This document shows positions 1-64,000 of a DNA stretch of 64,000 nt, piece after piece. The translations under genes and the position numbers were made by a program. The notes beneath the pieces are model-generated. The model ran no database searches. It saw only the letters and a list, made by a program, of their open reading frames with translations, and had not been told where the DNA came from. Within the stretch, counting starts at the first letter, position 1; each line of letters starts with the position of its first letter. The stretch covers positions 372,001-436,000 of the forward strand of contig NZ_WTYO01000002.1 in assembly GCF_009827515.1 (NCBI RefSeq), written 5' to 3'. The stretch is from Pelagerythrobacter marinus (GTDB taxonomy: Bacteria; Pseudomonadota; Alphaproteobacteria; Sphingomonadales; Sphingomonadaceae).

Positions 1-1295
<1,295 letters not shown>

Positions 1296-1296
1296 G

Positions 1297-1311
1297 CTCC
1301 GCCGGGCGGAG
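1297..1311 (+). terminator. small hairpin after rpoD
   Basis: Two bases after the rpoD stop, CTCCG and CGGAG can pair around a five-base loop. No run of T follows (GTTCCCCCTT comes about ten bases later), so this is at best a weak terminator. Confidence 0.25.
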
Positions 1312-1441
1312 GCGGCCCGTTCCCCCTTCGCCCGCGCGCCTGTGCGACAAAATCCTGACATGAAAGGCATTCGGGCGGGAACCGGAGCGGTTCTCGCGCG
1401 CTATTGGCGCACCCGAGGGAGGGAAATCGTGAGCGTCAGCA

Positions 1442-2890
1442 TTGTCCATTGACTTCGAGGCGCTGTTCGCGCGGTCCCCCAATCCGTACGTCGTGCTCGA
1501 TCGCGATCTGGTGATCGTGTGGATGAACGACGCGTACCTGCGCGTCACGATGCGCAAGCGCGACGACATCGTCGGCAAGACGATGTTCGACGCCTTCCCC
1601 AGCCCGGAGGATTCGGACAGCCATCGCCAGCTGCGCGCCTCGTTCGCGCGCGTCCTGGAGACGCGCGAAGTCGACGAGATCGCGCTGATCCGTTACGACA
1701 TTCGCAATCCCGACGGCAGCATGGATGCCCATTACTGGAGCGCCACGCACACCCCGTTCCTGGGGAAGGACGGCGAAGTCGCCTATATCCTGCAGCACAC
1801 CGTCAACGTCACCGAACTCCACGGCCTGCGCCGCCTGCGCGACGAGGTCGATGTCATTCGCCGCGCAGCTGCGGTGGAGCTGCGCAACCGCGGGTTGGAG
1901 GAGGAAAGCCAGCAGCTGAAGCGGCTGCTCGAACAGGCGCCGGGCTTCGTCTGCGTGCTGCAGGGGCCGGAGCACCGCTTCGTGATGGCCAATGCCGCCT
2001 ACCGCCGCCTGATCGGCGACCGGCCCCTGCTGGGCCTGCGCGTGATCGAGGCCCTGCCCGAAGTGGTCGAGCAGGGTTTCGTGGACTTGCTCGACGAAGT
2101 GCGCGCCAGCGGCAGGCCCTATTTCGGCAGCCGCGAGAAGATCGCCCTGCGCAACCGCCCCGACGCGGAGCCGGAGCAGCTCTACCTCGAATTCATCTAC
2201 CAGCCGATCTTCGACGAGGATGGCGAGGTCTCCGGCGTGTTCGTCCAGGGCCACGACGTGACCGAGGAGGTCGAGGCCGAAGAACGCCAGCGCCTGCTGA
2301 TCAACGAGCTGAACCACCGGGTGAAGAACACGCTCGCGATCGTCCAGGGCCTGGCCCAGCAATCGTTCGCGCGCGCCGAGCAGCCTGGCGAGCGCGCGCT
2401 GGAGAGCTTCTCCGCCCGCCTCTCGGCGCTGGCAAGCGCGCACAACCTGCTGACGGCGTGCAACTGGGAAGCGGCGGACTTGCGCGAGCTGATTACCGGC
2501 GCACTGGAGGCGACCGCCGGCCCGGCGAACGACCGCTACCGCGTCGACGGGCCCGACGTCGTCCTGCGTCCGCAGCCCGCGGTCGCGCTGGCGATGATCG
2601 TTCACGAGCTTTCGACCAACGCGATCAAGTACGGCGCCCTGTCGTGTGCCGAAGGGCGGATCGCGGTGTCCTGGCGCATCGTCCCGGCCGGGGACGCCGG
2701 CGACGATCGCCCCGGCGCTCCGACGCTTGTCATCGACTGGGCCGAGAGCGGCGGCCCGCCGGTCTCGCCGCCGGAACGCGAAGGCTTCGGCTCGCGCCTT
2801 ATCCGCCGGGGCCTGGGCGACCGCGGGGGCAAGGTGGAACTGGACTATCGCCCGGAAGGGTTGCGCTGCAGGATCGAGGCCACGCTATGA
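1442..2890 (+). CDS. HWE-family sensor histidine kinase with two PAS domains
   Basis: Cytoplasmic sensor kinase of 482 residues. PAS 1 covers about residues 5-120, PAS 2 about 155-275 (phrases VFVQGHDVTEE and VNVTELHGLRRLRDEV mark PAS ends), followed by the HWE kinase domain with phospho-acceptor His292 in NHRVKNTLAIVQGL, the N box HELSTNAIKYGALS and the WAE signature in IDWAESGGP. The start is a TTG; a GTG at 1429 is out of frame and hits a stop after seven codons, and a purine-rich GAGGGAGGG lies about 19 bases upstream. It overlaps the next gene by ATGA, so both are a unit. HWE kinases commonly serve light or general stress signalling; the signal here is unknown. Confidence 0.9.
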   Translation: MSIDFEALFARSPNPYVVLDRDLVIVWMNDAYLRVTMRKRDDIVGKTMFDAFPSPEDSDSHRQLRASFARVLETREVDEIALIRYDIRNPDGSMDAHYWSATHTPFLGKDGEVAYILQHTVNVTELHGLRRLRDEVDVIRRAAAVELRNRGLEEESQQLKRLLEQAPGFVCVLQGPEHRFVMANAAYRRLIGDRPLLGLRVIEALPEVVEQGFVDLLDEVRASGRPYFGSREKIALRNRPDAEPEQLYLEFIYQPIFDEDGEVSGVFVQGHDVTEEVEAEERQRLLINELNHRVKNTLAIVQGLAQQSFARAEQPGERALESFSARLSALASAHNLLTACNWEAADLRELITGALEATAGPANDRYRVDGPDVVLRPQPAVALAMIVHELSTNAIKYGALSCAEGRIAVSWRIVPAGDAGDDRPGAPTLVIDWAESGGPPVSPPEREGFGSRLIRRGLGDRGGKVELDYRPEGLRCRIEATL

Positions 2891-3237
2891 AGATGAACGG
2901 TGCACGCATCCTGGTGCTGGAGGACGAACCGATCATCGGCTTCGCGCTGGAAGATATCCTGGCCGCCGAAGGCGCGCACTCGTTCCTCGCGACCACGCTG
3001 GACGAGGCGGAAACGGCCGTCGCGGGCCAGGCCTTCGATTGCGGCATCCTCGACGTCAACGTCCACGGCGGCAAGAGCTACGGCGTGGCCGCGCGCCTGC
3101 GCGAAGACGGGATACCCTTCCTCTTCGCCACCGGCTACGGCGACACCGCCCATCCGCCCGAGTTCGCCGACGTGCCCACGCTGTCCAAGCCCTACAGCCC
3201 GGGCCAGGTTCGCCGGGCGATCGACGCCATCGCCTGA
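2887..3237 (+). CDS. single-domain response regulator
   Basis: A 116-residue stand-alone receiver domain. Acidic pocket at LEDEP, phospho-acceptor Asp56 in [10 protein letters not shown], and the conserved Lys101 in LSKPY are all present; there is no output domain. It overlaps the HWE kinase by four bases (ATGA), a strong sign that it is the kinase's partner, either as phosphate acceptor or sink. Single receivers next to HWE kinases are frequent in sphingomonads. What it acts on cannot be told from the sequence. Confidence 0.93.
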
Positions 3238-3311
3238 GCGCGCGGCACCTCGCGCCAGCGAAGGCGGGACAACTGCGCTTTTGCGGGTGGCACAGCGCGC
3301 CCGAAAGGCTT

Positions 3312-3761
3312 ATGGGCGCGGCCATGCGTATTGCCATAGCTTCCGATCACGCGGCCATCGAGATGAAAGCCGCCCTGCGCGAATGGCTGATCGAGGAAGG
3401 CCACGAGGTCGCCGACCTCGGCCCGGACAGCCACGACAGCGTCGACTATCCCGACTTCGGCTACAAGCTGGCCGCCGTCGTCGCCGAGGGCACGGCGGAG
3501 CGGGGCATTGCCCTGTGCGGTTCGGGGATCGGCATCTCGATCGCGGCCAACCGCAACCCCGGCGCGCGCTGCGCGCTCGTGTCGGAACCGCTTTCGGCCG
3601 GTCTCGCGCGCGAACACAACGATGCGAACATGATCGCCCTCGGTGCGCGGCTGATCGGAATCGAACAGGCCAAGGCCTGCGTTTCCGCCTTCATCGGCAC
3701 CGATTTCGGCGGCGGGCGCCACCAGCGCCGCGTCGACAAACTCTCGAACCCCAGCTGCTGA
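3312..3761 (+). CDS. rpiB: ribose-5-phosphate isomerase B
   Basis: Interconverts ribose 5-phosphate and ribulose 5-phosphate in the non-oxidative pentose phosphate pathway. The RpiB/LacAB fold shows the N-terminal IAIASDHAA, the active-site cysteine in [15 protein letters not shown] (Cys65 counted from the second ATG) and [17 protein letters not shown]. Two in-frame ATGs exist, at 3312 and 3324; the second ([10 protein letters not shown]) matches the family start better and gives 145 residues. glyA follows after eight bases, so the two are probably cotranscribed. RpiB rather than the unrelated RpiA. Confidence 0.95.
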
Positions 3762-3769
3762 GACCCCTG

Positions 3770-5077
<1,308 letters not shown>

Positions 5078-5083
5078 TGCGCG

Positions 5084-5560
5084 ATGCGATGCCCCTTCTG
5101 CGCGCATGACGACAGCCAGGTAAAGGACAGCCGCCCGGCGGAAGACGGCTCGGCCATCCGCCGCCGGCGCCAGTGCACCAGCTGCGGCGCACGCTTCACC
5201 ACGTTCGAGCGCGTGCAGCTGCGCGAAGTGACGATCGTCAAGAGCGGGGAACGCCGCGAGACGTTCGATCGGTCGAAGCTCGAACACTCGGTCGCCCTCG
5301 CCTGCCGCAAGCGCGGGATCGAACAGGAACGGATCGACCAGCTCGTCTCCGGCATCCAGCGCCAGGTGGAAACCGCCGGCGAAAGCGAAGTGCCGTCGAG
5401 CCGGATCGGCGAACTGGTGATGGAGGGTCTGCGCCAGATCGACAGCGTCGCCTATATCCGCTTCGCCAGCGTCTATCGCGATTTCAGCGAGGCCCGCGAT
5501 TTCGAGGAGTTCGCCAGCACGGTCCACGAGGCCGGGGCGCAGGGCACGGGCGGCGCCTGA
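5084..5560 (+). CDS. nrdR: transcriptional repressor NrdR
   Basis: Represses ribonucleotide reductase genes by sensing ATP/dATP through an ATP-cone. The 158-residue protein has the zinc ribbon Cys3-Cys6 / Cys31-Cys34 (MRCPFC and CTSCGARF), the basic stretch RRRRQ, then an ATP-cone from about residue 48 ([18 protein letters not shown]). Length and order match the family. It lies directly after glyA and one base before trmJ. Confidence 0.97.
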
Positions 5561-5561
5561 C

Positions 5562-6344
5562 GTGACAGCAGGGCCCGGACCGCACGGCGAAGGCGCCCCC
5601 AAGGGTGGCGACGGCGGCACCGGCCGGCCGGTGATCGTGCTCGTTCGCCCGCAACTGGGCGAGAACATCGGCAAGGCGGCGCGCGCCATGCTCAATTTCG
5701 GGCTGACGGAAATGCGCCTGGTCGCCCCGCGCGACGGCTGGCCCAACCCGGCCGCCGGCCCCGCGGCGGCGGGTGCGGACGTGGTCCTCGAACGGGCCAG
5801 CGTCCACGAGACGCTGGCCGACGCGGTGGCCGATTGCGCCCATGTCTATGCCACGACGGTGCGCAAGCGCGGCGTGACCAAGCCGGTCGTCACGCCCGAG
5901 CGGGCCGCGGCCGAGATGGCGTCGGCCACGGGGCGTTCGGCGATCGTCTTCGGCCCCGAACGCTCGGGCCTGGAAACCGACGATGTCGCACTCGCCCGCG
6001 CGATCCTGACCGTGCCGATCAACCCGGCCTTCGGCTCGCTCAACCTCGCGCAGGCCGTCATCCTCTGCGCCTACGAATGGTCGAAGACGCAAGGCGACGC
6101 CAGCGAGCTGGTGCAGCCGACCGAGGAAGAGGAACTGCCCCCCGCCCCCCAGGCCGAGCTGGAGGGGATGATCGCGCAGCTGGAGGAAATGCTCGGCCCG
6201 CGCGGCTATTTCCTGCCCGAGACGCGGGCCGCGGCGACGCGGCGGACATTGCGCTCGATGCTGACCAAGCCGGGGTGGAACCACCTCGAGGTGCGCACGA
6301 TGCGCGGCGTGCTGTCGAGCCTGGCGAAACCGCCGCGGGGCTAG
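5562..6344 (+). CDS. trmJ: SPOUT-family RNA methyltransferase, TrmJ-like
   Basis: Probable tRNA 2'-O-methyltransferase (position 32 wobble-stem region in characterised TrmJ). The protein of 260 residues begins at a GTG one base after nrdR. The N-terminal half is a knotted SPOUT domain with VLVRPQLGENIGKAARAMLNFGL, the SAM-binding loop IVFGPERSGL and VPINPAFGSLNLAQAV; a short C-terminal extension with GYFLPETRAAATRRTLRSMLTK is typical of TrmJ rather than TrmL. The stop overlaps the stop of the convergent chorismate mutase in the palindrome CTAG. Substrate assignment is by family only. Confidence 0.88.
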   Translation: MTAGPGPHGEGAPKGGDGGTGRPVIVLVRPQLGENIGKAARAMLNFGLTEMRLVAPRDGWPNPAAGPAAAGADVVLERASVHETLADAVADCAHVYATTVRKRGVTKPVVTPERAAAEMASATGRSAIVFGPERSGLETDDVALARAILTVPINPAFGSLNLAQAVILCAYEWSKTQGDASELVQPTEEEELPPAPQAELEGMIAQLEEMLGPRGYFLPETRAAATRRTLRSMLTKPGWNHLEVRTMRGVLSSLAKPPRG

Positions 6345-6652
6345 GCCTTCAGGCGGTCCCACTCGTCCAGTTCGTAGGCGATCGACGTCTCGACCAGCCG
6401 GTCCCAGATCGCGGCGATCGCATCGGCCGGCAACCCGCGTGCCGCGGCATCCTCGCGCGCGGCGGCGATGACCGCGGCCTTGCGCCCCTCGTCGCGCACG
6501 GCGTCGCGCGATGTCTTTATCCGGGCGGCCGCGCGCATATATCCGAAGCGCCGGTCGAGCAGCGCCATCAGCTCGCGATCGGTGGCATCGACGCCCGCGC
6601 GCACGTCGCCCATGTCGCGGCAGGCCTCGGGCAATGGATAGGTCTCGGTCAT
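6341..6652 (-). CDS. chorismate mutase (AroQ class, stand-alone)
   Basis: Rearranges chorismate to prephenate for phenylalanine and tyrosine synthesis. The 103-residue all-helical protein shows the AroQ pattern: VDATDRELMALLDRRFGYMRAAARIK, then RKAAVIAAAREDAAARGLP and IWDRLVETSIAYELDEWDRL. Start chosen at the ATG of MTETYPLPEA; the frame is open further upstream but that part is low-complexity and lacks homology features. Convergent with trmJ, sharing CTAG for both stops. It could alternatively be an isochorismate-pyruvate lyase-like member (PchB type), since the two are hard to separate by sequence. Confidence 0.85.
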   Translation of the reverse strand: MTETYPLPEACRDMGDVRAGVDATDRELMALLDRRFGYMRAAARIKTSRDAVRDEGRKAAVIAAAREDAAARGLPADAIAAIWDRLVETSIAYELDEWDRLKA

Positions 6653-6776
6653 GGAGGTGCCCCTGCCTTCCCGCACCGCGCTTGTCGAGCCGATAACCGC
6701 TCCCGCTCCGCGCTCCCACCCCTGCTCCGGGCCAGGCCTGGCCCCGGCGCGCGGCGAAGGACGATGGAACGTCCCC

Positions 6777-6804
6777 TTGACCGGGCCGCCGATCCTGCTA
6801 ATGG
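6777..6804 (+). promoter_or_regulatory. predicted sigma-70 promoter of rpsD
   Basis: TTGACC, a 16-base spacer and TAATGG, followed by GCCGCC. The same arrangement (TTGACC, 16-17 bases, TAAnnn, then GC-rich) precedes the tRNA-Glu pair and otsB, which supports the call. Rest of 6653-6776: no gene seen. Confidence 0.5.
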
Positions 6805-6850
6805 GCCGCCTTCGCGAATTGGCCCCGCACCCCGGTGAAGCGGCGGCCGC

Positions 6851-6870
6851 GCCGGAAGGTTTCTTCCGGC
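6851..6870 (+). promoter_or_regulatory. leader hairpin before rpsD
   Basis: GCCGGAAG and CTTCCGGC form a perfect eight-base stem with a GTTT loop, between the predicted promoter and the rpsD start. ATGGTCGGT is also repeated at 6889 and 6908. Ribosomal protein S4 binds its own leader mRNA in other bacteria, so a regulatory role is possible but unproven. Confidence 0.4.
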
Positions 6871-6951
6871 GGTGCGATGCCGGGTTCAATGGTCGGTCCC
6901 GCCCCGATGGTCGGTGCGGGAGGCGATCCAGCAGATCGAAGGACACGACTT

Positions 6952-7566
6952 ATGTCGAAGCGCAAGAGCGCCAAGTACAAACTCGACCGCCGGATGGGCG
7001 AAAACATCTGGGGTCGTCCCAATTCCCCGGTCAACAAGCGTTCCTACGGCCCCGGCCAGCACGGCCAGCGCCGCAAGGGCAAGATAAGCGACTTCGGCCT
7101 GCAGCTGCGCGCCAAGCAGAAGCTGAAGGGCTACTACGGCGACGTGACCGAGAAGCAGTTTAAGGCCACGTACCAGCAGGCATCGCGGATGAAGGGCGAT
7201 ACCAGCCAGAACCTGATCGGCCTGCTCGAACAGCGGCTCGACATGGTGGTCTACCGGGCCAAGTTCGCGCCGACGATCTTCGCCGCGCGCCAGCTCGTCA
7301 GCCACGGCCACATCCGCGTCAACGGCGTGAAGTGCAACATCGCCAGCCGTCGCATCAACGTGGGCGACGTCGTCAGCCTGGGCGACAAGGCCAAGGAAAT
7401 GGCGCTGGTCATCGAGGCGCAGAGCCTGCCGGAGCGTGACATTCCCGATTACGTCGCGCCCGACGGCACCGACAAGGTCACGTTCACGCGCGTCCCGACG
7501 CTCGACGAAGTGCCCTACCCGGTGACGATGGAACCGAACCTGGTGGTCGAGTTCTACTCGCGCTGA
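6952..7566 (+). CDS. rpsD: 30S ribosomal protein S4
   Basis: Primary 16S rRNA-binding protein of the small subunit body; also important for decoding accuracy. 204 residues, full length: N-terminal [20 protein letters not shown] (alphaproteobacterial form without the zinc-binding cysteines), [12 protein letters not shown], and the S4 RNA-binding domain around [31 protein letters not shown]. The start ATG at 6952 has AAGGA eight to nine bases upstream; the frame is open further upstream but with no homology. It stands alone rather than in a ribosomal operon, with its own promoter and a strong terminator. Confidence 0.99.
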
Positions 7567-7595
7567 TCCGGCCGCGAGGCACGAAAGAGACAGGA

Positions 7596-7622
7596 GGGCG
7601 GCCCCGCGGGGCCGCCCTTTTT
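7596..7622 (+). terminator. intrinsic terminator after rpsD
   Basis: A perfect ten-base stem (GGGCGGCCCC / GGGGCCGCCC) with a two-base gap, directly followed by five T. The clearest rho-independent terminator in the window; it may also end the convergent peptidase transcript on the minus strand. Confidence 0.93.
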
Positions 7623-7672
7623 CGTTGCGCGGTGCCCGCCCCGCTGCGGCGAAGAGGCCGGCGCCGGCGGCG

Positions 7673-9679
7673 CTAGCGCTCGAGCGAGGCGGCCAGGAAG
7701 GCGTCGATCTCGCGCAGCATCCGCTGGCGCGCCGAACTGGCCACCAGCGAGTGGGCGAGATCGTCGAACTCGATATAGGTCACCGTCTTGCCCGCGTCCT
7801 CCAGCCGGTCCGCCATTCGCCGCGACTGGCGCACGCCGACGTTCTGGTCCAGCGTTCCGTGGAACAGCAGGACGGGCGCGGCGAACCGCTCCGCATTCAG
7901 CGCCGGGCTGCCCGCCCGGACGTGCGGACCGTTGCCGATGAAGGCATCGACGATGCCGTAGTTGGTGAATGCGCGCGACTCCTCGCGCAGCTGGTCGAGA
8001 TCGGTCACGGGCGCGATCGCGACAACGGCCTTGTAGAGGGCCGGGTCGAGCACTTGCGACTGCAGCGCCGCGTACCCGCCGTAGGACCAGCCCGCGATCG
8101 CCAGCCGGTCCGGGTCGGCGATCCCTTCCGCAACGAGCCAGCGCCCGGCGTCGTTCACGTCGCCCACCGCGGTTTCCCAGGCCTGGAAGCCGTTGCGCCC
8201 GAACCAGGCCGAACCATACCCGGCCGATCCGCGGAAATTGGGCTGCAGCACGGCATAGCCGCGCGCGGCGAGGAACTGCACGATCCAGTCGAAGCCCCAC
8301 TCGTCGCGCGCGCCCGGCCCGCCGTGCGGCAGGACCACAGCCGGGAGATCGCGCCCATCTTCCGCCCCGACCGGCATCGTCAGGTAACCGGGGATCATCG
8401 TCCCGTCGGCCGCCGGGAAACGGACGTGCGACATCGTCGCCATCGTCCGCCCGTCGAGCTGTTCGCGCAGGGGAAGAATGGGATTGAGCTGGCCGGTGGC
8501 ACGGTCGAGCAGGTAGGACATGCCCGGATCGACATCGCTCGATGCGACGATCATCAGCTTGCTCTCGTCGGCGTTCGCATCGATGATATCGATCAGCGGC
8601 TCGCCCGGGAGCGCGGCCGACAGGCTCCCGGCCAGCGCGGCAAGCTCGGGATCGAAATAGACCACTTCGCGCTTCTCGGTCGCGTAGCTGGCCCCGACGA
8701 CGCGGTTCCTGCGCCCGATGGTGATCAGCTGGTCGACATCGACATCGCTGCGCCCCAGCACTTTCTCGCGCCGTCCCGAACCGTCGAGCGCGACGGTGAA
8801 CACCGCATCGTACCCGTCGACCTCGCCAAAGCCGTAGACGACATCCTTCGCCGTATCGACCGCGACGGGGTAGAATTCGGCGAAGAAGTCGTCGCCGTCC
8901 GTCGGGGGATCGAGCCGTTCCCAGCTGTCGGAATCGCGCGTGCGGTAATAGTAGCTGGCGCTTTCCGCCATGCGCCCGAGCGAATCGAGCGGCCGCCTGA
9001 CCTTGATCCGCACGCGGCCGTTCTCGTCCGCGATGTAGCGGGCCGCCCCGTCGTCGGGCCGCTCCACCCGGCGCCGCGACTGGGTATGGATATCGACTTC
9101 CTCGACCCCCAGGCCCCCGTCGCGGTTGGCCAGCCGGGTATCCGCCCCCGATTCCTCCACCCACTGGCGGGTCATCAGGATCTTGTCCTCGCTCCCCTCC
9201 ACGTCGAGGGCCAGGATCGTGCCGCCGTCCTGCCTCGGCCCGAGCGCGCGCCAGCTGTTCGAGCGCGAGAGCAGGTCGACATCGCTGCCGTCGGCGCCGA
9301 TCGCGATCATCCGCGTGAAGCCGACCATCGCCTCGGTCCGCTCGGCAATGCCGTAGAACCGGCAGACCAGCCGGTCGTCGGTCGCCCAGTCGCAGCGGTG
9401 CAGGTCCAGCTTCGGTTCGCTGTTGCTGGCGATCGCGCGCGGCATCGGGTCGCCTTCGAGGTCCACGACGTAGAGGATTTCGCCGCTGTCCCGATGGGGC
9501 GCGATATAGGCGATCTTGGTGCCGGAGGGGCTGAGGCTGAGATACTCGACCGATTGCCGGGCCCCGAACAGCCGCGCGGCCTCCTCCCCCGATTCGGCCC
9601 CCGTCCCCGATTCGGCTACCGCCGGTGCCGCTATCGCCATCGCTGCCGCAGCCGCGGCCATCGCACCTCGAATTCTCAC
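7673..9679 (-). CDS. secreted S9-family (prolyl oligopeptidase-like) peptidase
   Basis: Serine peptidase, probably periplasmic. The 668-residue form starts at a GTG (9679) preceded by GGGGGAACAGGG and gives a signal peptide VRIRGAMAAAAAAMAIAAPAVA; a TTG 15 codons upstream would also be in frame. Residues about 30-400 form the beta-propeller-like part, and the C-terminal alpha/beta hydrolase domain carries the nucleophile Ser532 in GWSYGGYAAL, an aspartate in GTLDQNVG and the histidine in DDLAHSLV. Lacking strong DPP-IV landmarks, it is best called a S9 acylaminoacyl/oligopeptidase type. Monocistronic, convergent with rpsD. Confidence 0.9.
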   Translation of the reverse strand: MRIRGAMAAAAAAMAIAAPAVAESGTGAESGEEAARLFGARQSVEYLSLSPSGTKIAYIAPHRDSGEILYVVDLEGDPMPRAIASNSEPKLDLHRCDWATDDRLVCRFYGIAERTEAMVGFTRMIAIGADGSDVDLLSRSNSWRALGPRQDGGTILALDVEGSEDKILMTRQWVEESGADTRLANRDGGLGVEEVDIHTQSRRRVERPDDGAARYIADENGRVRIKVRRPLDSLGRMAESASYYYRTRDSDSWERLDPPTDGDDFFAEFYPVAVDTAKDVVYGFGEVDGYDAVFTVALDGSGRREKVLGRSDVDVDQLITIGRRNRVVGASYATEKREVVYFDPELAALAGSLSAALPGEPLIDIIDANADESKLMIVASSDVDPGMSYLLDRATGQLNPILPLREQLDGRTMATMSHVRFPAADGTMIPGYLTMPVGAEDGRDLPAVVLPHGGPGARDEWGFDWIVQFLAARGYAVLQPNFRGSAGYGSAWFGRNGFQAWETAVGDVNDAGRWLVAEGIADPDRLAIAGWSYGGYAALQSQVLDPALYKAVVAIAPVTDLDQLREESRAFTNYGIVDAFIGNGPHVRAGSPALNAERFAAPVLLFHGTLDQNVGVRQSRRMADRLEDAGKTVTYIEFDDLAHSLVASSARQRMLREIDAFLAASLER

Positions 9680-9754
9680 CCCTGTTCCCCCGGTCGACCC
9701 CGTTCGTCGGGCGACAGGTTGCAAACCCGCCCTTCGCTTTGCAAGCGAAACCCG

Positions 9755-11960
<2,206 letters not shown>

Positions 11961-11964
<4 letters not shown>

Positions 11965-12721
11965 GTCCGCAGGCGCCACCCCGTGCGGAAAATCGTGGCG
12001 ATGATCGCGATGCAGAGCGCCAGGAAGCCCAGCGTCAGGCCCAGCGAGATACCGATCGACACGTCGGAATCGCCGTAGAAGGTCCAGCGCAGCCCGCTGA
12101 CGAGATAGACGATCGGATTGGCCAGCGCGATCTTGTCCCACGGCGCCGGCAGCATGTCGATCGAGTAGAATGTCCCGCCGAGGAACGTCAGCGGCGTGAG
12201 GATCAGCAGGGGCACCATCTGCAGCTTCTCGAACCCTTCCGCCCAGACGCCGAGGATGAACCCGAGGAGCGAGAACGACGCGGCCACGAGCATGATGTAG
12301 ATCAGCGCGAAGAACGGATGCGCGATCGTGTAGTCGACGAAGACCATGGCCGTGAGCAGGATGATCGCGGCCAGGATCAGGCTCTTGGTCGCGGCCGCCC
12401 CGACGAAGCCGAGCAGGGTCTCGACCACGCCGACCGGGGCGGAGAGCAGTTCGTAGATCGCGCCGGTGAAGCGGGGCATGTAGATCCCGAAACTGGCGTT
12501 GCTGGTGCTTTCGGACAGCAGCGTCAGCATCAGCAGCCCGGGGACGATGAAGGCCCCGTAGTCGAGCCCGCCGACTTCCGAGATGCGCCCGCCGATCGCC
12601 GCGCCGAAGACGATGAAATAGAGGCTCGTCGTCAGCACCGGCGAGACGATCGAGCCGAAGACGGTGCGGCGGAAACGCGCCAGCTCGTTGCGATAGATCG
12701 CATATGTCGAACGCCAGTTGA

Positions 12722-12725
<4 letters not shown>
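11961..12725 (-). CDS. ABC-2 type transporter permease
   Basis: Integral membrane half of an ABC exporter, 254 residues with six predicted membrane spans (for example [58 protein letters not shown]). The ABC-2 signature region [30 protein letters not shown] precedes the last spans, a YadH/NodJ-like pattern. It overlaps the ATPase stop and the DUF481 start by four bases each. The substrate cannot be read from sequence; family members export drugs, polysaccharides or lipids. Confidence 0.93.
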
Positions 12726-13675
<950 letters not shown>

Positions 13676-13715
13676 GGCGCGGGACAATCGCGCGCCGCCT
13701 GCCACTTGCCAAGTG

Positions 13716-15140
13716 TTAAAAGGCCGCCACCCAGTTGCCGTGGAAACCGGGCGGGATCACGTGCGGAACGTGGATTCGCGCGACGTCGTCCAGCGTCATG
13801 GAATCGAGAATGGCGAGGTCCGTCACGCACTTGGCGCGATCGATCACGAAGCCCATGACCCAGCCTTCGCCCTCCGCGGCATCGGGCGCGCCGGGCACGA
13901 ATACGAATTCGCCGGGCACTGCATCGGCGCCGAAAGACCGCTCCACCGTCTCCCCCGTGCGCAGGTCGTGGCAATAGAGCGGCGCGCTGGCGAAGTATTC
14001 GGGGCTGGCATCGTCGGGCAGGCCCACGGTCCAGACATGGCGGCAGGGGCGCGTGAAATGGCGCTCGTCGCAGCGGGGAAACTCCTGCGGCGCGGCGCTC
14101 AACGTCTCGCGCGCGACTTTCCCGCCGGCCGGATCGACCGTCCACCGCTCGAGCCCCAGGTTGCGGCCGAAGGGGCCGAGCATCGCCCCGTCGAACATCG
14201 TCTCGTAAGCGCAGCAGTCGATCACCGCCCGCCCCTCGGCATCCTCGAAGCTGTTGGCGACATGGAAGACATAGGCCGGATCGACATCGTGCCAGGTCAC
14301 CTCTCCGGCGTCTCCGTCGCGCGGCAGCAGGCCGACGCGCGCGCGGTGGGCCGGGTTCCAGCGATAGGGAAACCGATGCCCGGCGATCAGCGCCTTCATC
14401 GACAGCGTGACCGGCAGGTCGAAGATCACGACCCACGACGCGGTAAGCGCGCAATCGTGGATCGAGGGGCCGTGTTCGACCGCGATCGGCACTTCGCGCA
14501 TGACCTTGCCCGCCGGGTCGAGCGCGACATGGGTCACGCGGTCGGGCCGCGCGGCATCGTAACAGATCGCGTGGTATTCGCCCGTCGCCGGGTCGCGGTG
14601 CGGGTGGGCGGTGAAAGAGCCCGCCAAGCCGCCGCCGAAATCGCTGTAACCCAGCGTTTCGAGGTCGTCCGAAAGCTCGGCCGGGTAGGACCCCGCCTCG
14701 ACCAGCGCGAGAATGCCGGTGCCGAAGGGGATGACATTGGTGTTGACCGTGTCGTTCATCCCGCGGCGCGGGCCGGGCGCGGCCGGCAGGCCCGAAACTT
14801 CTTCCAGCGCGCGCGAGCGGATGTAGCGGTTGCGATACCACCGCGCCCGGCCCTGCGCGATCCGCACGCCGTGGACCATGCCGTCGCCGACGAACCAGTG
14901 GTGGCCGCGCGGGTCGGCATGTTCCGGGTTAGGCCCGATCCGCAGGTATCGCCCGTCGAGCGCGGCCGGGATCGTCCCCGTGACCGGCAGGTCTTCCAGC
15001 GTCAGCTCCTCCTGCATCGGTGCGTGGAGCCCCTGCGTGAAGGGATTGTCCTGCTCCAGGCCGGAACGGTTGAACGCGGCAATCTTGCCGATCCCTGCCG
15101 TTACCGCGCCGCGAATGGTCTTTTCCAGAACGCTTGCCAT
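13716..15140 (-). CDS. carotenoid oxygenase family protein
   Basis: Non-haem iron dioxygenase of the carotenoid/stilbene cleavage family (RPE65-like), 474 residues. The four iron-binding histidines are visible in [23 protein letters not shown] and the terminal PGFHGNW. N-terminal [29 protein letters not shown] is a family hallmark. The substrate may be a carotenoid or a lignin-type stilbene, both known in sphingomonads. The divergent TetR gene and paired operators point to inducible control. It is the first gene of a minus-strand chain with the ABC exporter. Confidence 0.93.
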
Positions 15141-15163
15141 GCCGGACTCCTGCCGCTAGCCGA

Positions 15164-15180
15164 TGTAAACAATGTCAACA
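15164..15180. promoter_or_regulatory. TetR operator copy 1
   Basis: TGTAAACAATGTCAACA fits the symmetric pattern TGTnnACA-n-TGTnnACA. It covers the -10 of the carotenoid oxygenase promoter. Confidence 0.75.
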
Positions 15181-15204
15181 TAGCGCAGGTGTAAACAGTG
15201 TCAA
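15177..15204 (-). promoter_or_regulatory. promoter of the carotenoid oxygenase operon
   Basis: Reading the minus strand, TTGACA (15204-15199), a 16-base spacer and TATGTT (15182-15177). The -35 lies inside operator copy 2 and the -10 overlaps the edge of operator copy 1, so bound repressor would block both. Confidence 0.7.
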
Positions 15205-15206
15205 CA
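15190..15206. promoter_or_regulatory. TetR operator copy 2
   Basis: TGTAAACAGTGTCAACA, one base different from copy 1 and 26 bases from it. It covers the GTG start codon of the TetR gene and the -35 of the divergent promoter. Confidence 0.75.
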
Positions 15207-15788
15207 TCGCCCTCGCCCTATCACCACGGCGCCTTGCGCGAGGCCCTGATCGAGGCGGGGCTGCGCGCGCTCGAGGCGAACCACGCGGAGGACGGGGGCG
15301 GCACGGTCTCGCTGCGCGAACTGGCCCGCGAGGTCGGGGTCTCGGCAGCGGCGGTCTATCGCCACTTCCCCAACAAGGGCGCCCTGCTCGCCGCACTGGG
15401 CGAGGCGGGACTGGCCCGGCTGGGCGCCGCGCAGGCGGAGGCGATGGCCGCGACCGAGGACGAGCGCGCGGGCTTTGCCGCGACAGGGCGCGCCTACGTC
15501 CGCTTCGCGCTGGCCAACCCGGCGCTCTTCCGCCTGGTCTTCACCCACGGCGAACCCGGCGCGGACCGGGCCGGGAAATCCGATCCCGCCTCTGACCTGC
15601 TGAAGCGCAGCACGGCGGCGCTGGCGAGCGACGGACCGGCGGCAGAGCGGCTCGCGCTGCAGGCGTGGTCGATCGTCCACGGGCTCGCCATGCTCATGCT
15701 CGACGGCAGGCTGCCGGCCGACGATGCCCTGATCGATCGGGTGATCGACCCCGGCACGCTCTTCCCCGCGCCGGGCGACCGCCCCTGA
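15198..15788 (+). CDS. TetR-family regulator with WHG-type C-terminal domain
   Basis: DNA-binding repressor of 196 residues. The N-terminus PYHHGALREALIEAGLRAL and helix-turn-helix VSLRELAREVGVSAAAVYRHFPNKGALL are typical of the group whose C-terminal domain is TetR_C_33/WHG; FALANPALFRLVF fits this. The GTG start at 15198 lies inside operator copy 2, with only AGG eight bases upstream, so expression is probably self-limited and the ribosome site weak. It ends directly against the convergent CapA-like gene. Probable target: the carotenoid oxygenase-ABC-DUF481-tgt chain. Confidence 0.92.
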   Translation: MSTSPSPYHHGALREALIEAGLRALEANHAEDGGGTVSLRELAREVGVSAAAVYRHFPNKGALLAALGEAGLARLGAAQAEAMAATEDERAGFAATGRAYVRFALANPALFRLVFTHGEPGADRAGKSDPASDLLKRSTAALASDGPAAERLALQAWSIVHGLAMLMLDGRLPADDALIDRVIDPGTLFPAPGDRP

Positions 15789-17894
15789 TCACTCGGCCGG
15801 GCGGCTGGCCCAGGGCCGGAAGCTGACGGTCGCCGACTGTTGCTGCGCACGCTCGCCGGGCAGGCGGACGTATTGGCGCAGGCCCGCGATCGGCTCGCCC
15901 GCGTCCCCCTCCCAGTTGACGACCTGGAGATCGTCGAGCCGGAACGGCCGTGCCTCGCCATCGCGCGCCTTCGCGACGAAGCGGATGTTGAAGCGCGTCG
16001 GCTCGGCCGCCGGTGCCGGAATGTCGAAGGCGAAACGCTCCCAGCCCGGGCCCGCGGGGGTGAAGCTCCCGGCGGTCTGCCAGGGGCAAAAGCGCTTCTC
16101 GCCCGCCAGGCGGAAGCGGTATTGCAGCGTAAGCGCCGTGCCTTCGCCCGCGATCGCGCCGCCGACCGTCAGCGGCCCGCGATCGAGATCGCGCAGCGCG
16201 ATCCGCTGGTGCATCGTCAACGCGTCGCCCCGCGGCGTCACGCGCAGGGCATGGTCGCCCGCGAAGGCCCGGCGGTCGAGCGTGCCCGTCCCGCCTTCGA
16301 AGGTCCACGTGCGGTCGTGCGCGCCGAAGCCCTCGTGGCTTTCGAAATCGCCGCGCCACAGCAGCCCGCGCCCGAAAACGAGCGGGCGCCCCGCCTCATC
16401 GCGCGCCGCGGCCGGTGCCCCCTGCACCAGCGCCCCGGCAGGGATCGCGGCCATGGCGGTGCCGGGCACAGGGGCAAGGGCCAGCGCGTGCGGTTCGGTC
16501 TCGGGTGCGACGGATGCGGGGGACGCGGGACCGGCGATGATGCTGTGGCCCGCCATGTCGGCGATCCGCACGCCGCGCGGGCCCGACAGCGCGCGCAGCC
16601 GGCGCAGAACGGCATCGCGCATCCCGGCGACCGCGGGCACCGGGCGATAGTCGCGCACGTCGATCGGCACGATTTCCGCCCGGGCGAAGCGGCTTTCGTC
16701 CATCCACACCTTCAGCAACATGCTCGCCTGGGTTTCGTGGATGTACTGGTCGAACAGGAAATTGCCGAGCGAATAGGCGACCAGCTGCCCCTGGTGGATC
16801 TCGAAGCCCTGGAGGACGTGCGGATGGTGGCCGATCACCAGGTCCGCCCCGGCATCGATCGCGGCGAGCATACGCCGCCGGCTCTCGGCCGTCGGTTCGG
16901 GCGAGTACTCGCGGCTGCCGTGGTACTGAACGACCACCGCCCGCCCGGCGGCCGTTTCGCGGCCCACGGTCTCCACGATCGTGGCATCGTCGCCCAGCGC
17001 CGCCCCGCCCTTGCCCGCCTCGGCGACCTGGTTCGGCTCGACCCGTCCCTCCCAGCCGACGAAGCTGAGGAACGACCAGGCCTCGCCCTGCAGGCTGGTG
17101 CGCCAGGGGGCGATCGCCGCGGCGCGATCGGCGCCGGCCCCCGAATGGCCGAGCCCGGCGGCCTTCACCGCCGCCATCGTATCGGCCAGCCCTTGGTCGA
17201 GATAGTCGTAGACGTGGTTGTTGCCCTGCGCGGCATAGTCAACCCCGGCCCAGGCGAGCGCATGGGCCAGCTCGGGATGGGCATAGAAGACGTAGGACTT
17301 GAGCGCGGCGGTCGTCAGCTCGCGCGCGGAAAGGGTGATCTCGAGGTTGACGCTCGCCAGGTCGGCGGCGCGCAGCGTGGGCGCCATCGTCGCCAGCAGG
17401 GCGCGCATGTCCGCCTGCCGCGTGGCGTCATGGACCAGCCGGCGCTCCCCCTCCAGCGGGGTCTCGTAACGGCGCCCGCCCATGACATCGCCGCCGAAGA
17501 CGAACAGCTGCCGCCCCGCGCGCCGCTCGACCAGCTCCACCGGCGGCACGCGCAGCAGGCCCGCTTCGTCCACCAGCTCGTGACGGGCGAAGGCATGGTG
17601 CGCCGGATAGTGGCCGGGGGCGGAAACGCGCAGCGTGTAGAGCGTCGCCTCGCCCGCCTCGAGGCGGTACCGCCCCTCCGCGTCGCTGGCCACGCTCTGG
17701 CCGTTGAGAGTGATCGTCGCCGCCGCGATCGGCGCGCCCCTGTCCGCCGAAAGAACGGTGCCCCGGGCGACGACGGGCGGTGTGGCGGGCGCCGCGGCAG
17801 CGGGGTCTTGCCCATCGCGCAGGGCCGGCTCGGCGGCGGCCGGCATTCCCGCCATGGCCAGCGCCAGGATCGCACAAAATGCCCGGATTCGCAT
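15789..17894 (-). CDS. CapA-family metallophosphoesterase-like secreted protein
   Basis: Large (701 residues) exported protein with signal peptide MRIRAFCAILALAMAGMPAAA. Residues about 40-120 resemble a carboxypeptidase regulatory-like (beta sandwich) repeat (GTVLSADRGAPIAAATITLNG), and residues about 130-430 are the CapA/PGA_cap phosphoesterase fold with VFGGDVMGGR, LASVNLEITL, AQGNNHVYDY, GHHPHVLQGFE and YSLGNFLFDQ. The last 250 residues look like a carbohydrate-binding-type beta domain (RGDFESHEGFGAHDRTWTFEG). CapA homologues act in poly-gamma-glutamate or polysaccharide handling; the substrate here is unknown. AAGGGGG precedes the ATG. Confidence 0.85.
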   Translation of the reverse strand: MRIRAFCAILALAMAGMPAAAEPALRDGQDPAAAAPATPPVVARGTVLSADRGAPIAAATITLNGQSVASDAEGRYRLEAGEATLYTLRVSAPGHYPAHHAFARHELVDEAGLLRVPPVELVERRAGRQLFVFGGDVMGGRRYETPLEGERRLVHDATRQADMRALLATMAPTLRAADLASVNLEITLSARELTTAALKSYVFYAHPELAHALAWAGVDYAAQGNNHVYDYLDQGLADTMAAVKAAGLGHSGAGADRAAAIAPWRTSLQGEAWSFLSFVGWEGRVEPNQVAEAGKGGAALGDDATIVETVGRETAAGRAVVVQYHGSREYSPEPTAESRRRMLAAIDAGADLVIGHHPHVLQGFEIHQGQLVAYSLGNFLFDQYIHETQASMLLKVWMDESRFARAEIVPIDVRDYRPVPAVAGMRDAVLRRLRALSGPRGVRIADMAGHSIIAGPASPASVAPETEPHALALAPVPGTAMAAIPAGALVQGAPAAARDEAGRPLVFGRGLLWRGDFESHEGFGAHDRTWTFEGGTGTLDRRAFAGDHALRVTPRGDALTMHQRIALRDLDRGPLTVGGAIAGEGTALTLQYRFRLAGEKRFCPWQTAGSFTPAGPGWERFAFDIPAPAAEPTRFNIRFVAKARDGEARPFRLDDLQVVNWEGDAGEPIAGLRQYVRLPGERAQQQSATVSFRPWASRPAE

Positions 17895-17960
17895 CGCCTG
17901 CCCCCTTTTCGGCGCCCTTGTCCCGGCCCCTGCGCCGCCCCCCGCGACCGTGTGCCCCGC

Positions 17961-18989
17961 TCAGGGCAAGAGGAGGCTGCTATCACCATAGGAGTAGAAA
18001 CGGTATTTCCGCTCTATCGCATGGGCATAGACGGCCTGCATCCGCTCGCGCCCCATCAGCGCGCTGACGAGCATGAACAGGGTCGATCGGGGCAAGTGGA
18101 AATTGGTCATCAGCCCGTCGATCGCGCGGAAGGCATACCCGGGGGTGATGAAGATCGCGGTATCCCCCTCGAACGGGCGGATCGTGCCGTCGGCATCGGC
18201 CGCGCTCTCGAGCAGGCGCAGGCTGGTCGTGCCGACCGCGATCACCCGCCGCCCGTCGCGCCGCGCGGCATTGAGTCGCTCGGCCGTGGCCGCCTCGATC
18301 CGGCCCCACTCGCTGTGCATCCGGTGTTCGCGCGTGTCCTCCACCTTCACCGGCAGGAACGTCCCCGCCCCGACGTGGAGCGTCAGCGTCTCGGACACGA
18401 CGCCGCGCGCCTCGAGCGCGGCGACCAGCTCCGGGGTGAAATGGAGCGCGGCGGTCGGCGCGGCGACCGCACCGTCGCGCGCGGCGAACATCGTCTGGTA
18501 ATCGCGCGCGTCGCGCGCGTCCGCCGGGCGCTTGCCCGCGATATAGGGCGGCAGCGGCATTCGCCCCGCCCGTTCGAGCAGGACCTCGACCGGCTCGTCC
18601 CCTTCGAACGCGAAAGTCACGCTGCCGTCGTCGCCGCGCGCCTCGACGATCGCGGTCACGCCGCCGCCGAATTCCACCCGGTCGCCCTCGCGGCACCGCC
18701 GGGCATTGCGCACGAAGGCCTGCCAGCGCCGCAGGTCGATCCGCTTGTGCAGGGTCGCGCCGATCCGCGCCTCGCCCCGCCGCCCTTCCAGCTGGGCGGG
18801 GATGACGCGCGTGTCGTTGAAGACGAGTACGTCGCCCGGGCGCAGCACCGCGGGCAGGTCGCGCACGGTCCGGTCATCGAAGGGGCGATCGCCATCGACC
18901 ACCAGCATGCGCGCCGAATCGCGCGGCGTGGCAGGGCGCAGCGCGATCAGGTCCTGCGGCAGGTCGAAGTCGAACAGATCGATACGCAT
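17961..18989 (-). CDS. queA: S-adenosylmethionine:tRNA ribosyltransferase-isomerase
   Basis: Converts preQ1 in tRNA to epoxyqueuosine using the ribosyl group of SAM. 342 residues, full length, starting [29 protein letters not shown], the diagnostic QueA N-terminus; further matches are [23 protein letters not shown] and the C-terminal [19 protein letters not shown]. Upstream in-frame codons are proline-rich and not conserved. The next gene downstream is CapA-like rather than tgt, which lies about 7 kb on with a transporter block between. Confidence 0.97.
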
Positions 18990-19098
18990 GCGGCATTGGG
19001 TCCCGGTCTTCGGGCCTTGCTGGGCCGGCGGGGGGCGCAGCGGCAAGCCGCCAGCCTGCCCGATGCCCCGCCCTTCTGGCAGGCCCGCGGCGGCCTGG

Positions 19099-19812
19099 CT
19101 ACTGGTTGCCGCCGGGGGCGTTCAGCATGTCCGCGGTGATCGTGTCCTGCGCCGGCGCGGCCGGGGCGGGCGCGGGCACCGGCTTGTTGTCGGCGGCGAT
19201 CGATGCCTGGAGGATGCGGGTCGGGTTGGCCGGCGGCTCGCCCCGCGCGATACGGTCCACCGCCGCCATGTTGGCGATGACCCGCCCGAAATTGGTGTAG
19301 CGCTTGTCGAGCGTGAAGCGCGGGTAGAAGACGATGAAGAACTGGCTGTTCGCGCTGTTCTCTTCCTGCGCGCGGGCCATGGCGACCGTGCCGCGCACGT
19401 GGGGCATCGGGTTGAACTCCGCGTCGAGGTCGGGAAGGTCGGACCCGCCCTGCCCGGTCCCGGTGGGATCGCCGGTCTGGGCCATGAAGCCGTCGATCAC
19501 CCGGTGGAAGATGACCCCGTCGTAGAACCCCCGGCGCGCGAGCGTCTTGATGCGTTCGACGTGGTTGGGCGCCCAGCTCGGCATCAGGCGGATCGCCACG
19601 CGTTCGCCGGTCGAAAGGTCGAGCAGCAGGATGTTCTCGCGGTCTTCCTGCACGTCGTAGTTGATCGACTGGTACACTGGTGCCGGCCGGTCCTGCGCGG
19701 CCGCGTCGCCCCCGGCACCGGCTTCGACGGCCGGGCTATCCTGGGCGGAGACATGGGCGGGTGCTGCGACCATCGACAGCAGGGCCGCGGCGGCAATCAG
19801 GCATCTGGACAT
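19099..19812 (-). CDS. exported cyclophilin-type peptidyl-prolyl isomerase
   Basis: Periplasmic folding helper of 237 residues. Signal peptide [24 protein letters not shown], an acidic spacer, then the cyclophilin domain (about 70-205) with the active-site segment [27 protein letters not shown] and [10 protein letters not shown]. The tail is rich in proline and alanine. The start is the ATG of MSRCLI; eleven further codons upstream are in frame but would break the signal peptide. Lies between coaD and queA, a gene order seen in relatives. Confidence 0.93.
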
Positions 19813-19913
19813 GGAATTCCCGTCGTCGAATTGGCAATAATGCAAGAAATCGAATTCAGCCGCCAGCGTCTAGCGGCGGGGGACTGTCGGTTCAATGAAT
19901 GATGCGCCCCCTG

Positions 19914-19956
19914 CCCGCGTCAGTACCCGCCCGCGTCAGAATCCCGCCCGCGTCAG
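19914..19956. repeat. three tandem copies of CCCGCGTCAG
   Basis: CCCGCGTCAG occurs at 19914, 19930 and 19947, a period of 16-17 bases. The third copy contains the coaD stop codon (minus strand), so the coaD tail appears duplicated into the spacer. Confidence 0.8.
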
Positions 19957-20495
19957 TAATCGCCGCGGCGGCCGACTTTCTCGACCCGGGCGACGACCTC
20001 GTCCCTCACTTCGGCGCTGACGAAAGGCGAGATGTCGCCGCCGAAGACGGCGATTTCCTTGACCAGCTTCGATGCGATCGGCTGGAGCGAGACGTCGGCC
20101 ATCAGGAAGACCGTTTCGATCCGGTCGTCGAGCTGCTGGTTCATCCCGGCCATCTGGTATTCGTACTCGAAATCGGCGACGGCGCGCAGGCCCCGCACGA
20201 TCACGCTGGCCCCCTGCTTGCGCGCGAACTTCATCAGCAGGGCGTTGAATCCGACCACATCGACATTGTCGAGGCCGAGCGCGGCGACTTCGCGCCGGAC
20301 CATCGCCATGCGTTCTTCCGGCGTGAACATCGGGTTCTTGGAAGGATTGGTGGTTACGCCGATGATCAGCCGGTCCACCAGCTTGCTGCCGCGACGGATG
20401 ATATCGGCATGGCCCAGCGTGATCGGGTCGAACGTGCCCGGATAGACGCCGATACGTTCACCATTTCCGCTGGCGCCGTTCTTGTTGGCACTCAC
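19953..20495 (-). CDS. coaD: phosphopantetheine adenylyltransferase
   Basis: Penultimate step of coenzyme A synthesis. 180 residues, slightly long through a 12-residue N-terminal extension (MSANKNGASGNG); the nucleotidyltransferase signature GVYPGTFDPITLGHADII, NPMFTPEERMAMV, VRGLRAVADFEYEYQMAGMN and the C-terminal SKLVKEIAVFGGDISPFV are complete. Its ATG overlaps the ispA stop by four bases, so the two are translated together. Confidence 0.97.
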   Translation of the reverse strand: MSANKNGASGNGERIGVYPGTFDPITLGHADIIRRGSKLVDRLIIGVTTNPSKNPMFTPEERMAMVRREVAALGLDNVDVVGFNALLMKFARKQGASVIVRGLRAVADFEYEYQMAGMNQQLDDRIETVFLMADVSLQPIASKLVKEIAVFGGDISPFVSAEVRDEVVARVEKVGRRGDY

Positions 20496-21400
20496 CTGTC
20501 TCTCTCCACGATAAACCGCGCCAGCGCGCGCAACATGTCGGCTTCCGCGCCATAGGGCGCCAGGTGGCCGACGGCCTGTTCGACCAGGGCGCGGGCCTGG
20601 TGGCGCGCCTTGTCGATGCCCATCAGGGTCACGAATGTCTGCTTGCCCTGCTCCGCGTCCTTGCGCAGCGCCTTGCCCGCCTTGCTCTCGTCCCCCTCGT
20701 GGTCGAGCAGGTCGTCGGCGATCTGGAAGGCGAGGCCGATGTCGCGGGCATAGTTGCGCAGCGCCGCGCGCCCTTCGCCCGGCACGCGGCCCAGCACCGC
20801 CCCCATCTCGACCGCCGCCGACAGCAGCGCGCCGGTCTTCAATTGCTGGAGGCGGGTGATCGCGTGAAGATCGTATTCCTGCGTGGCGGCGGCCATGTCC
20901 ATCATCTGGCCGCCGGCCATGCCGCCCATCCCGCTGGCGGCAGCGAGCGTGGCGACAAGTTCGGCGCGGACGAAGGGATCGCTGGCGGTCTCCGGCATCG
21001 AGAGGATCTCGAACGCGAAGGCATGGAGCGAATCGCCCGCGAGCACCGCCGTCGCCTCGTCGAAGCGGCGGTGCACGGTCGCCTTGCCGTGCCGCAGGTC
21101 GTCATCGTCCATGCACGGCAGGTCGTCGTGGATCAGCGAATAGACGTGGATCGCCTCGACCGCGCAGCCGCAGCGGACCGCGGCCTCGCGCGAGACGCCG
21201 TACATCCCCGCGGTCGCGCAGAGCAGCAGCGGGCGCACCCGCTTGCCGCCGCCGATCGCGGCGTAGCGCATTGCCTCGACCAGGCGCGCCCGGGTGTCGC
21301 CGGGCACCGGCATCAGCTCGTCGAACGTCCGGTCCACCTCGCGCTGGATGCGGGCGAGGCCCTCCGCCAGCAACTGACCCCGGTCGCCGACCAGTTGCAT
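20492..21400 (-). CDS. ispA: farnesyl diphosphate synthase-type polyprenyl synthetase
   Basis: Condenses isopentenyl diphosphate with allylic diphosphates to short-chain prenyl diphosphates feeding quinones, carotenoids and undecaprenyl lipids. 302 residues with GGGKRVRPLL, first aspartate motif DDLPCMDDDD and second DDLLDHEGDE, plus the GQMMDM segment. The two residues inserted in the first motif (DDxxxxD type) are bacterial type II FPP synthase features. Directly after xseB, one base apart, as in many bacteria. Confidence 0.95.
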   Translation of the reverse strand: MQLVGDRGQLLAEGLARIQREVDRTFDELMPVPGDTRARLVEAMRYAAIGGGKRVRPLLLCATAGMYGVSREAAVRCGCAVEAIHVYSLIHDDLPCMDDDDLRHGKATVHRRFDEATAVLAGDSLHAFAFEILSMPETASDPFVRAELVATLAAASGMGGMAGGQMMDMAAATQEYDLHAITRLQQLKTGALLSAAVEMGAVLGRVPGEGRAALRNYARDIGLAFQIADDLLDHEGDESKAGKALRKDAEQGKQTFVTLMGIDKARHQARALVEQAVGHLAPYGAEADMLRALARFIVERDR

Positions 21401-21401
21401 T

Positions 21402-21653
21402 TCAGTTCGCCGCGTCGAAAGGAGCGGTCCCGCGTACTTCGCCGTCGGCGCCCTGGACGATCTTCTCGATCCGCGCCTGCGCCGCGTCCAGCCGGGCCTG
21501 GCAATGCTGCCGCAGGCGTTCGCCGCGCTCGTAAAGCGCGATCGATTCGTCCAGCGCGGCCTCGCCCCCTTCCAGCTTGCGGACGATATCCTCCAGCGCT
21601 TTCAGCGCGTCTTCGAAGGTCATGCTGGCAATGTCGGGCGTGTCGTTGCTCAT
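21402..21653 (-). CDS. xseB: exodeoxyribonuclease VII small subunit
   Basis: Small subunit of ExoVII, which degrades single-stranded DNA to oligonucleotides. 83 residues; the family core MTFEDALKALEDIVRKLEGGEAALDESIALYERGERLRQHCQARLDAAQARIEKIV is nearly all of the protein (positions 11-66). Start at the ATG of MSNDTPD. First gene of the xseB-ispA-coaD group. Confidence 0.96.
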   Translation of the reverse strand: MSNDTPDIASMTFEDALKALEDIVRKLEGGEAALDESIALYERGERLRQHCQARLDAAQARIEKIVQGADGEVRGTAPFDAAN

Positions 21654-21717
21654 GGCGATAGAGCATTGACGCTCGCCCGGTGCTTGGTCAAGCTGACTGC
21701 GAACAGGGGGGACGGCG

Positions 21718-21846
21718 ATGACGGGGATCGAGGCCGCGCAGCCGGCCGGCAGCCGGGGTTTCTCACGCGCGCCCGGCGCACGGCGGGCAGGCCGCCACGG
21801 GCCGGGCCCATGCGGGGCCGGCACGCGCCCGGCCGGGGCGCAGTAA
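21718..21846 (+). CDS. possible 42-residue small ORF before the membrane gene
   Basis: An ATG at 21718 has an unusually good ribosome site (AGGGGGGA, five bases before it) and opens a frame MTGIEAAQPAGSRGFSRAPG.. of 42 residues whose TAA stop directly abuts the GTG of the next gene (TAAGTG). The peptide is rich in G, A, R and P with no known domain. It could be a coupled leader frame or simply GC-rich chance; the ribosome site is the only solid support. Confidence 0.35.
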   Translation: MTGIEAAQPAGSRGFSRAPGARRAGRHGPGPCGAGTRPAGAQ

Positions 21847-22527
21847 GTGTTCATCGGCCACTGGTCCGCCGCCTTCCTCGCCGGGGCCGCGAGCCGGCGG
21901 GCGCCGAAACTGGGGGTGCTGTTCGTCGCCGCGCAGCTGGTGGACTGGGGCTTCTTCGCCCTCGCCGCGTTCGGGATCGAGAAACTGCGGATAACGCCGG
22001 GCGCGACGGCGATGAACCCGCTGGACCTCTATCACATGCCCTATACCCACAGCCTGGCCGGCACGGCCGCCTGGGCGCTCGCCTTCGTCGCCGTGCTGCT
22101 GGCCTGGCGGCGCGACCTGCCGGCGGCGCTGGTCGGCGGGGCGGTGGTCCTCTCGCACTGGTTCCTCGACCTGCTGGTGCACCGGCCCGACCTGACGCTG
22201 GCGGGCGGGGAGCGCAAGCTGGGCCTGGGCCTGTGGGACCGGCCCGAGATCGCCATTCCGCTGGAGCTGGCGCCGACGCTGGGGGCTTTCGCGTTCTACC
22301 TGCGGCGCACACGGGGCCCTGCCGGGCCGCCGCTGGTCCTGCTGGCCGTGCTGCTGGCGATGCAGCTGGCCAACTGGATCGGCCCGCAGCCCGAATCGGC
22401 CGGGCCGGGCCTCTACCTCCTCGCGCTGGCCTCCTTCGCCCTCGCGACGTGGATCGCCTGGTGGGTCGGCGACACGCGCTGGCACCGGCGCGAGATCGGC
22501 CTTGGCGTCGCGACCGCCCGGCGCTGA
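21847..22527 (+). CDS. conserved integral membrane protein, function unknown
   Basis: 226 residues, about six hydrophobic segments, starting at a GTG (MFIGHWSAAFLAGAASRRAP). HMPYTHSLAGTAAW and VLSHWFLDLLVHRPDLTLAGG place histidines and aspartates at membrane edges as in membrane-bound metal-dependent hydrolase-like proteins (YdjM/DUF457-like layout), but I do not recognise a named family with certainty. Sits between xseB (divergent) and purL. No clear ribosome site of its own, which fits coupling to the small frame before it. Confidence 0.8.
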   Translation: MFIGHWSAAFLAGAASRRAPKLGVLFVAAQLVDWGFFALAAFGIEKLRITPGATAMNPLDLYHMPYTHSLAGTAAWALAFVAVLLAWRRDLPAALVGGAVVLSHWFLDLLVHRPDLTLAGGERKLGLGLWDRPEIAIPLELAPTLGAFAFYLRRTRGPAGPPLVLLAVLLAMQLANWIGPQPESAGPGLYLLALASFALATWIAWWVGDTRWHRREIGLGVATARR

Positions 22528-22590
22528 ACAGCGCCGGCCGGGGCGCATGGATCGTTGCCCTTCGCGGCATTGAAACGTAAGGGCGCGCGC

Positions 22591-24783
<2,193 letters not shown>

Positions 24784-24838
24784 TCGGCGGCCCCGCCTCC
24801 CCCCGCCGCGCGCGGATCGCCTGCGGGGAGGAGCGCCG

Positions 24839-25504
24839 GTGACCGAGCGCCCCTACCCCGCGCCGCCCGCGCTAAGCGACGACGAGCGGATCGCCCGGGC
24901 CCGCGCGGCCTGCGAACGGCTTGCCGGCCGCCGCACCTGTCGCGCCTTCACCGACAGGCCGGTGCCGCGCGAAGTGATCGAACACGCGATCGCCGCCGCC
25001 GGCACCGCGCCTTCGGGCGCGAACCATCAGCCGTGGCATTTCGCCGCCGTCTCCTCCGCCGAAGCGAAGCGCGCCATCCGCCTCGCCGCGGAGGAAGAGG
25101 AACGCGCCTTCTATGCCGAGCGTGCGAGCGAGGAATGGCTGGCCGCCCTCGCCCCGCTGGGGACCGATCACGACAAGCCGTTCCTGGAGATCGCGCCCTG
25201 GCTGATCGTCTGCTTCGCGCAGCGCAAGGGCGGGATCGAGGAAGACGGCGAGACGTCGAACTACTACGTGACCGAAAGCGTGGGCCTGGCCTGCGGATTG
25301 CTGCTCGCGACCCTGCACGAAGCGGGCCTGGCGACGCTGACGCACACGCCCTCCCCGATGGGCTTCCTGCGCGAGATCTGCGGCCGCCCGGCGCATGAAA
25401 AGCCGCTGATGATCGTCGTCGCCGGCCATCCTGCGCCCGATGCCACCGTGCCAGACCACGCGCTGCGCAAGAAGCCGCTCGACACGATCGCCAGCTGGCT
25501 CTGA
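24839..25504 (+). CDS. nitroreductase-family flavoprotein
   Basis: FMN-dependent oxidoreductase of 221 residues, GTG start with GGGGAGGAG upstream. N-terminal [41 protein letters not shown] is the FMN-binding signature, close to the iodotyrosine deiodinase/BluB-like branch; [30 protein letters not shown] completes the fold. No cobalamin genes are nearby, so BluB activity is unlikely to be assignable. Substrate unknown. It follows purL by 55 bases and converges on coq4. Confidence 0.9.
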
Positions 25505-25528
25505 CCCGGCCCGCGGCCGGCCGGAATG

Positions 25529-26374
25529 TCAGGCGGTGGCGGGCTGCGAGGCCGGCGTCCGCTCGCTGGCCAGCAGGTCGTAGGGGTCGATCCCCTCGCT
25601 GCGCCAGACCTCGTGACAGCGGTGGTACCAGGTCGGCTCGGCGATCCGCAGCCGTCGGCGCGCCTCGCCCAGGTCCATCGCGAGGAGATCGCGGATCGCC
25701 ATCGCGACGATCGGGGGGCAGCCCTTGCCGATCCGGTGCGCCTGGCGCACCGCGCGGAAGACCGGGGCCCGGCTCTTGACCTGCTTGCGGATGTTCAGCG
25801 CCCCGGCATAGCCGAGCAGGAGGTGCCCGTGGCTCGGGCTCTGCCCGTGGGTGAACAGCAGCACGCACTGTTCGCCCAGCGCGTCGCGGCCATAGCCGGT
25901 CAGGACATGCATCAGGTCGTGCGTGTCGCGCTGGCGGAATGCGAACCATTCGATCAGGTCGCCGTATTTCGGCCGCCCCATCTTCTCCGATTCGGCCACC
26001 AGGCCCGCCGCGCTCAACCCCTCGCGGCGCATGAAATCGACATAGGCATGGGCCACGCTGCCCTCGGGCAGTTTCAGCAGCGCCTCGTGATCGTCAAGGA
26101 TCGGGGGCAGGAAAGGCTCGCTGGCGCGCAGGGCCTCCCCTTCCGCGCTCAGCGTCAGAGCGCGGGCGCGCGGGATGAACGTGCGCGAAGGCAGCGCCTC
26201 GTAGATGTGAAACACCTGCTCGGTGTCTTCCTTGTCCTTGATCAGCTCGCGGAAATGGTGGAGCGCCTTGCGGACATTGCGCCGCGGCTGCGGCCGGGCG
26301 GGATTGCGGAAGGGCGTGCCGTCGGCGGCACGGGCGGCCGCCCCGGCGTCTGGCAGGGCCTGCGGACTGGTCAT
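25529..26374 (-). CDS. COQ4-family ubiquinone biosynthesis protein
   Basis: Member of the COQ4 family, needed for ubiquinone synthesis in eukaryotes and present in many alphaproteobacteria. 281 residues, with the diagnostic metal-binding motif HDLMHVLTGYGRDALGE (HDxxH then E) at about residues 152-168, and surrounding RDTHD. Recent work on COQ4 assigns C1 decarboxylation-hydroxylation of the ring, which is family knowledge, not proved here. It has its own operator-like palindrome and promoter upstream and no operon partner. Confidence 0.9.
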   Translation of the reverse strand: MTSPQALPDAGAAARAADGTPFRNPARPQPRRNVRKALHHFRELIKDKEDTEQVFHIYEALPSRTFIPRARALTLSAEGEALRASEPFLPPILDDHEALLKLPEGSVAHAYVDFMRREGLSAAGLVAESEKMGRPKYGDLIEWFAFRQRDTHDLMHVLTGYGRDALGEQCVLLFTHGQSPSHGHLLLGYAGALNIRKQVKSRAPVFRAVRQAHRIGKGCPPIVAMAIRDLLAMDLGEARRRLRIAEPTWYHRCHEVWRSEGIDPYDLLASERTPASQPATA

Positions 26375-26391
26375 GACAGGGCATCCTTTAC

Positions 26392-26405
26392 TGACACGCC
26401 TGTCA
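26392..26405. promoter_or_regulatory. TetR-type operator-like palindrome before coq4
   Basis: TGACACGCCTGTCA, 12 of 14 bases symmetric, lies just downstream of a good minus-strand -10 (TATATT at 26411-26406). TGACAGG also recurs at 26374. No regulator gene is adjacent. Confidence 0.5.
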
Positions 26406-26474
26406 ATATAACAGGTCGGTTGCAGATTGAAAGGGACCCCGGGGGCGCCGCGCCGCCGGCCGGCGCGCGCCGGT

Positions 26475-27356
26475 TCAGGCCACCCATTCTTCGCGCGGGA
26501 TGCCGAACAGTTCGAGCACGGCGGTCAGGTCGCCGCGGTCGATCGTCCCGTCGGCGGCCGCGCGCGCGCGCGGCTTGGCGCGGAAGGCAATGCCCCAGGT
26601 CGCGGCGGCCAGCATCGGGATGTCGTTGGCCCCGTCGCCGGTGGCGAGGCTGGTCGCCTCCGGCCCGATACCCTCGGCCTCTTCGCGCAGCACGCGTTCC
26701 TTCACCGCGCTATCGGTGATCGCCCCGGCGAGCGCGCCGGTCAGCTTGCCCCCGGCGACCGCCAGCCGGTTGCCCACGACGCGGTCGAAGCCGAGCTGAT
26801 CGGCCACCGGGTCGGCGAAATGGTGGAAACCGCCGGTCACCAGCACGGTGCGGCACCCGCGCGCCTTCAGCGTGGCGACCAGCGTGCGCGCGCCCTCCAT
26901 CGGGCGGATGCGCTCGGCAAGGCAATCCGCGATGCTGTCTTCCCCCAGCCCCGCGAGCAGGCCGACGCGTTCGGCCAGCGCGCTGGCGAAATCGAGCTCG
27001 CCCTGCATCGCACGCTCGGTAATCGCGGCCACGCGGTCGCGGAAACCGGCGAAGTCGGCCAGCTCGTCGATGCATTCCTGGCCGATCATGGTCGAATCCA
27101 TGTCCGACACGAACAGGTCCGGCACCGCGATTTCCCGCCGCGAGACCAGCAGGTCGGCCGGGGCGAAATGCTCGTCCAGCAGCCCGCGCAGCGTCGCGGG
27201 ATCGCCTTCGGGCAGGCTCAGCTGCAGCACGTCGCCGCAGAAATCGTGCATCTGCGCGAGCGCGACGCGCATCCCCTCCTTCTCCAGCGCGGCGGTCGCG
27301 CGGTCGAGGCGTGTTTCCAGCGTGGCCGGGTCTGCTATCAGCCGGGCGATGAGCAC
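26475..27356 (-). CDS. serB: phosphoserine phosphatase
   Basis: Last step of serine synthesis, hydrolysing phosphoserine. 293 residues from a GTG at 27356 ([10 protein letters not shown]), the usual start for this family; longer in-frame extensions lie in the divergent miaA gene. HAD motif [19 protein letters not shown] gives nucleophile Asp85 and Asp87, motif [10 protein letters not shown], motif III with LKTGALAG-like region and motif [12 protein letters not shown]. The N-terminal 75 residues form an ACT-like domain. Its start codon overlaps miaA head to head by eight bases. Confidence 0.95.
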
Positions 27357-28308
27357 CGAGATTCCTCCGATTGCCGGCGACGGGCGGCCGCCGGTCGCGC
27401 TCATTGCAGGGCCCACCGCCAGCGGCAAGAGCGATCTGGCCGTGCGCCTGGCGCGGGCGGTGCTCGACAGCGGGCGCGAGGCCCGCGTGATCAATGCCGA
27501 CAGCGCCCAGGTCTATCGCGACTTGCGCGTGCTCAGCGCCCGGCCGTCGGAGGCGGAGACCGCCGGCGTGCCGCACCGCCTGTTCGGCGCCTGGGACGGG
27601 GCCGATCCCTGTTCGGCGGCCGACTGGGCCGCGGCCGCGCGCCGGGAAATCGCCGCCGTCCATGCGCGCGGCGGCGTGCCCGTCCTCGTCGGGGGCACCG
27701 GGCTTTACCTGCGGACCCTGCTCGACGGGATCGCGCCGGTGCCGCCGATCGATCCCGCGGTGCGCGAGGCGGTGCGCGCGCTGCCGGTGGCCGAGGCCCA
27801 TGCCGAGCTGGCACGCCTCGACCCTGCGCGCGCCGCCGCGCTCGCCCCCGCCGACACGACCCGCGTTGCCCGCGCGCTCGAGGTCGTCCGCTCCACCGGC
27901 AGGCCGCTTTCGCACTGGCAGGCGCGGCGCGAGGGCGGGATCGGGGCGCAGGTGGCGCTGCACCCGCTGATCCTCCTGCCCGACCGGGCCTGGCTCCACG
28001 AACGCTGCGACCGGCGCTTCGTCGCGATGATGGAAAACGGCGCGGTCGGGGAAGTCGAGGCCCTGCTCGCCCGCCGCCTCGATCCCGGCCTGCCGGTCAT
28101 GCGCGCGATCGGTGTGACGCAGATCGCCGGCTGGCTGGCCGGCGAGACGTCGCGCGACGAGGCGATTGCCGCCGGCCAGCAGGCGACGCGCCAGTATGCG
28201 AAGCGCCAGTACACCTGGTTCCGCCGGCAGCCGCCGCAAGAATGGCACCGGATGGAGACATATTGCGATTCTCTACCCGATACATTCGCATCATTGTTTC
28301 ACCGATAG
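27349..28308 (+). CDS. miaA: tRNA dimethylallyltransferase
   Basis: Adds a dimethylallyl group to A37 of tRNAs reading UNN codons. 319 residues; P-loop [55 protein letters not shown] and the C-terminal [14 protein letters not shown] are diagnostic. The ATG at 27349 ([10 protein letters not shown]) lies inside the first codons of divergent serB. Followed by the ilv genes after 150 bases. Confidence 0.96.
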
Positions 28309-28311
28309 GCC

Positions 28312-28340
28312 TTGACATATCATATTCTGTCCCATAGGCG
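28312..28340 (+). promoter_or_regulatory. candidate ilvB promoter
   Basis: TTGACA at 28312 directly after the miaA stop, then a 17-base spacer and TAGGCG; the -35 is perfect but the -10 is poor. Start of transcription would place the hairpin at 28364 in the ilvB leader. Confidence 0.4.
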
Positions 28341-28363
28341 ATGAGTCAACGGATCGATATTGG

Positions 28364-28399
28364 CCCGGCGCGTCCCCCTCGCGCCGGGTCGATCTTTTT
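28364..28399 (+). terminator. hairpin with T-tract in the ilvB leader (attenuator-like)
   Basis: CCCGGCGCG and CGCGCCGGG pair as a perfect nine-base stem with a seven-base loop; five T follow six bases after the stem. It is 56 bases after miaA and 61 bases before ilvB. It could end miaA transcripts, or act as an attenuator if ilvB starts at the promoter just upstream. The short frame beginning at 28341 through the hairpin has only two isoleucine codons near its start. Confidence 0.65.
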
Positions 28400-28459
28400 C
28401 CGGGGCGTCGATCCGCTGCCCGGACGAAGCGACACGAAGGACGAGGAAAGGGTCGAACA

Positions 28460-30208
28460 ATGGCGGAGGAGCGCAGCGGCGCGTCCATCCTGATCGAATG
28501 CCTGGTCAGCCAGGGGGTCGAATTCGTCTTCGGCTACCCCGGCGGCGCCGTGCTGCCGATCTATGACGAGCTCTTTTCGGACGAGCGCATTCGCCACATC
28601 CTCGTGCGGCACGAAGCCGGCGCGGCCCACGCGGCGGAAGGCTATGCCCGCTCGACCGGCAGGCCGGGCGTCGTCCTCGTCACCTCCGGCCCCGGGGCGA
28701 CCAATGCCGTCACCGGCATTGCCGACGCCTTCATGGATTCGATCCCGATGGTCGTCATCACCGGGCAGGTGCCGACCGCGCTGATCGGGACCGACGCGTT
28801 CCAGGAAGCCGACACCGTCGGCATCACGCGCCACTGCACGAAGCACAATTACCTGGTGAAGGACCCGGCGCAGCTGCGCGCCACGATCGAGGAAGCCTTC
28901 CGCATCGCGACCACCGGGCGGCCGGGCCCGGTCGTGGTGGACATTCCCAAGGACGTCCAGATCGCGCTGGCGAGCTGGTCGGGGCAGGACGACCTGGCCC
29001 TCCCCTCCACCCGCTATGCCCCGCAGACCGCCGGCGACGAGGCGGCGATCGCCCGCGCGGTGGACATGCTGGCCCGGGCGGAACGGCCCCTGTTCTATAC
29101 CGGCGGCGGCGTCATCAACTCCGGCCCGCGGGCGAGCGAGCTGCTGCGCCGGCTGCAGGAACTCACCGGGGCGCCGGTCACCAGCACGCTGATGGGTCTC
29201 GGCGCCTTTCCCTGCGACCACCCGGACTGGCTGGGCATGGTCGGGATGCACGGCACCTACGAGGCGAACATGGCGATGAACCGGTGCGACCTGATGGTCT
29301 GCATCGGCGCCCGTTTCGACGACCGCGTGACCGGGCGGCTCGATGCGTTCTCGCCCGATTCGGAGAAGATCCACATCGACATCGATCGAAGCTCGATCAA
29401 CAAGACGGTGCCGGTGGACCTCGCGATCCTGGGCGATTGCGCGCAAGTGCTGGAACAGATCGTCGGCGCCTGGGGCAACCGCGAGGCCCGCGACCTCGGC
29501 GAATGGAAGGCGCGCGTCGCCGGCTGGCGCGCGTGCGAATCGCTCGCCTATCCGCCCAACCCGGCGGCGATCATGCCGCAGAAGGCGATCGAGCGCCTCC
29601 ACGCCCTGACCCGCAGGCAGAACCCGATCGTCTCGACCGAGGTGGGCCAGCACCAGATGTGGGCCGCGCAGTATTTCGGCTTCACCGGCCCCAACCGCTG
29701 GCTGACCAGCGGCGGCCTGGGCACGATGGGCTATGGCCTGCCGGCCGCGATCGGCGCGCAGCTCGGCAACCCGGAAGCGCTGGTGATCGACATCGCGGGC
29801 GAGGCGAGCATCCAGATGAACATCCAGGAACTGGGCACCGCCAGCCAGTATCGCCTGCCGGTCAAGGTCTTCATCCTCAACAACGAGTACATGGGCATGG
29901 TCCGCCAGTGGCAGGAGCTGACCTATGAAAGCCGATATTCCAATTCCTATTCCGACAGCCTGCCCGATTTCGTGAAGCTCGCCGAAGCCTATGGCTGGAA
30001 GGGCATCCGGATCGAGGACGAGGCCGGGCTGGACGCGGGGATCGAGGCGATGATCGCGCACGACGGGCCGGTCATGGTCGATTGCCTGGTGTCGAAGGAA
30101 GCCAACTGCTTCCCGATGATCCCGAGCGGCGCGGCCCATACCGAGATGCTGCTCTATGGCGACATGGTCAGCGGGACGATGAACGATGAAGCCAAGGCAC
30201 TGGTCTAG
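28460..30208 (+). CDS. ilvB: acetolactate synthase large subunit
   Basis: Thiamine-diphosphate enzyme that makes acetolactate and acetohydroxybutyrate, first common step of valine, leucine and isoleucine synthesis. 582 residues; catalytic Glu52 in [18 protein letters not shown]/central domain, and the thiamine-binding segment [14 protein letters not shown]...[15 protein letters not shown]. Here the canonical GDG of the thiamine motif reads GEA (Glu448). AAAGGG precedes the ATG. ilvH follows after 13 bases. Confidence 0.97.
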
Positions 30209-30221
30209 GGGGCAGGCGACA

Positions 30222-30737
30222 ATGCAGATCACGCAGCAGGCATCGCAGCGCCACGTCCTGGCGATCACGGTGGACAACGAGGCCGGCATCCTCGCCAAGA
30301 TCGCCGGGCTCTTCACCGCGCGCGGATACAACATCGACAGCCTGACCGTTGCCGACATCACGGAAAACCACGCGGTCAGCCGGATCACGATCGTCACCAA
30401 CGGCCCGCCCGCGGTGATCGACCAGATCCACGCCCAGCTCGACCGGCTGGTCCCGGTCCACAAGGTCGTCGACCTGACCGAGGAAGGCCCCCACGTCGAG
30501 CGCGAGCTGGCGCTGGTCAAGGTCGCGGGCACCGGCGAAAAGCGGGTCGAGGCGCTGCGCCTGGCCGATATCTTCCGCGCCCGCCCGGTGGACACGACCA
30601 CCGGCAGCTTCATCTTCGAGATCACCGGCCCGCCGGAGAAAGTCGACAGCTTCGTCGGCCTGATGCGCGAGCTGGGGCTGGTCGAGGTCGGCCGGACCGG
30701 GATCGTCGGCATGATGCGCGGCGCCGAGGGAGCCTAG
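30222..30737 (+). CDS. ilvH: acetolactate synthase small (regulatory) subunit
   Basis: Regulatory partner of the large subunit, conferring valine feedback inhibition. 171 residues: N-terminal ACT domain HVLAITVDNEAGILAKIAGLFTARGYNIDSLTV and C-terminal ACT-like domain KVAGTGEKRVEALRLADIFRARPVD. Start at the ATG of MQITQQASQ, 13 bases after the ilvB stop; an earlier in-frame start lies inside ilvB and is unlikely. Confidence 0.97.
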   Translation: MQITQQASQRHVLAITVDNEAGILAKIAGLFTARGYNIDSLTVADITENHAVSRITIVTNGPPAVIDQIHAQLDRLVPVHKVVDLTEEGPHVERELALVKVAGTGEKRVEALRLADIFRARPVDTTTGSFIFEITGPPEKVDSFVGLMRELGLVEVGRTGIVGMMRGAEGA

Positions 30738-30758
30738 GCCCGGGACAAGAAATTCCAC

Positions 30759-31887
<1,129 letters not shown>

Positions 31888-31941
31888 CGGCATTCTCCCG
31901 GTCCGCGAACGAACCCGCGAGGAACAGAGGGGACCGGGAAA

Positions 31942-32607
31942 ATGCGCAGCACACGTCTTGTCGCCACGATCGGGGCCGCCGCTTTCGCGCTGGCGGCCAC
32001 CGGCACGCTGATCGCGCAGGGAACGCCCGGCGAGGCGCCCGGCCGGGCCGATCCCGCGCGGGTCAGCGGGGGCACGTACCTCGCCGATCCGTCGCACAGC
32101 ATGGTCCAGTGGCGCGTCGACCACATGGGCTTCAACGACTATTTCGGCATCTTCGGCGACGTCGACGGCACGCTGACGCTCGACCCGGCCAACCCGGGCC
32201 AGGCCAGCGTGGACGTGACGATCCCGGTCGCCGGCGTGACCGTGCCGAGCGAGGGCCTGCGCGAACACCTGCTGCGCCCGGGCAAGGACGGGGGCAGCCC
32301 CGATTTCTTCGGGCCCGACCCGATGCCCGCGCGCTTCACGTCGACCGCGGTGACGATCGGCGCCGACGGCACGAGCGCCGAGGTCACCGGCGACCTCGCG
32401 CTCAACGGCGTGATGATGCCCGTCACGCTGGAAACGCGCTTCACCGGCGCGGGCGCGGCGCCGCGCACCGGCTACGAAACGGTCGGCTTCGAAGGGCGCA
32501 CGACGATCAACCGGTCCGATTTCGGCCTCGGCTTCGGCGTCCCGATGGTCGGCGACGAGGTGGAACTGGAGTTTTCCGTCGCCTTCGAAAAGCGCGATCC
32601 GCAATAG
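31942..32607 (+). CDS. YceI-family periplasmic protein
   Basis: Exported lipocalin-like protein of 221 residues that in relatives binds polyisoprenoid lipids. Signal peptide MRSTRLVATIGAAAFALAATGTLIAQ; the YceI fold follows with GGTYLADPSHSMVQWRVDHMGFNDYFGIF, DVTIPVAGV, EVTGDLALNGVMMPVTLET and the terminal TTINRSDFGLGFGVPMVGDEVELEFSVAFE. Lies between ilvC and leuA but has no link to their pathway; function in this species is unknown. Confidence 0.93.
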   Translation: MRSTRLVATIGAAAFALAATGTLIAQGTPGEAPGRADPARVSGGTYLADPSHSMVQWRVDHMGFNDYFGIFGDVDGTLTLDPANPGQASVDVTIPVAGVTVPSEGLREHLLRPGKDGGSPDFFGPDPMPARFTSTAVTIGADGTSAEVTGDLALNGVMMPVTLETRFTGAGAAPRTGYETVGFEGRTTINRSDFGLGFGVPMVGDEVELEFSVAFEKRDPQ

Positions 32608-32669
32608 CCGGCGCAGCGATGCGACGGCATGGCTTGCCTTCCGGGCAATTTTCGCGCATTGCCGCGGGC

Positions 32670-32720
32670 ATGACACGCAACGGACTAATCCTGCTTCGAC
32701 TTACGCGCCCTTGGGCGTGA
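32670..32720 (+). CDS. leuL: leucine-rich leader peptide of leuA
   Basis: A 16-codon frame MTRNGLILLRLTRPWA holds four leucine codons (CTA, CTG, CTT, CTT) and one isoleucine within seven codons, 87 bases before leuA. Its 3' end forms one arm of competing RNA hairpins. This is the classic design of an amino-acid attenuator leader. The ribosome site is weak (CCGCGGG). Symbol by analogy with enteric leuL. Confidence 0.7.
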   Translation: MTRNGLILLRLTRPWA

Positions 32721-32759
32721 GCTGACGCGTGGCCGGTGGGCGCGCGCTGCGCCCAAGGG
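32708..32759 (+). promoter_or_regulatory. competing hairpins of the leuA leader
   Basis: CCCTTGGGCG (32708-32717) is perfectly complementary to CGCCCAAGGG (32750-32759). The second arm overlaps an alternative hairpin, GGGCGC/GCGCCC at 32738-32754. The two structures exclude each other. No T-tract follows, so the outcome could be translation control or rho-dependent. Confidence 0.6.
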
Positions 32760-32806
32760 GTCAAGGCCGACAGACTGCAGAACCTTTCCGTGCGAGATTA
32801 CCCGAA

Positions 32807-34495
32807 ATGACCATGCTCCGCGATCCTTCGCGCAAATACGCCGCCTTCCCCCAGGTGCCCCTGCCCGACCGGCAATGGCCCAGCCGCACGATCGCCGCCC
32901 CGCCGCGCTGGCTCTCGACCGACTTGCGCGACGGCAACCAGGCGATCGTCGACCCGATGGACGCGGTGAAGAAGAACCGCTTCTTCGACCTGCTGGTCGA
33001 AATCGGGGTGAAGGAGATCGAAGTCGGCTTCCCCAGCGCGGGCGCGACCGAGTTCGATTTCATCCAGGCGCTGGTCCATTCCGGCCGTATTCCCGACGAC
33101 GTGACGGTCCAGGTCCTCACGCAGAGCCGCGAGGACCTGATCCGCACCAGCTTCGCCAGCCTCGACGGCGCGCGCGCGGCGATCGTCCACCTCTACAACG
33201 CGGTCAGCCCCGCCTGGCGCGACATCGTCTTCCGCATGAGCCGCGAGGAAGTGCGCGAGATCGCGGTCGCCGGGGCGAAAGTCATGCGCGACGAGGCCGG
33301 CAGCCGCCCGGGCACCGACTGGCATTTCCAGTATTCGCCCGAAACCTTCTCCACCGCCGAGCTCGATTTCTCGATCGAGGTCTGCGAGGCGGTGATGGAC
33401 GTGCTCGCCCCCACGCCCGAACGGCCGATCATCCTGAACCTGCCGGCCACGGTCGAGGCGGCAACGCCCAATGTCTACGCCGACCAGATCGAGTATTTCT
33501 GCCGCAACCTGCCCAACCGCGAAAGCGCGGTGATCAGCCTGCACACGCACAACGACCGCGGCACCGGGGTCGCGGCCGCCGAACTGGGCCTGATGGCCGG
33601 GGCCGACCGGGTCGAAGGCTGCCTGTTCGGCAATGGGGAGCGGACGGGCAACTGCTGCCTCGTCACCGTGGCGCTCAACCTCTATACCCAGGGGGTCGAT
33701 CCGGGGCTCGACTTCTCCGACATCGACCGGGTGATCGAGACGGTCGAATACTGCAACCAGATCCCGGTCCACCAGCGCCACCCCTATGGCGGCGAACTGG
33801 TCTTCACCGCCTTTTCCGGCAGCCACCAGGACGCGATCAAGAAAGGGTTCGAGGCGCACGGGCGGCAGAACGACGAACGCTGGCGCGTGCCCTACCTGCC
33901 GATCGACCCGGCCGACCTCGGCCGCAATTACGAGGCGGTGATCCGCGTCAATTCGCAGAGCGGCAAGGGCGGGTTCGCCTGGGTTCTGGAACAGGACCAG
34001 GGGCTGAAGCTGCCCAAGAAGATGCAGGCCGATTTCTCGCGCCAGGTCCAGCTCATGGCCGACGAGCTGGGGCGCGAGCTGAACGCGGCCGATATATGGG
34101 ACGTGTTCCGGCGCACCTACCACGTGCAGGTGCGGCCCAAGCATTTCCAGCTCGTCGATTACGAGGAAAGCCGCGCGGCCGACGGCACCCGCGTCTTTGC
34201 CGGCACGATCGAGGTCGGCGGCCGGGCGCAGCGCGTTTCGGGGCGCGGCAACGGGCTGATCTCCTCGGTCGTCGCGACGCTGAAGGAAAGCTTCGGGGTC
34301 GAACTGGAAGTGTGCGACTATACCGAACACGCGCTGTCCACCGGCTCCCACGCGCGCGCCGCGGCCTATCTCGAATGCGCGCTCCCCTCGGGCGAGCGGG
34401 TCTGGGGCTGCGGGATCGACGAGGACGTCGCCACCGCCAGCGTCCGCGCCGTGCTGAGCGCCGCGAACGGCGCGGTCGATCGGGCCGAGAGCTGA
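32807..34495 (+). CDS. leuA: 2-isopropylmalate synthase (long LeuA2 form)
   Basis: Condenses acetyl-CoA with 2-oxoisovalerate, the first step specific to leucine. 562 residues, the longer fungal/actinobacterial-like LeuA2 type. HMGL-like TIM barrel with STDLRDGNQAIVDPM, HTHNDRGTGVAAAELGLMAGADRVEGCLFGNGERTGN (metal-binding HxH), then the linker and C-terminal allosteric domain (about 430-560) for leucine inhibition. The ATG at 32807 is followed by a second ATG two codons on. Preceded by a leucine leader peptide. Confidence 0.96.
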   Translation: MTMLRDPSRKYAAFPQVPLPDRQWPSRTIAAPPRWLSTDLRDGNQAIVDPMDAVKKNRFFDLLVEIGVKEIEVGFPSAGATEFDFIQALVHSGRIPDDVTVQVLTQSREDLIRTSFASLDGARAAIVHLYNAVSPAWRDIVFRMSREEVREIAVAGAKVMRDEAGSRPGTDWHFQYSPETFSTAELDFSIEVCEAVMDVLAPTPERPIILNLPATVEAATPNVYADQIEYFCRNLPNRESAVISLHTHNDRGTGVAAAELGLMAGADRVEGCLFGNGERTGNCCLVTVALNLYTQGVDPGLDFSDIDRVIETVEYCNQIPVHQRHPYGGELVFTAFSGSHQDAIKKGFEAHGRQNDERWRVPYLPIDPADLGRNYEAVIRVNSQSGKGGFAWVLEQDQGLKLPKKMQADFSRQVQLMADELGRELNAADIWDVFRRTYHVQVRPKHFQLVDYEESRAADGTRVFAGTIEVGGRAQRVSGRGNGLISSVVATLKESFGVELEVCDYTEHALSTGSHARAAAYLECALPSGERVWGCGIDEDVATASVRAVLSAANGAVDRAES

Positions 34496-34546
34496 CCTGG
34501 GGCAGAGGGGGGAGGCGCCCATCGATGTGCCCTTCCCCGCTTCGCC

Positions 34547-34636
34547 GTCACCCTGAACCTGTGTCAGCGTCCATTCCGCCGCCGCTACCGCGCACGCGGG
34601 GCGGCGCGATGGATGCCGGAACGCGTTCGGCATGAC
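34547..34636. repeat. REP-like palindromic repeat
   Basis: A 90-bp element starting GTCACCCTGAACC and ending GGAACGCGTTCGGCATGAC; outer ends GTCA...TGAC and the arms are imperfectly inverted around a GC-rich centre (GCGCACGCGGGGCGG). Typical of sphingomonad intergenic repeats. Between leuA and the leader frame at 34716. Confidence 0.75.
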
Positions 34637-34715
34637 GGGGGTGGCCAGGGCAGCCGTGCCACCCTCCCCAATCGCTTCTTTCCTACAGGGCCCCGGGGAC
34701 GCTAGCATCCCGGCG

Positions 34716-34844
34716 ATGGACCGCTCGCTCCCCCTCCCCGCCCCGTTTTCAGGCCGCTTCAGGCGGCCGGACTTTTTCTCTCCAGGACAGTGTAACATGC
34801 GGTCCATGTGTTCTCTGGCTGCGACGAACGGAGTGCTGCGATGA
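34716..34844 (+). CDS. leader ORF A with PGQCNMRSM motif, coupled to amidohydrolase
   Basis: A 42-residue frame, MDRSLPLPAPFSGRFRRPDF.. then FSPGQCNMRSM and a short tail CSLAATNGVLR. Its TGA (34842-34844) overlaps the amidohydrolase ATG (ATGA). A second frame with the same beginning, the same motif and the same stop-start overlap lies before the threonine dehydratase. Shorter starts inside the motif (ATG at 34797 and 34806) are also in frame. Between the two copies, codons for F-F/L and S/T and for FRR differ while the residues are kept or similar, which hints at coding. I do not recognise the family. Confidence 0.5.
   Translation: MDRSLPLPAPFSGRFRRPDFFSPGQCNMRSMCSLAATNGVLR
34752..34777 (+). 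terminator. hairpin and T-tract inside leader ORF A
   Basis: GGCCGC and GCGGCC form a six-base stem with a five-base loop; five T follow four bases later. It lies within the leader frame, so a translating ribosome would disrupt it. Copy B has a T-tract at the same place. Confidence 0.5.
34780..34809 (+). repeat. 30-bp element, copy A (CTCCAGGACAG...GTCCATGT)
   Basis: Thirty bases identical to 52013-52042. Contains GGACAGTGTAACATGCGGTCC, with outer GGAC/GTCC symmetry described in two parts: GGACAGTGTAA and CATGCGGTCC. CGGTCCAT here is the inverse complement of ATGGACCG at the leader start (34716). Confidence 0.9.
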
Positions 34845-35881
34845 GCGAAGCGATCCTCGAACCCGACCTGCCGATCATCGATCCGCACCACCACTTGTGG
34901 GACTTGCGGCCCCTGCTCCCCGCCTTCCCCGAACCGCGCCACCCGTTCCTGGCGGCGATCGCGGGCGCGGCCTATTACACCTTCGACCAGCTCCACGCCG
35001 ATGCGACGAGCGGCCACAAGGTGATCGCCACCGTGTTCATGGAATGCGGCGCGTTCTACGATGCCGGGCGGAGCGAGCCGTTCAGGCCGGTGGGCGAAGT
35101 CGAGTTCGCCAACGGCGTCGCCGCGCAGGGGGCCAGCGGGGCCTATGGCGCATACCGCCCCTGCGCCGCGATCGTCGGCCATGCCGACCTGGCGCGCGGC
35201 GCGGCGGCGGGCGAGGTGCTCGATGCACTGCAGGCCGCCTCCCCCCGCTTCGCCGGGATTCGCCACGCCGGGGCGTGGGATGCCGATCCCGAAGTGCTCG
35301 GCCCGCCGTTCCACGCGCCCGAGGGGCTCTATGGCGACAGTGCCTTTCGCGAAGGCTTCGCCGAACTCGGCCGCCGCGGGCTGACGTTCGATGCCTGGGT
35401 GCTCGAACCCCAGCTCGGCGACGTGATCGCACTCGCCCGCGCCTTCCCCGACCAGCCGATCGTGCTCGACCATTGCGGCACGCCGCTCGGCATTGCCGCC
35501 TATCGCGGGACCCTGCCCGAACGGTTCGACCGCTGGCGCGCGAACATCCGTGCCCTCGCCGAATGCGAGAACGTGACCGTCAAGCTCGGCGGGCTGGCAA
35601 TGGCCTTCTGCGCCATGCCCGAGGAAGGACCCGCCGCGGGGTGCGATTCGCAGACCCTGGCCGACCTGTGGCGTCCCTACGTCGAAACCTGCATCGAGGC
35701 CTTCGGGCCCGAGCGGGCGATGTTCGAAAGCAACTACCCCGTCGATCGCTGGGGGGCGAGCTACCCGGTGCTGTGGAACGCGTTCAAGCGGCTGGCATCG
35801 GGCGCGAGCGAGGACGAGAAACGCGCCCTCTTCGCCGGGACGGCGGCCCGCGTCTATGGGCTGGAGGCGCTGCTCGCCTGA
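34841..35881 (+). CDS. amidohydrolase-2 family metal-dependent hydrolase
   Basis: TIM-barrel hydrolase of 346 residues, cytosolic. The metal motif IDPHHHLWD lies at residues about 13-21, later ligands in IRHAGAW, VLDHCGTPLG and the terminal aspartate region MFESNYPVDRWGASYPVLWNAF; this arrangement is that of the ACMSD/lactonase-like amidohydrolase-2 group. Substrate unknown; such enzymes act on lactones or decarboxylate aromatic-derived acids. The ATG overlaps the stop of leader ORF A, so translation is probably coupled to it. Confidence 0.9.
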   Translation: MSEAILEPDLPIIDPHHHLWDLRPLLPAFPEPRHPFLAAIAGAAYYTFDQLHADATSGHKVIATVFMECGAFYDAGRSEPFRPVGEVEFANGVAAQGASGAYGAYRPCAAIVGHADLARGAAAGEVLDALQAASPRFAGIRHAGAWDADPEVLGPPFHAPEGLYGDSAFREGFAELGRRGLTFDAWVLEPQLGDVIALARAFPDQPIVLDHCGTPLGIAAYRGTLPERFDRWRANIRALAECENVTVKLGGLAMAFCAMPEEGPAAGCDSQTLADLWRPYVETCIEAFGPERAMFESNYPVDRWGASYPVLWNAFKRLASGASEDEKRALFAGTAARVYGLEALLA

Positions 35882-35964
35882 CGTTTACGTAACGGCAATC
35901 TCGACAAGCGGGGCTGCGACCGATAGCCCGTGCGATCAAGTTGCAATCGACAACGGAGATACGG

Positions 35965-36933
35965 ATGCCCCTGCCCGCCCCCTTCGACCGCCTGCGCCTG
36001 CCCGTGATCGGCTCCCCGCTGTTCATCGTTTCCGGGCCGGACCTGGTGATCGCCCAGTGCAAGGCAGGCATCATCGGCTCCTTCCCGGCGCTCAACGCGC
36101 GGCCTTCGGGCGTGCTCGACGAATGGCTGCACCGCATCACCGAGGAACTGGCCGCGCACAACCGCGACAATCCCGACCGCCCGGCCGCCCCCTTCGCGGT
36201 CAACCAGATCGTCCATAAGTCGAACGACCGGCTGGAAGAGGACATGCAGGTCTGCGCCAAGTGGCAGGTGCCGATGGTCATCACCTCGCTCGGCGCGCGG
36301 GAGGAGATCTTCACCGCGGTGCGCGGCTGGGGCGGGATCACGATGCACGACGTGATCAACGACCGCTTCGCGCGCAAGGCGATCGAGAAGGGGGCCGATG
36401 GCCTGATCCCGGTCGCCGCCGGCGCCGGCGGCCATGCCGGCGTGCAATCGCCCTTCGCGCTGATGCAGGAAATCCGCCAGTGGTTCGACGGCCTCGTCGC
36501 CCTGTCCGGCTCGATCGCGCACGGCCGCTCGGTCCTCGCGGCGCAGGCGATGGGAGCGGACTTCGCCTATATCGGCTCCCCCTGGATCGCGACGAAGGAA
36601 GCGAACGCGGACGAAGGATACAAGCAGGGCATCGTCGAAAGCCGGGCGGCCGATATCGTCTATACCAACCTCTTCACCGGGGTTCACGGCAACTACCTGC
36701 GCGGTTCGATCGAGGCGGCCGGGCTCGACCCCGACAACCTGCCGACGAGCGATCCGAGCAAGATGAACTTCGGCTCCGGCGGGAACACCAAGGCCAAGGC
36801 GTGGAAGGACATCTGGGGATCGGGCCAGGGCGTGGGCATGGTCGACGCGGTCGAGACGGTGGCCGAGCGGGTCGAGCGGCTGGAGCGCGAGTATCACGCG
36901 GCGAAAGAGGCGCTTTCGGCCAAGACGGTCTGA
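35965..36933 (+). CDS. nitronate monooxygenase / 2-nitropropane dioxygenase-like flavoprotein
   Basis: FMN enzyme of 322 residues that in characterised members oxidises propionate-3-nitronate and other nitronates. VIGSPLFIVSGPDLVIAQCKAGIIGSFPALNARP starts the barrel; GADGLIPVAAGAGGHAGVQSPFALMQEIR and LSGSIAHGRSVLAAQAMGADFAYIGSPWIAT carry the FMN phosphate-binding loops and the histidine. Start ATG at 35965; a TTG eight codons earlier is weaker. Its last 40 bases overlap the convergent AHH gene. Confidence 0.92.
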   Translation: MPLPAPFDRLRLPVIGSPLFIVSGPDLVIAQCKAGIIGSFPALNARPSGVLDEWLHRITEELAAHNRDNPDRPAAPFAVNQIVHKSNDRLEEDMQVCAKWQVPMVITSLGAREEIFTAVRGWGGITMHDVINDRFARKAIEKGADGLIPVAAGAGGHAGVQSPFALMQEIRQWFDGLVALSGSIAHGRSVLAAQAMGADFAYIGSPWIATKEANADEGYKQGIVESRAADIVYTNLFTGVHGNYLRGSIEAAGLDPDNLPTSDPSKMNFGSGGNTKAKAWKDIWGSGQGVGMVDAVETVAERVERLEREYHAAKEALSAKTV

Positions 36934-37463
36934 GGGTCGCTCGCGCGCCAGAGCGTTTCGGCGAGCGCGTCCATCACGGCAAAGTCGTACCCGGCGCCGA
37001 CCGGGTCGCGGCGATTGAGGACCAGGCGGCGGCGCCCGTCCAGCAGCCGCCGCCGAAGCGCGCGCTGCAGCAGTTCGAGCCGCATCAGCGCCTCGGCCGC
37101 GGCCCGCTCCGCCCCCGATGCCCGGGCACGGGACCAGCGCCGCTCTATCTGCCCGACGCGCTGGGCGACCAGCTCGTTATAGGCCCGGTGCGGCCCGCGA
37201 TGGAGCGGCAGGGCAAGGCGCAGCGCCGCCGCCTCGCGCGCGGGCAGGAGCATCCCGTTGCGGCGGAAGTCCTCCAGCCCGATGCGCGCACCGCCCAGTT
37301 CGTCCAGCAGCGGCGCGAACCAGGCGAGGCGGCGCAGCTGGCGGGGCAGCAGGTGATGGCGCTGCAGGGCCGCGTCGTATCCCGGGGCGCCCTTGCGGTT
37401 GACCGATGCGAAGGGGATCGGGCGCCGCCGCAACCCCCGTCGCTGGCGCCCGGTCGCGGCCAC
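36894..37463 (-). CDS. AHH-type HNH/Endo VII superfamily protein
   Basis: 189 residues, GTG start four bases after the stop of the preceding gene. LQRHHLLPRQL with His36-His37 and LPLHRGPHRAYN with His88 and His92 match the AHH nuclease-like domain (HNH/ENDO VII superfamily), a fold found in toxins but also in stand-alone housekeeping-like proteins of erythrobacters. Basic C-terminus. It overlaps the convergent nitronate monooxygenase by 40 bases. No immunity gene or secretion signal is visible, so toxin function is not supported. Confidence 0.75.
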   Translation of the reverse strand: MAATGRQRRGLRRRPIPFASVNRKGAPGYDAALQRHHLLPRQLRRLAWFAPLLDELGGARIGLEDFRRNGMLLPAREAAALRLALPLHRGPHRAYNELVAQRVGQIERRWSRARASGAERAAAEALMRLELLQRALRRRLLDGRRRLVLNRRDPVGAGYDFAVMDALAETLWRASDPQTVLAESASFAA

Positions 37464-37466
37464 GCC

Positions 37467-38162
37467 TCAGCCGCGCGTCACGCGCACGAAACGGCCGTTG
37501 CGCGACGGGCGCAGCGCCAGCGCCGCCCCGTCGGGCGCGGCCAGGCCGACGGGTTCGGTCAGCCGGCCGAGGCCGACCATCTCGTGGACCAGCCGCACGC
37601 CGATGCGGCTCGCCTCCACCGGATCGGGGAAGGCGACCGGGTCGAAATGGAGTTCCTGCCCGGTAAAGAAGGCCAGCCCTTCCGACTGGACCGCCCCGTC
37701 CAGCGCCCGGCGGAAGGCCGTGAGCCCCAGCGCCGGAAACGGTCCGCCCGCCAGCCAGGCATCGACCAGCGACAGGAAGAAGCCGCGCCCCATCAGGCAC
37801 CGCGCCGGCGGCCAGGAAAGCGCGGTGATCCCGGGGAAGACGCGCAGCAGTTCGGCCCCGAGCGCCAGCTGCGCGCGCACCACCGGCAGGGTCGCCCGGC
37901 CGCCGGCAAGGTGCTGGCCCGGGCCGAGCGCCAGGGCCTCTCCCGGCTTCTCGACCAGTTCCGGCGGTGCCTCGAACAAGTGGCGCGGCCGGTCCATGGG
38001 AAAGCCTGGGCCGGGCGCGAGGCCGTCGAGGTCGAACGTCAGCCCGTCGATCAGCAGCTCCGCCCAGACGGTTTCGCCGGCGCTTCCCGGGCGCACGGCC
38101 GGGCTTTCGTGGGTGATCGCAACCCGCTCCGCCGGGGCGAGCGCGCGGCGCAGCGCGGCCAC
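37467..38162 (-). CDS. unknown protein paired with the AHH gene
   Basis: 231 residues from a GTG at 38162 with GGGGGAG nine bases upstream. Soluble, no signal peptide, no motif I recognise; notable stretches are GLTFDLDGLAPGPGFPMDRPRHLFEAPP and ALSWPPARCLMGRGFFLSLVDAWLAGGPFPALGL. The frame continues upstream without any ATG, GTG or TTG for about 40 codons in protein-like sequence (RSPGLLLLFRAGERPAVAALRR), so the true N-terminus may be longer with a rare start. Three bases separate it from the AHH gene, suggesting a shared transcript. Confidence 0.7.
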   Translation of the reverse strand: MAALRRALAPAERVAITHESPAVRPGSAGETVWAELLIDGLTFDLDGLAPGPGFPMDRPRHLFEAPPELVEKPGEALALGPGQHLAGGRATLPVVRAQLALGAELLRVFPGITALSWPPARCLMGRGFFLSLVDAWLAGGPFPALGLTAFRRALDGAVQSEGLAFFTGQELHFDPVAFPDPVEASRIGVRLVHEMVGLGRLTEPVGLAAPDGAALALRPSRNGRFVRVTRG

Positions 38163-38347
38163 GGCCGGTCGCTCCCCCGCCCGGAAAAGGAGGAGGAGCC
38201 CCGGCGATCGCGGGTCGCCTGCGATGGCTGCGCGGTCGGTAATCGTGCGTCCCTTCAGCCTGACCGCGCCGAAACTGCCCCGGATCGCGTGTCAGGTCGA
38301 GGGGAACGCGACGAATCGCCTCCGGTTCCGAGGCGATTGCCGGCGGC

Positions 38348-38839
38348 TCAGAACATGCCGATCGCGATTCCCTCGGCCATCGCGGCGCCCATCTCGCGGC
38401 ATTGCGCGAGCCGTTCGGGCCGCACGCGCTTGGGCGCGAGGATCGCTTCGGGGGTCTGGGCATCGAAACACGCGATCACCGGGTCGAGCACGCGCCGCAG
38501 CCGCCAGCCGCGGGCGATGCGATCGATCTGGCGCTGGGCCCCCTCCCCGTCGGACCCGGCCGCGATCACCGTGGCGTAGGCGCGCCCCTCGATCTCGCCG
38601 AGCACCGGGTAGTAACAGCGATCGAACATCTCCTTCATCGCGCCGCTCATGCTCGCGAGGTTTTCCGGGCAGACGAAGACATAGGCCCGCGCGCGAAGCA
38701 GGTGATCGGGCGTGACCGCCTCGGCGCCGAGCAGCTCGGCCGCTTCGCCGGCGCCTTCGGCCACGGCGCGCGCCATGGCCTCGCTCGCGCCCGTCCGGCT
38801 GTGCCAGGCCACCAGCAATGTTCGCGAACCCTGCGCCAT
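38348..38839 (-). CDS. flavodoxin-like / NADPH-dependent FMN reductase-fold protein
   Basis: 163 residues starting MAQGSRTLLVAWHSRTGASEAMARAVAEGA, where HSRTGASE is the FMN phosphate loop of flavodoxins; YVFVCPENLASMSGAMKEMFDRCYYPV is the second flavin contact. Probably a flavin-binding electron carrier or quinone reductase-like protein; the partner is unknown. Alone on the minus strand, divergent from recJ. Confidence 0.85.
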   Translation of the reverse strand: MAQGSRTLLVAWHSRTGASEAMARAVAEGAGEAAELLGAEAVTPDHLLRARAYVFVCPENLASMSGAMKEMFDRCYYPVLGEIEGRAYATVIAAGSDGEGAQRQIDRIARGWRLRRVLDPVIACFDAQTPEAILAPKRVRPERLAQCREMGAAMAEGIAIGMF

Positions 38840-38921
38840 GCGGCGCGACCATCGCACGCGGCTGTCGATTGTTCAAACCGCGCGCTTGGCGCCCCGCCGC
38901 GCGCTGGGGTAGACGCAGCCC

Positions 38922-40709
38922 ATGGCGTCGCAATCGGTTTCCAGCGTCTTCGGCATCGAACGCTCCCTCTCGGGCAAGGCCTGGCGCTGGCGCGGGGGCA
39001 ACATGGCGCTGGGCGGCGACGGGGCCCGGCTGGAGGACGATATCGTCGCGCAGCTGCTGCTCTCGCGCGGGGTGCCGCGCGACGACCTGGAGCGGCACCG
39101 CACCCCGACGCTGCGCGCCTTCCTGCCCGATCCTTCCGCCTTTCGCGACATGGACGTGGCCGCCGAACGCATTGCCCAGGCGGTGCTGGGCGGGGAAACG
39201 ATCACCATCTACGGCGATTACGACGTCGACGGGGCGACCAGCTCCGCCCTGCTGATCCGCCTGCTGCGGATGCTGGGGCACGATGCCGGCCACTACATTC
39301 CCGACCGTCTGCTGGAAGGGTACGGCCCCAGCGGGGAGGCGCTCGTCCGTCTGGCCGAGCAGGGATCGAGCCTGATCGTCACCGTCGATTGCGGGGCCAT
39401 GGCGCACGAGGCGCTGGCCATGGCGCATGACGCCGGGGTCGACGTGATCGTGGTCGATCACCACAAGTGCTCGGCCGAACTGCCGCGGGCGGCGGCACTG
39501 GTGAATCCCAACCGGCTCGACGAAGGCGACCTGGCCGCCGGGCACGGCCATCTGGCGGCCGTGGGCGTCGCCTTCCTGCTTGCCGTCGCGATCGTGCGGA
39601 CCCTGCGCGCCCGGTCCTATTTCGATTCCCGGCCCGAGCCGGATCTCAGGGGCCTGCTCGACCTCGTCGCTCTCGGCACCGTAGCCGATGTCGCCGCGCT
39701 TCACGGCCTCAACCGCGCTTTCGTCGCGCAAGGGCTCAAGGTCATGGCCAAGCGGCAGAACGTCGGCATGTCCGCGCTGATCGACGCCAGCCGGCTGACC
39801 CGCGCGCCGGTCTGCAGCGATCTCGGCTTCGCGCTCGGCCCGCGGATCAACGCCGGCGGCCGGGTCGGCGAATCGACCCTCGGCGTGCGCCTGCTGACGA
39901 CCGAGGACGTTCAGGAGGCCCAGGCCATCGCCGCGCAGCTTTCCGCGCTGAACGAGGAACGCCGCGCGATCGAGGCCGCGGTGCAGGAAGCGGCGGAGGA
40001 ACAGCTCGCCGGCCAGCACAACCGCGCCGTCGCGGTCCTCGCCGGGCGCGGCTGGCACCCGGGCGTGATCGGGATCGTCGCCGGACGGATCAAGGAGAAG
40101 ACGGGCAAGCCCTCGGTCGTCGTCGCGCTCGACGACGAGAGCGGTCAGGGCAAGGGCTCGGGCCGGTCGATCGCCGGGGTGGACCTGGGCGCCGCGATCA
40201 TCGCCGCGCGCGAGGCCGGGCTGCTGGTGGCGGGCGGCGGGCACGCGATGGCCGCCGGGCTGACGGTCGATCCGGGGCGGCTCGACGCCTTTGCCGACTG
40301 GCTGGACGAACGCCTCGCCGGCGCGGTCCAGCGCGCCAGCGCGCGGCAGGTGCTCTCGCTCGACCTCTCGCTCACGCCCGGCGGGCTGACCCCCGACCTG
40401 GTCGAGACGCTGGAGCGCGCCGGCCCGTTCGGGGTCGGCTGGCCGGGGCCGAAACTGGCGGTCGGCCCGGTCCGCCTGGTCAAGGCAGACCGCGTCGGGA
40501 CCGACCACGTGCGCCTCGTCGCCAGCGGCGACGACGGGCGATCGTTCAAGGCGATCGGCTTCCGCCTGGCCGAAAGCGAGCTGGGCCAGTCGCTGCTGCA
40601 CGGCGCGCGCGGGCGGCGGCTGTGGCTGGCCGGGCGGGCGAAGATCGACGACTGGGGCGCACGCCCCGCGGCCGAGCTGCACCTCGACGACGCGGCCTGG
40701 GCCGACTGA
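38922..40709 (+). CDS. recJ: single-stranded-DNA-specific exonuclease RecJ
   Basis: 5'-3' exonuclease acting in RecF-pathway recombination and mismatch and base-excision repair. 595 residues. DHH domain with TITIYGDYDVDGATSSALLIRLL and VVDHHKCSAELPRAAALVNPN, then DHHA1 with GRGWHPGVIGIVAGRIKEKTGKPSVV and VAGGGHAMAAGLTV, and an OB-like C-terminal domain. Full length. The tRNA-Glu genes follow after 127 bases. Confidence 0.97.
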   Translation: MASQSVSSVFGIERSLSGKAWRWRGGNMALGGDGARLEDDIVAQLLLSRGVPRDDLERHRTPTLRAFLPDPSAFRDMDVAAERIAQAVLGGETITIYGDYDVDGATSSALLIRLLRMLGHDAGHYIPDRLLEGYGPSGEALVRLAEQGSSLIVTVDCGAMAHEALAMAHDAGVDVIVVDHHKCSAELPRAAALVNPNRLDEGDLAAGHGHLAAVGVAFLLAVAIVRTLRARSYFDSRPEPDLRGLLDLVALGTVADVAALHGLNRAFVAQGLKVMAKRQNVGMSALIDASRLTRAPVCSDLGFALGPRINAGGRVGESTLGVRLLTTEDVQEAQAIAAQLSALNEERRAIEAAVQEAAEEQLAGQHNRAVAVLAGRGWHPGVIGIVAGRIKEKTGKPSVVVALDDESGQGKGSGRSIAGVDLGAAIIAAREAGLLVAGGGHAMAAGLTVDPGRLDAFADWLDERLAGAVQRASARQVLSLDLSLTPGGLTPDLVETLERAGPFGVGWPGPKLAVGPVRLVKADRVGTDHVRLVASGDDGRSFKAIGFRLAESELGQSLLHGARGRRLWLAGRAKIDDWGARPAAELHLDDAAWAD

Positions 40710-40777
40710 GCGACGCCCTGCGCGCGCCGCGAGGCCGGGCCGCCGCACGACAAATCGCGCCAATCGACACGACGGGG

Positions 40778-40806
40778 TTGACCGCGCGGTGCAGCCCCCC
40801 TAAGTG
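40778..40806 (+). promoter_or_regulatory. promoter of the tRNA-Glu pair
   Basis: TTGACC, a 17-base spacer and TAAGTG, followed by GCCGCC; predicted start about 24 bases before the first tRNA. Nearly the same pattern as the rpsD promoter. Confidence 0.6.
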
Positions 40807-40836
40807 CGCCGCCACGCCACCGGCACCTGACGGTCT

Positions 40837-40911
40837 GGCCCCTTCGTCTAGCGGTTAGGACGCGGCCCTTTCACGGCTGAAACACGGGTTCGATTCCCGT
40901 AGGGGTCACCA
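40837..40911 (+). tRNA. tRNA-Glu, anticodon TTC
   Basis: 75 bases including the encoded CCA. Acceptor GGCCCCT pairs with AGGGGTC (one G-T), D-loop AGCGGTTAGGA, anticodon loop CTTTCAC with TTC, T-arm GGGTTCGATTCCC. Reads GAA. Confidence 0.98.
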
Positions 40912-40949
40912 CCGCCACGCCGGCCGTGGCACGCCATCGCGTCAGGCAT

Positions 40950-41024
40950 GGCCCCTTCGTCTAGCGGTCAGGACGCGGCCCTCTCACGGCTGAAACACGG
41001 GTTCGATTCCCGTAGGGGTCACCA
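40950..41024 (+). tRNA. tRNA-Glu, anticodon CTC
   Basis: 75 bases with encoded CCA, differing from the previous tRNA in the anticodon (CTC, reads GAG) and one D-loop base. Separated by 38 bases from the first, so likely a duplication that diverged at the wobble base. Confidence 0.98.
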
Positions 41025-41108
41025 GCGCGAACCCGCACCCGAAAAAATGTTCCACAGCGGCCGATCTCGTCTGGCCGATGTAACTTTGGGCGGCTAAGCC
41101 CCGCCGCA

Positions 41109-42320
41109 ATGGAGCAGGATCGCGCCTTCCCCGTCGCTTCCCTCGCCCTCGCGGCCATTGCCTCGGTCGCCATGGGAATCGCCGGGGCCCCGTGGTGGCT
41201 GGCCTTCGCGGTGTTCCTCGTCTGGGCGGGATCGCTCTGGCTCGCCGTCGCCGCCCCGCCGCGCGCGGTCGAGCCGGTCAGCAACGGCACGTTCAACCGC
41301 GACGACATGGGCGAGTTCATCGAACACGCGGGCACGCCCCTGCTGGTGGCCGAGAACGGCCGCATCTCGATCGCCAACAAGGCCGCGCGCAACCTGCTCG
41401 GCGCCCACGTGCTGGGGCAGGACATTCGGGTCGCCTTCCGCCACCCGGAGGCGGTCTCGCTGCTCGAACGCGGGCAGAGCGGGCAGGCCGCGGTCCAGGG
41501 CCTCGTCCGCCGGCGCGACATCTGGATCCTCAACTTCCAGCGCCTGACCGACGGGCTCGGCGTGATCGAGCTGCTGAACCAGACGGCGGAAGCCGACATC
41601 AGCCGCGCGCACACCGATTTCGTCGCCAATGCCAGCCACGAGCTGCGGACCCCGCTGTCTTCCATCATCGGCTATGTGGAGACCCTGCGCGAAGACGGGG
41701 GCAAGGCCCCGCCGGAGATGCGGCGCAAGTTCCTCGACACCGTGCTGAGCGAAGCCAAGCGGCTGCAGAACCTGGTCAACGACCTGATGTCGCTTTCGCG
41801 CGTCGAAGCGGAAAAGCACGACCTGCCGCAGGAAGAGCTGCCCTTGCGCGAACTGGTGGAAACCGCCGCGCGCGACGCCGCCGGCCCCGACCGGCAGGAC
41901 CGCGTCACGCTCGACTGCACCGGCGGAATCGCGATCCGCGGCGATGCCCGGCAGATCGAACAGCTCGTGCGCAACCTGGTGGACAACGCGCTGAAATACG
42001 GCGCGGCGGGCGAAACCGTGACGGTGACCCTGCGCCGCCTGCCCGAGGCGGAGGCGGAACTGACCGTCACCGACAAGGGCGAGGGAATCGCGCCCGAGCA
42101 CCTGCCCCACCTGACCCGCCGGTTCTATCGCACCGATCCCAGCCGCAGCCGCGCCTCGGGCGGGACGGGGCTGGGGCTTGCCATCGTCAAGCACATTGTG
42201 GAACGGCACCGCGGGCGGCTCGACATCCAGAGCAAGCTCGGTCAGGGGACGAGCGTGATCGTCCGCATCCCGCTGGTGGAAGGCGGCGAGGCGGACACGG
42301 CACCGGAGGGGCTGTCATGA
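41109..42320 (+). CDS. phoR: phosphate regulon sensor histidine kinase PhoR
   Basis: Senses phosphate status through PstSCAB/PhoU and phosphorylates PhoB. 403 residues: two N-terminal membrane segments (ALAAIASVAMGIA, WLAFAVFLVWAGSLWLAV), a PAS domain (about 70-160), HisKA with His177 in NASHELRTPLSSIIGYVETL and HATPase with NLVDNALKYG and GTGLGLAIVKHIVERHRG. Position before pstC and phoB defines it. The predicted Pho box overlaps its stop codon. Confidence 0.96.
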   Translation: MEQDRAFPVASLALAAIASVAMGIAGAPWWLAFAVFLVWAGSLWLAVAAPPRAVEPVSNGTFNRDDMGEFIEHAGTPLLVAENGRISIANKAARNLLGAHVLGQDIRVAFRHPEAVSLLERGQSGQAAVQGLVRRRDIWILNFQRLTDGLGVIELLNQTAEADISRAHTDFVANASHELRTPLSSIIGYVETLREDGGKAPPEMRRKFLDTVLSEAKRLQNLVNDLMSLSRVEAEKHDLPQEELPLRELVETAARDAAGPDRQDRVTLDCTGGIAIRGDARQIEQLVRNLVDNALKYGAAGETVTVTLRRLPEAEAELTVTDKGEGIAPEHLPHLTRRFYRTDPSRSRASGGTGLGLAIVKHIVERHRGRLDIQSKLGQGTSVIVRIPLVEGGEADTAPEGLS

Positions 42321-42340
42321 TTTTGTCACAATACTTGCAC
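42312..42340 (+). promoter_or_regulatory. Pho box before pstC
   Basis: CTGTCATGATTTTGTCACA, two PhoB half sites (CTGTCAT and TTGTCAC) eleven bases apart, with a weaker third half site CTTGCAC at 42334. It overlaps the phoR stop (42318-42320), 90 bases before pstC. This predicts PhoB activation of the pst genes. The rest of 42341-42430 shows nothing else. Confidence 0.72.
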
Positions 42341-42430
42341 AGGGCGGCGCCAGCGGGCATGCGGCCCGCGGCCCCTGCTTCGGGCGAAGCCGGGGCCGTT
42401 CCTGTCCAGGCGATCTAGGTCCCGATCCGC

Positions 42431-43816
42431 GTGTCTGTCACCATTCTCCTATTGCTCGCGCTGGGGCTCGGACTGGCCGGCTGGCTGGCCGGGCGCGCCC
42501 GCGCGTGGAGCTTCCGCCGCAGCGCCGGGGCCGGCGCCCTGGCCGCCCTGCCCAGCTATCACGCCTGGTACGTGGCGCTGTGGATCGTCGTGCCGATGGT
42601 CGTGTTCATCGCGGCCTGGAGCGTGATCGGCCCGCAACTGGTGAGCCAGCACGTCCTCGCTTCGCCGGCGGCGGCCGACCTGCCCGCTTTCGGCTTCAAG
42701 CGCGAATCGCTCCTCGCCGAAGCGCGCGCGGTCGCGACCGGCGCGGCGCCGGCGGTGTTCAACGACGGCGCGCGCGCGCTGGTGGAGCCCTATCGCGAGG
42801 CGATCGGCCGCTACCAGACGATCGGGATCGTCGTCGCGCTCCTGCTCGGGTTCCTCGGCGGGGCCTGGTCGTTCCTGCGGATCAAGCCCGATTTCACCGC
42901 TCGCACGCGGGTGGAGCGGACCGTCATGGTGATCCTGCTCCTCGCCTCGCTGGTGGCGATCCTCACCACGCTGGGCATCTTCGTCAGCCTCGTGTTCGAA
43001 ACCGTGCGGTTCTTCGGCATGGTCAACCCGATCGATTTCCTGTTCGGGCTCCACTGGGGGCCGGACCCGATGGCCAACCCCGACAATCCCGATCCTAGCC
43101 GCTACGGCGCGATCCCGCTGTTCTGGGGCACGATCTTCATCGGCGCGATCATCGCCATGATCGTGGCCATCCCGCTGGGGCTGATGAGCGCGATCTACCT
43201 GACGCAATATGCCGATCCGCGCCTGCGCTCGTGGGTCAAGCCGGCGCTGGAGATCCTGGCCGGCGTGCCGACCGTGGTCTACGGCTATTTCGCCGCGCTG
43301 ACGGTGGCGCCGTTCATCCGCGACCTGGCCCTGGCGCTGGGCGCGTCCAACCCGTCGAGCGAGAGCGCGCTCGCCGCCGGCCTGGTGATGGGGGTGATGA
43401 TCATCCCCTTCGTTTCCTCGATGGCCGACGATTCGATCGCCGCGGTCCCGCAGGCCATGCGCGACGGCAGCCTGGCGATGGGGGCGACTACCTCGGAAAC
43501 GATCCGCCGTGTGCTCGTGCCCGCCGCGCTGCCCGGCATCGTCGCCGGGGTCATGCTGGCGATCAGCCGCGCGATCGGCGAAACGATGATCGTGGTCATG
43601 GCCGCCTCGACCGCGGCCAACCTCAGCGCCAACCCGCTGGAGGCGATGACCACCGTGACGGTGCAGATCGTCGCCATGCTGACCGGCGAAGGCAGCTTCG
43701 ATCACCCCGCCACGCTCAGCGCCTTCGCGCTCGGCTTCGTCCTGTTCCTGGTCACGCTGGGCCTGAACTTCGTTGCGCTGCGCGTGGTCAAGAGGTTCCG
43801 TGAAGCCTATGAGTGA
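42431..43816 (+). CDS. pstC: phosphate ABC transporter permease PstC
   Basis: One of two inner-membrane permeases of the high-affinity phosphate importer. 461 residues, the long alphaproteobacterial form, GTG start. About 160 N-terminal residues with two extra membrane spans and a periplasmic loop precede the six-span permease core, which holds EILAGVPTVVYGYFA and the EAA-type loop AAVPQAMRDGSLAMGATTSETIRRVLVPAALPGIVAG. Overlaps pstA by eight bases. Confidence 0.96.
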   Translation: MSVTILLLLALGLGLAGWLAGRARAWSFRRSAGAGALAALPSYHAWYVALWIVVPMVVFIAAWSVIGPQLVSQHVLASPAAADLPAFGFKRESLLAEARAVATGAAPAVFNDGARALVEPYREAIGRYQTIGIVVALLLGFLGGAWSFLRIKPDFTARTRVERTVMVILLLASLVAILTTLGIFVSLVFETVRFFGMVNPIDFLFGLHWGPDPMANPDNPDPSRYGAIPLFWGTIFIGAIIAMIVAIPLGLMSAIYLTQYADPRLRSWVKPALEILAGVPTVVYGYFAALTVAPFIRDLALALGASNPSSESALAAGLVMGVMIIPFVSSMADDSIAAVPQAMRDGSLAMGATTSETIRRVLVPAALPGIVAGVMLAISRAIGETMIVVMAASTAANLSANPLEAMTTVTVQIVAMLTGEGSFDHPATLSAFALGFVLFLVTLGLNFVALRVVKRFREAYE

Positions 43817-45056
43817 GCGTCTTCCCACCCGCACCGCCGCCTTCGAGGCGCGGCTGAAGAAGCGTTACGCGGCGGAACGCCGGTTCCGCCTCGCCGGCAT
43901 TGCCGCGATCGCGTTCTCGGTGGTCGTGCTCGCCTTCCTCCTTGCAACGATGACGATCAACGGCATCGGCGGCTTCCAGCGGGCCGAGCTGACCGTGCCG
44001 ATCGACTTTGCCGAGGCCGGCCTTTCGGGCGATGCCGAGAGCCTTTCCCGGCCCGGCGGCCTGCAGAACCTCGAGATGCAGGGCCTGCCCTCGGTCGTCG
44101 AGTTCTTCGCCGAGCGCGAGCTGGGGGCCGAGGCCGCGGCCGAGCTGGGCAACGGCGCCTGGCGCGAGGTGGGCGAGGCGATCGTTTCGGATCCCTCGCT
44201 CCTGTCCGGCAGCGCGACCTTCGACCTGCCCGCCAGTTCGGACCTGGCGGCCGGGCTCAACGGCGACGGCTCGCCGGAAATGCGCGCGCTCGCCGCCCGC
44301 CTGGCGGATGCGGGCCAGCTCGACACCGGCTTCGACGTCGGATTCCTGACCCGCGCCGATGCCACCGATCCGCAGCAGGTCGGCATCTGGGGCGCGCTCA
44401 AGGGCTCGATCCTGACGATGATCGTCACCCTCGCCCTCGCCTTCCCGATCGGCGTCCTGGCCGCGCTCTACCTCGAAGAATACGCGCCCAAGAACCGCTG
44501 GACCGACCTGATCGAGGTGTCGATCAACAATCTCGCGGCCGTGCCCTCGATCATCTTCGGCCTGCTCGGCCTCGCCGTGTTCCTGTGGATATTCCCCTCG
44601 ATGCGCTCGGCCCCGCTGATCGGCGGCATGACGCTGGCGCTGATGACGATGCCGGTCATCGTGATCTCGGGCCGCAACGCGATCAAGGCCGTGCCGCCGT
44701 CGATCCGCGACGGCGCGCTGGCGATCGGCGCATCGCCGGTGCAGGTCGTGTTCCACCACGTCCTGCCGCTCGCCCTGCCGGGCATCCTGACCGGGACGAT
44801 CATCGGCATGGCCCGCGCCCTCGGCGAAACCGCGCCGCTGCTGATGATCGGCATGCGCGCCTTCGTCGCCAGCCCGCCCGACGGGTTCACTTCGCCGGCG
44901 ACTGTCCTTCCGGTCCAGATCTTCCTATGGTCGGATGAAATCGACCGCGGTTTCGTGGAACGGACATCGGCGGCGATCATCGTCCTCCTGCTCTTCCTCC
45001 TCGTGATGAACGGGCTGGCCATCTACCTGCGCAACAAGTTCGAGAAAAAGTGGTGA
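43809..45056 (+). CDS. pstA: phosphate ABC transporter permease PstA
   Basis: Second permease of the phosphate importer, 415 residues. After the first span ([23 protein letters not shown]) there is a roughly 140-residue periplasmic insert, longer than in enteric PstA but usual for alphaproteobacteria; core motifs are [17 protein letters not shown] and [36 protein letters not shown]. Start ATG at 43809 overlaps pstC; its stop overlaps the pstB GTG. Confidence 0.96.
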
Positions 45057-45841
45057 CCGTAGTCCATCCCAACCTGGAAGACACCGAAGCCAAGATGAGC
45101 GCGCGGGACGTTTCCGTGTTCTATGGCGACAAGCAGGCGATCGACAATGTCTCGATCGACATCCCGACCAAGTACGTCACGGCCTTCATCGGTCCTTCGG
45201 GCTGCGGCAAGTCGACCTTCCTGCGCACGCTCAACCGCATGAACGACACGATCCCCTCGGCCCGGGTCGAAGGGGAGATCCTGCTCGACGGCGACGACAT
45301 CTACCGTTCGAAGATGGACGTCGTGCAGCTGCGCGCGCGGGTGGGCATGGTATTCCAGAAACCGAACCCGTTCCCCAAGTCGATCTACGAGAACATCGCC
45401 TATGGCCCGCGGATTCACGGCCTGGCCGAAGGGAAGCAGGAACTCGATGCCATCGTCGAGACTTCTCTCCAGCGTGCCGGGTTGTGGAACGAGGTGAAGG
45501 ACAGGCTGGACGACAGCGGAACCGCGCTTTCGGGCGGGCAGCAGCAGCGGCTGTGCATCGCCCGCGCGATCGCGGTGGACCCCGAAGTCATCCTGATGGA
45601 CGAGCCCTGTTCCGCGCTCGACCCGATCGCGACCGCCAAGATCGAGGAGCTGATCGACGAGCTCAATGGCCGCTATGCCATCGTGATCGTCACCCACTCG
45701 ATGCAGCAGGCGGCGCGCGTGTCGCAGCGCACGGCCTTCTTCCACCTCGGAAAGATGGTGGAATACGGCCGGACATCTGACATATTCACCAATCCGCTCG
45801 AAGAGCGGACCAAGGATTACATCACGGGCAGGTACGGTTGA
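45053..45841 (+). CDS. pstB: phosphate ABC transporter ATPase PstB
   Basis: ATPase driving phosphate import. 262 residues; Walker [25 protein letters not shown], Walker [14 protein letters not shown] and the PstB-specific [23 protein letters not shown]. Start at the GTG overlapping pstA (GTGA); another GTG lies one codon earlier. Ends overlapping the phoU ATG region (TGATG). Confidence 0.97.
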
Positions 45842-46509
45842 TGACCGAGCATACAGTCAAGGCATTCGACGAAGACATCACCCGCCTGCGCGGCCTGATC
45901 GCCGAGATGGGCGGCCTGGCCGAAGTGGCGGTGCAGAATGCCATGGACGCGCTGGTCAAGGGCGACGACGCGCTCGCGAAGAAGATCATCGAGGGCGACA
46001 AGAAGATCGACGCGCTCGAATCGGAAGTGGACAAGCTGGCCGTGCGGGTGATCGCCCTGCGCGCGCCGATGGCGGACGACCTGCGCGAAGTGATCGCCGC
46101 GCTCAAGATCGCCGGCGTGGTCGAGCGGATCGGCGACTATTCGAAGGCCATCGCCAAGGCGAGCCGCGAGATCGCGGACCGCAAGCGGTTCGAACCGCTG
46201 ACCCTGCTGCCGGCGATGGGCGAGCTCGCGGCCGAAATGGTGCACGACGTGCTGACCGCCTATGGCGCGCGCGATGCCGCCCTCGCGCGCGAGGTGATCG
46301 CGGCCGACCGCAAGGTCGATAATTTCTACAACTCGATTTTCCGTAATCTCGTCAGCCACATGGTAGAAAATCCTTCGACGATCTCGACCGCCGCGCAACT
46401 GCTGTTCGTGGCGCGGAACATCGAGCGGATCGGCGACCACGCGACCAACGTGGCCGAGATGGTCCACTTCGCCGCGACCGGGACTTACCCGGTCGACGAC
46501 GATTTGTGA
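45841..46509 (+). CDS. phoU: phosphate transport system regulator PhoU
   Basis: Negative modulator linking the Pst transporter to PhoR. 222 residues with the two PhoU helical-bundle repeats: IAEMGGLAEVAVQNAMDALVKGDDALAKKI and LPAMGELAAEMVHDVLTAYGARDAALA, each with E/D metal-binding motifs such as ERIGDYSKAI and ERIGDHATNVAE. Start ATG overlaps the pstB stop by one base. Confidence 0.97.
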   Translation: MTEHTVKAFDEDITRLRGLIAEMGGLAEVAVQNAMDALVKGDDALAKKIIEGDKKIDALESEVDKLAVRVIALRAPMADDLREVIAALKIAGVVERIGDYSKAIAKASREIADRKRFEPLTLLPAMGELAAEMVHDVLTAYGARDAALAREVIAADRKVDNFYNSIFRNLVSHMVENPSTISTAAQLLFVARNIERIGDHATNVAEMVHFAATGTYPVDDDL

Positions 46510-46555
46510 CATTCCTGTCGTCAAAGTGAAATAATAGCGGTGTCTTGATTTGGTC

Positions 46556-47245
46556 ATGACCACCGCAACGCTCCTCCTCGTCGAAGACGACCCCGCGCTC
46601 TCGGAACTTCTCGAGTATCGTTTCGCCAACGAAGGCTATCGCGTGCGCGCGACCGCCGACGGGGACGAGGCCCTCGTCCTCGCGGCGGAGGAAGTGCCCG
46701 ACCTCGTCATCCTCGACTGGATGGTGGAAGGGACCAGCGGGATCGAGGTCTGCCGCCGCCTGCGCCGCGACAAGGCGACCGCGCACGTCCCGATCATCAT
46801 GCTGACCGCGCGCGAGGCGGAGGACGACCGCATCCGCGGGCTCGAAACCGGTGCTGACGACTACGTAACCAAGCCATTCTCCCCGCGCGAGCTGCTGGCC
46901 CGCGTCGCGGCCGTGCTGCGCCGCATCCGCCCCGCGCTCGCCGGCGAGACGATCGAGGTCGGCGACATCAAGCTCGACCCCGTGGCGCACAAGGTCATCC
47001 GCCGCGGCCAGAACCTGCAGATGGGCCCGACCGAATACCGCCTGCTCAAGTTCTTCATGGAAAGCCCGGGCCGGGTGTTCAGCCGCAACCAGCTGCTCGA
47101 CGGGGTCTGGGGCACCGGCAGCGATATCGAGTTGCGCACGGTGGACGTGCATATCCGCCGCCTGCGCAAGGCGCTGGAACTGCCGAACGCGCCCGACCCG
47201 ATCCGCACGGTGCGTTCGGCCGGCTACGCCTTCGAAGCGGTCTGA
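46556..47245 (+). CDS. phoB: phosphate regulon response regulator PhoB
   Basis: OmpR-type activator of phosphate-starvation genes. 229 residues: receiver with LVEDDPALSELL and phospho-acceptor Asp54 in DLVILDWMVEGTSG, Lys in VTKPFSPRE, then winged helix GPTEYRLLKFFMESPGRVFSRNQLLDGVWG and TVDVHIRRLRKALE. The ATG at 46556 is preferred over a TTG two codons earlier. Last gene of the phosphate cluster. Confidence 0.96.
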   Translation: MTTATLLLVEDDPALSELLEYRFANEGYRVRATADGDEALVLAAEEVPDLVILDWMVEGTSGIEVCRRLRRDKATAHVPIIMLTAREAEDDRIRGLETGADDYVTKPFSPRELLARVAAVLRRIRPALAGETIEVGDIKLDPVAHKVIRRGQNLQMGPTEYRLLKFFMESPGRVFSRNQLLDGVWGTGSDIELRTVDVHIRRLRKALELPNAPDPIRTVRSAGYAFEAV

Positions 47246-47257
47246 ACCGGGCCGTGA

Positions 47258-47281
47258 GGCGGGGACACGCACGCCCCCGCC
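47258..47281. terminator. hairpin after phoB
   Basis: GGCGGGG and CCCCGCC pair over a ten-base loop, 13 bases after the phoB stop and before the convergent decarboxylase. No T-tract. Confidence 0.35.
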
Positions 47282-47294
47282 GCATGCCCCCCGT

Positions 47295-47333
47295 CGCCAG
47301 CCCCCGTCGTCAGCCTCCGCCGCCAGCCTCCGC
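47295..47333. repeat. three 13-bp tandem repeats
   Basis: Units CGCCAGCCCCCGT, CGTCAGCCTCCGC and CGCCAGCCTCCGC follow each other without spacer, ending 13 bases before the ornithine decarboxylase stop. Confidence 0.85.
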
Positions 47334-47345
47334 CGCGCGGTTGCG

Positions 47346-48548
47346 TCAGCGCAGGCTGACGACGTTGTCGCTGGTCGGGATCACGCGGTCGCCGCGATAG
47401 AGGCTCGCCATCGGCTCGTCCGACACGACGATCTGCTCGGCATTGCCGAACCCGTTGAACCCGGTCTTCATCGCCGCGCCATAGGCGCCGATCATGCCGA
47501 TCTCGATATAGTCGCCCGCCTGGATGTCGCCCGGCAGCGCGAACGGCCCCTTCATGTAGTCGGCATCGTCGCAGGTCGGCCCGTAGAACGCGAAATCCTG
47601 CACCGGATCGCGCAAATCCTCGGCCAGCGCCGCGACCGGGAACCGCCAGTCGACATGCGCCGCGTCGAACAGCGCGCCATAGGCGCCGTCGTTGATATAG
47701 AGCTCGTCCCCCCGGCGCTTCTCCACCCGCACGACGACCGACGAGTATTCGGCGCAGAGCGCGCGGCCCGGCTCGCACCACAGCTCCGCGTTATAGGCGA
47801 TCGGCAGGTTCTCGAAGTGGCGGTGGATGACCTCGAAATAGTCCTCCAGCGGCGGCGGCTCCATGTCGGGGTAGAGCGAGGGGAACCCGCCCCCCACGTC
47901 GACCACGTCGATCACCACGCTCGCCTCGGCCACGGCCACGCGCACGCGTTCCAGCGCCTGGACATAGGCGAAGGGCGTCATCGCCTGGCTGCCGACGTGG
48001 AAACACAGGCCCAGCCAGTCGCAGTGCTGGCGCGTCGCCTGCAGCAGCGGCGCGGCATCGGCGAGGTCCACGCCGAACTTCGACGCCAGGCTCAATTCCG
48101 AATAGTCGGAGCTGACCCGCAGCCGCACGAGCAGGCGCAGGTCCTTCGCCGGGCGGCCGGCATCGTCGGTGCAGGCGGCGACGATCTTCTCCAGTTCCTC
48201 AATCGTGTCGAGGCTGAAGGTCTTCACCCCGTGTTCGAAGTAGGCCTCGCGAATGGCGCGCGGCGTCTTCACCGGGTGCATGAAGCACAGCGTCGCCTGC
48301 GGCAGGGCCGCGCGCACCAGGCGCACTTCCGCGATCGAGGCCACGTCGTAATGCGTGATCCCGCCCGCCCAGAGGACCTTGAGCAGGTCGGGCGAAGGAT
48401 TGGCCTTCACCGCGTAGAGCGACTTGCCGGGAAACTTCTCGACGAAGAAACGCGCGGCGCGCTCCGCGGCATGCGGGCGATTGAGGATAACCGGTTCGTC
48501 CGGCGCAAGTGCGCGAACTACAGACCGGGCGTCAGGATGGATGTGCAA
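47346..48548 (-). CDS. ornithine/lysine decarboxylase, PLP fold type III
   Basis: Eukaryotic-style ornithine decarboxylase that makes putrescine (some members also accept lysine). 400 residues, TTG start (MHIHPDARSVVRAL). PLP lysine Lys47 in YAVKANPSPDLLKVL, the glycine-rich loop VDVGGGFPSLYP, EPGRALCAE and the substrate cysteine segment FYGPTCDDADYMKG. Convergent with phoB. Its product would feed the carboxynorspermidine pair located 1-3 kb away on the same strand. Confidence 0.93.
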   Translation of the reverse strand: MHIHPDARSVVRALAPDEPVILNRPHAAERAARFFVEKFPGKSLYAVKANPSPDLLKVLWAGGITHYDVASIAEVRLVRAALPQATLCFMHPVKTPRAIREAYFEHGVKTFSLDTIEELEKIVAACTDDAGRPAKDLRLLVRLRVSSDYSELSLASKFGVDLADAAPLLQATRQHCDWLGLCFHVGSQAMTPFAYVQALERVRVAVAEASVVIDVVDVGGGFPSLYPDMEPPPLEDYFEVIHRHFENLPIAYNAELWCEPGRALCAEYSSVVVRVEKRRGDELYINDGAYGALFDAAHVDWRFPVAALAEDLRDPVQDFAFYGPTCDDADYMKGPFALPGDIQAGDYIEIGMIGAYGAAMKTGFNGFGNAEQIVVSDEPMASLYRGDRVIPTSDNVVSLR

Positions 48549-48698
48549 CTCAAGGGACCCCCAAACGGTTAAGTTCGAACGAGGCTGCCTTGCGGTCAGG
48601 AAGTCCCCTTGGGGCAGCGGGGTGCGCCTATAAGCCTCGCAGCGTGAACCGCAAGTGAAAACTCACGCCTCGCGATGCAAGTTCCGGTCGGACGAAAC

Positions 48699-48732
48699 GG
48701 GCGCGCGGCAGGACGGTTCGTGCCGCGCGCCC
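48699..48732 (-). terminator. long hairpin after the YbjN gene
   Basis: A perfect twelve-base stem (GGGCGCGCGGCA / TGCCGCGCGCCC) with a ten-base loop, ten bases past the YbjN stop on the minus strand, followed by GTTT. Strong structure, weak T-tract. Confidence 0.6.
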
Positions 48733-48741
48733 GCTGCCGTG

Positions 48742-49248
48742 TCACTCGCCGATAAGGGTCTGGACCACGCTGGGCGCCAGGCCCAGCAGAACCAGCACGT
48801 TCGCGCGCAGGTTCGCCATCGTGATCCCGTGGTCGAGCACGACATAGCGGGTCACGCCGATCGTCCCGCTCTGGTCGCGCCAGGTGTTGACCGCGGCCTG
48901 GGCCAGGTTGGCCCGCAGCAGGCGTTCGTCGGCGATGCTGGCATCGGCGTCGAAGCGGATCTGTACCATCACCCCCTGGCACCCGGCCACATCGCCCACG
49001 TTGCAGGCGGTGCCGATCAGAAGGTAATTGGTCCCGCTCTCCGTCTGGGCAGCGACGCTGACCGGGCCGTAGTTGCCTTCCTGCGCCACCGTGTGGCCGA
49101 GTTGGCCGACCACGGCCTTCAGGTCATCGACGTCCACCGCCTTGACCACGCGCGTGGCGGAATAGTCCTGGGCCGCGGCAGGTGCGGCGGCGCCCAGCGC
49201 GCCCGCGGCCATGGCCGCGGCGGCGGTGAATGAAAACAGTTTACGCAT
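48742..49248 (-). CDS. secreted YbjN-domain protein
   Basis: 168 residues with signal peptide MRKLFSFTAAAAMAAGALGAAAPAAAQ. The mature part is a YbjN fold: VVKAVDVDDLKAVVGQLGHTV near its start and TRYVVLDHGITMANLRANVLVLLGLAP near its end, both typical of the family. GGGGGGA lies six bases before the ATG. YbjN proteins are linked to stress responses and type III chaperone-like folds, but the exported form has no assigned function. Confidence 0.88.
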   Translation of the reverse strand: MRKLFSFTAAAAMAAGALGAAAPAAAQDYSATRVVKAVDVDDLKAVVGQLGHTVAQEGNYGPVSVAAQTESGTNYLLIGTACNVGDVAGCQGVMVQIRFDADASIADERLLRANLAQAAVNTWRDQSGTIGVTRYVVLDHGITMANLRANVLVLLGLAPSVVQTLIGE

Positions 49249-49338
49249 GGTATTCCCCCCTTCTTCTTCAGGATCGGCGCCCCGACGGGCGGGCCGTGGG
49301 CCGGCCGGGCGCCGGCGGTTTCCCCCAAACGGGCCCGG

Positions 49339-50517
49339 TCAGCTCAACCGGTCGCGAAAGTCCTCGTAGCCGAAGCTCCGCACTTGTTCGAGGGCGTCGG
49401 TCTCACTGTCCCAGAGCCAGATGGACGGCAGCTGAACCCCGTTGAAGGTGTTGGTTTTCACCATCGAGTAATGCGCCTGGTCGAGGAAGGCGATTCGCCG
49501 GCCCGGCTCGCACGGCACCGGCAGGCGATAGTCGCCGATCACGTCCCCGGCGAGGCACGACGGACCGCCCAGGCGCACCGGCTCGCCCGCCCCCGCCGCG
49601 CCTTCTCCCAGCATGGCCGGGCGATAGGGCGCCTCGATCACGTCGGGCATGTGGCAGGTGGCCGAAACGTCGAGCGTCGCCAGCTCCATCCCGTTCCAGT
49701 GCGAATCGAGGATCGTGCCGACCAGGATGCCCGCGTCGAGCGCCACGGCCTCGCCCGGTTCGAGGTAGATCTCCGCCCCGGTATCCTCGCGCGCGTCGCG
49801 CAGGAATTCGATCAGCTTCTCGCGCTGGTAATCGGCGCGGGTGATATGGTGCCCGCCGCCCATGTTGATCCACTTGAGCTGGCCGAACCACGGCTCGATC
49901 GCGTCGAACACCTTGTCCCACGTCCGTTCCAGCGGCTCGAAATCCTGTTCGCACAAGTTGTGGAAGTGGATACCGTCCACCCGCTCCATGATCTCAGGCG
50001 TGAGCTGGTCGATCGGGAAGCCGAGCCGCGAGCCGGGGGACGACGGATCGTACCGCGGCACCTCGCCGGTCGGCACCTGCGGGTTGATCCGCAGGCCGAC
50101 GTCGAAATCCTGCCCCCCGGCGCGCGCGTGGTCGAGGATCAGCGCCGCGCGTTCGAGCTGCGCCGGGGTGTTGAAGATGACGTGGTCGGAAAGGCGGCAG
50201 ATCTCCTCCAGCTCCTCCGGCTTGTAGGCGGCCGAATAGGTCGCGATCTCGCCGTCGTAGAACTCGCCCGCCAGCCGCGCTTCCCACAGGCCCGAGGTGC
50301 AGACCCCGTCGAGGTATTCGCCCACGATCGGCGCGACCGACCACATCGAGAACGCCTTGAGCGCGGCGAGCACCTTGATCTCCGCCGCGTCGCGGATATC
50401 GGCCAGCACCTGGAGATTGGCGCGCAGCTTCGCCGCGTCCACCACGAAGGCGGGGCTGTCCACCCGGTCGAGGTCGAAATGCGCGAAGGCGCCCGGATCG
50501 CCGGCCCTTGTTTCCAT
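49339..50517 (-). CDS. nspC: carboxynorspermidine decarboxylase
   Basis: PLP enzyme that decarboxylates carboxynorspermidine or carboxyspermidine to norspermidine or spermidine. 392 residues; PLP lysine in VLAALKAFSMWSV (Lys53), HFHNLCEQDFEPLERTW, INMGGGHHITRADY, and the Cys/Asp end LAGDVIGDY. Full length for NspC. It follows the dehydrogenase gene by 58 bases and probably forms an operon with it. Confidence 0.95.
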   Translation of the reverse strand: METRAGDPGAFAHFDLDRVDSPAFVVDAAKLRANLQVLADIRDAAEIKVLAALKAFSMWSVAPIVGEYLDGVCTSGLWEARLAGEFYDGEIATYSAAYKPEELEEICRLSDHVIFNTPAQLERAALILDHARAGGQDFDVGLRINPQVPTGEVPRYDPSSPGSRLGFPIDQLTPEIMERVDGIHFHNLCEQDFEPLERTWDKVFDAIEPWFGQLKWINMGGGHHITRADYQREKLIEFLRDAREDTGAEIYLEPGEAVALDAGILVGTILDSHWNGMELATLDVSATCHMPDVIEAPYRPAMLGEGAAGAGEPVRLGGPSCLAGDVIGDYRLPVPCEPGRRIAFLDQAHYSMVKTNTFNGVQLPSIWLWDSETDALEQVRSFGYEDFRDRLS

Positions 50518-50575
50518 CGTGCTGTCTGGCTCCGCTTGCTTGGCTGTCTGCGTGGTGGCGTGAAAGGCGCCGGGC

Positions 50576-51787
50576 CTAGAAGGGCACCGGCCCGTCCAGC
50601 TCCTTCACGTTCCACGGCAGGCCCTGGTCGCCCAGCATGTCGAGGAAGGGATCGGGATCGAACTGTTCCATGTTGAACACGCCCTCCCCGCGCCAGGCGC
50701 CCTGGAGCATCATCGCCGAACCGACCATCGCGGGCACGCCGGTGGTATAGCTGACCGCCTGGTTGCCGGTTTCCTCGTAAGCGTCCTCGTGGTCGCAGAT
50801 ATTGTTGATGTAGAACGTCTTTTCGCCCGACCCGTCGAGCGCCTCGCCGGTCGCGATCACGCCGATATTGGTCTTGCCCTTGGTCGTTTCGCCCAGCGTT
50901 TCGGGCTTGGGCAGGACCGCGGCGAGGAACTGCAGCGGGATGATGTCCCTGCCCTGGTACTTGACCGGGTCGATCCGCGTCATGCCCACGTTCTGCAGCA
51001 CGGTCAGGTGCTTGATGTATTCGTCGCCGAACGTCATCCAGAAGCGCGCGCGTTCCAGCTCCGGGTTGAACCTGGCGAGGCTTTCCAGCTCCTCGTGATA
51101 CATCATGTACATGTTCTTGGGGCCCACGCCCTCGAACTCGAACTCGACCTTCTCGGCCATGGCCGGGGTCTCGACCCACTTGCCGTTTTCCCAGTGGCGC
51201 GCGGGCGCGGTCACTTCGCGGATATTGATTTCCGGGTTGAAATTGGTCGCGAAACGCTGGCCGTGGTCGCCGCCGTTGCAATCGAGGATGTCGAGTTGGC
51301 GGATCGTCTTCAGCTTGTGCTTCTTCAGCCACATCGCGAACACGCTGGTGACCCCGGGATCGAACCCGCTGCCCAGAAGGGCCATGATCCCGGCCTCCTT
51401 GAACCGGTCGTGATAGGCCCACTGCCACTTGTATTCGAACTTCGCCTCGTCCTTCGGTTCGTAATTGGCAGTGTCGAGGTAATCGACCCCGGCCTCGAGG
51501 CAGGCGTCCATGATCGGCAGGTCCTGGTAGGGCAGGGCCAGGTTGACCACCAGGCTCGGCTCCAGCTTGCGGATCAGGTTGACCATCGCCGGCACTTCCT
51601 CGGCGTCGATCTCGTACGTCGCCACGTCCTGCCCGGTGCGCTGCTTCACGCTCTCGGCGATCGCGTCGCATTTCGACCGGGTGCGGCTGGCGAGGTGGAT
51701 CTGGCTGAAGATGTCGGGATTCATCGCCATCTTGTGGACGCAGACCGAGCTTACCCCGCCCGCCCCGATTACCAGCACTTTCGACAT
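50576..51787 (-). CDS. carboxynorspermidine synthase (saccharopine dehydrogenase family)
   Basis: NADPH-dependent enzyme that condenses aspartate semialdehyde with a diamine (putrescine or diaminopropane) to carboxyspermidine-type products. 403 residues; N-terminal Rossmann motif VLVIGAGGVSSVCVHKMA, LASRTRSKCDAIAE, ALPYQDLPIMDACLEAGVDYLDTANYEP and GSGFDPGVTSVFA. The ATG at 51787 has GGAG six bases upstream; longer frames are not conserved. Adjacent nspC and the ornithine decarboxylase support polyamine rather than lysine metabolism. Confidence 0.92.
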   Translation of the reverse strand: MSKVLVIGAGGVSSVCVHKMAMNPDIFSQIHLASRTRSKCDAIAESVKQRTGQDVATYEIDAEEVPAMVNLIRKLEPSLVVNLALPYQDLPIMDACLEAGVDYLDTANYEPKDEAKFEYKWQWAYHDRFKEAGIMALLGSGFDPGVTSVFAMWLKKHKLKTIRQLDILDCNGGDHGQRFATNFNPEINIREVTAPARHWENGKWVETPAMAEKVEFEFEGVGPKNMYMMYHEELESLARFNPELERARFWMTFGDEYIKHLTVLQNVGMTRIDPVKYQGRDIIPLQFLAAVLPKPETLGETTKGKTNIGVIATGEALDGSGEKTFYINNICDHEDAYEETGNQAVSYTTGVPAMVGSAMMLQGAWRGEGVFNMEQFDPDPFLDMLGDQGLPWNVKELDGPVPF

Positions 51788-51912
51788 AACTGCTCCAATC
51801 TCGTGACCGAAGGGCCCGCGCCGGGCCCGTGGATAATGCCTGCCCACATAGGGGAATGCGCCGCCATCGCAATACGATCCGAAATCGGTTTCCTACCCGG
51901 CCGCGATCGGGC

Positions 51913-52068
51913 ATGGACCGGCCGATGTCCCGCCCGCGCCCCCTTCCCCGCCATGCTCGCCCGCGCTTCCGCCGGGCCGGTATCGCGCGCCGCGAACGGG
52001 GCGGTTTTTTAACTCCAGGACAGTGTAACATGCGGTCCATGTCCAACACGCAAGGGGCCGCCCGGTGA
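51913..52068 (+). CDS. leader ORF B with PGQCNMRSM motif, coupled to threonine dehydratase
   Basis: A 51-residue frame: MDRPMSRPRPLPRHARPRFR, then an arginine-rich middle, FLTPGQCNMRSM and the tail SNTQGAAR. Its TGA (52066-52068) overlaps the GTG of the threonine dehydratase (GTGA). The layout copies leader ORF A at 34716: MDR start, RFRR or FRR, T-tract codons for F-F/L, identical 30-bp motif, stop overlapping the next start. A T6 run (52005-52010) preceded by CCGCC...GGCGG arms resembles a terminator inside the frame. Family not recognised. Confidence 0.5.
   Translation: MDRPMSRPRPLPRHARPRFRRAGIARRERGGFLTPGQCNMRSMSNTQGAAR
52013..52042 (+). repeat. 30-bp element, copy B
   Basis: Identical over 30 bases to 34780-34809. 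CGGTCCAT (52033-52040) is the inverse complement of ATGGACCG at the leader start (51913-51920), as in copy A. Confidence 0.9.
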
Positions 52069-53054
52069 CGGCTCCTGCCCCCTTCTCCCCCGCCCCGAAT
52101 CGCGCGCCCGCGCGTGCCCCCGGGCGCCCGGGCGTGCTGCGCGCGGCGGAGGCCGTGGCCGCGATCCTTCCCCCCACGCCCCTGCTGCCGGTCGAAGTCG
52201 GCGGCACGCGCATCTGGGCCAAGGCGGAGATGCTGCAGCCGGTCGGCGCGTTCAAGATCCGCGGCGCGTGGCACCGGCTGAGCGCGATGGACGAAGCCGA
52301 GCGCGCACGCGGCGTGGTCGCCGTGTCGAGCGGGAACCACGCGCAGGGGATCGCCTGGGCGGCCCGGCGGCTGGGCATTGCCGCGACGATCGTGATGCCG
52401 CGCGACGCGCCCGCGGTGAAGCTGGAGGCGACGCGGGCGCTGGGGGCGGAGGTCGTGTTGTACGAACGGCCGGGCGAGGATCGCGACGAAGTCGCCGCGC
52501 GCGAGGTGGAGCGGCGCGGCGCGGTTCTGGTCCATGCCTTCGCCGATCCCTGGGTGATCGAGGGGCAGGGAAGCGCCGGGATCGAGATCGCCGCGCAACT
52601 GGGGCGCACGCCGTCGCGCATCGTCGCCCCCTGTGGCGGCGGCGGGTTGAGCGCCGGGCTCGCCCTCGCCTGCCCCGAGGCGCGCATCCACCCGGTCGAG
52701 CCGGAAGGCTGGGACATGGTCGGGCGCAGCCTCGAAGCGGGCGCGATCGTGCGCGCCGGCGACGATGCGCCGAAGACGATCTGCGACGCCTTGCAACCGA
52801 CCGCGAGCGCGCCGGTCAACCTGGCCGTGCTGCACGACCGCAGCGAACCGGGCGTGACCGTCAGCGACGAGGAAGTGCGCGCCGCGCAGCGGTTCGCCTT
52901 CGCCCGCCTGCGGCTGGTGGTCGAACCCGGCGGGGCCGCCGCGCTCGCCGCCGTCATGGCCGGGAAAGTGCCGGTGGACGACCACAGCGTCGTCATGCTG
53001 ACCGGCGGCAACTGCGACCCGCAGCGCTTCGCCGAGACGCTGGCCGGCGGCTGA
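52065..53054 (+). CDS. threonine/serine dehydratase
   Basis: PLP enzyme deaminating threonine or serine to 2-oxo acids. 329 residues, GTG start. PLP lysine Lys64 in GAFKIRGAW, SSGNHAQGIAWAARRLG, the glycine loop PCGGGGLSAGL and MLTGGNCDP. There is no C-terminal ACT domain, so it is the short catabolic-type or serine racemase-like form rather than feedback-inhibited IlvA. A proline/alanine-rich first 25 residues may be flexible. Translation appears coupled to leader ORF B. Confidence 0.9.
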   Translation: MTAPAPFSPAPNRAPARAPGRPGVLRAAEAVAAILPPTPLLPVEVGGTRIWAKAEMLQPVGAFKIRGAWHRLSAMDEAERARGVVAVSSGNHAQGIAWAARRLGIAATIVMPRDAPAVKLEATRALGAEVVLYERPGEDRDEVAAREVERRGAVLVHAFADPWVIEGQGSAGIEIAAQLGRTPSRIVAPCGGGGLSAGLALACPEARIHPVEPEGWDMVGRSLEAGAIVRAGDDAPKTICDALQPTASAPVNLAVLHDRSEPGVTVSDEEVRAAQRFAFARLRLVVEPGGAAALAAVMAGKVPVDDHSVVMLTGGNCDPQRFAETLAGG

Positions 53055-53138
53055 ACCCGCCCTTCGCGCAAACCGTCACACGGCGGACATGCAGGGCCCC
53101 TACCCGCCAGGCAGGTTCATCAGCGGGAAGCGGGCGAC

Positions 53139-54353
53139 ATGGCGGTTCAGGCAAGGCGCATCATCGACGATGCGGTGGTGCGCAAGGCGGCGCGACCGGG
53201 GGAGAAGCTGCTCGACCGGGCTTTCGCCTTCGCGTTCAAGGGGCTGGTCTATCCCCAGATATGGGAAGACCCGGTGGTGGACATGGAAGGCCTGGCGATC
53301 GAGCGCGACAGCCGCATCGTCTGCATTGCCAGCGGCGGGTGCAACGCCCTGTCCTACCTCGTGGCGGACCCGGCTGCGGTTGTCGCGGTGGACCTCAATC
53401 GCGCCCACGTCGCGCTCGGCCGGCTGAAGGCGGCGGCGATCCGCCACCTGCCGACCTACGAGCGCTTCCGCCGCTTCGTCGCCGAGGCGGACCACCACGA
53501 GAACCGCGAGGTCTACGACAGCCTGATCGCGCCCAACCTCGACCCGGAAAGCCGGCGCTACTGGGAAAGCCGCGATGCCACCGGCCGGCGGCGGATCGGC
53601 CACTTCACCCGCGGCATCTACCGCCAGGGCCTGCTCGGCGGCTTCATCGGCGTCGCGCACCTGCTCGCCCGGCTCTACCGGATCGACCTTTCGCGCGTGC
53701 TCGCCGCCGAGACGCTGGAGGAACAGCGCGCGGTGTTCGAGCGCGAACTGGCCTCGGTCTTCGATCGCCGCTTCGTCCGCTGGCTCACCGATCACCCGGC
53801 CTCGCTCTTCGGCCTCGGCATTCCGCCCGCGCAATACGCGGCGCTGGCAGGCGGCGAACGCATGGCCGCGGTCCTGCGCCGGCGGCTGGAGAAGCTGGCC
53901 TGCGGCTTCGCCGTGGCGGACAACTACTTCGCCTGGCAGGCTTTCGGCCGGGCTTACGATCGCCGACCGGAAGCCGCCCTTCCCCCCTACCTGCAGCGGG
54001 CCAACTGGACGGCGATGCGCGAACGGATCGGCCGGCTGGACGTGCGCAACGCGAACTTGGAGCACCACCTGGGACAGGCCGACGCGACCAGCCACGATCG
54101 CTATCTCCTACTCGATGCGCAGGACTGGATGGACGACGCGCAGCTCAACGCTCTCTGGGCCCAGATCACGCGCACCGCGCGGCCGGGCGCGCGCGTGCTG
54201 TTCCGCACGGCCGCCGAGCCGAGCCTGCTGCCGGGACGCCTCGCGCCGGACCTGCTCGATCGCTGGACCTATCGCGAGGCGCTGTCCGCCGACCTCACCG
54301 CGCGCGACCGGTCCTCGATCTACGGCGGCGTCCACCTCTACGAGCTGGCCTGA
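53139..54353 (+). CDS. btaA: BtaA-like (DUF3419) S-adenosylmethionine:diacylglycerol 3-amino-3-carboxypropyltransferase
   Basis: First enzyme of betaine lipid synthesis, transferring the aminocarboxypropyl group of SAM to diacylglycerol. 404 residues; FKGLVYPQIWEDPVVDMEGLAI, IVCIASGGCNALSYLVADPAAVVAVDLNRAHVALGRLK (SAM site), HFTRGIYRQGLLGGFIG and VRNANLEHHLGQ are typical of the family. Coupled to btaB by TGATG. Upstream, CCGTCAC/CGGACAT at 53073 and 53084 is only a poor Pho-box match. Function by homology; the presence of btaB next to it makes it likely. Confidence 0.88.
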   Translation: MAVQARRIIDDAVVRKAARPGEKLLDRAFAFAFKGLVYPQIWEDPVVDMEGLAIERDSRIVCIASGGCNALSYLVADPAAVVAVDLNRAHVALGRLKAAAIRHLPTYERFRRFVAEADHHENREVYDSLIAPNLDPESRRYWESRDATGRRRIGHFTRGIYRQGLLGGFIGVAHLLARLYRIDLSRVLAAETLEEQRAVFERELASVFDRRFVRWLTDHPASLFGLGIPPAQYAALAGGERMAAVLRRRLEKLACGFAVADNYFAWQAFGRAYDRRPEAALPPYLQRANWTAMRERIGRLDVRNANLEHHLGQADATSHDRYLLLDAQDWMDDAQLNALWAQITRTARPGARVLFRTAAEPSLLPGRLAPDLLDRWTYREALSADLTARDRSSIYGGVHLYELA

Positions 54354-55009
54354 TGCGGGGCGGCACCGGCCCCGTGGCAGGTTCCGACCACGCCGCGCTG
54401 ATGGACCGGGTCTATGGCGGGCAACGGCACATCTACGACCTGACGCGCAAGTACTACCTGCTCGGCCGCGACGAGCTGATCGCCGGCCTCGATTGTCGCC
54501 CGGGCGACACGGTGCTGGAGATCGCCTGCGGCACGGGGCGCAACCTGGCGAAAGTGGCGCGGGCATGGCCGGGCACCGAGCGCCACGGGATCGACATCTC
54601 GCGCGAGATGCTGCGTTCGGCCGAACGGACGCTGGGCGACGGCGCGGTGCTCGCCGCCGCCGATGCCTGCGGCTTCGACCCGCAGGAGGCGCTCGGCCGC
54701 GCGCAGTTCGACCGGGTGATCCTGTCGTACTCGCTCTCGATGATCCCGGACTGGCAACGGGCGCTGGAACACGCCGCCGGCCTGCTCGCGCCGTTCGGAT
54801 CGCTGCACGTCGTCGATTTCGGCGATCTCGGCGGCCTCCCCGGCCCAATTGCCGGTGCCCTCAGGGCCTGGCTCGCGCGGTTCCACGTCGCACCGCGAGC
54901 CGACCTGGCCCCGGTGGCAGAGCGAATCGCGGCGGAGCGCGCCCTCGCTGTTCGCCACCGGCGCGGGCGCTACGGCTACTGGCAGCACGCCACGCTCTCG
55001 CGCCTCTAG
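54353..55009 (+). CDS. btaB: BtaB-like SAM-dependent methyltransferase
   Basis: Predicted N-methyltransferase converting diacylglyceryl-homoserine to the trimethyl form DGTS. 218 residues, class I fold with motif I VLEIACGTGRNLAKVARAWPG, GIDISREMLRSAERTL and VILSYSLSMIPDWQRALEHA. ATG overlaps the btaA stop. Alone it would be a generic methyltransferase; the pairing with DUF3419 sets the call. Confidence 0.88.
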   Translation: MRGGTGPVAGSDHAALMDRVYGGQRHIYDLTRKYYLLGRDELIAGLDCRPGDTVLEIACGTGRNLAKVARAWPGTERHGIDISREMLRSAERTLGDGAVLAAADACGFDPQEALGRAQFDRVILSYSLSMIPDWQRALEHAAGLLAPFGSLHVVDFGDLGGLPGPIAGALRAWLARFHVAPRADLAPVAERIAAERALAVRHRRGRYGYWQHATLSRL

Positions 55010-55038
55010 GTTCGCCCCCTCCGGGTTCGAGGCCTCGA

Positions 55039-55064
55039 CGTTTGGCGCCTGCCGTTTGGCGCCT
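55039..55064. repeat. 12-bp direct repeat before the MAPEG genes
   Basis: CGTTTGGCGCCT at 55039 and 55053, 14 bases apart. TTGACA at 55071 follows, a possible -35 for the MAPEG gene at 55129 (the -10 CAATCT is poor). Confidence 0.6.
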
Positions 55065-55128
55065 CCAAGTTTGACAAGGGCCCGCGCCCGACGCAATCTC
55101 CGCCGCAATTCGCCGGGGAGGGAAATCG

Positions 55129-55557
55129 ATGCAGGCACAAATACTGGCGCCCGCCGCCGCACTGGTGGTCTGGACGCTCGTCATGCTGTTCTGGATGGCG
55201 ATGACCCGCATGCCGGCGCTCAGGAAGCTGGGCGGCCTCGGCAAGGCAAAGGCCGGGGGCCGCGGGCAGGATCTGGAAGGGGTGATCGACGACCGGATCA
55301 ACTGGAAATCGCACAATTACACCCATCTGCACGAACAGCCGACCCTGTTCTACGCCGTGATCGCGATCCTCGCGATCCTGGGGCCGCAGGCGCACGATGT
55401 CCTGTTCGCCTGGGCCTACGTCGCGATCCGGGTCATCCACTCGATCTGGCAGGCGACGGTCAACAAGGTCTCCGTGCGGTTCCTGCTTTTCCTCTTGTCC
55501 ACTGCCTGCCTGATCGTGCTGGCGGTACGCGCCCTCGCGCTGGCGCTGAATTATTGA
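55129..55557 (+). CDS. MAPEG-family membrane protein, copy 1
   Basis: 142 residues, four hydrophobic spans. The MAPEG core DDRINWKSHNYTHLHEQPTLFYAVIAI and AYVAIRVIHSIWQATVNKVSVRFLLFLLS aligns with the next gene almost throughout. Eukaryotic MAPEG members are glutathione- or eicosanoid-related; bacterial ones are mostly uncharacterised. Preceded by a 12-bp direct repeat and a TTGACA box. Confidence 0.88.
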   Translation: MQAQILAPAAALVVWTLVMLFWMAMTRMPALRKLGGLGKAKAGGRGQDLEGVIDDRINWKSHNYTHLHEQPTLFYAVIAILAILGPQAHDVLFAWAYVAIRVIHSIWQATVNKVSVRFLLFLLSTACLIVLAVRALALALNY

Positions 55558-55572
55558 AATCGGAGTAGACTG

Positions 55573-56010
55573 ATGATCGGGATGACCATTCTCCAGCCCC
55601 TCGTCGCGCTCATGGCATGGACCATGGTCATGTGGCTGTGGATGTACGTGACGCGGATTCCGGCGATGAGCCGGGCCAATATCGACACCAGCGACCTGAC
55701 CGGCGGGACGGGCAAGGACCTCGACGGCGTCGTGCCCGACCGCGTCCAGTGGAAGGCCCACAATTACAACCACCTGCACGAAGCGCCTACGGTGTTCTAC
55801 GCCGTCGGCCTGGCGCTGGCCCTGGTCGGACAGGGCGACGGCATGAACGCGCTGATCGCCTGGATCTACGTCGGCCTGCGGGTGACCCACTCGCTGGTGC
55901 AGGCGACGGCGAACAAGGTCATGGTCCGCTTCGTGCTCTTCGCGCTGTCGAGCATCGCGCTGATCGCGCTGATCGTGAACGCGGCGGTGACGATCTTCGA
56001 AATCGGCTGA
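55573..56010 (+). CDS. MAPEG-family membrane protein, copy 2
   Basis: 145 residues, four spans; VVPDRVQWKAHNYNHLHEAPTVFYAVGLA and AWIYVGLRVTHSLVQATANKVMVRFVLFALS mirror copy 1, from which it is 15 bases away. A tandem duplication that has diverged well in sequence, so probably old. Function unknown. Confidence 0.88.
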   Translation: MIGMTILQPLVALMAWTMVMWLWMYVTRIPAMSRANIDTSDLTGGTGKDLDGVVPDRVQWKAHNYNHLHEAPTVFYAVGLALALVGQGDGMNALIAWIYVGLRVTHSLVQATANKVMVRFVLFALSSIALIALIVNAAVTIFEIG

Positions 56011-56048
56011 CCGGCTGCCGGGCCGCGGCGCGCCGGCCGGCCGGCCGG

Positions 56049-57023
56049 TTACTCCGCGGCTTCGGCCTCTTCCTTCGCGAATTCCAGCGTCGCCAGGAAA
56101 CGCTCGGCGTCGAGCGCGGCCATGCACCCGGTGCCCGCGGCGGTCACCGCCTGGCGATAGGTGTGGTCCATCACGTCGCCGCAGGCGAACACGCCCGGCA
56201 CCGCGGTCTTCGGCGTGCCGGGTTCGACCAGCAGGTAACCGCTCTCGTCCATCGCCAGCTTGCCCTTGAACAGCTCGGTCGCCGGCGCGTGGCCGATCGC
56301 GACGAAGGCCCCGTCCACCTCGAGGTTGGATGTCTCCCCCGTGACGGTGTCGCGAAGCACGAGATGGGTCAGCCCGCCGCCGGCCGGATCGCCCTCGAAC
56401 CGCTCGACGGTCTTGTTCCACATGGTCGAGATCTTGTCCGACTTGAACAGGCGTTCCTGCAGGATCTTCTCCGCCCGCAATTCGTCGCGGCGGTGGATCA
56501 GCGTCACGTCGTCGGAGTGGTTGGTGAGATAGAGCGCCTCTTCCACCGCGGTGTTTCCGCCGCCGATCACGGCCACTTTCTTGCCGCGATAGAAGAACCC
56601 GTCGCAGGTGGCGCAGGCCGAAACGCCCTTGCCGCCCAGTTCCTGTTCGCCAGGAACGCCGAGCCACTTGGCCGAGGCGCCGGTCGCGATCACCAGCGTA
56701 TCGCCGATGTACTCGTCGCCGCTGTCGCCGACGGCGCGGAACGGGGGGCCGTTCTCGATATCGACCGAGACGATCGTGTCCCACATCATCCGCGTGCCGA
56801 CATGTTCGGCCTGGGCCTGCATTTCCTGCATCAGCCACGGCCCCTGGATCACGTCCTTGAAACCGGGATAGTTCTCGACGTCGGTGGTGATCGTCAGCTG
56901 ACCGCCGGGCTGCAGCCCCTGCACCACGATCGGTTCCATCATCGCGCGGGCGCCGTAAATCGCCGCGGACAGCCCCGCCGGGCCGGAACCTACGATCAGC
57001 ATCTTGGTGCGGTGGGTAGCCAT
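56049..57023 (-). CDS. trxB: thioredoxin reductase
   Basis: NADPH-dependent flavoenzyme that reduces thioredoxin. 324 residues; FAD-binding GSGPAGLSAAIYGARA, redox pair Cys137-Cys140 in SACATCDGFFYRGKKVAVIGGGNTAVEEALYL, and the terminal FACGDVMDHTYRQAVTAAGTGCMAALDAERFL. Low-molecular-weight bacterial type. The tail EEAEAAE is acidic. Converges on the MAPEG genes; the phosphatase gene lies 41 bases before it on the same strand. Confidence 0.98.
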   Translation of the reverse strand: MATHRTKMLIVGSGPAGLSAAIYGARAMMEPIVVQGLQPGGQLTITTDVENYPGFKDVIQGPWLMQEMQAQAEHVGTRMMWDTIVSVDIENGPPFRAVGDSGDEYIGDTLVIATGASAKWLGVPGEQELGGKGVSACATCDGFFYRGKKVAVIGGGNTAVEEALYLTNHSDDVTLIHRRDELRAEKILQERLFKSDKISTMWNKTVERFEGDPAGGGLTHLVLRDTVTGETSNLEVDGAFVAIGHAPATELFKGKLAMDESGYLLVEPGTPKTAVPGVFACGDVMDHTYRQAVTAAGTGCMAALDAERFLATLEFAKEEAEAAE

Positions 57024-57064
57024 CGGAACCTTTCCATCTGTTCAGGGCAGACCGGGGAAGTGGG

Positions 57065-57844
57065 TCACCCCTCGGTCAAATGCAAGCGCAGCGCCTCGCG
57101 CGCCGCCGCGTCCACCCCCAGCACATCGGCGAGGAAGGCGTCGAGCGAACCGTGCGCGTCCTCCACAGCTTCGCGCATGACATGCAGGTACCGCGCGTCG
57201 ACGCCCATCAGCACCCGGATCGTGTCGTCGTCGATCGCGCCGTACCTGGCCCGGATCGTTTCCCCGCCGGCCGCAATTCGCGCCTCGATATTGCCGGCGC
57301 TGTTGGTCAGGAGGAAATCGTCCATCGCGTCGTCCTCGTGAACGCCCAGGGCATGGTGCAGCAGGGCGACCGCCATGCCCGTGCGATCCTTGCCCGCCAG
57401 GCAATGGACCAGGCTCGCCCCTTCCCCCCGCGCGAGCGCGGCGAAATACTGCCGCATGACCCACAGGACGGGCGTGCGCCGGGGCAGGTTGCGATAGATC
57501 CGCTCCATCGCCCGGTGCGCCCCTTCCACGGTCAGGACGCCGTCGGCTGCTTCCACATGGGGGGCGAGATTGGCGGTTTCGCCATCGAAGGCGATCACTT
57601 CCCCGCAGAAGCGCTCGCCGCGGCGGCAGGGATATGTGCTGCGCTCGCTCGCGCCGCGAAAATCGATCACGTGGCGAAGGGCGAGCCGGTCGATGATGGC
57701 GAGATCGGCGTCGGTCGCGCCGACGTGCTGGCCCGATCGGAACAGCAGCCCGCGCTTGACGCGCGTACCGCCGGCCGCCGGATAGCCGCCGTAATCCCGG
57801 AAATTGTGAACACCCTCGAGGGCGACGACGCGATCATGCTCCAT
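57065..57844 (-). CDS. tyrosine-protein phosphatase family protein
   Basis: 259 residues, cysteine phosphatase of the tyrosine phosphatase/IphP-like group. Active-site loop HCLAGKDRTG with Cys148, preceded by GVHNFRDYGGYPAAGGTRVKRGLLFRSGQH (the substrate-side helix of this group) and DFRGASER. Such enzymes act on phosphotyrosine or phosphoinositides; natural substrate unknown. Start at the ATG of MEHDRVVALEG. Same strand as trxB. Confidence 0.9.
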   Translation of the reverse strand: MEHDRVVALEGVHNFRDYGGYPAAGGTRVKRGLLFRSGQHVGATDADLAIIDRLALRHVIDFRGASERSTYPCRRGERFCGEVIAFDGETANLAPHVEAADGVLTVEGAHRAMERIYRNLPRRTPVLWVMRQYFAALARGEGASLVHCLAGKDRTGMAVALLHHALGVHEDDAMDDFLLTNSAGNIEARIAAGGETIRARYGAIDDDTIRVLMGVDARYLHVMREAVEDAHGSLDAFLADVLGVDAAAREALRLHLTEG

Positions 57845-57911
57845 GGCGCCTGCCTGCCATGGCCCCGGCGGCGGCACAAGCGCCGGCCGGCGGGCGCAGG
57901 GCGGCCGGGCT

Positions 57912-59318
57912 TCAGTCGTCCTGGCCGATCGCCGCAAGGTCGCCGGTAAACAGCTCGGTCCAACGCTGGACGTTATCTTCGCGCACCGTCTCGATCATCG
58001 CCTCCCAGCGCGCCTTGCGCTCCTCCAGCGGCATGTCGAGCGCCATCTGGATGGCCTGCGCGACATCGTCGGGACTGTGCGGGTTGACCAGGACGGCGTC
58101 GGTCAGCTGGCGCGCCGCCCCGGCGAAACGCGAGAGGATCAGGACGCCGGGATCTTCCGGGTCCTGCGCGGCGACGTATTCCTTGGCCACCAGGTTCATG
58201 CCGTCGCGCAGCGGGGTGACGAGCCCGATCTTCGCCGCGCGGTAGAACCCGCAGAGTTCGGCCAGCGAATGGCCCTTGTTGACGTAACGGATCGGCACCA
58301 GGTCGACTTCGGACCGGGCCCCGTTGATCTGCCCCGCCTTCTGTTCCAGCGTGGCGCGGATGCGCTGGTAGGATTCGACATCCTCGCGACTGGGCGGCGC
58401 GATCTGGATGAAAACCACGTCGCGCACCCGCTGCGGGTGGTGATCGAAGAAACGGCTGATGCCGTCGAGCCGTTCGGGCAGCCCCTTCGAATAGTCGAGC
58501 CGATCGACCCCGATCATCGCGGTCCGCCGCCGCGTGCTCGACAGCAGCCGCTGCCCTGCCTGCCGTGCCTCGCCGCTGTCGGCCTGCTCCATCAGGTGCT
58601 CGTAATCGATCCCGATCGGATAGGCTTTCGCGTGGGTGACCCGCCCGTCAAAGGCGATCCGGCCGGTTTCCTCGTCAACTTCGGCGCCCAGTTCCTTGCG
58701 GCAGTAGTGGCAGAAGCTTTCCAGCCACTCGTCGGTCTGGAACCCGATCAGGTCGTATTCCAGCATCGTGCGCACCAGCCGCTCGTGATAGGGTAGCGAC
58801 ACGAACAGGCGCGTGGGCGGCCAGGGCGTATGCAGGAAGAAGCCCATGCGGTTCGTCAGGCCCCGTTCGCGCAGCCGCGCGCCCAGCGGAAGCAGGTGAT
58901 AGTCGTGCACCCAGACGAGGTCGTCGCGATCGACCAGCGGCGCGACGCTTTCCGCGAACCGCTCGTTCACGCGCTCGTAGCCCTTGCCGGTCTCGCGCTC
59001 GTACTGCGTCAGGTCGAGGCGGAAGTGGAACAGCGGCCACAGCGTCGAATTGGCGTAGCCGTTGTAGTATTCCTCGATATCCTGGTGGCCGAGATCGACG
59101 GTCGCGGTCGTCACCCCTTCGTGCCGCTGCAGGTTGATATTGCCGGTGAACTCCTCGCACTCCTGGCCGGACCAGCCGAACCAGATACCTCCGTGCTTCT
59201 TGAGCGCGGCATTGAGTGCGCCGGCCAGCCCGCCCTGGGCACCGGCAGCGCCGCGCGCCTTGGGGACGGCAACGCGATTCGAGATGACGATCAGACGGCT
59301 TATCGGACTTCGCTCCAC
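57912..59318 (-). CDS. otsA: trehalose-6-phosphate synthase
   Basis: GT20 enzyme making trehalose 6-phosphate from UDP-glucose and glucose 6-phosphate. 468 residues from a GTG at 59318 (VERSPISRLIVISNRVAVPKA); the frame is open further but there it overlaps the preceding gene. GGLAGALNAALKKHGGIWFGWSG, VWVHDYHLLPLGARLRERG, GVDRLDYSKGLPERL and TPLRDGMNLVAKEYVA are diagnostic. Start lies 19 bases inside the GH15 gene. Confidence 0.96.
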   Translation of the reverse strand: MERSPISRLIVISNRVAVPKARGAAGAQGGLAGALNAALKKHGGIWFGWSGQECEEFTGNINLQRHEGVTTATVDLGHQDIEEYYNGYANSTLWPLFHFRLDLTQYERETGKGYERVNERFAESVAPLVDRDDLVWVHDYHLLPLGARLRERGLTNRMGFFLHTPWPPTRLFVSLPYHERLVRTMLEYDLIGFQTDEWLESFCHYCRKELGAEVDEETGRIAFDGRVTHAKAYPIGIDYEHLMEQADSGEARQAGQRLLSSTRRRTAMIGVDRLDYSKGLPERLDGISRFFDHHPQRVRDVVFIQIAPPSREDVESYQRIRATLEQKAGQINGARSEVDLVPIRYVNKGHSLAELCGFYRAAKIGLVTPLRDGMNLVAKEYVAAQDPEDPGVLILSRFAGAARQLTDAVLVNPHSPDDVAQAIQMALDMPLEERKARWEAMIETVREDNVQRWTELFTGDLAAIGQDD

Positions 59319-61102
59319 GGTTTGGACAACAGGCCGGCGCAGTTGATTATCCCTACAAGCGAGTAGGTCTGGGGGAAGTTCCCCCACAATTCGCCGCTTT
59401 CGAAATCGATGTCTTCCGACAGCATTCCCGAGGCCGTGCGATGGCTCAGCATCGTGTCGAACAGCACCCGGGCCTCCTCGTCGCGGCCGGCCATGTGCAG
59501 CGCCTCGATCAGCCAGAAGGTGCAGACGTTGAAAGCGGTTTCGGGCAGGCCGAAATCGTCTTCGCTGTCATATCGCAGCATGTGTTCGCCGCGACGCAAG
59601 GCCTTCTCGACCGCGGCGAAAGTGCTCTGGAAACGCGGGTCGTCCGGTTGCAGGAAGCGCAGTTCGACCATCTGCAGCAGGCTGGCGTCGAGGTAGTCGC
59701 TTTCGAAGCTGGCGCCGAAGTGGCCGTCGCCGCCGTCGTCGACCCACGCCTCGCGCTCGATCTTCTCGCGGATCGCCTGGGCCCGCTCGCGCCACAGCGC
59801 GTGGCGATCGTCCTTGCCGAGATGCGCGGCGACATTGGCGAGCCGGTCGCAGGCGGCCCAGCACATGACCGCGGAATAGGTGTGCACTTCCTGCCGGGTG
59901 CGAAATTCCCACAGGCCGGCGTCGGGCTGGTCGTGCATCTTCCACGCCATCTCGCCCACTTTCTCGAGGCTGGCGAAATCGCGGTCGTCCGCCATGCGCA
60001 GAAGGCGGCGGTCGAAGAACGCCTGCGCGGTCGGCATGACGATCTGGCCGTAACAGTCGTGCTGAACCTGGAAATAGGCGGCATTGCCCACGCGGACCGG
60101 GCCCTGCCCGCGATAGCCGGCGAGGTGCGCGGCGGTGGTTTCGTCCAGCTCGCTGTCGCCCATGACCGAATAGAGCGGCTGGATCTGCCCGCCGCGAGCC
60201 GAATCGATGATGTTGCGCAGGTAGGCCAGGTATTTCTCGAGAACGTCGAGCGCGCCGATCCGGTTCAGGGCCTGGACGGTGAAATAGGAATCGCGGATCC
60301 AGCAGAACCGGTAATCCCAGTTGCGCTCGCTATGCGGCGCCTCGGGGATCGAGGTGGTCAGCGCGGCGACTATCGCGCCCGTTTCCTCGTGCTGGCAGAG
60401 CTTGAGCGCGATCGCGCAGCGGATCACGTCGTCCTGCCATTCCAGCGGGATGTGCAGCCCGCGGACCCACAGGGTCCAGTACTTGCGCGTCTGTTCCTCC
60501 ATCTGGCGAAGCTGGGCGCGCAAGTTGCCGGAAAACGGCTCGTCCGGGCCGAGGAAGAAATGCTGGTCGCTTTCGACCCTGAAGACCCGGCCCGACAGGA
60601 CGTGCCCGATCGGGGCGTCGGTGCTCAACCGTATGGCCTGCGGGCTGACGAGGTAGCGCACGTGATTGGTGCCATTGGTGGTCTCGGCCACTTGCGCGCC
60701 ATATCCGCGCATCGGCCGCAGGACGACCCTCATCCGCGGGGCCCCGGCCAGGGGGCGCACGATGCGGACCCAGGCGACCGGGCGGTACATGCGGCCCGAC
60801 CGCTCGAAACGGGGGCAGAAGTCGCGGATCTCGACCGCGCTCCCATCCTCGGCCTCCAGCCGGGTCACCAGGATCGGGGTATTGCGTTCGTAATGCTGGG
60901 TGGCCGAAACCTGCCCTTCGAGCTCGAAGCGCCATTCGCCGACGTCGCGGCGATCGTCGTTCATCAGCGAACAGAAGATCGGGTCGCCATCGACCCGCGG
61001 CACGCATCCCCAGACGAGCGCGCCGCGCCGGTCGATCAGCCCGCTGACCTGGCAGTTGCCGACAGGCCAAAGCTCGAGCGAGGTCTGTTGGTTCGCAGTC
61101 AA
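59300..61102 (-). CDS. glycoside hydrolase family 15 (glucoamylase/trehalase-like)
   Basis: 600-residue GH15 protein. N-terminal beta domain, then an (alpha/alpha)6 barrel with SERNWDYRFCWIRDSYFTVQAL, GYRGQGPVRVGNAAYFQVQHDCYG and SEDIDFESGELWGNFPQTYS (catalytic glutamates in the WRDxYF and ENG-like zones). The start is probably TTG at 61102, overlapping the otsB stop as TTGA. Inside a trehalose operon it may be an intracellular trehalase, as in related bacteria, rather than a starch glucoamylase. Confidence 0.9.
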   Translation of the reverse strand: MTANQQTSLELWPVGNCQVSGLIDRRGALVWGCVPRVDGDPIFCSLMNDDRRDVGEWRFELEGQVSATQHYERNTPILVTRLEAEDGSAVEIRDFCPRFERSGRMYRPVAWVRIVRPLAGAPRMRVVLRPMRGYGAQVAETTNGTNHVRYLVSPQAIRLSTDAPIGHVLSGRVFRVESDQHFFLGPDEPFSGNLRAQLRQMEEQTRKYWTLWVRGLHIPLEWQDDVIRCAIALKLCQHEETGAIVAALTTSIPEAPHSERNWDYRFCWIRDSYFTVQALNRIGALDVLEKYLAYLRNIIDSARGGQIQPLYSVMGDSELDETTAAHLAGYRGQGPVRVGNAAYFQVQHDCYGQIVMPTAQAFFDRRLLRMADDRDFASLEKVGEMAWKMHDQPDAGLWEFRTRQEVHTYSAVMCWAACDRLANVAAHLGKDDRHALWRERAQAIREKIEREAWVDDGGDGHFGASFESDYLDASLLQMVELRFLQPDDPRFQSTFAAVEKALRRGEHMLRYDSEDDFGLPETAFNVCTFWLIEALHMAGRDEEARVLFDTMLSHRTASGMLSEDIDFESGELWGNFPQTYSLVGIINCAGLLSKPWSEVR

Positions 61103-61842
61103 AGATCCAGCCAATCGTAGACGGAGGGAACGTCGGGCAGCCTGTACCGGGCCGCCGTGGGGGTGCGGTCGCCGACGATGATGCCGAAGCCGCCCGCCTC
61201 GGCGCAAGCCGCCATGCCATCTTCGTCGGTGACATCGTCGCCGATGAAGACCGGCAGCGATCCGGCAAAGGGCCGATGGCGGAGGAATTCGCGCACGGCC
61301 CCGCCCTTGTCAGCCCCGGGCTGGGTCAACTCGACGACGCCCTTGCCCCGCTTCACCGCCAGATCGTGATCGCCCGCGACCTCCCGCGCGAAAGCGAGGG
61401 CCTGCTCGCCCTTGGCAGGCGCCGACCGGAAGTGCAGCGCCGCGCCGTGCGTCTTGGTCTCGAGCGCGAGGCCGAGTTCGTGCGCCCCGCGGTGCAGGGC
61501 GTCGAACGCCGCCTGCGGCAAGGTCCGGGCCGCTTCGCCCAGTTCGCGCCCGTCCGCCGCCCGCCGGGCCGCGCCGTGCGATCCGGCGCAGGCGAGCCCG
61601 TCCACCGGGCAATGCCCGGCCAGGTCTTCGAGCGAGCGGCCGGTGACAAGCGCGAGGCGCCCGTCGAGCCGCTGCCCCAGCATCTGCAGGCTATCCGCCA
61701 GCCGCCGGGGCACCGCGATGCCGCCGGGCGTGGCGGCGATTTCCACCAGCGTGCCGTCGAAGTCGAGAAAAAGCGCGAGCGGGCACTCGTCCATCAGCCG
61801 CGCAAGCGGGGGCGGCGGGGGAAGATCGCTGGCTCCGTCCAT
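61099..61842 (-). CDS. otsB: trehalose-6-phosphate phosphatase
   Basis: HAD phosphatase releasing trehalose. 247 residues; motif I LFLDFDGTLVEI (Asp27, Asp29), VTGRSLEDLAG, GSHGAARR, KGGAVREFLRH and GDDVTDEDGM are intact. First gene of otsB-GH15-otsA; it overlaps the GH15 start by four bases. The promoter -10 lies only about ten bases before the ATG, so the mRNA may be leaderless. Confidence 0.95.
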   Translation of the reverse strand: MDGASDLPPPPPLARLMDECPLALFLDFDGTLVEIAATPGGIAVPRRLADSLQMLGQRLDGRLALVTGRSLEDLAGHCPVDGLACAGSHGAARRAADGRELGEAARTLPQAAFDALHRGAHELGLALETKTHGAALHFRSAPAKGEQALAFAREVAGDHDLAVKRGKGVVELTQPGADKGGAVREFLRHRPFAGSLPVFIGDDVTDEDGMAACAEAGGFGIIVGDRTPTAARYRLPDVPSVYDWLDL

Positions 61843-61851
61843 CCGCGCCGC

Positions 61852-61879
61852 GTCTTAGCTTCGCGCTCTGCAAGGTCAA
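61852..61879 (-). promoter_or_regulatory. promoter of the trehalose operon
   Basis: On the minus strand TTGACC (61879-61874), a 16-base spacer and TAAGAC (61857-61852), the same pattern as rpsD. Predicted start would be about three bases before the otsB ATG. Confidence 0.6.
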
Positions 61880-61931
61880 ACCCGAATACGATTTCCTTTC
61901 GGCACCGCCGGGGTTGCATTCCCGCCAACAT

Positions 61932-61942
61932 CGCGTAACGCG
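61932..61942. promoter_or_regulatory. short palindrome CGCGTAACGCG
   Basis: Perfect 11-base palindrome three bases from the Fur-like box. Could be a regulator site for the receptor gene; no regulator identified. Confidence 0.35.
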
Positions 61943-61945
61943 TCA

Positions 61946-61960
61946 TGCGAATGCTTCGCA
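61946..61960. promoter_or_regulatory. Fur-like box before the TonB receptor
   Basis: TGCGAATGCTTCGCA, six perfectly inverted bases on each side of a three-base centre, 40 bases before the receptor ATG. Resembles alphaproteobacterial iron-regulator sites (TGC-AT-rich centre-GCA). Confidence 0.55.
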
Positions 61961-62000
61961 ATAGCGGCGAATCAGGAAATCTCGACAAGCAGGTGGGACA

Positions 62001-64000
62001 ATGAAATCAGCAGTGATCGTAATGTGCGGCGCGTCGGCGCTGGCGCTTTCGCAGGCCGGCGCGGCCTCGGCGAAGGAATCGGGCGCGGACGAAGCCGGCG
62101 CGCAGCAACCCGACGCACCGGCCGCGAAGGCGGAAAGCGGTGACGAACAGATCGTCGTGACCGCAGAGCGGCAGGCGATCCAGGCGCTCGGCTCCACCAC
62201 GATCACCTCCGAGATGCTGGCCGAGCTTCCCCCGGTCAACGATCTCGCCGACATCATCCGCCGCCAGCCCGGGATCAACCTCACCGGCGCAGGCTCCGCC
62301 GGGACCTACGGCAACAACCGGCAGATCGACATTCGCGGGATGGGGCCGGAAAACACCCTGATCCTGGTGGACGGGAAGCCCGTCGCTTCCCGCAATTCGG
62401 TTCGCATGGGCCGCGACGGGGAGCGCAACTCGCGCGGCGACACCAACTGGGTGCCGGCCGAAGAGGTCGAGCGGATCGAGATCCTGCGCGGCCCCGCCGC
62501 GGCCCGGTACGGCTCCGGCGCAGCGGGCGGCGTGATCAACATCGTCACCAAGAGCCCGGCGGACGAATTTCGCGGCTCTCTCACCGGCTACGTGCTCGTG
62601 CCCGAGGACACGCGCGAAAGCGATACCAGGCGGGTGAACTTCTCGCTCGCCGGCCCGGTCGCCGGCAGCCTCGGCTTCCGCCTCTACGGCAATTACAGCA
62701 AGACGGGCGGGGACGATCCCCTCCTTAATGCCGAGGCCGCCGACGTCGAGGACGGCCTGGTCCCGCCCGGGGGCCGCGAAGGAGTCGAGAACAAGGACCT
62801 GAGCGCCCTCCTTCGCTGGGAGCCGGGCGACGTCCACCGGTTCGACCTCGAAGGAGGTTTCAGCCGCCAGGGCAACGAGTACGCCGGCGAATACCGGCTG
62901 AGCGGCGGCGCCGCCAGCCCGAACACCGCCGCCCTGATCGGCGAGGAAACCAATGTCCTCAAGCGCTATACCGGCAGCGCCGGCTATCGCGGCAGGTACG
63001 GCTTCGGCGAGCTGGAGGCACTGGTGCAGTACGAGGAGACGCATAACCGCCGCCTCAACGAGGGGCTGGCCGGCGGCGGCGAGGGGACCATCAACACCAC
63101 CACGGAGTTTTCGACCGCGACCCTGCGCAACTGGTATGCCCAGGCGACGCTGGACGTGCCCTTCGCGACCGGCGCGGTGCAGCACGTGGTGACGACCGGG
63201 ATCGAGTACAGGTACGAATATCTCGACGATCCCTACGCCGTGTCGAACAGCGCGGGTATCGACCTGCCCGGTATCGACAACCCGCAGATGCGCGACACGC
63301 AGAGCGATGCCAGCACTTACGCGACCTATGTCGAAAGCAACATGGTCTGGGGCCCGGTCACGATGACGCCGGCGATCCGGTTCGATCGGCACAGCACGTT
63401 CGGCAGCAACTGGTCGCCCAGCCTTGGCGTTTCCTACCAGGTCACGCCCAGCGTGGTGATCAAGGGTGGCATTGCGCGGGCCTTCAAGGCGCCCAACCTT
63501 TACCAGTCGAACCCGAACTACCTCTACTACACGCGCGGCCGGGGATGCCCCAATGCCTTCCCCAGCCTCGGCGGGGGCTGTTTCGTCCAGGGGAACGCGG
63601 ACCTCGAGCCGGAAACCAGCGTGAACAAGGAAATCGGGATCGCCTTCCGCCCGAACGGCTGGAATGTCAGCGCGACCTATTTCCGCAACGACTACGACCA
63701 GAAGATCATCGCCAACAACGAACCGGTCGGGACCGCCCCGTACAACGGCCAGCCGGCCCGCATCTTCCAGTGGTACAATACCGGCGAGGCGATCGTGGAA
63801 GGGATCGAGGGCAATGTCCTGGTCCCCTTCGCGCGCAACCTCGTCCTCAGCACCAACGTCACCTACATGATCCGCAACGAGGATCGCGAGACGGGGCGCC
63901 TGCTGTCGGTGATCCCCGAGTACACGATCAACTCGACGCTCGACTGGGAGCTGAACGACGCGGTCAAGCTGATCGCCACCTTCACCCGCTATGGCAAGCA
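62001..64000 (+). CDS. TonB-dependent siderophore receptor, FepA-like (3' truncated)
   Basis: Outer-membrane ferric siderophore receptor, 666 codons to the window edge with no stop. Signal peptide MKSAVIVMCGASALALSQAGAASA, TonB box region EQIVVTA, plug domain with RQIDIRGMGPENTLILVDGKPV, NSVRMGRDGERNSRGDTNWVPAEEVERIEILRGPAAARYGSGAAGGVINIVTK, then barrel strands. This plug sequence and the cysteine pair in RGCPNAF...GGGCFVQGNADLEPE fit the FepA/PfeA catecholate group. AGGTGG lies before the ATG. A Fur-like box upstream agrees with iron control. The C-terminal barrel end is outside the window. Confidence 0.93.
   Translation, partial: MKSAVIVMCGASALALSQAGAASAKESGADEAGAQQPDAPAAKAESGDEQIVVTAERQAIQALGSTTITSEMLAELPPVNDLADIIRRQPGINLTGAGSAGTYGNNRQIDIRGMGPENTLILVDGKPVASRNSVRMGRDGERNSRGDTNWVPAEEVERIEILRGPAAARYGSGAAGGVINIVTKSPADEFRGSLTGYVLVPEDTRESDTRRVNFSLAGPVAGSLGFRLYGNYSKTGGDDPLLNAEAADVEDGLVPPGGREGVENKDLSALLRWEPGDVHRFDLEGGFSRQGNEYAGEYRLSGGAASPNTAALIGEETNVLKRYTGSAGYRGRYGFGELEALVQYEETHNRRLNEGLAGGGEGTINTTTEFSTATLRNWYAQATLDVPFATGAVQHVVTTGIEYRYEYLDDPYAVSNSAGIDLPGIDNPQMRDTQSDASTYATYVESNMVWGPVTMTPAIRFDRHSTFGSNWSPSLGVSYQVTPSVVIKGGIARAFKAPNLYQSNPNYLYYTRGRGCPNAFPSLGGGCFVQGNADLEPETSVNKEIGIAFRPNGWNVSATYFRNDYDQKIIANNEPVGTAPYNGQPARIFQWYNTGEAIVEGIEGNVLVPFARNLVLSTNVTYMIRNEDRETGRLLSVIPEYTINSTLDWELNDAVKLIATFTRYGK

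Follow-up and report, generated by a model that had tools for sequence, protein, structure and literature searches.

The window analysed here, i.e., the whole stretch of 64,000 nucleotides, contains two short leader frames, leader ORF A before an amidohydrolase gene and leader ORF B before the gene of an ilvA-like PLP-dependent enzyme, with their features collected in Table 1. The frame of the original prediction, which starts with the ATG at 34716, has 42 codons, carries MDR, FRR, F-F and FSPGQCNMRSM, and has a TGA that overlaps the amidohydrolase ATG, is confirmed in all these particulars. The second frame about 17 kb away was also found as described, with the same 30-mer and with its TGA on the GTG of the ilvA-like enzyme, where it is noted that this GTG start is inferred from the overlap and that the gene caller places the start at 52134. 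Allowing at most three mismatches, an 18-base core has two matches in the 64-kb window versus 0.01 expected from shuffles, and a 29-base pattern has 12 copies in the window's own genome (G000), with none for the reversed pattern. Leader ORF A is one of these 12 copies of a module that is found in many sphingomonads. A hairpin similar to that of leader ORF A can be drawn by eye in the orthologous leader of the genome G006.

Table 1. Features of the two modules in the window, with positions counted from its first letter.
Feature	Position	Strand	Remarks
Promoter-like box TTTCCTACA, −35 position	34679..34687	+	
−10-like GCTAGCAT	34701..34708	+	
Leader ORF A	34716..34844	+	42 codons; ATG 37 nt past box start, near predicted transcript start; stop TGA 34842-34844 overlaps amidohydrolase ATG 34841
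GC hairpin GGCCGC-TTCAG-GCGGCC	34752..34768	+	read from sequence
T-run, first module	34773..34777	+	
Identical 30-mer	34780-34809 and 52013-52042	+	
Predicted 22-bp site GGACAGTGTAACATGCGGTCCA, units GTGTAACAT + GCGGTCCAT	34785..34806	+	within 30-mer
Amidohydrolase, coupled gene	34841..35881	+	Pfam Amidohydro_2, PF04909
Promoter-like box TTTCCTAC, second module	51889..51896	+	
Leader ORF B	51925..52068	+	ATG 36 nt past box start; open across site; TGA overlaps GTG
T-run, second module	52005..52010	+	
Predicted 22-bp site GGACAGTGTAACATGCGGTCCA, second module	52018..52039	+	
ilvA-like PLP-dependent enzyme, coupled gene	52065..53054	+	PF00291

Layout of the module and coupling of the leader frame

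The elements of the module follow one another in the order of a TKTCCTA box, a −10-like GCTA, an ATG, a T-run, a 22-bp site GGACNGTGNNNCANNYGNNNCA composed of two 9-bp units, and the gene. The layout was counted on 86 copies, which were obtained from 93 copies in seven genomes by leaving out 7 that lie in or just after terminase-like or lysozyme coding sequences. A T[TG]TCCTA box is present 70-150 nt 5' of the site in 75/86 copies versus 0-2 in control windows, and TTTT just 5' of the site in 71/86 versus 1-4, with AAAA in 0/86. At the −10 position, 22-23 nt past the box start, CTA occurs in 36 of the 75 boxes, and within +16..+34 of the box it occurs in 37/75 versus 3 in the control window. 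An ATG is located 26-52 nt past the box start in 60 of these 75 modules, at 35-37 nt in 44 of them, with none in the other 15. Based on this spacing between the box and the ATG, the leader ATG would lie at or near the transcript start. The leader typically extends some 20-35 codons 5' of the site, and the T-run is separated from the site by about 7 nt.

The sequence upstream of the T-run has a mean folding z of −0.60 relative to shuffles, as compared with −0.04 to −0.16 for the controls; a hairpin z below −1.5 is found in 16/86 copies versus 8-11 in the controls, and a stem adjacent to the T-run at p ≤ 0.05 in 14/83 versus 6-8/86. With this weak stem signal a full terminator hairpin is unproven, and the T-run was therefore no longer taken for an established intrinsic terminator. 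Among 26 locus sources (12 + 14 loci), no Rfam match above the gathering score was found; a sub-threshold match to nrdJ at L107, one among others, was judged to be due to chance. The readings of the 30-mer in terms of a sigma factor, an ECF factor, boxA or a known operator were dropped by reasoning alone.

It is noted that some copies depart from this layout. Copies that lie mostly between convergent genes (L107, L108, L112, L120, L121, L127, L128 and L152 in G011; L049 in G006; L046 in G021) have a different leader, with a TCTTTC-CA-CGTCGATC-like sequence after the −10 and mostly without a start-proximal ATG, and may represent small RNA genes that end at the site. The box TTTCCTAC is also present 5' of genes having neither leader module nor site, at L144 (lpd-like, G000) and L135, and at L139:413 and L140:9964 it is followed by another repeated motif, GAAAG(G)TCAC. 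Four loci of G031 (L188, L193, L198 and L205) have a second box pair, TCCTAC / ATCC-ACA-like, 3' of the site.

The original prediction held that the two leaders in the window suggest a shared regulatory cassette or a peptide family, and the frame counts bear on both. Denoting the PGQCNMRSM frame as frame 0, and leaving out 20 of the 86 copies that have no called co-directional gene, the frame-0 stop overlaps an in-frame gene start in 29 of the 66 gene-linked sites, versus 8 and 4 in the two remaining ones. The same bias is present among the 33 gene clusters, of which 17 have at least one overlapping member in frame 0, and 7 and 4 in the others, and among the 53 gene-linked modules with a start-proximal ATG, where that ATG is in frame 0 and open in 32, with the other frames open in 10 and 6; in the TAAC-type genomes, a third-frame stop inside the site contributes to the bias, though solely with respect to the third frame. 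These counts overturn the reading of the leader frame as a coincidence, and support the stop/start coupling as a general feature of the module, though not a universal one. The idea of a shared regulatory cassette with a coupled leader is thus upheld by both the site counts and the cluster counts. It was also anticipated that random placement, lost overlaps or frameshifts in other genomes would speak against the idea, and such cases are found in part: copies lie inside coding sequences and between convergent genes, where they have no gene coupled to them, the frame-0 overlap is missing from 37/66 gene-linked copies, and among ten leader pairs compared between G000 and G006, a member of the same genus, the lon pair has a one-base length difference that leaves the overlap in G000 only.

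By contrast, the peptide family is unsupported. From the ten G000/G006 leader pairs, four (one without a box and three of unequal length) were left out of the codon count, and the six equal-length pairs give a frame-0 count of 42 nonsynonymous to 8 synonymous changes, which is no better than that of the two wrong frames (37:11 and 41:11); the amidohydrolase leader alone has 6 nonsynonymous and 2 synonymous. The leader residues are not conserved in these six pairs, with neither regulatory codons nor a conserved peptide present. Moreover, the re-spelling of the 30-mer with a DNA-binding protein and its other frame inside a lysozyme gene, as described below, also stand against a peptide family.

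The DNA site and its putative protein partner

The 30-mer is best read as a DNA site rather than as a peptide code, because it is re-spelled across genera in step with the protein and because in the lysozyme gene its copy is in another frame. In G011, 36 copies of TGTGTCAGGTGTGTCA replace TGTAACATGCGGTCCA at many of the same genes, and this version is absent from the other 58 genomes searched for it. When aligned, the versions consist of two 9-bp units at a fixed spacing after a GGAC box, with one ruvA copy having three units. Read in frame 0, the re-spelled sites give PGLCVRCVR in G011 and PGQCSMCSI in G019, following the helix of the protein. Within the lysozyme coding sequence of three genomes, G000, G006 and G019, the site is read in a frame different from that of PGQCNMRSM; in the phage-type lysozyme copies L018, L034 and L206 (G019) it is located between two parts of the protein.

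A genome has 5 to 36 sites, mostly 5' of host genes. The site-bearing genes that recur across spellings include moaC, ilvA, folP-like, queE, ruvA, pyrC, chpT, lpd, sdhB and maiA, with the gene names given mostly by reading. Of nine scanned targets in G000, eight have Pfam matches (MoaC, PALP, PNPOx, LON, Pterin_bind, ECH, RuvA and RcnB), and the queE-like one has no Pfam match at 1e-10. Sites recur in at least two genomes for 20 of the 33 gene clusters, and for 17 of these in at least two genera.

One of the genes at which the site recurs encodes a helix-turn-helix protein, with the site inside or just after the gene in six genera of the first set. PHROG 4044, terminase small subunit (TerS), is matched by all seven aligned members, the protein of the window's own genome having E 9.1e-21, and in Pfam a match to Sf6_terminase stays below the cut-off (E 0.0066). 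A structure model of the protein has a pLDDT of 85, and in a structure search Sf6 gp1 ranks third behind two MarR proteins, all of these matches being weak (for Sf6 gp1, E 1.3, probability 0.66, TM 0.40-0.48). It is likely that this putative lone host-encoded TerS-family protein is the partner that recognises the site. In G000 its gene is flanked by genes read as uvrA-like and rlpA/argG-like, with 2.8 kb 5' of it having no called gene, and in the roughly 16-17 kb to each side no phage gene was recognised by reading. Among 50,697 phage records no relative at E ≤ 0.01 was found, and three distant ones are present in viral contigs. It is also noted that in L166 (G011) the TerS-like ORF is frame-broken just 5' of the recognition helix and the genome's 30-36 sites are intact; the break is either an assembly error or a recent loss.

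The linkage between the protein and the site was followed in 80 homologue loci from named genomes of Erythrobacter, Qipengyuania, Tsuneonella, Aurantiacibacter, some Novosphingobium and others. In 50 of them the domain match is followed on its own strand by a site, at a distance of 22-510 nt from the end of the match, whereas no site is found on the other strand, none upstream on either strand and none with the reversed pattern, so that the gene-linked sites have one orientation to transcription in 50/50. Adding 7 loci from the first set to these 50 gives a helix table of 57 rows, among which at least two records are duplicates (L160 = L216, L159 = L221); L162, L165, L170 and 30 of the 80 loci, for which the pattern gave no linked site, stand outside the table, and L220 has a near-match under a different pattern only.

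In 56/57 rows, the four variable bases in the second unit follow from the triplet of the recognition helix. The pairs are SHQ with GTCC (30 rows), SPQ with TTCC (9 rows), SAQ with TTCC (5 rows, with one TTTC), SRS with TGTC (6 rows), SYR with TGAC (3 rows), and three classes of one row each, namely SRA with TCTC, ARA with TCTC and SSQ with CTCC. The best of 20,000 permutations gives 40 rows, a figure that is no true probability since the rows are non-independent, the helix and the linked site lying in one gene and the loci sharing common ancestry. A tree constructed with the helix columns left out requires 7 changes of spelling, and at least 20 with shuffled labels. The pairing between the protein and the site is well supported.

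With this pairing the spelling in whole genomes can be predicted. For G019, the spelling predicted from the gene-linked site gave 8 copies, 7 of them beyond the gene itself; those that were read lie at pdxH, sdhB, purA, chpT, an RcnB-like gene and lysozyme; for G028 the prediction failed, with 1 copy only. A spelling-free pattern was then run on 14 further genomes, 11 with a linked site and 3 without. Among those with a linked site, the predicted spelling is present in both units in 25/25 sites for CTCC, 15/15 for TTCC, 12/12 and 9/9 for GTCC, 12/13 and 31/36 for TGTC, and 13/13 and 10/15 (G060) for TCTC, and the three TGAC genomes (G061-G063) have 13, 9 and 6 spelling-free matches, which are counts only. 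The three genomes whose fetched homologue has no site gave 0, 1 and 11 matches, the last being G070, which has 11 TTCC sites though its homologue has the helix SRQ and no linked site. The reversed pattern gave at most 1 match in the 14 genomes. The helix-predicted spelling is used throughout in most of the genomes tested.

Among 249 genomes of the family, 40 have at least 5 sites, with the reversed pattern giving at most 3. By counts taken by hand from the result tables, a homologue at E ≤ 1e-22 is present in 38 of these 40 site-rich genomes versus 81 of the 209 others; the two site-rich genomes in which no homologue was detected are G023, which is 85% complete, and G279. In G031 sites are present and none adjoins its homologue. 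For five genomes belonging to the window's genus the count is 0 or 1; four of these, G002-G005, have a homologue with the helix SRE and no site set, which may reflect either a loss of the sites or a re-spelling that escaped recognition.

Proposed working and rival readings

The module, the regulon, the covariation of protein and site and the frame bias were computed as described above. As the best explanation of them, to which we assign a probability of roughly 0.6, we propose a regulatory module of sphingomonads in which a TerS-like site past a T-run acts as a roadblock combined with a coupled leader. From the sequences we infer the transcript start, the roadblock, the attenuation, the autoregulation and the physiological role in the following way. 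The TKTCCTA/GCTA promoter would give a transcript beginning at or close to the ATG, and a short frame would then run over a GC-rich stretch, the T-run and the 22-bp site of double-stranded DNA, and would in many copies terminate at the gene's start codon. The site would be the recognition sequence of the lone host-encoded TerS-family protein, and the bound protein would halt the RNA polymerase immediately beyond the T-run, with release of a short RNA (roadblock-assisted attenuation); in the same manner the bound protein would limit the expression of its own gene. A ribosome translating the leader would drive the polymerase past the bound protein, and would then be handed to the gene via the overlapping stop and start. 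The roadblock is favoured because a polymerase paused on the T-run would face the site directly. A more far-reaching statement, to which we give somewhat less than even odds and which is thus tentative, is that a former phage packaging protein has become a host elongation regulator at near-leaderless coupled leaders, with about seven changes of specificity that the sites have followed and with a helix code that can be read.

An ordinary operator of a repressor or an activator at a second promoter, starting at or after the site, would make the T-run and the leader ORF incidental. The fixed position of the site near gene starts is consistent with such an operator, as are the lowering of transcription initiation by the SPP1 TerS on its pac site (PMC4737164) and the second TCCTAC-like box pair 3' of the site in G031, which fits a downstream promoter there. 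However, the TKTCCTA box is located upstream in 75/86 copies, about half of these boxes being followed by a −10-like CTA, and the ATG near the predicted start is mostly in frame with the site, and we consider the operator unlikely. A different role for a TerS family protein whose site is located within its terS-like gene, a position known from P22 (PMC9611059), would be the start of packaging at chromosomal pac-like sites by a gene transfer agent or a helper phage; yet the sites are tied to the promoter box, the T-run and the gene starts, the neighbours of the G000 gene are uvrA-like and rlpA/argG-like with no phage gene recognised by reading, and relatives at E ≤ 0.01 are lacking in the 50,697 phage records, which makes packaging improbable.

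A leader peptide that is functional in its own right, as a member of a PGQCNMRSM family, would account for the frame bias and the coupling, but is very improbable, considering that nonsynonymous changes are as frequent as in the wrong frames, that the readings of the re-spelled sites in G011 and G019 track the helix of the protein, and that the lysozyme copies are in another frame. Hardly credible, finally, is a dispersed mobile or repeat element, which the many near-identical copies per genome might bring to mind: by eye, only the box, the −10, the T-run and the site recur, with no common body or terminal repeats, and the copies are at the same genes across genera, also with different spelling, and covary with the protein.

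Relation to known systems and significance

Among titles and abstracts of the open-licence literature, no report of a host regulon of a terminase-family protein or of the 30-mer motif was found, and the papers retrieved with the exact motif were unrelated. An ordinary transcription-factor regulon resembles the proposed module in having one protein, many operator sites and a self-linked site, and differs from it in the position of the site relative to the T-run and the leader frame and in the terminase-type protein. Transcription attenuators with a leader ORF are exemplified by the trp type, with which the module shares a short translated-looking leader, a GC stretch and a T-run 5' of the gene; here, however, no residues outside the site are conserved, the DNA site is 3' of the T-run and the hairpin signal is weak. 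Repressors acting as roadblocks within transcribed DNA include CcpA, CodY and lac-type cases. The present site likewise lies inside the region predicted to be transcribed and in one orientation, and differs in the fixed spacing to the T-run and in the coupled leader.

The likeness to the TerS/pac systems of phages (P22, SPP1, Sf6) consists in the PHROG 4044 match, the HTH N-domain, and a self-linked site, i.e., a 22-bp site in the gene in P22 or repeats at the gene in SPP1. The P22 pac is an asymmetric 22-bp sequence inside the TerS gene (PMC9611059), and in SPP1 the repeats extend across the TerS promoters and start, with the TerS-pac complex lowering transcription (PMC4737164). The present case differs in that no phage genes were recognised beside the G000 gene, and in that each genome has 5 to 36 sites, mostly at host genes, with the specificity being re-spelled across genera.

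If the proposed module is true, it would represent a host regulon under a terminase-family protein. It would also provide a natural code from helix to base, with several re-wirings and open to test. Moreover, many native genes would then offer a setting for the ribosome-assisted passage of the polymerase through a protein block.
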